Positions 1 to 20,274 of a stretch of 20,274 nt of DNA are shown piece after piece. Within the stretch, counting starts at the first letter, position 1. Every line of letters begins with the position of its first letter. The stretch lies in the IMG/VR virus record IMGVR_UViG_3300022707_001273, positions 1 through 20,274 of that record. One strand, given 5' to 3'. The translations under genes and the position numbers were made by a program. Source of the stretch: a virus. Under the pieces are notes generated by a model that searched no databases, was not told the origin of the DNA, and saw only the letters and a list, made by a program, of their open reading frames with translations.

Positions 1-87
1 ATCTGCACCTTTTTGAATTGCCATCTCCAACAATGCAGGAGGGGTGCCTGGGATCACTGTGATTTCGTCTGTCTTTTTGTTTTCCAT
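1..87 (-). CDS. Partial: N-terminus of a phage protein, possibly ERF-type ssDNA-annealing recombinase
   Basis: Only the first 29 codons lie in the window; the gene runs off the left edge. The reading frame starts at the ATG at 87, one base after the TAA stop of the 65-aa gene, so it is the next gene of the leftward early block. The peptide starts MENKKTDEITVIPG and continues with a P-x-LLEMAIQKGAD stretch. From memory, a leader of this kind (LL.MAI.KGAD, usually followed by a segment rich in Leu, Glu and Lys) occurs at the start of many phage ERF-family and related recombination proteins. That resemblance is the only functional hint, and no catalytic or annealing core is visible here. An early recombination gene would fit its place downstream of a regulator. 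The gene is very likely real; its function is a guess. Confidence 0.45.
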   Translation of the reverse strand, partial: MENKKTDEITVIPGTPPALLEMAIQKGAD

Positions 88-88
88 T

Positions 89-286
89 TTATAAGTCTTT
101 TTCATTGTTAATACTGAACATTAAATCCTCGTATTCATGGAAGGGAATTTTACCCTTGTCTGAACACATATAGCAATCGTCTCCTGACCCATTACAGTCT
201 GGACATGGTACAAGGTCATACTCGTTGTATGGTCCATCCTGGTTGCTCTCTGCCCCTGGGGGCAAGTTACTGTCAGTGTATTTCAT
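89..286 (-). CDS. Small zinc-ribbon-like protein (65 aa)
   Basis: A 65-residue protein with four cysteines, C28, C31, C38 and C41, spaced CX2C-X6-CX2C around glycines (CPDCNGSG then CYMCSDKG). This resembles a single zinc-binding unit of the DnaJ cysteine-rich domain, so it probably binds one zinc and may contact nucleic acid or protein. The N-terminus is polar and the C-terminal third is acidic. Its ATG at 286 overlaps the TGA of the upstream 128-aa gene (ATGA), so translation is probably coupled, and the next gene starts one base after its stop. Stand-alone proteins with DnaJ-like CxxCxGxG units are frequent in phage early regions and usually have no known role. No function is assigned. Confidence 0.7.
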   Translation of the reverse strand: MKYTDSNLPPGAESNQDGPYNEYDLVPCPDCNGSGDDCYMCSDKGKIPFHEYEDLMFSINNEKDL

Positions 287-669
287 TTGGCTGTGGTTGT
301 TGCGAGTTTATACTTTCCAACTATCCTGGTCATATCATTCTGCGCCTCAATCCTGGCCTTGCCGAACTCCTGTTCGCTGCTTTCCTCAAACCGGCCCTGG
401 TAATATTGATCCAATGCCGTTGTGGTGATGCTGTCACTATACTCTAACACCTGGATGGCAATGCCTGTTTTATACCTATCAACAACCTGGACTGCTGACG
501 GTCCGAGAATCTTGTAAAATGAATTTTCATTCTTACAAAAAATAGGGAATTTCTGGGCCTTGATTTTAGTATCTAAGTTGATACACCGGCCATGATCACC
601 GCTAAAATGTTTCTCGATGTTGTGGGCCTCAACAATGCCCTGGCAAAACTCACAATATTCTTTTTTCAT
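283..669 (-). CDS. Hypothetical protein with N-terminal C2H2-like zinc finger (128 aa)
   Basis: I do not recognise a family. The first 30 residues hold C6, C9, H16, H21, H26 and C29; a CX2C-X11-H-X4-H arrangement within them is compatible with one C2H2-type zinc finger. The remaining ~95 residues look like a mixed alpha/beta domain (a segment around residues 50-90 is rich in V, I and Y) followed by a charged, probably helical C-terminus. No catalytic motif is evident. It starts at the ATG at 669 and its TGA overlaps the ATG of the 65-aa zinc-ribbon gene, so two adjacent, translationally coupled small proteins both carry probable metal-binding sites. That makes a shared nucleic-acid-related role in the early region plausible but unproven. 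Confidence 0.65.
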   Translation of the reverse strand: MKKEYCEFCQGIVEAHNIEKHFSGDHGRCINLDTKIKAQKFPIFCKNENSFYKILGPSAVQVVDRYKTGIAIQVLEYSDSITTTALDQYYQGRFEESSEQEFGKARIEAQNDMTRIVGKYKLATTTAK

Positions 670-689
670 GATTTTGGTTTTTAGTTAGA

Positions 690-974
690 TTATTCAGTTG
701 CTTTAAGTATTTCCTCTGCACCATGCAAAAGGGCTTTTTCCCACGTCGAGGGCTTGCTCTTATCTTTTAACGCGGACACAAACTCAGTTATAAATAGGTG
801 CATGGTTGGGCTTTGTGCAATCAGCTTGGCGTTGGCTTCTTTTCTTTTGGCTGAATCTGCCGGATATGGCATTCGATCAGCGCAGACGTGTTCACCGTTT
901 GTTGATTCTACCGCCCAACCTATGGTGTCCCCGTAGTTTATCGCCCTCCATTTTCCTTGTGTGTGCTGTGTCAT
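690..974 (-). CDS. Small phage protein of the 'HTxGxW...ANAxLIAxxP' type (94 aa)
   Basis: The protein begins with T-Q-H-T-Q-G-K-W and later has K-E-A-N-A-K-L-I-A-Q-S-P followed by a short helix. From memory, this arrangement (HTPGPW at the N-terminus, ANARLIAAAPE in the middle) marks a very widespread but functionally uncharacterised family of small phage and prophage proteins, and the length of about 90 residues is normal for it. The start at 974 is an ATG. An 18-bp palindrome, identical to the one before the neighbouring HTH gene, ends 12 bases upstream of this start, so expression is likely controlled by that regulator. The real role of the family is unknown. Confidence 0.75.
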   Translation of the reverse strand: MTQHTQGKWRAINYGDTIGWAVESTNGEHVCADRMPYPADSAKRKEANAKLIAQSPTMHLFITEFVSALKDKSKPSTWEKALLHGAEEILKATE

Positions 975-986
975 GGTTTTAAGTTT

Positions 987-1004
987 TGTAAATTATTCTT
1001 TACA
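987..1004. promoter_or_regulatory. 18-bp palindromic operator candidate, copy 1
   Basis: The sequence TGTAAATTATTCTTTACA has perfect TGTAAA/TTTACA half-sites around a 6-bp spacer. Its reverse complement is exactly the copy at 1216-1233. It lies between the HTH gene and the 94-aa gene, 12 bases before the ATG of the latter. A size of 18 bp with 6-bp half-sites is typical for a small dimeric HTH repressor, and the neighbouring 61-aa HTH protein is the obvious candidate binder (inference). In RNA it could also form a 6-bp hairpin just upstream of the start codon. Confidence 0.65.
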
Positions 1005-1021
1005 GATTTGACAAAAAAATA

Positions 1022-1207
1022 TTACGCCGGAACTGCTCCTAATTCAGACATTATGTTATCAGCTTTTGATTCTTGCTCTGATGTCATTTCCCTTTCACCG
1101 CTAAACCACAAACTAAGGAGTGTTTGAGAAACTCCCATTTTGTCAGCAAGCCAACTGCGCTTGATTCCCCCACCGTCTGTTTTTGCTTTTAGTGTTTTGA
1201 CATCCAT
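1022..1207 (-). CDS. Small helix-turn-helix regulator, Cro/XRE-like (61 aa)
   Basis: A 61-residue protein whose centre, about residues 17-42, reads as a helix-turn-helix: SWLADKMGVSQTLLSLWFSG, with the usual small residue and Gly at the turn and a Ser-Gln-Thr start to the recognition helix. Its size matches Cro-like or excisionase-size regulators, with no room for another domain. It probably binds DNA as a dimer and controls the early leftward genes. Two exact copies of an 18-bp palindrome flank it, one 8 bases before its own ATG and one before the next gene, which suggests autoregulation plus control of the downstream block. A TAnnTTTG box lies 4 bases before the ATG at 1207. Whether it acts as Cro or as the lysogeny repressor cannot be told. 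Confidence 0.75.
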   Translation of the reverse strand: MDVKTLKAKTDGGGIKRSWLADKMGVSQTLLSLWFSGEREMTSEQESKADNIMSELGAVPA

Positions 1208-1211
1208 ACGG

Positions 1212-1219
1212 CAAATGTA
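1212..1219 (-). promoter_or_regulatory. Possible Bacteroidetes-type -7 box (TACATTTG) of the HTH gene
   Basis: On the minus strand TACATTTG matches the Bacteroidetes -7 consensus TAnnTTTG and is followed by CCGT and the ATG at 1207. Transcription would begin at or next to the start codon, giving a leaderless message. It overlaps the 18-bp palindrome, so a bound repressor would block it. The -33 element is weak (TTAG at a 21-bp spacing). A separate TATAAT hexamer sits at 1289-1294 on the same strand without a clear partner. Confidence 0.4.
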
Positions 1220-1233
1220 AAGAATAATTTACA
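1216..1233. promoter_or_regulatory. 18-bp palindromic operator candidate, copy 2
   Basis: The sequence TGTAAAGAATAATTTACA is the exact reverse complement of the site at 987-1004. The flanking bases extend the palindrome to ATGTAAA/TTTACAT. It lies 8 bases upstream of the HTH gene ATG at 1207 and overlaps the possible -7 box, so binding here would repress the HTH gene itself. Confidence 0.65.
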
Positions 1234-1249
1234 TAGCATCCTAATTATT

Positions 1250-1278
1250 TCGATAAAAATGTGAATTTAATCGATAAA
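1250..1278. repeat. Direct repeat TCGATAAA x2, 21 bp apart
   Basis: TCGATAAA occurs at 1250-1257 and 1271-1278, a start-to-start distance of 21 bp or two helical turns, in the only sizeable AT-rich gap of the left region, between the late lysis genes and the HTH gene. Both copies would face the same side of the helix. It may bind a second regulator or belong to the early promoter; no gene fits in the 102-bp gap (1208-1309). Confidence 0.35.
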
Positions 1279-1309
1279 TAGGATCCAAATTATAGACGAA
1301 AGGATGGGT

Positions 1310-1642
1310 TTATTCCTCGGATTTCTTGGTGATCCAGGCCATTGCAATGGAAAAAGTAGTTGCAAGTGCAAGCAATCCAATGACTTCAAGGGTCAACCCC
1401 TCTGACCTGAATGACTTAACTGCCATCATAAACATCAGGCCGGTGCCTGAAAGGTTCACCAGGCGCTTACTGCTGATACTCATGCCAGAGGCAATCATAT
1501 CGGCAGCGCTTTCTGATGATGGGATCAAAAGGTCATGGCCCTCAGTGGGTTTGTTCCTGTTTTTCTTGTCTCTAATTACCGAGGTCACTGTGTTCAAAAT
1601 CAGTCCCCCGATATTTACTGCTGCTGCAATTATTGGTGCCAT
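1310..1642 (-). CDS. Probable holin or lysis membrane protein (110 aa)
   Basis: A 110-residue protein with three hydrophobic stretches that could be membrane helices: about residues 1-23, 61-77 and 83-104. A charged region follows the first (RDKKNRNK) and the C-terminus is K-K-S-E-E. Small size, several membrane segments, a charged tail and position directly after the endolysin gene (2 bases between the endolysin stop and its ATG at 1642) are the standard signs of a holin, which permeabilises the inner membrane to release or trigger the endolysin. I do not recognise the exact holin family. It is the last gene of the late leftward block before the regulatory gap. It could instead be an antiholin or another phage membrane protein. 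Confidence 0.55.
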   Translation of the reverse strand: MAPIIAAAVNIGGLILNTVTSVIRDKKNRNKPTEGHDLLIPSSESAADMIASGMSISSKRLVNLSGTGLMFMMAVKSFRSEGLTLEVIGLLALATTFSIAMAWITKKSEE

Positions 1643-1644
1643 AA

Positions 1645-2091
1645 CTATGGTTTTAAAAGTTCGTAATGTGGTAGGTCCTGGAAGGTTTGATCTGTGCCGA
1701 TCTCACCGTCAGAATCCCAATTGTAACCCGATCTTACTACGTGTGAAATTTTGCCCTCATTATAAAGCCTCTGGGCAACGGATGTGATCACACCCATCAA
1801 ATACACTAAATATGTTTTATTGAACGCCAGGTGCCCTTTTCCTTTGACATACGCGTATATGTCGGCTGCCAATGATGGCTGATAATTGTGTTTCCCTTTG
1901 ATCTTTACGCCGTCAACTTTGCTTTTGCCGGTGTTGAAGTATTCCAGTTGCTTTTCAAGTGATCTGTGACCCTCACTTACACCGAAATCCACTTGGCTGA
2001 CTTTAAGAGATTCACGCAATATGAGCTGCATGTCTGGGTGACATGTGCTGATTTTTTCGTTGGACCGTTTGCCGAATTCGTGGTGTTCCAT
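1645..2091 (-). CDS. Endolysin, M15-family L-Ala-D-Glu/D-Ala-type metallopeptidase (148 aa)
   Basis: This enzyme is expected to cut the peptide stem of peptidoglycan for host lysis. The M15 zinc site is readable: H68 and D77 in the block G-K-H-N-Y-Q-P-S-L-A-A-D, and H142 in the C-terminal D-L-P-H-Y-E-L motif, with E144 nearby. The preceding G-V-S-E-G-H-R-S segment (residues 37-44) and the Q-x-x-x-F-N-T-G-K-S-K-V-D-G stretch are also characteristic of the VanY/M15C phage endolysins. The length is normal for a single catalytic domain; there is no signal peptide and no wall-binding domain, so export would rely on the neighbouring holin-like proteins. The ATG at 2091 overlaps the TAA of the 74-aa gene (TAATG). 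Confidence 0.9.
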   Translation of the reverse strand: MEHHEFGKRSNEKISTCHPDMQLILRESLKVSQVDFGVSEGHRSLEKQLEYFNTGKSKVDGVKIKGKHNYQPSLAADIYAYVKGKGHLAFNKTYLVYLMGVITSVAQRLYNEGKISHVVRSGYNWDSDGEIGTDQTFQDLPHYELLKP

Positions 2092-2315
2092 TATCCAAAT
2101 ATACCTAATAATCCCATAACGATTGTAAGCACAAGGGAAATGCCCCCGAAAATGACCTTGTGTTGTTGGACGATGTCGCGCAACTTATAGAATTCAGTCT
2201 TTAATGTTCTGTGTTGTGTGACAAGGCCATCATTTCCGAAATCGTCGCCGGCCAAAACCTCGGTGATCTTGTCAACGCTTTCTTGTAGCTTATCAAGTTT
2301 TCCCTCTACACTCAT
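2091..2315 (-). CDS. Coiled-coil plus C-terminal membrane anchor, XhlA-like lysis accessory (74 aa)
   Basis: Residues 1-20 form a heptad-like amphipathic helix (EGKLDKLQESVDKITEVL), a second helix spans about 34-52, and a single hydrophobic segment at about 54-74 ends the protein. This cytoplasmic coiled coil with a C-terminal transmembrane anchor is the layout of XhlA-like hemolysin/lysis proteins and of some phage spanin or holin accessories. It is directly upstream of and translationally coupled to the endolysin gene, supporting a lysis role. The family resemblance is to the architecture only; no diagnostic motif proves it. Confidence 0.55.
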   Translation of the reverse strand: MSVEGKLDKLQESVDKITEVLAGDDFGNDGLVTQHRTLKTEFYKLRDIVQQHKVIFGGISLVLTIVMGLLGIFG

Positions 2316-2319
2316 GACT

Positions 2320-3234
2320 TTAACCGTGATAAATTACGTATCCACCAACATCAGGAGAGGTCCCCCCTGCTTCATCCTTTTTGATCAACACTTTAATAAT
2401 AGCAACACCGTTCATTGGAAGGTTTGACAAAGGAATTTTTTTGATGCCAGTGACATTGATCCCCTCTATCTTGCCATATTCAACCGTCTGTGCTTCGTTT
2501 GTGACTTTGACCGAGCAATTCCGATCTGTAATATCGATGTTCAACATCAATTCACCCTCAGTGGCCCTTCCTTTATTGAAGTCGATAATCTGATTTGTAT
2601 ATAAAGTATAGTCCGTATTATCGGCTAACTGGACCTTTTTATCTTCATAGCTCAAATACTGCTTTCCTGTTGTAGCTTCATTGATGTCCTCAGTGTCGGC
2701 ATCTTTAATGGCCTCCTTAATACCATCAATTTCCCCTTTTTCCATATCATTAACCAACAAACCCCCCAACAATTCAGCGTTATTTTCCTGTTCTTCGGGA
2801 CCGTGAACAGTGTCGCGAACCGCCTTATCAACGGCGAACCATTTGGAAGCGACTTTTTTTTCATCATCAATCGGTGCGCCTATCGTGTCATATATTGCTT
2901 TGATTTCAACACGAATTTCAGATGTGTTCAGGATCGTATACTTCCCGAAATCATCCCAATTATCAAGCGATGAAACGTCTGTGGCATTATTCCCTGGGAA
3001 ATCATAAGCATCAGCAACAGCAGAAATGTAGTCAATCGCTGCTTTATTGTTGTTTTCCCAATATCCGTTATCATCATTGTCGGGTTTGTGATCACCCAAC
3101 ACGGCACCCAGAGAAAACACAAAGAAATCATCAGCCAGAAATCTGGTTTCGCCACCAACAAACTCTGTTGTTGATATGGCTTTCAGGATTGCTGCATCTG
3201 CAACAATATTTATGTCGTCAATCTTTAGTTTCAT
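2320..3234 (-). CDS. Hypothetical phage protein, probably tail-associated (304 aa)
   Basis: I do not recognise the family. The protein is acidic and rich in Asp, Asn and Glu. About residues 1-130 look globular alpha/beta, residues ~130-190 are charged and helical, and the last ~100 residues look beta-rich, with alternating V/I/T segments and a Gly-containing C-terminus (GGYVIYHG). No membrane segments, catalytic motifs or cysteine clusters are obvious. It sits at the end of the tail-fibre group and just before the lysis genes. Its ATG at 3234 follows the TAG of the 278-aa gene by two bases. That position is common for tail-tip, fibre-associated or receptor-binding accessory proteins, but this is inferred from context only. 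Confidence 0.5.
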   Translation of the reverse strand: MKLKIDDINIVADAAILKAISTTEFVGGETRFLADDFFVFSLGAVLGDHKPDNDDNGYWENNNKAAIDYISAVADAYDFPGNNATDVSSLDNWDDFGKYTILNTSEIRVEIKAIYDTIGAPIDDEKKVASKWFAVDKAVRDTVHGPEEQENNAELLGGLLVNDMEKGEIDGIKEAIKDADTEDINEATTGKQYLSYEDKKVQLADNTDYTLYTNQIIDFNKGRATEGELMLNIDITDRNCSVKVTNEAQTVEYGKIEGINVTGIKKIPLSNLPMNGVAIIKVLIKKDEAGGTSPDVGGYVIYHG

Positions 3235-3236
3235 AG

Positions 3237-4073
3237 CTATTCAAATATACCTTTAACAGCAAGTACACATCCTGGTTCAACTGTCACAACCCCTGCAACA
3301 TCTGCAAAGACTTGAATTTTAAATAATACCGGCACTATTGATGGCTGTGGTGATACCCATTCATTCATTGCAGGGAATACTGATGATGGAACCGCACCTG
3401 ACCTGGGCAGCATTGGAAATGTTTCGCTGTTTGCAATTATAGGAAAAGTCGCGCCACCATCAATTGATACCCTGAAATTCACTGTGACATTCACTGATGA
3501 ATTGTGTGAATTTGTGAACACAAAAAACGCATTTAACTCACTGAATTTTGTTGGATGCCTTTGCAATATGGATAATATGGTGCCATCAAAATTGATAACT
3601 GTTGGTGCTGTTGGTAGAGGATTAGGAACAGGGAATGTGATGATATTATCGTTTTCACCTGAAAGTGTTGACACAACTTGTGGGGCCGTCTTCCTATTAT
3701 TGATAAGGGCCTGGAACTCCCTGTTACCTGGCGACACATCGAAATCAGGCATGATCAGTTTTCTGACTGCGCCGGTTGTCAGTCCGGTAAGATCAACCAA
3801 CATCTTTTTGGTATTATCAGCATTATCAGCGAGAACGAATTTATCTGTGGTAAAAAATGGTTGTAATTGGCCCAGGCGCGTCCAAACAACTCCATTGCTA
3901 AGATAGAAACCGGCGCGTTTAAGGTTAAAAAGGAACAGGCTGCCTGTTGTGGTCAGGACCGCAATGATCTCGCCTGTATTGGCTCCTGGTGCAGGCAGGT
4001 CGGCAAATGTGTTGACCTCAATGTAATTGATTTCGACAACTTGCTGATTGAGATTGTGATGTGATGCACTCAT
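3237..4073 (-). CDS. Fibre-like/structural phage protein (278 aa)
   Basis: The protein is beta-rich and resembles phage appendage proteins. About residues 17-75 contain NTFADLPAPGANTGEIIAVL followed by a segment ending G-V-V-W-T-R-L-G, the usual form of phage proteins that wrap a short beta-domain. About residues 84-110 read ADNADNTKKMLVDLTGLTTG and a V-R-K-L-I-M-P-D strand, a motif common in phage fibre proteins (DLSGLTTGTTRTLTVPD). The C-terminal ~100 residues look like a beta sandwich with phrases such as FRVSIDGGATFP. It probably forms part of the tail fibre or a virion decoration. The stop of the 123-aa gene directly abuts its ATG at 4073, so the two are likely coupled. Confidence 0.55.
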   Translation of the reverse strand: MSASHHNLNQQVVEINYIEVNTFADLPAPGANTGEIIAVLTTTGSLFLFNLKRAGFYLSNGVVWTRLGQLQPFFTTDKFVLADNADNTKKMLVDLTGLTTGAVRKLIMPDFDVSPGNREFQALINNRKTAPQVVSTLSGENDNIITFPVPNPLPTAPTVINFDGTILSILQRHPTKFSELNAFFVFTNSHNSSVNVTVNFRVSIDGGATFPIIANSETFPMLPRSGAVPSSVFPAMNEWVSPQPSIVPVLFKIQVFADVAGVVTVEPGCVLAVKGIFE

Positions 4074-4445
4074 TTACGATTTGTACCAAAGGATTTTTGT
4101 GATCTTGCCGGTTGTGGCCGTTCCTATACTTGAAAGGATCACCCTGGCTTTGTCGGTTGCCCACCCAGAAATGTTAAACGTGTGTGATTTATCATCCTTT
4201 TTCAGCTTTACTGACACGGACTTTTTCCTGTTGTCCACAATATCATTGGACCCATTGGGATTGCCATGTTCCAGGTTTTGTTGCAGCTTGATTTCAACAT
4301 CATCAGTGTCAAGGTCTTCATAAAAAACTTGAACTGTAACCAGGTCTTTGCTTTCCAGGCGTATCTCATCGAAATTGACAGGACCGGCAGAAATTTCGTG
4401 ACCGGCACCGTCATTGATTATCTGTTCTATTCTTGGATCGGCCAT
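4074..4445 (-). CDS. Hypothetical small beta-rich virion protein (123 aa)
   Basis: No family recognised. The sequence alternates V/I/L with polar residues (DLVTVQVFYEDLDTDDVEI, then KKSVSVKLKKDDKSHTFNISG), which suggests a single beta-sandwich domain, and has no cysteine, signal peptide or membrane segment. The last 40 residues contain W-A-T-D-K-A-R-V-I-L. It lies between fibre-associated genes, overlaps the stop of the 96-aa gene by one base (TAATG at 4445) and abuts the 278-aa gene, so it is probably co-translated with them. A small decoration or fibre-tip subunit is plausible but unproven. Confidence 0.5.
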   Translation of the reverse strand: MADPRIEQIINDGAGHEISAGPVNFDEIRLESKDLVTVQVFYEDLDTDDVEIKLQQNLEHGNPNGSNDIVDNRKKSVSVKLKKDDKSHTFNISGWATDKARVILSSIGTATTGKITKILWYKS

Positions 4446-4735
4446 TACAATTTTTCGATTTGTTCACAGAACTCTAATATGTCACGATGCCTGAGTGTCC
4501 ACCGCGTTGCCTTGACCATTGCCTGTAGGTTCTTTGCATCGTTGTCCTCAAACTCAACCTTGCCACCCTTTGATTTTTCAATCGCATCCTCAATTCGTTG
4601 CCGATTCTTTAGGTCGTCGTATGAATAACCCTTATCAGGAATGCTATCCAGTGCTGCTTTGATTAAATCCTTTGTTGTGACTTGTTGGATGCCAGGCATT
4701 TTAACTGACAACTCCTTGATTGACAATGTTTTCAT
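4445..4735 (-). CDS. Hypothetical protein (96 aa)
   Basis: No family recognised. The sequence is mostly helical by composition, charged and with no cysteine except in the C-terminal F-C-E-Q-I-E-K-L. Its first half (SIKELSVKMPGIQQVTTKDLIKAALDSIP) suggests a small helical domain. The final part (MVKATRWTLRHRDILEFCEQIEKL) could be an amphipathic helix. It starts at the ATG at 4735, 25 bases after the 107-aa gene ends, and its TAA overlaps the next ATG. Within the fibre-associated block it could be a chaperone or an assembly factor for the neighbouring fibre proteins, but nothing in the sequence proves it. Confidence 0.5.
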   Translation of the reverse strand: MKTLSIKELSVKMPGIQQVTTKDLIKAALDSIPDKGYSYDDLKNRQRIEDAIEKSKGGKVEFEDNDAKNLQAMVKATRWTLRHRDILEFCEQIEKL

Positions 4736-4760
4736 GTGATGATTTTAGTATTATTAAGAA

Positions 4761-5084
4761 TTAAACGGCCTCCCAATTCTCGTTCCCAAACCAGGCATCG
4801 AGATCGGCCTCGAATCCGTTTTTGATCACAACATTCTCGCTTTTCGCATTATCCGTTGCAGGATTATATGGATAGCTTTTGATACCGTCAGGCGTATTTT
4901 CATAGTGACTTTCAACAGGATATGGACCAGGAGGGGAACCCCCATCAATACAAGTTTGAACAACAATCCTGTGCAAATCATTCTCTTTTGATACTGCTAA
5001 AATCGTCAGATACCAACCGGCATCTAAATCCAAACCTCCAACTGTTTTGGCTGCTATATTTATTCGGTACTCTTTTATATTCAT
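4761..5084 (-). CDS. Hypothetical protein (107 aa)
   Basis: No family recognised. The protein begins with a beta-type segment (EYRINIAAKTVGGLDLDAGWYLTI in character), has a Gly/Pro-rich middle (G-G-S-P-P-G-P-Y-P) and an acidic C-terminus rich in Trp and Asn. There is one cysteine and no membrane segment. It lies directly downstream of the 775-aa tail fibre (18 bases after its stop) and so may be a fibre chaperone, tip or accessory protein, roles typical for the gene following a long fibre. This is positional inference. Confidence 0.45.
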   Translation of the reverse strand: MNIKEYRINIAAKTVGGLDLDAGWYLTILAVSKENDLHRIVVQTCIDGGSPPGPYPVESHYENTPDGIKSYPYNPATDNAKSENVVIKNGFEADLDAWFGNENWEAV

Positions 5085-5102
5085 GATGTCAAAGTTAAAA
5101 AA

Positions 5103-7430
5103 TTAGGTTAATAATCCTGTTGCCTGAATTCTTGCCTCCAGTTCATTCAGGCGTGTTCTGATATTATCAAGAACAGCTTGCTCTGTGGCATCATAAACGG
5201 CATCAATGGCTGTGACATCTATTGCAGTTAAAGCGACACCCTTAAATAATTTAATAACATCACCCAATTCAGTCCTGAAATGTGGGGCAGCATTTCCGGC
5301 GACAATATCTGTTGAATACATTTGAAACATATTAGCCGGACTTGTAATTGGTACTACTCCATTTGCAATGCCGATTACCTTTGCTGCATTTGTGCCAAAT
5401 GTAGTTATACCAAGACCAAAATTCCCTTCCTCATCGACCCTTGCTCTTTCCACGAGACTTGCACCATTTCGGGTATGAATAGTAAAAGCACCTTTAACAG
5501 AGCCGGCGGTATTGTCCACCATTTCTCCAAGAATAGAAACTAAGTTTATTTTAGCATTTAGGCTGTCATTCATTGCAAGGTTCTGAACAACTCCAGCACC
5601 ATTTGTATTCAGACTTCTATATAACTCTAAAGCATTTTTAGTATTAAAAACAGTTCTTATGGAGAGCCTTGTGTTCCCCACCACTGCGTCTATTGTATCG
5701 CCAATTACGATATTTCCAGCCGAAGGTACAGGAACAATTAACATATCCCCTCCATCAAAGATGGTAAGAAGATCACCACCGCTTGAATTTTCAAAATTTG
5801 CCGTTGTAGTTGTATTGTTATTACCAGACCCCTTTACTGTAAATCTTGTATCAGTTACAGTTGTTCCAATACTCACATTTCCATCATTCCTAACATATAC
5901 CAATGGACTGCTTGCGGAATTGTCCAACTTCATTGCGAACGTTGCTGACGTTGCGCCTACGCCCTCAACATGAAGCCTTGCTGTTGCAGTTACACCGCCT
6001 AAAGCTAATTGCTTCCCAGTGTTATCCCATGTAAAATTAGAATCTGCACCAAACGAACCTCCATCATTGAATTGCAATTGCGTATCAGCCCCACTTGGTG
6101 ATCCTACATTTGCCAGGACAAACGCCCTTATCGACTGCTGTGTCGCCAATGCTGTGTCGTCGTCAGAACCAAACGCATCTTCGTCCAATATTTTATTGAC
6201 TGCAACCCCTGCGCTCAATGTGATCCCCCCATCTTTCAACAATACACCGTCAACAGTCACGCCTGCACCGGCTGTTTTCTCGTTGATTGTATCTGCATTG
6301 ATAGGATCAACAGTAATTCCAGAAACATCAAATGTCCCCTCAATATCAACCGCACTGGCAGAAACATCCTGGATCACACCGACTAATACATTCCTGTTGA
6401 AATTATTGGTCTGCATTTCAGCAACAATCGCTGCATCGGTCAGTTCGTTATACCTTACCTCCTGTAAATTGTTTAGGTTGGTCAGGATTGAGTTGGTTTT
6501 GACCTTGTTTCCAATCACCTGGTCATTGCCCCACTGGAACACGTCGATTGGGTTCAATGCCGGCGAAGTTGAATTCACAAAATCAGAGTTGGTTGTGACC
6601 ACGTTTTCCCTGCTGTCGGTTCGCTGAATAATTAGGTCTGCATCAAGATCATAAAGGATCATGTCGATCTCATTGACAAAGCTGTTGTCAGTTGAGGCCA
6701 GGGTGATCCAGTTGGTTGGGTCCTCGTCTGGTGGCAAGGGGGGTGATCCTCCTAACACGCCGGTCAAACTCTTGAATTGCTTGCCATTAAAAATAGTGAT
6801 GTCGTCAATATTCAATCCAGGTGATCCTGCATCAATTGTTGGGGTCCACACACCAATGTTTGAACCCTTTACATTCTGAAAATCAGGGTTCCTGGCAAGC
6901 AATGCACCATATAGTGAAACAGCGTCAGTTTTGAGGGCCTTTACGAACACGTCCCTGTCCGTGATGAAATACGTTTTGCCAGGCTTGAGTGTTTCTGCGT
7001 CCTTTAGAGCCACTATTCCTGCTCGGGTTACGCTTTCAACGTTGTTGTCAATAAAGTCACGTATATCGCCGGCTGTGATCTCGTCGGGGCCACCTAAATC
7101 CAGGGCAATATCTGTGTCTGGTTCGTGTGCAATGGTTGACAAAGATTGTTGCAACCATATTTCACTATCTGTGCCAGGCAGAATTCCCTGCTGATCATCG
7201 TCCGACACGAATTTCCACAACTTAGCATCAAAGGCCACAAGGACTGCGACCCCACCCTTGTATGTAAACCCATTGTCAAATGGTGTGATCAATAAAGGGT
7301 TTTCTAATAACGTGACTGCGTTGAATATCGCAATGAAATTATTGTCAACCTCTGTCGATGTTAATTCAGACCCCTTTGTGGAAAGGGGCAGGAAATTAAC
7401 AATCCTTAGTATGATGTCCGTGATGCTCAT
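5103..7430 (-). CDS. Long tail fibre / receptor-binding protein (775 aa)
   Basis: The N-terminus holds the typical fibre-anchor phrase G-S-E-L-T-S-T-E-V-D-N-N-F (residues ~20-32). A long beta-rich shaft follows, with N-rich repeats and the TINEKTAGAGVTVDGVLLKDG segment (~380-400) that recurs in viral and phage fibre proteins. About residues 445-475 have GADTQLQFNDGGSFGADSNF, and later Gly/Asn blocks end in phrases like V-Y-V-R-N-D-G-N-V-S-I-G-T and RARVDEEGNFGLGI, the form of Bacteroidetes phage fibres with repeated beta-strand ends. The end carries HFRTELGDVIKL and a final coiled coil (IRTRLNELEARIQ), usual for trimerisation. It probably mediates host recognition. There is no obvious S74-type chaperone. 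It starts at the ATG at 7430 and overlaps the connector gene by 35 bases. Confidence 0.8.
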   Translation of the reverse strand: MSITDIILRIVNFLPLSTKGSELTSTEVDNNFIAIFNAVTLLENPLLITPFDNGFTYKGGVAVLVAFDAKLWKFVSDDDQQGILPGTDSEIWLQQSLSTIAHEPDTDIALDLGGPDEITAGDIRDFIDNNVESVTRAGIVALKDAETLKPGKTYFITDRDVFVKALKTDAVSLYGALLARNPDFQNVKGSNIGVWTPTIDAGSPGLNIDDITIFNGKQFKSLTGVLGGSPPLPPDEDPTNWITLASTDNSFVNEIDMILYDLDADLIIQRTDSRENVVTTNSDFVNSTSPALNPIDVFQWGNDQVIGNKVKTNSILTNLNNLQEVRYNELTDAAIVAEMQTNNFNRNVLVGVIQDVSASAVDIEGTFDVSGITVDPINADTINEKTAGAGVTVDGVLLKDGGITLSAGVAVNKILDEDAFGSDDDTALATQQSIRAFVLANVGSPSGADTQLQFNDGGSFGADSNFTWDNTGKQLALGGVTATARLHVEGVGATSATFAMKLDNSASSPLVYVRNDGNVSIGTTVTDTRFTVKGSGNNNTTTTANFENSSGGDLLTIFDGGDMLIVPVPSAGNIVIGDTIDAVVGNTRLSIRTVFNTKNALELYRSLNTNGAGVVQNLAMNDSLNAKINLVSILGEMVDNTAGSVKGAFTIHTRNGASLVERARVDEEGNFGLGITTFGTNAAKVIGIANGVVPITSPANMFQMYSTDIVAGNAAPHFRTELGDVIKLFKGVALTAIDVTAIDAVYDATEQAVLDNIRTRLNELEARIQATGLLT

Positions 7431-7998
7431 GGTCGTTTAAATTGTCGTGTATTCTGTTAGTGTGGTGTCTATCAGACCCCATCCGTGAAATTCTAACGCT
7501 GTTAGTTCTGCCGGTTCTTTTTCTACCTTCCCACAACGGATATTTATTGTCATTAATATTGCTATTCAAAAACGTGATAACATCACGCCAAAGTGCGAAC
7601 GCGCCGGCCTGGGCCTGCTTTGATTGCCTGGAAACTTCTATTGCATCAATCTTTGCGCTGTTTTCACCGGTCTTATTTACAAATCCATGTGGTGTGTCCT
7701 GTGCGTTCTTGCCGTTGATATATCGACCATATGCAAAGTAAACCAGTACCGCTTTAATGCCAGTGAACTCAACATCGTTCCCATCATCATCCTTGTAAAT
7801 CGCACCGTCAAGTAAAACAACATTATCTGGTTCCCCTGGATTGGTCACAACGTCCTGGAAAAAGGCATCACCCATTTGGGTTTTCAAATCAAAGTTCTGG
7901 GCCTCTGTAATGAACGGATCAAGCTGCCTGGCATCATTCTGGTTCAGACTGATCCTCTTGATCTTGTTGACATCAACGGATGTGATTAGGTTTGCCAT
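7396..7998 (-). CDS. Head-tail connector/completion-like protein, DUF6712-type (200 aa)
   Basis: The N-terminal part (S-V-D-V-N-K-I-K-R-I-S-L then D-P-F-I-T-E-A-Q, through the F-A-Y-G-R-Y-I region and the A-G-A-F-A-L-W-R-D-V-I-T-F-L segment) resembles the head-tail joining proteins of Bacteroidetes phages annotated as DUF6712, and it directly follows the portal gene. The likely role is in the connector between portal and tail. The last ~25 residues are His-rich, ending H-E-H-H-G-H-H-T-K-D-C. They are written over the first 35 bases of the tail fibre gene in another frame, so this tail may be shaped by the fibre start rather than by metal binding. The ATG at 7998 overlaps the portal TAA (TAATG). 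Confidence 0.6.
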   Translation of the reverse strand: MANLITSVDVNKIKRISLNQNDARQLDPFITEAQNFDLKTQMGDAFFQDVVTNPGEPDNVVLLDGAIYKDDDGNDVEFTGIKAVLVYFAYGRYINGKNAQDTPHGFVNKTGENSAKIDAIEVSRQSKQAQAGAFALWRDVITFLNSNINDNKYPLWEGRKRTGRTNSVRISRMGSDRHHTNRIHDNLNDHEHHGHHTKDC

Positions 7999-9107
7999 TA
8001 TGATGCAAAGGTAAAGGGTTTAATCTTGAAATCATTGGTGCTGTTGATTCCCCTGTGGAATTTCCTGAACACCCTTGCGAATGCCTCTGATAACATCATG
8101 CGCTCATCCTGTGTGGTTTTGTTATAGAACGCCTCTGAATCTATCAGCTGTTGGGTCTGCCCCAACTTGCCTGGCTGTGACTTAATGAACACCTCAGGGG
8201 TCAAAAATACTTGTCTGATATTTTCCTCGATGGATGATTCAGTGTGTTCAAACAGCTTGTCATGTTTGGGGCTTTGCAACACCTTTATGTCTGGGATGTC
8301 TTCGTCTCTCTCAACCTCAACCAACAGCATCGATGCAGCATTTTCGGCACCCTCAAAATCCTCCATGCTTTCAATAAACTCATCACGGTCACGGTCATTT
8401 TCAAACTTGCCCTTGTGTATAAAAAGATGGTCAGCTTTGAACCCTTTGCCCACTGCTCTGTTCTTGAAAATCTTGATACCTGAATCTGTATCAATGTCCT
8501 CCAGTACCGAATCAAAAATTGCTGTGGGATATGTATTGAATTCTGCTGACACCCATAAAATTTGACCCTTATACTGGCTGATGTCGCCGGCAGCTTTGAT
8601 CTGCTCTGAAATGATCAATGGGTCGGGGTTGAATACGTCAAAAAACTCAATGTCCTCTTTTCTGACGTGCTTTGATTTCTGACGTGCCCAATCTTTATGG
8701 ACGGCTATTTTGCCAAAGAACTCATTGCTGTCCGGCTTTGGTAGCCTGGTGCGTTCAAACGGCATAAAATTGACCTCACTGATCTCTAAATTTAGATTGT
8801 AATTGACATGAAGGGCGAACCCCTGCATAACTGAAAGGTCCTTTGCAGTAAGGGCCAGTAATTGATTTGCTGTAATCCCCTTTCGGTTCACAACGGACGA
8901 TGAAAACAATTCGTCCATAAATCCCTGGCCCCTCAAAAATCTACGATACCAATTCAGGCATGTTGTTGCAATACCACTTTGGGAAACGGCAACGATCATT
9001 CGCTGCGGATAGGCGTTGTCAATGTCGTAATTCAGAATCCCCTCGGTGTTGTTTTCCCGAATAGTGATCCTTTCCTGTAGCTGTTTTGCGACACTGTGCG
9101 CTCTCAT
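7998..9107 (-). CDS. Phage portal protein (369 aa)
   Basis: The portal forms the dodecameric channel at the head vertex through which DNA is packaged. The call is based on overall layout: an N-terminal part with I-A-T-T-C-L-N-W-Y-R-R-F-L, a central alpha/beta part, and a C-terminal helical segment Q-V-F-L-T-P-E-V-F-I-K-S-Q-P-G-K-L-G followed by S-E-A-F-Y-N-K-T-T-Q-D-E-R. That last piece is a common mark of phage portals, where helices line the clip and crown. At 369 residues it is shorter than most HK97/SPP1-type portals (about 400-500). Position also fits: it overlaps the 131-aa gene upstream (TAATG) and the connector gene downstream. No nuclease or protease motif is seen. Confidence 0.7.
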   Translation of the reverse strand: MRAHSVAKQLQERITIRENNTEGILNYDIDNAYPQRMIVAVSQSGIATTCLNWYRRFLRGQGFMDELFSSSVVNRKGITANQLLALTAKDLSVMQGFALHVNYNLNLEISEVNFMPFERTRLPKPDSNEFFGKIAVHKDWARQKSKHVRKEDIEFFDVFNPDPLIISEQIKAAGDISQYKGQILWVSAEFNTYPTAIFDSVLEDIDTDSGIKIFKNRAVGKGFKADHLFIHKGKFENDRDRDEFIESMEDFEGAENAASMLLVEVERDEDIPDIKVLQSPKHDKLFEHTESSIEENIRQVFLTPEVFIKSQPGKLGQTQQLIDSEAFYNKTTQDERMMLSEAFARVFRKFHRGINSTNDFKIKPFTFAS

Positions 9108-9502
9108 TACTTTTTCTTATTGCCGGTGACCAATGATTCCCAGTTCTTTGGGTAAGATTCAAAATATTGTAAGTATGCCTTGCTGATTCTCAACAACTGG
9201 ATGGAAATTTCGTCAGTGATGTTCGCCGTGTTGTACATGCCAACTGGACCAGACCGCGCCATCGTTCTGTCAATCAGTTTACTCGTTTTCAGCTTGAATT
9301 TCTTGTCCCTCATGACCTTGACCTCGTCCCATGTTAGGGCCATGACCTTGTCAAACGCCTTTCGCACAACAGATTCACAAGTCACACAGATTTTTTCGCC
9401 AAACAATGATTGATAGACATATCCTAATTGAACATACGAATCCTCATTGGTTAGGACTGCACCGATGCCGTCTTTTCTGAGTTTGTCAATTTTTCTTTTC
9501 AT
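9107..9502 (-). CDS. Hypothetical head-region protein with C-terminal 'MYNxxNxTDE' module (131 aa)
   Basis: No established family recognised. The N-terminal half has a CxxC pair (C39 and C42, I-C-V-T-C-E-S-V-V-R-K-A-F) in a helical context (Y-V-Y-Q-S-L-F-G-E-K), and residues 75-114 form a distinct module: KLIDRTMARSGPVGMYNTAN, T-D-E-I and a final Y-L-Q-Y-F. The same module occurs at the N-terminus of the glycosyltransferase at 17944-18792, with 22 of 40 residues identical and no gaps. It lies just before the portal gene, so it is probably a minor head or connector component. An intrinsic terminator just upstream should lower its expression relative to the capsid gene. Confidence 0.6.
   Translation of the reverse strand: MKRKIDKLRKDGIGAVLTNEDSYVQLGYVYQSLFGEKICVTCESVVRKAFDKVMALTWDEVKVMRDKKFKLKTSKLIDRTMARSGPVGMYNTANITDEISIQLLRISKAYLQYFESYPKNWESLVTGNKKK
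9161..9280 (-). repeat. Duplicated 40-residue coding module, copy in the 131-aa protein (residues 75-114)
   Basis: Residues 75-114 of the 131-aa protein match residues 10-49 of the glycosyltransferase (DNA 18646-18765) without gaps: 22 of 40 identical, concentrated in K-L-I-D-x-T-M-A, G-M-Y-N-x-x-N-x-T-D-E-I and Y-x-x-Y-F. Base-level similarity is visible but broken, for example around the shared GTTGTACAT on the plus strand, suggesting an old duplication or shared domain rather than a recent copy. Confidence 0.8.
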
Positions 9503-9520
9503 GGATGGTCGCTAAATTAA

Positions 9521-9550
9521 ACAAAAAAAGCAGTCATAATCAACTGCTTT
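9521..9550 (-). terminator. Intrinsic terminator between the 192-aa and 131-aa genes
   Basis: On the minus strand a perfect 8-bp stem AAAGCAGT/ACTGCTTT with an 8-base loop (TGATTATG) is followed by a run of seven T including the end of the stem, then GTTT. It lies in the 73-base gap between the 192-aa gene (stop at 9576) and the ATG at 9502. Three A-U pairs at the base make it moderate, so it may be a partial terminator separating the abundant capsid and 192-aa proteins from the 131-aa, portal and fibre genes. Confidence 0.7.
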
Positions 9551-9575
9551 CTCTGGGATCAATATGTGGTTGTCA

Positions 9576-10154
9576 CTATTGCAGTAACGCTTCGACTATT
9601 GCCTTAGTTGTTGCCAGATCATTCAAAAATAATGTCGCCGGCAAATGTGCTTCCTTGCTCTGTTCAGAAGTTCTTAGCAGTATGTCCATTGCACCCTGCG
9701 TGTCAGCATTTTGCAAGGCCCTTTCAAGTTCCTGAACTTCCATACCAGTGTCGAGGCCGTAAATCTCGAATGCTACGTCACCGTTTTCACCCTTGAATTT
9801 GTTTTCAACGATGGCAACAATAAGGCCGTCAGCTTGCGCCTCGTATTCCCTTTTCGCTGCTGCATCAACCTCAAATGCCTTGTATCTGATTTCGTGATCG
9901 TACACGTTTGAGAAACGCTGCTTAACCAATCGTCCTGCCGGCTCAACAGAATTGTTTTTGCCCTGATAACTGAACGCCTTTGTACCAGATGCAAGAATTA
10001 TGGCTTCAATAATCTGCTTATTCTGCACATTCCTGACCACGCTTTCAATGTCACAGTGATTCAATAGGATCAATCGATCACTGACACCGCCGAACAGCTT
10101 ATTGACACAGTCAAACGCAATGTTCTTAGCTATTTTTCCGCAAAGATTACCCAT
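9576..10154 (-). CDS. Structural protein, probable tail-tube or head-decoration protein (192 aa)
   Basis: The protein begins M-G-N-L-C-G-K-I-A-K-N-I-A-F-D-C, followed by G-G-V-S-D-R-L-I-L-L-N, and has the central phrase G-T-K-A-F-S-Y-Q-G-K-N-N-S and then A-F-E-I-Y-G-L-D-T-G-M-E-V. From memory, this order (short Cys-containing start, 'DRLILIN', 'AFxYxGxxNS', 'AFEVYGxDxGL') recurs in structural proteins of Bacteroidetes phages and prophages, and a tail-tube or major virion protein is the usual suggestion. It is immediately downstream of the major capsid gene (36-base gap) and is followed by a terminator, consistent with a high-copy structural protein. The exact virion location is uncertain. Confidence 0.55.
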   Translation of the reverse strand: MGNLCGKIAKNIAFDCVNKLFGGVSDRLILLNHCDIESVVRNVQNKQIIEAIILASGTKAFSYQGKNNSVEPAGRLVKQRFSNVYDHEIRYKAFEVDAAAKREYEAQADGLIVAIVENKFKGENGDVAFEIYGLDTGMEVQELERALQNADTQGAMDILLRTSEQSKEAHLPATLFLNDLATTKAIVEALLQ

Positions 10155-10190
10155 TTTTTAGAGTTTGAAATTTATAATTCCGTAACCGGC

Positions 10191-11402
10191 TTAAAATGCA
10201 GCCTGAATCATGAAGTCCTCAATGACTTTGGCATCCAACTTGAACAGTGAATCGACAATCAATTCCTTGTCTTTTCTCTCGTGGAAAATATCCAAATCGC
10301 TCAGTGCAGATTCTTCTTCAATTCCCAAAGGAATATTGTCGATGGTTGTCAGAATCGCTCTGTGTGGCTTGTCTAACTTCACGCCATTGTCGAAATGCTC
10401 TGCAATAATTCGATCAGTGATGTCCAATTTGATGATTGGAATGTCATTGTATCTCAGGCTTTCACCATGTCCCTTTTCAATTCTCTCAAAAGATGAATTG
10501 ACGTTCTGAGTTTCCAGGAATGTTTCCAAATTATCCTGTAAAGTGTCAGTCCAGATATATACTTTGTTCTTGTGCCCCTTTAATCTCTTGTCGGCCTTTT
10601 GCTTTAGCTCTCTAAGAACAAGCAATGCACGATTGGCAGGCAAATTTAATTGGTCAACCTCCAATGCCTCATCGTTCTCAGGTATGATAACTCGCTGCTT
10701 TGGATTGGTAGTTGCAATGCTAAATATCTGCTTCCAGAGGCCATCAATGAGGTCAAAGAAAGGAACTTTCGCATCATCATTCAACAGTCCAACAGGCGAA
10801 CCCCCTGGGCCTTGAATGTCTCTGTCTCCAAACCATGCGATTCGATAAATTGCCTCCATTAACGCATCATCCAGGCGTTCCTCGATAAAGTTAGCAAAGT
10901 CGCCTGCCGTCAGGTCTGGTCGCTTTACACCCTTATCAAGTCCCCATGTAAAAAATGACTTTTCGAGGTCTTTGTAACACTGAACGATTCGTGTCTCAAC
11001 ACCCTCTGGGTCCCAGAACTTTTCTGATGTTGGTATTGTTACGCCAGAATCAGGTGTCTTGCAATTAACTGCTTTCTTACCTACTAACCCCATGCGCCCG
11101 AGCAATACGATTTGCTCTTTTGCGACAATTCCCTTGACAATCCTGTGAATCTTGTTTAATTCAGGTTTCTCAAATATGCTTTCAATGACAGCCTCCGAAA
11201 TGCTCATGATCTCGCGACCATTAAAGCTAAGTTGTGCCAGGTTAATCACGTTCATCAACACGCCCGTTGGCATTCCAGTTTGCAGGATAATACTACCTAC
11301 TAAAATTACAGGGGTCCATGCTGCGTTGCCCATTGCACTTGCTGCCCCAAAAGAAAATAGGACAGAAAAAATCAGACTGAGTATAATGTTAATAGCTTTC
11401 AT
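10191..11402 (-). CDS. Major capsid protein-like (403 aa)
   Basis: The call rests on position just after the protease-scaffold gene and on the C-terminal part: A-I-L-T-T-I-D-N-I-P-L-G-I, an acidic linker (E-E-E-S-A-L-S-D-L-D-I), then F-K-L-D-A-K-V. This resembles the P-domain and last strands of Bacteroidetes phage capsid proteins. The fold was not proven. The first ~24 residues are odd for a capsid protein: MKAINIILSLIFSVLFSFGA, then A-S-A-M. They form a signal-peptide-like leader with a possible cleavage after ASA, followed by a second hydrophobic stretch to about residue 55. The leader may be removed by the head protease during maturation, or it may target the membrane. It starts at the ATG at 11402 and lies 57 bases after the protease gene. 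Confidence 0.7.
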   Translation of the reverse strand: MKAINIILSLIFSVLFSFGAASAMGNAAWTPVILVGSIILQTGMPTGVLMNVINLAQLSFNGREIMSISEAVIESIFEKPELNKIHRIVKGIVAKEQIVLLGRMGLVGKKAVNCKTPDSGVTIPTSEKFWDPEGVETRIVQCYKDLEKSFFTWGLDKGVKRPDLTAGDFANFIEERLDDALMEAIYRIAWFGDRDIQGPGGSPVGLLNDDAKVPFFDLIDGLWKQIFSIATTNPKQRVIIPENDEALEVDQLNLPANRALLVLRELKQKADKRLKGHKNKVYIWTDTLQDNLETFLETQNVNSSFERIEKGHGESLRYNDIPIIKLDITDRIIAEHFDNGVKLDKPHRAILTTIDNIPLGIEEESALSDLDIFHERKDKELIVDSLFKLDAKVIEDFMIQAAF

Positions 11403-11459
11403 AATCGGGTTTTTTGTTTCGGGTTTTGGGTATTGATTTGTAAAATTTTTCAGTTAATA

Positions 11460-12644
11460 TTATTCAGGCTTTTTCGCACCCTTGTAATCTTTCTTTCGCT
11501 CATGTCCAGCAGTCACGCGATTTTCAGGATCAACCACTTTAGGTACATGGACAGGTCCACTTCCACCCTCAGGCACATAATCACTTGAAATCATCTTACC
11601 AAAGGTCTGTAGCTGTGCAAGCATAGCAACATTCATTTGGTTTTGCAGATTTTGTCCTGCGCTTATCGTATCAATAGAAGTTTTAAGCCCTGCGTTTTGA
11701 GCAACTACGCCGGCAATTGCAGCCTGCGTTGCAGGGTCAGTGACCTTTGCAGCAGCAGCAGTGGCGGCAGCAGCAGCAGCACTTGCAGCATCGTCTGTTT
11801 TTGGTGTGATAGCCGTGATTTTTCCGTCGGCAACTGATATTGAACTGCCGTCACTCATTACATAATCCCCGTCTGGTGCAGGCTGCCCGTCAAGGGTAAC
11901 AACATCACCAACAGCCGGTGTTCCGCTTTCTGTGACCACAACAATTTGTCTGCCATCTGCCAATGTCAATGTGACATCTGCGTGTTGACCGTTCTGAATA
12001 TTTCTCAATGGGTTTTTCATAAACTCCATCATTGTGGCAAGCATTTGTTCCATCTGACTGTTTCCGCTTGCAGGATCAATTTTCAATTTTCCCTTAGGTA
12101 TGTACGCAACCGGCACAACCTCATTGACAATCTCAGTCACAAATTTCAGGCTCAATGCTTTGTCAGGGTTCATTTCTGTCTCCTTTTTCATAAGTGCATC
12201 CAGGCTTTCTTTTGGAATTCCTGTTTTCTCATGATAAAAATTGATGATTTTGTTTTCAGCCAATTTCAATTGGTCTGCTGCCTCCTTTACTTCATCAGAA
12301 TCGCCTGCAATTATTCCCCAGGGATTGTGTATTGTGAAGTCACTGCCAGGCGTGATTGTCCTGGTTGATCCTGCCAATGCAATGATGGTTGCGATTGACT
12401 TACAATTTTCTTCAATTTGTGTATGAACGGTTTTGCCCAATCCAACCAGGTGATTGTATATATCAAATCCGGCCTGAACATTACCCCCCTGGCTGTTGAT
12501 GTGAACAACAATACCCTCTGCATCTGGCTTTGCGTTGATGGCTGCAATTACATCCTCCAATTCAATACCGACTTCCTTTTCGCCTTGATCGTTAATGAAT
12601 GAACCAATTAGGCCGTAAATATAAACGTGAACAAAATTTTTCAT
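11460..12644 (-). CDS. Head maturation protease (ClpP/S14-like) fused to scaffold-like C-terminus (394 aa)
   Basis: The N-terminal ~180 residues are a ClpP-type serine protease. The strand HINSQGGNVQAG (48-59) is the substrate-binding element, S83 in C-K-S-I-A-T is the nucleophile, H106 in F-T-I-H-N-P-W-G is the base, and D161 in M-N-P-D-K-A-L-S the acid, so the triad looks intact. The C-terminal half is scaffold-like: an acidic beta segment (DVTLTLADGRQIVVVTESG, then A-V-G-D-V-V, P-D-G-D-Y and D-G-S-S-I-S-V-A-D-G-K-I), an Ala-rich linker, helices, and a basic end. Such protease-scaffold fusions are common in phages and are cleaved after head assembly. It starts the head group, reading away from the plus-strand gene. 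Confidence 0.85.
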   Translation of the reverse strand: MKNFVHVYIYGLIGSFINDQGEKEVGIELEDVIAAINAKPDAEGIVVHINSQGGNVQAGFDIYNHLVGLGKTVHTQIEENCKSIATIIALAGSTRTITPGSDFTIHNPWGIIAGDSDEVKEAADQLKLAENKIINFYHEKTGIPKESLDALMKKETEMNPDKALSLKFVTEIVNEVVPVAYIPKGKLKIDPASGNSQMEQMLATMMEFMKNPLRNIQNGQHADVTLTLADGRQIVVVTESGTPAVGDVVTLDGQPAPDGDYVMSDGSSISVADGKITAITPKTDDAASAAAAAATAAAAKVTDPATQAAIAGVVAQNAGLKTSIDTISAGQNLQNQMNVAMLAQLQTFGKMISSDYVPEGGSGPVHVPKVVDPENRVTAGHERKKDYKGAKKPE

Positions 12645-12663
12645 GCTGTTGGGTTTAAGAATT

Positions 12664-12673
12664 TTTGATCAAA
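12664..12673. promoter_or_regulatory. 10-bp perfect palindrome (TTTGATCAAA) upstream of the protease gene
   Basis: TTTGATCAAA is self-complementary and sits 19 bases upstream of the protease ATG (12644), in the gap between the divergent protease and plus-strand genes. It may be an operator or chance in AT-rich DNA. A TACTTTTG box at 12682-12689 on the plus strand has no properly spaced -33 partner. Confidence 0.3.
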
Positions 12674-12728
12674 GAATTCGATACTTTTGTGTTATTCTGA
12701 ACGCAAACATATGTCGCAAAGTTTCGAT

Positions 12729-12754
12729 TTTATTATCCCTTTTGCGATAATAAA
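12729..12754. promoter_or_regulatory. 9-bp inverted repeat in the divergent intergenic region
   Basis: TTTATTATC and GATAATAAA are exact inverted copies separated by 8 bases (CCTTTTGC). The element lies 26 bases before the plus-strand ATG (12781) and overlaps the TTG that could be its -33 box, so a bound dimer would block that promoter. It is too AT-rich and lacks the T-run to be a terminator. An operator for the lone plus-strand gene is the simplest reading. Confidence 0.5.
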
Positions 12755-12775
12755 TCTACCCACCAGATAAATTTG
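12742..12775 (+). promoter_or_regulatory. Candidate Bacteroidetes-type promoter of the plus-strand gene
   Basis: TTG at 12742-12744 and TAAATTTG at 12768-12775 match the -33 and -7 boxes (TTG, TAnnTTTG) with a 23-base spacer, at the long end of what is reported for Flavobacteria. The -7 box ends 5 bases before the ATG at 12781, so the message would be leaderless or nearly so. No Shine-Dalgarno sequence at a normal distance is present (GAGG is only 2 bases from the ATG). Confidence 0.45.
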
Positions 12776-12780
12776 AGGCC

Positions 12781-13320
12781 ATGAAAATTGTGAACATTTT
12801 GGGCACAGGCCCGTCATTAAAACACTATACGCCGGACGAAAACGAGACAATTGGGGTCAATAATATTTGGGAATTTCACCAAACTGACTACATCGTTTGC
12901 GTGGACAAGCCGGCACGATTTGAACCCAAACGCCTGGCACAAATCAAGGTATCGAAACCAGGACTTTTTTACACTCATCTATTAGAGGATTGGGCACCGT
13001 TTATTGGAACAGCTTTCAAAATAAATCTGGCACCCATACGAGGATCGGTTGACACCCTGGATGATTATGGACGTATTTGTTGGTCTAACAACAGCACATA
13101 TGTTGCTGCTGTCATGGCCTTTCACCACAAGGCAGACAGGATCATCCTGCATGGCGTTGACTTTACTGGACACAAGGATTTGTCGCAACCGGCAATTCAG
13201 AAAAAAGCCATTGATGATTTCGTGAAACTGTTTTTAGCACTCAATAAACGCAACGTGGAATTGCTCGTTGGGTCGAACGATTCAATGCTGTCGGGCAAAA
13301 TCCCTGTCCTTAAATCTTAA
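12781..13320 (+). CDS. GT42 sialyltransferase / DUF115 (MptE)-like Rossmann protein (179 aa)
   Basis: This is the only plus-strand gene. The N-terminus V-N-I-L-G-T-G-P-S-L (residues 4-13) followed by T-I-G-V-N-N, and the later S102-N-N-S-T-Y-V-A-A-V-M-A with D-R-I-I-L-H-G-V-D-F-T-G-H, match in order the nucleotide-binding frame of CMP-sialyltransferases such as CstII (GNGPSL, SGVYMCAVAIA, YLSGIDFY) and of DUF115/MptE-like proteins. It probably transfers or handles a nucleotide-activated group such as a sugar, but at 179 residues it is shorter than CstII (about 290) and the substrate is unknown. It has its own palindromic promoter region and converges with the downstream glycosyltransferase gene, overlapping it by 11 bases. 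This is probably an independently regulated (moron-like) unit. Confidence 0.6.
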   Translation: MKIVNILGTGPSLKHYTPDENETIGVNNIWEFHQTDYIVCVDKPARFEPKRLAQIKVSKPGLFYTHLLEDWAPFIGTAFKINLAPIRGSVDTLDDYGRICWSNNSTYVAAVMAFHHKADRIILHGVDFTGHKDLSQPAIQKKAIDDFVKLFLALNKRNVELLVGSNDSMLSGKIPVLKS

Positions 13321-14083
13321 TCCCAAAATAGTTGGGGACCTCTTTGATTTTCCTGCCTTTGAAGTAACTGACACCCACGTTTGATTCCAATGTGTATTCA
13401 TTATACTCGTCAACAAACCCCTGGATTTTGTGTTTCCAATTTACACTGGCTGCTGCGTTGTCGAACTTGTCCTGGATGTCATTACGGACCATTGAAAAGT
13501 GGTGCATCATAATCTCGTCCTGTGGGAACGTGTGAAATGAATTTGCCGGCGAAATTCTGACGGCAGGGTCCACTGTTATTGGGTAGTGGTTTTCCGTGAC
13601 AACAGTTGTCTCGGGATATAGCTTGCAGATGAACGGCATGGCATAATCTTCAATAGGTGTCAACTGCCATGTGGGATGCTTGTAATAGGTGTACATCATT
13701 GTCAGCGTGACATCAACGTCCAGTTGTTTGGCCCTGTACTTTGCGACCTCGAATTCGCCAGGCATATAATAGTGATCCGTTGCGCTCGTGAAGTAGTGCG
13801 TGCATTCCAATCCTTTTGCCAGTTCCAACCTCAATTGGTATTTCCTGCGCTCGTTTTCTTTGGTTCCAATGGCCAGGTCGGGCCGGTATTCAATCAAATG
13901 AATTTTGGGGTTCGTGGTGATCAATGACAGCATTTGATTCATCGATTCTGATGCAGGATTTCCCTGGTTCGATACATTCTGATAGCATATGATTAAGAGA
14001 TCAACCTTGTCGTAAATCTGCTCAATGGAACCCATGAGCAATTCCATGCCATTGAAAACAGAATACATGGCTGCCAGTTTCAT
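13310..14083 (-). CDS. GT-A-like glycosyltransferase, phage/capsule type (257 aa)
   Basis: The N-terminal A-A-M-Y-S-V-F-N-G-M-E-L-L, then K-V-D-L-L-I-I-C-Y-Q-N-V-S-N-Q-G-N, follows the form of the nucleotide-sugar-binding start of GT2-related enzymes found in phages and capsule loci. The segment T-K-E-N-E-R-R-K (residues 74-81) and the acidic T-S-A-T-D-H-Y-Y (D103 as likely DxD-equivalent metal ligand) match the 'NExxK...D.D.FY' pattern of that group. It is expected to transfer a sugar to an unknown acceptor. The gene overlaps the upstream LbH acyltransferase by ATGA (ATG at 14083), and its end overlaps the plus-strand GT42-like gene tail to tail. Fold assignment is from motifs only. Confidence 0.65.
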   Translation of the reverse strand: MKLAAMYSVFNGMELLMGSIEQIYDKVDLLIICYQNVSNQGNPASESMNQMLSLITTNPKIHLIEYRPDLAIGTKENERRKYQLRLELAKGLECTHYFTSATDHYYMPGEFEVAKYRAKQLDVDVTLTMMYTYYKHPTWQLTPIEDYAMPFICKLYPETTVVTENHYPITVDPAVRISPANSFHTFPQDEIMMHHFSMVRNDIQDKFDNAAASVNWKHKIQGFVDEYNEYTLESNVGVSYFKGRKIKEVPNYFGIKI

Positions 14084-14625
14084 TCTGCCTGGTCGTGTTC
14101 GCTCTCAATAATTTCCAGGTGCCGTTGCTGCTTTGCAGGGTTTCCATAAACCAACAGGCCGGTTCCTACATCCTCAACAACATTGGATCGCATCCCAATG
14201 ATATTATCATGACCAATTTTCAGCCGGTTACGTATGGCCACTGCCGTTTTGATATGGTTATGGTTGCCAATCTTAGTGTGGCCACAAATGATTGTCTTTG
14301 CGCCGATCTCATTTCTGTTTCCAACCCTTACATTGTGGCCAATGTTCACATAATTCATTATCAGGTTATCGTCGCCGATTCTCGTGTTGCCTTTGTCGCC
14401 GGCCATGACCGTTGCGTGACATCCGATTTGGTTGTTGTCGCCGATGATCACCTTGCCGGTCTTCGATTCTGCTGATCTTATGAACCCCATTTCACCGATC
14501 ACGGCATATGGCATGACCACGTTGCCGGTTCCCATCCTCACATTGCTGCCAATGATTGCAGTTCTATGGATTAAGTTGCCGTCAATATTGATATAATTTT
14601 CGTCGTATAGATTTTCATTTGACAT
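14080..14625 (-). CDS. Left-handed beta-helix (hexapeptide) acyltransferase, LpxA-like (181 aa)
   Basis: Dense hexapeptide repeats of the form I/V-G-x-x-x-x with paired I, V and N run through most of the chain, e.g. I-I-G-S-N-V-R-M-G-T-G-N-V-V-M and I-G-D-N-N-Q-I-G-C-H-A-T-V. The later T-R-I-G-D-D-N-L-I-M-N-Y-V-N-I-G-H-N (GH pair) and I-C-G-H-T-K-I-G-N-H resemble the LpxA core ('TrIGdnn...yvHiaHd', 'aGhv.ig'). The end, L-V-Y-G-N-P-A-K-Q, is the usual C-terminal cap. It probably transfers an acetyl or acyl group to a nucleotide sugar. The ATG at 14625 was chosen; an upstream in-frame TTG at 14742 would add 39 residues without any repeat and overlap the methyltransferase gene further. Confidence 0.8.
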   Translation of the reverse strand: MSNENLYDENYINIDGNLIHRTAIIGSNVRMGTGNVVMPYAVIGEMGFIRSAESKTGKVIIGDNNQIGCHATVMAGDKGNTRIGDDNLIMNYVNIGHNVRVGNRNEIGAKTIICGHTKIGNHNHIKTAVAIRNRLKIGHDNIIGMRSNVVEDVGTGLLVYGNPAKQQRHLEIIESEHDQAE

Positions 14626-15121
14626 AATGGTACAGTTTATAGGTGATTCCCTGGGTTGATTTACATGCGAATTTCTCTTTGCCAATGTAGTCATGTGGCC
14701 ACCAGAATTTTCCTTGCCTTTCATTGGCCTCAACCATGACAATGTGTTTCCTGGATATGCGCTGCAATTGTTTCATTATCTCATCAATTTCCTCTATATG
14801 ACACAACACTGAGTTAGTGAACACCAGGTCAAATGCGTTGTCTGGAATGTCTTTCAAACTCAGTTCGTCCCCAACCTCAACCGTATTCAGTTTGTTGATG
14901 AAACGCGCTTCAAATATCTGCGTAGCATTTAGATCGATTCCAAAAACAACGAATCCTTTTTTCCTGAAATGCAACAGATGCCGACCAACATTGCAGCCAA
15001 ATTCAAACACGGATTGAATACCGTTCAGCCGTTCAATGAACTTATAGGTCAGCCGGTTGACGTTGCTGAATTTTCGTTGTGGGTGAAATTGTGCCGTGTA
15101 GTGTTCCTTTGCCTGGTCCAT
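14615..15121 (-). CDS. Class I SAM-dependent methyltransferase (168 aa)
   Basis: The SAM site is readable: motif I S-V-F-E-F-G-C-N-V-G-R-H (residues 37-48), the acidic G-I-D-L-N (D63) that ends strand 2, and the post-motif N-A-F-D-L-V-F-T-N-S-V-L-C-H-I (residues 95-109), typical of small-molecule or sugar methyltransferases of the Methyltransf_11/25 kind. The substrate cannot be told; in this setting an O- or N-methylation of a sugar or its activated form is likely. It is somewhat short (168 residues versus ~200 or more for typical members) and ends shortly after the C-terminal Y-K-L-Y-H-Y. It starts at the ATG at 15121, 2 bases after the previous stop, and overlaps the LbH gene by 11 bases. 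Confidence 0.8.
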   Translation of the reverse strand: MDQAKEHYTAQFHPQRKFSNVNRLTYKFIERLNGIQSVFEFGCNVGRHLLHFRKKGFVVFGIDLNATQIFEARFINKLNTVEVGDELSLKDIPDNAFDLVFTNSVLCHIEEIDEIMKQLQRISRKHIVMVEANERQGKFWWPHDYIGKEKFACKSTQGITYKLYHYVK

Positions 15122-15123
15122 TG

Positions 15124-16356
15124 TCAGTGCTTTTCTGTGTGTTCGTAAGTCATGGCCATGCCGTATAATTTCAATTCATATACGTTGGCAGCAATCTGTT
15201 TCATCCCCTCACGGTTCAAATAGAAACGCCAGGGTTGTGCATCCCTGATTTCAGGAACGTGGGAAAACTCCTGATAAAATTTTGAGTAATGATAAGCAGC
15301 TTTCATTTCATTCGCCCTGGCTGTTGACATGACCAGGTTGTACAAATGGCCTACGAAATACGGTGTGGTGTCGCCCAGGTTCCTGCACATTTCCAACCTG
15401 ACCTGATCCCTGCCTCGTGCGTGCTTACCAGCATCCATGTCTAAATGAAAATAACAGTCAGTGTCGATCCATTTGAAATACGATTCAGGGCAGCGAAATG
15501 CCAGTTCCAAAAATTCATAGGCCAAATACGGCAGGATCATGTCGTTCCATTGATGGTACCCTTTCGCCAGTTTGATCCGTCCCAAACCCATGTTCGTCGT
15601 CAAATCCTCATATCTGTTTTCTGTGAATTTCTTTTTAGGGGCATACAATGGATAGGAAAATATCTCACCACCAAACAATCCCTGGACACAGTTGAACGTA
15701 TGTTCCTGGCCAATTGGCACGAGATCATCCCAGAACGATACTGTGGGCCTCAAATACCCATTGACCGATCCTGTGAACTCACCCATGTTGTGACAGTTCA
15801 CATCCTCCAAATGGTCCTTATTATATATACTGTACTGATCCCTTCGCCATCCCTGTTTCCTCATCAATTCCTCGAACCCATAAAGGGCCTCTGTTCCATG
15901 TGATCTGAAATGAATATCACCCAGGAACTTGTCGCCATGCTCACGTCTGATGTTGGCCAGGATGTATGTGATGATCCTTGAATCCATACCCATTGACGTG
16001 AAAACGATTGTGGGTTTTGAGTTGTCCCAAACCTTTACCAGGTATTCAGTCAACGTTTGAATCAACATGTCTGCATACTTCGTGACATGAAGTTCCTTGT
16101 CGTCCAACTTGTCCATTGGCTTTTCCAGGTGTTTCCACTTCTTTGGGATTTTAGGCCATACAATTTCCACTTCATTGAACAGCATTTGTGAATTGTCCTT
16201 TGCCATGAAGTCAGGGTTGATCGTCAGGGTCGGTTCCTGGTCCATAATATATGCCAGGCTTAAATCGATTTCGCCGGTTGTCTTTGACTTATATAATGGC
16301 GTCATGACCAATGTGTGCAGCCATGACCCTTTGTTTTTTGTGTGTGCTAATTTCAT
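15124..16356 (-). CDS. Asparagine-synthetase-like ATP pyrophosphatase domain protein (410 aa)
   Basis: The central T-I-V-F-T-S-M-G-M-D-S-R-I-I (residues 116-129; S121, D125, S126) is a PP-loop, the ATP-binding signature of the asparagine synthetase B C-terminal domain (usual form SGGxDS). The later I-L-P-Y-L-A-Y-E-F-L-E-L-A-F-R-C-P-E (residues 274-291) matches the 'PFLDxxvvefalxlP' segment of AsnB. No N-terminal Cys2 glutaminase domain is present, so it would use free ammonia, a partner amidotransferase or another nucleophile. AsnB-like enzymes of this kind amidate uronic acids in some O-antigen loci or activate acids by adenylation. It overlaps the upstream glycosyltransferase by ATGA (ATG at 16356). 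The substrate is unknown. Confidence 0.7.
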   Translation of the reverse strand: MKLAHTKNKGSWLHTLVMTPLYKSKTTGEIDLSLAYIMDQEPTLTINPDFMAKDNSQMLFNEVEIVWPKIPKKWKHLEKPMDKLDDKELHVTKYADMLIQTLTEYLVKVWDNSKPTIVFTSMGMDSRIITYILANIRREHGDKFLGDIHFRSHGTEALYGFEELMRKQGWRRDQYSIYNKDHLEDVNCHNMGEFTGSVNGYLRPTVSFWDDLVPIGQEHTFNCVQGLFGGEIFSYPLYAPKKKFTENRYEDLTTNMGLGRIKLAKGYHQWNDMILPYLAYEFLELAFRCPESYFKWIDTDCYFHLDMDAGKHARGRDQVRLEMCRNLGDTTPYFVGHLYNLVMSTARANEMKAAYHYSKFYQEFSHVPEIRDAQPWRFYLNREGMKQIAANVYELKLYGMAMTYEHTEKH

Positions 16357-17063
16357 AGATTCTGAATGAGTTTGTAGTTGGGAAATTGTTGTTGGATTTC
16401 GTAGAAAGGAATTTCAGTGTAATTGGGTCGCATCACAAATTTAGTAATATTGGCCGGTGTCTTAATGTCAATAATCATCAACCCCTCGTCTTTCAGTCGG
16501 TATTCGTGCCGGTCATGTGGCGCTGATTTCAGCCGGTCCCTGCTGACCCCATCCAGGCCCCTGAATATATGGTCACTCCACAATCGCCAATCCACACCAT
16601 CCAGAACTCGTTTGCTCACCACCCTACCAACAGCCATTGGTTCGCCCTGTCTTTGGTTGACATATCCAATACTGTGAACCGCCTTTTTTGAAACTGCATC
16701 ATAATAATATAGGTCCATGTTCACGATCTCATCAATGCCCTGGCCCATCAGCCCCAACATGTATTCAAACGTCTTTGGACTGACCACATCGTCCGATCCC
16801 AGGAAAAGAACATAGTCTGGTTTCAGTTTTTTACAGGCCATCAAACGCCGGTTCGCCTTTCTGCCAATGGGTTGATTTCTTACCTCTATATAATGGAACG
16901 CGAAACTGGCCACGAGTTCCCTGGACACCTTGCCCTCACTGCCGGCAACCATCACCTCGATTTCGATGTCAGGGAATGAATCAACAAGCTGTTGGGCGCA
17001 AGCTGCCCACACCTTGAACACCTCAGGCCTTTGCCACATCATTGTTGCGATTACGACTTTCAT
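16353..17063 (-). CDS. GT2-like glycosyltransferase (236 aa)
   Basis: A single GT-A-type domain. It starts M-K-V-V-I-A-T-M-M-W-Q-R-P-E-V (nucleotide-binding strand and loop), and residues 84-95 carry Y-V-L-F-L-G-S-D-D-V-V-S, whose S-D-D (D91, D92) stands where the metal-binding DxD of GT2 enzymes lies. The region I-G-R-K-A-N-R-R-L before it fits the sugar-nucleotide pocket. The C-terminal third is short and lacks membrane segments, so it is likely soluble. It probably transfers a hexose or amino sugar to an unknown acceptor. The ATG at 17063 overlaps the TGA of the LbH gene and its own TGA overlaps the AsnB-like gene start. Confidence 0.75.
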   Translation of the reverse strand: MKVVIATMMWQRPEVFKVWAACAQQLVDSFPDIEIEVMVAGSEGKVSRELVASFAFHYIEVRNQPIGRKANRRLMACKKLKPDYVLFLGSDDVVSPKTFEYMLGLMGQGIDEIVNMDLYYYDAVSKKAVHSIGYVNQRQGEPMAVGRVVSKRVLDGVDWRLWSDHIFRGLDGVSRDRLKSAPHDRHEYRLKDEGLMIIDIKTPANITKFVMRPNYTEIPFYEIQQQFPNYKLIQNL

Positions 17064-17773
17064 TTTTGCTTGTCCAATAATTCTTGCGCTATCTCAATTG
17101 CTTCATTCTGGCATTCCTGTGGGGTCTGAAATAATTCTGCGCTGTAATGCTCAGTACCATAATCAACATAATATGAATACAATGTTCTGTTACCGCTTAA
17201 ACTTTTTCCGTTTCCTTCAATCCTAACATCAATTCCCTTTGCATTGAACGCCCTGCATTTTCTTTCAAAATCATCCAACTTTTTTGCAGGGACACCAACA
17301 TATGTTCCTGGGTCCATTAAATTCTCGTTGACGAATGACATTGCACCAACAATGATGTCGGCTGCAATCTTTGTTTTGGCTGCAATATACACACCGGCAC
17401 CAATATAGGCACGCGCCTGGATCACTGTGCCATGTTCTGTTTTCCTTTTCGCTGTTGACCCCAGGGTCACGGCCCTTGCACCCATGAACACACCTTCCTG
17501 GATCACCACGTAACTTGTCAGGATCACCCCCCATTTCAATGTGACGTTCTTGCCGATCTCACAATGCTTGCCGGTCTTGACTGATCCCTGCAAAACCGAA
17601 TTGTCATGAATCAATGTGCCATCCTCTATTTGACAATAGTTGCCAATTGTCACATTGTTACCAATAAATACATCCTTGCCAATCACACAATACATGCCGA
17701 TTTTTGAACCGTTGCCGATCCGAACTGATTCATGCACTTCAGAATATTTACCTATCTGATCACTTCTCATCAT
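17060..17773 (-). CDS. Left-handed beta-helix (hexapeptide) transferase with C-terminal helical tail (237 aa)
   Basis: About residues 8-150 consist of hexapeptide turns (V-R-I-G-N-G-S-K-I-G-M-Y, then I-G-K-D-V-F-I-G-N-N-V-T-I-G). The block G-V-F-M-G-A-R-A-V-T-L-G-S, then A-Y-I-G-A-G-V-Y-I-A-A-K-T-K-I-A, ending T-Y-V-G-V-P-A-K-K, is the WbpD/UDP-sugar N-acetyltransferase type of coil. The C-terminal ~70 residues (about 170-237) are charged and helical and lie outside the helix; they could dock a partner. It probably acetylates an amino sugar nucleotide. Two consecutive ATGs (17773 and 17770) can start it; the second is equally possible. It overlaps the 66-aa gene by 14 bases. Confidence 0.75.
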   Translation of the reverse strand: MMRSDQIGKYSEVHESVRIGNGSKIGMYCVIGKDVFIGNNVTIGNYCQIEDGTLIHDNSVLQGSVKTGKHCEIGKNVTLKWGVILTSYVVIQEGVFMGARAVTLGSTAKRKTEHGTVIQARAYIGAGVYIAAKTKIAADIIVGAMSFVNENLMDPGTYVGVPAKKLDDFERKCRAFNAKGIDVRIEGNGKSLSGNRTLYSYYVDYGTEHYSAELFQTPQECQNEAIEIAQELLDKQK

Positions 17774-17960
17774 TTATTTTTGCCAATTCCTTAATTCTGT
17801 TCCACCGTTCTATTTTCAGTTTTTCAATAGCCGTTTGCAAATCTGCATTATACTGTTTGCCCTCTGTTGAACGGTTGTAATTCATGGACTGTAATTTCAG
17901 CCTTTCTAATTCCGATTCAGCCACCGCAATAGCATCGTTATATTCAATTACCGTTGTCAT
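17760..17960 (-). CDS. Small coiled-coil protein (66 aa)
   Basis: A 66-residue, highly helical, charged protein with heptad-like spacing in two parts: about residues 9-25 (AIAVAESELERLKLQS) and 40-62 (LQTAIEKLKIERWNRIKELA), joined by a short turn rich in Asn, Gly and Ser. I do not recognise a family. Its layout is faintly like small head-joining proteins of the gpW kind (helix, short beta turn, helix), but this rests on length and helix pattern only. It overlaps the upstream glycosyltransferase by 17 bases and the LbH gene by 14, so it is tightly co-translated with the sugar cassette. It could be an adaptor or assembly protein. Confidence 0.5.
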   Translation of the reverse strand: MTTVIEYNDAIAVAESELERLKLQSMNYNRSTEGKQYNADLQTAIEKLKIERWNRIKELAKINDEK

Positions 17961-18792
17961 AGTTCATATAAAATTCAAATGATTGGGGATCAACCAACCC
18001 CCTTAAATGCGCCCCGTCAGGATCGCTGATGTCACAGATGTTTCCGTTATGGCCCTGACCACCACACACGCCGATGCCATGCTTGATGCCGGTTGCCAAC
18101 TTGCCGATGTCGAACATCTTGCCTTTCATTTTCGCCCACAACTTCAGGTCCAGGAACACGGTGTCGTCACTCGGCCAATCGATATTCAACCCACCCCTGA
18201 TGCTTGTATTCATCATACTCGAATGCCTGGGGGTCAGCATGAATTTATATTTCTTGTCAAAGATGTGATAATAAGTTGTTGACGTTGAACCAATGAGTTC
18301 CAGGCCTGGGTTCTGTTCCCATAATTTCATGACCGTTTCAATATATTGTGGATGGTAATAATCATCATCCTCCCAACAAATTACCACGTCATATTTCTTT
18401 GCCAGGTCATATCCCATGCGATACCTCTGTGTCAGGTCCTTTCGCTTTCCTCGGGGTTCGTGGTCTATAATTATCACATCGTCAGGCCTTACAGTTTGAT
18501 TGTTCAGCAGCTTTAATCCGTGATCCAGGAGTTTGATTCTGTCACCCCTTGTTGGGATGATCACCGCGCACGTCAGCGTGGGTCTATACTTAGGATAGAC
18601 TTGCATGGCAGCAGGGGCAACCACTTTCAGGGGATCTACTTTTTTGAAATATTTGGCATATCCAGGGTGATTGTCAATGAGTTGTTTGGCAATCTCGTCG
18701 GTCATATTGCTTGCGTTGTACATTCCCTGTGGGGGTTGTTTGGCCATTGTGGTGTCGATCAATTTGCCTGGCAGCAATTCATACTTACTCAT
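17944..18792 (-). CDS. GT2-like glycosyltransferase with N-terminal virion-derived module (282 aa)
   Basis: Two parts. Residues 10-49 (K-L-I-D-T-T-M-A, G-M-Y-N-A-S-N-M-T-D-E-I, Y-F) match the C-terminal module of the 131-aa head-region protein (22 of 40 identical, no gaps). Residues ~74-282 are a GT-A transferase: T-C-A-V-I-I-P-T-R-G-D-R (75-85) at the nucleotide site, and C-W-E-D-D-D-Y-Y-H-P (residues 139-148; D142-D144) as the metal-binding acidic motif, then a catalytic C-terminal part with G-V-C-G-G-Q-G-H-N. The fused module suggests the enzyme is held on, or brought to, a phage component, perhaps to glycosylate a virion protein. The ATG at 18792 overlaps the upstream 80-aa gene. The donor and acceptor are unknown. 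Confidence 0.75.
   Translation of the reverse strand: MSKYELLPGKLIDTTMAKQPPQGMYNASNMTDEIAKQLIDNHPGYAKYFKKVDPLKVVAPAAMQVYPKYRPTLTCAVIIPTRGDRIKLLDHGLKLLNNQTVRPDDVIIIDHEPRGKRKDLTQRYRMGYDLAKKYDVVICWEDDDYYHPQYIETVMKLWEQNPGLELIGSTSTTYYHIFDKKYKFMLTPRHSSMMNTSIRGGLNIDWPSDDTVFLDLKLWAKMKGKMFDIGKLATGIKHGIGVCGGQGHNGNICDISDPDGAHLRGLVDPQSFEFYMNYDNGN
18646..18765 (-). repeat. Duplicated 40-residue coding module, copy in the glycosyltransferase (residues 10-49)
   Basis: This is the partner of the module at 9161-9280. The shared residues cluster in K-L-I-D-x-T-M-A, G-M-Y-N-x-x-N-x-T-D-E-I and Y-x-x-Y-F, with no gaps. Here it sits at the start of an enzyme instead of at the C-terminus of a head-region protein, so the module can be moved as a unit. 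Confidence 0.8.
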
Positions 18793-19031
18793 GCTTGTAC
18801 TGTTCTGATGATTCTGTAAACTGTTGATTCCTCAATGCCAAATTCTGTTGCAGTGTTCATTTTGGCCTGGCGTTTATCTTCGCCGGTTTTGATTTCCTTG
18901 TCGTAAAATAGGAAAACTTCTCGATAAAATTTGATAGTTGGTGAAATAATACCGGCCCTCACGAGGTCAACCATGAGGCCTGGCCTGGCTGCATTCAGGG
19001 CAGCTTCCATTTCATCGAATAATCCGATCAT
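18789..19031 (-). CDS. Small C-terminal helix-turn-helix protein (80 aa)
   Basis: The C-terminal 25 residues read as a helix-turn-helix: A-K-M-N-T-A-T-E-F-G-I-E-E-S-T-V-Y-R-I-I-R-T-V, with G-I at the turn and the S-T-V-Y-R-I-I recognition helix. From memory this resembles a family of small phage proteins ('xxxTAxeFgvsxxTVyrIikxm'). The first ~50 residues are helical and could form a dimerisation part. It may be a DNA-binding late regulator or a terminase small-subunit-like packaging protein, and the sequence does not decide which. It lies between the tape-measure gene and the sugar cassette with ATGA overlaps at both ends (ATG at 19031). Confidence 0.6.
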   Translation of the reverse strand: MIGLFDEMEAALNAARPGLMVDLVRAGIISPTIKFYREVFLFYDKEIKTGEDKRQAKMNTATEFGIEESTVYRIIRTVQA

Positions 19032-20274
19032 ACTTGTCCTCTTGCTTCAACATCAATTGTGTCCTGCTGCCCTGCGTTGATGGCCTCAATCGTGACAACT
19101 GGACGTGGTAAATTCTGGATCGCGCTGATAAGCTGCTGACCCAATGACAGCCTGGTGTCCAATGGTTCACTAATATTGCGTTGTGTGATCCCACCGTCCT
19201 GGAACATCACACCACCACTGTGGGCAAACTTAACACCACCACCGGCCTGATTCAGATTGCTCAGTCCCTTCAACATGCCTGTACTGTTCTTATTCAACAC
19301 GGTAATCAATTCATCCCTTTCAGCAATGAACGTGTTGCCATCTTCGCCCCAATACTGTGTGCCCCCACCGCTATGAGGATCACCACCAACCATCATTGAG
19401 TTGGCCACACCACCACGACCCAATGACTTGATCGCGTTTCGTTGCTTGACCGCACTGGCTATTTGCACTAATCCAGTGGCACCTATAAGAACGGCACCAA
19501 TGGCCCCTGCAATAGGTCCTAACTGTGCGAACGCCTGCATGATGGACAATGCAGTGCTTGCAATTATCTGTGCGATATTGATGGCCAGTTGCTTGTCTGC
19601 AAACTTCTTTTCGATCTCTTTTTTCTTGTCAGCATTGTCACCGGCCTCTTGCAGTTCCAGTTGCTTTTGAGCAGACACAAAATTTCCCAGGGCACCCAGT
19701 ATTTTCTGAACATCCCTGACGTTCTGCTGATCCTTTGCGAACGATCTGGTCCTTGCATCGTCTTTGGTTTTCTCAATGGCCTTTTCATTCTTAGCAATTA
19801 TCAGCCGGCGTTGGTCTTCGGTCAATTGCTCATTGGCCAGGATCGTGGCCGTCCTTAGATTAAGGAACTCGATTTTGGCTGCCAGGTCTTCCTCGTCCTG
19901 TAAAATAGTCAGTTCAACGGCTAACAGGCGATTCTCTTGTTGGTCCAGGAACCTTTCCTCGTCTGCTGCCTTTTCTATTGCAGTTAGATTGTCCTGGTGT
20001 GTTTTCTCTAATTCCAACAACAGTGCATCTGCTGCCTCAGTGTTGCCGAACTTTTGCCGGATGGCCTCTGCCTCGCGTTTGGCCCTTTCGTTTTCAATGG
20101 CAATCCTCTTTTCCTCACCTTCCTCAAGGTTCCCAATCTCTGCATCAATCTGCGCCCTGGACAATTCAATTGCAATTTTGGTCGCTGCAATTGCCTCTTT
20201 GGTGCGCGCGCTGTTGATCTTGTTTTCCTCTGCCCTGGCCTCATCATTTAATGTGTTCAGTTCTCTTTGGATTG
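19028..20274 (-). CDS. Partial: tail tape-measure protein, C-terminal part (over 400 aa visible)
   Basis: The right window edge cuts this gene. The frame stays open past the TTG at 20164 with the preceding residues ...S-A-R-T-K-E-A-I-A-A-T-K-I-A-I-E-L, so that codon is not the true start. About 240 residues of charged coiled coil (R-A-K-R-E-A-E-A-I-R-Q-K-F-G-N, L-T-E-D-Q-R-R-L-I-I-A-K-N) lead into the tape-measure hallmark L-A-I-N-I-A-Q-I-I-A-S-T-A-L-S-I-M-Q-A-F and A-I-G-A-V-L-I-G-A-T-G-L-V-Q-I, followed by Gly-rich segments (G-G-G-V, H-S-G-G-V) and a Ser/Gln-containing end. Tape-measure proteins fix tail length and occupy the tail lumen; a long tail (sipho- or myo-like) is therefore expected. 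The TGA overlaps the next ATG. Confidence 0.85.
   Translation of the reverse strand, partial: IQRELNTLNDEARAEENKINSARTKEAIAATKIAIELSRAQIDAEIGNLEEGEEKRIAIENERAKREAEAIRQKFGNTEAADALLLELEKTHQDNLTAIEKAADEERFLDQQENRLLAVELTILQDEEDLAAKIEFLNLRTATILANEQLTEDQRRLIIAKNEKAIEKTKDDARTRSFAKDQQNVRDVQKILGALGNFVSAQKQLELQEAGDNADKKKEIEKKFADKQLAINIAQIIASTALSIMQAFAQLGPIAGAIGAVLIGATGLVQIASAVKQRNAIKSLGRGGVANSMMVGGDPHSGGGTQYWGEDGNTFIAERDELITVLNKNSTGMLKGLSNLNQAGGGVKFAHSGGVMFQDGGITQRNISEPLDTRLSLGQQLISAIQNLPRPVVTIEAINAGQQDTIDVEARGQV

Follow-up and report, generated by a model that had tools for sequence, protein, structure and literature searches.

Glycosyltransferases that modify the particle of the phage encoding them have been described in mycobacteriophages, where both capsid and tail tube are glycosylated (PMC12363180, PMC11256854, citing Freeman et al. 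2023). As described in these two papers, Che8, Corndog and Myrna encode such enzymes, and the proposed targets are the phage's own structural proteins, as they are here; in those mycobacteriophages the glycans have been demonstrated, whereas the phage considered here is known from its genes alone, and hosts and genes differ. The two papers report no docking domain derived from a structural protein. A second point of comparison is provided by phage T4, whose internal proteins share a capsid targeting sequence (PMC3012670), i.e. a tag that is common to otherwise unrelated proteins and takes them to the assembling head; that tag serves packaging into the scaffold core, whereas the module described below is linked to the portal gene and is carried by an enzyme.

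The fusion glycosyltransferase and its locus

The stretch of DNA analysed here (20,274 bases, hereafter the window) is a virus record that is probably a fragment. Its minus strand carries, in order, a tape measure protein that runs beyond the edge of the window (19028–20274; phrog_25337, E = 1e-10), a conserved 80-residue protein (18789–19031), a sugar cassette, a ClpP-type head maturation protease (11460–12644; phrog_94, E = 3e-42), a major capsid protein candidate (10191–11402; phrog_38780, kept in 102 loci and with a BS-TP3 relative that bears a capsid annotation), a conserved structural protein of 192 residues (9576–10154; phrog_21217, E = 4e-20), a 131-residue protein (9107–9502; phrog_37138, E = 9e-5, unknown function), the portal protein (7998–9107; phrog_11226, E = 4e-75), a conserved 200-residue neighbour (7396–7998) and a fibre gene. 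The position of the 80-residue protein between tape measure and cassette is kept in related loci, and it has weak matches to small DNA-binding phage proteins.

The cassette is bordered by a conserved MptE/sialyltransferase-like gene on the plus strand (12781–13320; phrog_4603, E = 0.0015, with PF01973 at noise level), which occupies the same place in about 20 related loci. The remaining cassette genes lie on the minus strand and encode a probable glycosyltransferase (13310–14083; 49% identical to a cassette gene of locus L036, no Pfam family), an LpxA/NeuD-like left-handed beta-helix acyltransferase (14080–14742, true start probably the ATG near 14622), a methyltransferase (14615–15121) whose nearest curated model, below cut-off, is a pseudaminic-acid-associated methylase, a 410-residue protein without a family match (15124–16356), a family-2 glycosyltransferase (16353–17063; PF00535, E = 4e-8), an LpxD/NeuD-like beta-helix acyltransferase (17060–17773), a 66-residue protein without a family match (17760–17960) and the 282-residue fusion glycosyltransferase (hereafter the GT; 17944–18792), whose ATG overlaps the stop codon of the 80-residue gene. 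To the eye, the stretch SMGMDSR in the 410-residue protein looks like a PP-loop ATPase motif. The GT gene thus shares the strand of the structural genes, is start–stop coupled to its neighbours and lies inside the late gene block. A variable cassette of this kind recurs (12781–18792 in the window; L138, L141 and about 20 loci within L142–L218). The literature terms that we tried returned nothing on glycan cassettes in Bacteroidetes phages.

AlphaFold2 modelling of the GT predicts an N-terminal module (residues 1–50; 18643–18792, minus strand) of short strands with helices at residues 32–41 and 43–48 and pLDDT values of 86–95, a flexible linker (residues 51–70; 18583–18642, pLDDT about 60) and a catalytic domain (residues 71–282; 17947–18582, pLDDT mostly above 90) that contains EDDDYY and GIKHGIGVCGGQGH. 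The layout predicted with high confidence, in which two well-modelled domains are joined by some 20 flexible residues, is that of a tethered enzyme. The catalytic domain matches PF00535 with E = 5e-4, below the Pfam cut-off, and its model matches GT-A structures, namely WrtF (Z 14.2, rmsd 2.4 over 154 residues) and, similarly, TarS and SpsA (Z about 14). In view of this predicted GT-A fold, the acidic D-x-D-like motif and the phage orthologues, with which EDDDYY and GIKHGxGxCGGxGH are kept, we assign residues 71–282 as a GT-A/family-2 glycosyltransferase domain.

Residues 10–49 of the GT (18646–18765, minus strand) and residues 75–114 of the 131-residue protein (9161–9280, minus strand) are identical at 22 of 40 positions without gaps, exactly as the preliminary description of this DNA had stated; the layouts that it gave for the two proteins, a helical CxxC domain followed by the module and a module followed by a GT-A enzyme, also proved correct. 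BLASTP widens the alignment to GT residues 3–50 against residues 68–115 (24 of 48 identical, 53.9 bits, E = 4e-14), and tblastn of the whole virus record places the module at these two sites only (E = 1.9e-10); within the window, a common segment of this kind links these two unlike proteins alone. Identities at the three codon positions are 56, 69 and 35%, which indicates that the copies are old and constrained at the protein level rather than an echo of assembly. Chance similarity is ruled out by the BLASTP E-value, as is a recent duplication or assembly artefact by the 35% identity at third positions and by the GT's own start and stop coupling.

The module in pre-portal proteins and the origin of the fusion

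In the 131-residue protein (AlphaFold2 mean pLDDT 92), the helical CxxC domain (residues 1–66) precedes the module (residues 67–122; 9137–9304, minus strand). When the module consensus was compared with 50,697 phage records, 68 matched, at one place each and in Bacteroidales phages only, two of the 68 being named just 'Bacteriophage sp.' or by a strain code; the sites checked lay directly before the portal gene. Likewise, nearly all IMG/VR relatives of the portal with enough upstream sequence have a module gene, of 120–230 codons, that ends near the portal start. An unbiased DNA-pattern scan yielded 80 contigs, most of them new. Across all loci scanned, wherever the sequence after a true module gene is long enough (roughly 80 distinct genes), the portal is always next, its open frame beginning between −114 and +20 bases from the end of the module gene; the cases with no following portal are contig ends and the GT of the window. 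Among 79 records searched whole, 70 have one module, eight have none and the window alone has two. This pattern, one module per record and always before the portal, argues for a conserved domain of the pre-portal protein, and we accordingly assign the shared unit of about 50 residues, from its sequence and gene context, as the C-terminal domain of a pre-portal protein that is conserved among Bacteroidetes phages. Two loci (L037, L041) have a related portal and no module gene; there the nearest recognised upstream gene is of the 192-residue type, and the portal match begins about 150 bases after it.

The members of this family (in the Bacteroides phages BS-TP3, EMB1 and C2_18_80S2P, among others) are annotated as hypothetical and follow one plan, namely a helical domain that in most cases has cysteines, followed by the module and by a charged tail of variable sequence; nearly invariant positions of the module core are few (N, T, D, A, F). 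The sequence and predicted fold of the module are common to these proteins and the GT, in which the segment has about 50 residues, the core N-x-T-D-x-x-A...F and a match to the family profile (E = 1.6e-22, against 5.9e-23 for the copy in the 131-residue protein, both being rows of that profile). However, the GT has the module alone, neither a CxxC domain in front nor the portal directly behind, whereas the 131-residue protein has both; the GT carries a pre-portal domain without itself being a pre-portal protein.

Structure searches with the 131-residue model gave no convincing match in the PDB, the best being a ribosomal chain (Z 4.7) that aligns with the helical part only, in a search that barely covered the module; the viral structure models that match are uncharacterised phage proteins only. 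No Pfam or NCBIfam family matches the module, and plasmids yielded nothing convincing. A general cellular domain was considered and rejected: a scan of genome contigs with one strict DNA pattern, which cellular copies worded differently could escape, gave one true match and otherwise chance hits. The one match, in contig L016 from a Clostridia MAG, is a pre-portal gene of the Bacteroides type that closely resembles the one in phage EMB1, and the phage-like contig is probably a mis-binned phage or a prophage. Within what was searched the module is thus confined to phages and this one MAG contig, so that the spread through unrelated cellular proteins, which the preliminary description had named as evidence against its proposal, was not seen; nor was the recurrence at the ends of other enzymes that it had anticipated, in the 79 whole records, the other loci or the 80 GT loci described next.

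IMG/VR contains at least 456 stretches that code for relatives of the GT, and the module is absent from all of the best 80, which we compared. If the first ATG is taken as the start and double-GT proteins are set aside, these 80 start at the catalytic domain or at most 29 residues before it. The flanks of 22 of the 80 include recognisable head or tail genes, and in most of those 22 the GT lies between the tape measure/80-residue gene and the opposite-strand MptE-like gene, with the protease following; the orthologues in this same interval also have no module. The cassette GTs of L139/L184, L140/L217, L143, L175, L190, L202, L203 and L218 occupy the locus of the window's GT and are 34–43% identical to it in the catalytic domain, and those read base by base (two orthologues) have the same ATG overlap with the stop of the 80-residue gene; unlike the window's GT, they carry neither the module nor any similar extension at the N-terminus. 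Since the orthologous enzymes start with their catalytic part, the module was added to the enzyme and is not an original piece of it: a pre-existing cassette GT was extended at its N-terminus by some 70 residues (module and linker), a unique, lineage-specific change to a late-operon enzyme that is known from one contig. Initial protein scans aimed at direct relatives of the fusion and of the 131-residue protein gave no match. Some cassettes (L141:5812–7185; also L190, L191 and L202) join this GT to a second, downstream GT domain within one open frame of 415–460 residues.

The added module is intact. In leave-one-out profile scoring it reaches 52.3 bits and the 131-residue copy 50.4 bits (ranks 46 and 48 of 53 modules), and when neutral mutation of the 131-residue copy was simulated at the full observed divergence or at half that value, none of 2000 runs attained the observed score (maximum 37.7 against 43.4 bits). 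Together with the codon-position identities, this shows that the module protein is constrained and that the two copies split long ago. The module of L084 is 48% identical to that of the GT, about as close as the window's own copy, and a tree of 53 modules over 55 columns does not resolve the donor. The GT's module could thus have been taken recently from the pre-portal gene of another phage, and an intact sequence would then be uninformative about function in the GT, so that intactness does not amount to proof of such a function.

Possible roles of the module

We tentatively favour a mechanism in which the module docks the GT at the portal or connector region of the assembling virion, where a virion protein is glycosylated; of the readings considered this is the best supported, short of proof. 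In this lineage a copy of the pre-portal domain came to stand before a GT in a variable sugar cassette of the late structural operon, and it would have kept its ancestral binding partner, most likely a portal or connector component or the pre-portal protein itself; the strict linkage of the module to the portal gene makes a partner at the portal vertex the first candidate. The GT would then be held at the assembling head–tail junction, and the tethered enzyme would add to a nearby virion protein a sugar that the rest of the cassette makes or trims; the cassette encodes LpxA/LpxD/NeuD-type acyltransferases, a methylase closest to the pseudaminic-acid type, and further GTs. Docking would be unnecessary for the cassette in general, given the syntenic GTs that have no module. 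The T4 targeting sequence is short, and the module is not a short peptide tag of that type but a predicted folded domain.

The earlier interpretation, recruitment of the enzyme through a partner common to both module-bearing proteins, is supported in part, in that the module is a portal-linked and, as predicted, separately folding unit on the GT, and in that the fusion is specific, the syntenic orthologues being without it. The further claim of a new kind of system goes too far, since GTs with which mycobacteriophages modify the capsid and tail tube of their own particles are already on record (PMC12363180, PMC11256854); the new part would be the docking domain. If the module does dock, the locus would illustrate how a phage can direct a modifying enzyme to a single site on its particle, and would provide a small transferable tag for the portal vertex. 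Even without docking, the module defines a portal-linked family of unknown function in Bacteroidetes phages, gut Bacteroides phages included, and the cassette that recurs between tape measure and protease opens virion glycosylation in these phages to direct test.

The restriction of the fusion to one contig, with all 80 of the GT relatives fetched (the best of at least 456) managing without the module, would also fit an accidental accretion, i.e. an in-frame recombination of a pre-portal fragment before the GT that is tolerated without function; phage modules often recombine, and the tree identifies no donor. Against this, the profile score and core residues have been kept despite saturated third positions, and the fusion has a clean start codon context and a proper linker, for which reasons we regard accretion as improbable, although these arguments lose force if the capture was recent and from an unsampled phage. 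It is similarly unlikely, in our estimation, that the module is a self-association or folding unit, giving oligomers of the GT, or of the GT with the pre-portal protein, and altering stability or activity with no recruitment to the virion. Its small size, its predicted independent folding and the few near-invariant core positions, which suit conservation for fold stability better than for a specific surface, are compatible with such a role, and portal vertex proteins usually act as rings; however, there is no sign of the module oligomerising elsewhere, and it occurs on no other enzyme in the loci searched.

Alternatively, the cassette might modify the host surface or another non-virion target, at which the module would bind a factor of the host or of assembly, and virion glycosylation would play no part. 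Some phages do change the O-antigen or teichoic acid of their host, and the GT2 enzymes, LpxA/LpxD/NeuD-like acyltransferases and methylase do resemble surface-polysaccharide genes. Surface-modifying phage genes are, however, usually expressed early or in lysogeny, whereas in about 22 phages this cassette is embedded among the late structural genes, and a pre-portal domain would be an odd envelope anchor; we therefore give this explanation little weight.

Putative internal start codons in pre-portal genes

In the main branch of the pre-portal family, 49 of 52 diverse sequences have a methionine 2–8 residues before the first aromatic residue of the module. The bases before the corresponding internal ATG are rich in A (84% at −12, 71% at −13 and 69% at −3, with no T at −3), in contrast to the other internal ATGs of the same genes (31, 20 and 35%, respectively), and the portal start codons of the same phages have a similar context. 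In Flavobacterium johnsoniae, A at −3, −6, −12 and −13 affects initiation positively, and U at −3 is less frequent in well translated genes (PMC6847099). The agreement of the two contexts suggests that the module may also be made alone, as a free product of a nested start, in this one large branch. Codon choice contributes to the A-rich context, wobble-position A being enriched beyond synonymous shuffles (z about 6.7, a value overstated by the relatedness of the genes). The branch found in gut Bacteroides, Phocaeicola and Parabacteroides has no such internal start context, and the nested start is therefore not universal.

The first methionine of the GT corresponds to the internal methionine of the pre-portal genes. 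Of the 49 internal ATGs, that of the window's 131-residue gene has the poorest context, whereas the GT start has a good one. These observations, made in one phage, would be in keeping with a relocation of the free module onto the GT. A bolder and somewhat more speculative version of the docking reading, which we hold with correspondingly greater reserve, is that the borrowed pre-portal domain docks the GT at the portal vertex and that the GT replaces the free module, the internal start context having been lost in this phage. An in-frame internal ATG just before the module is present in the window (9311–9334) and likewise, for example, in L020, L028, L031, L036 and L042.
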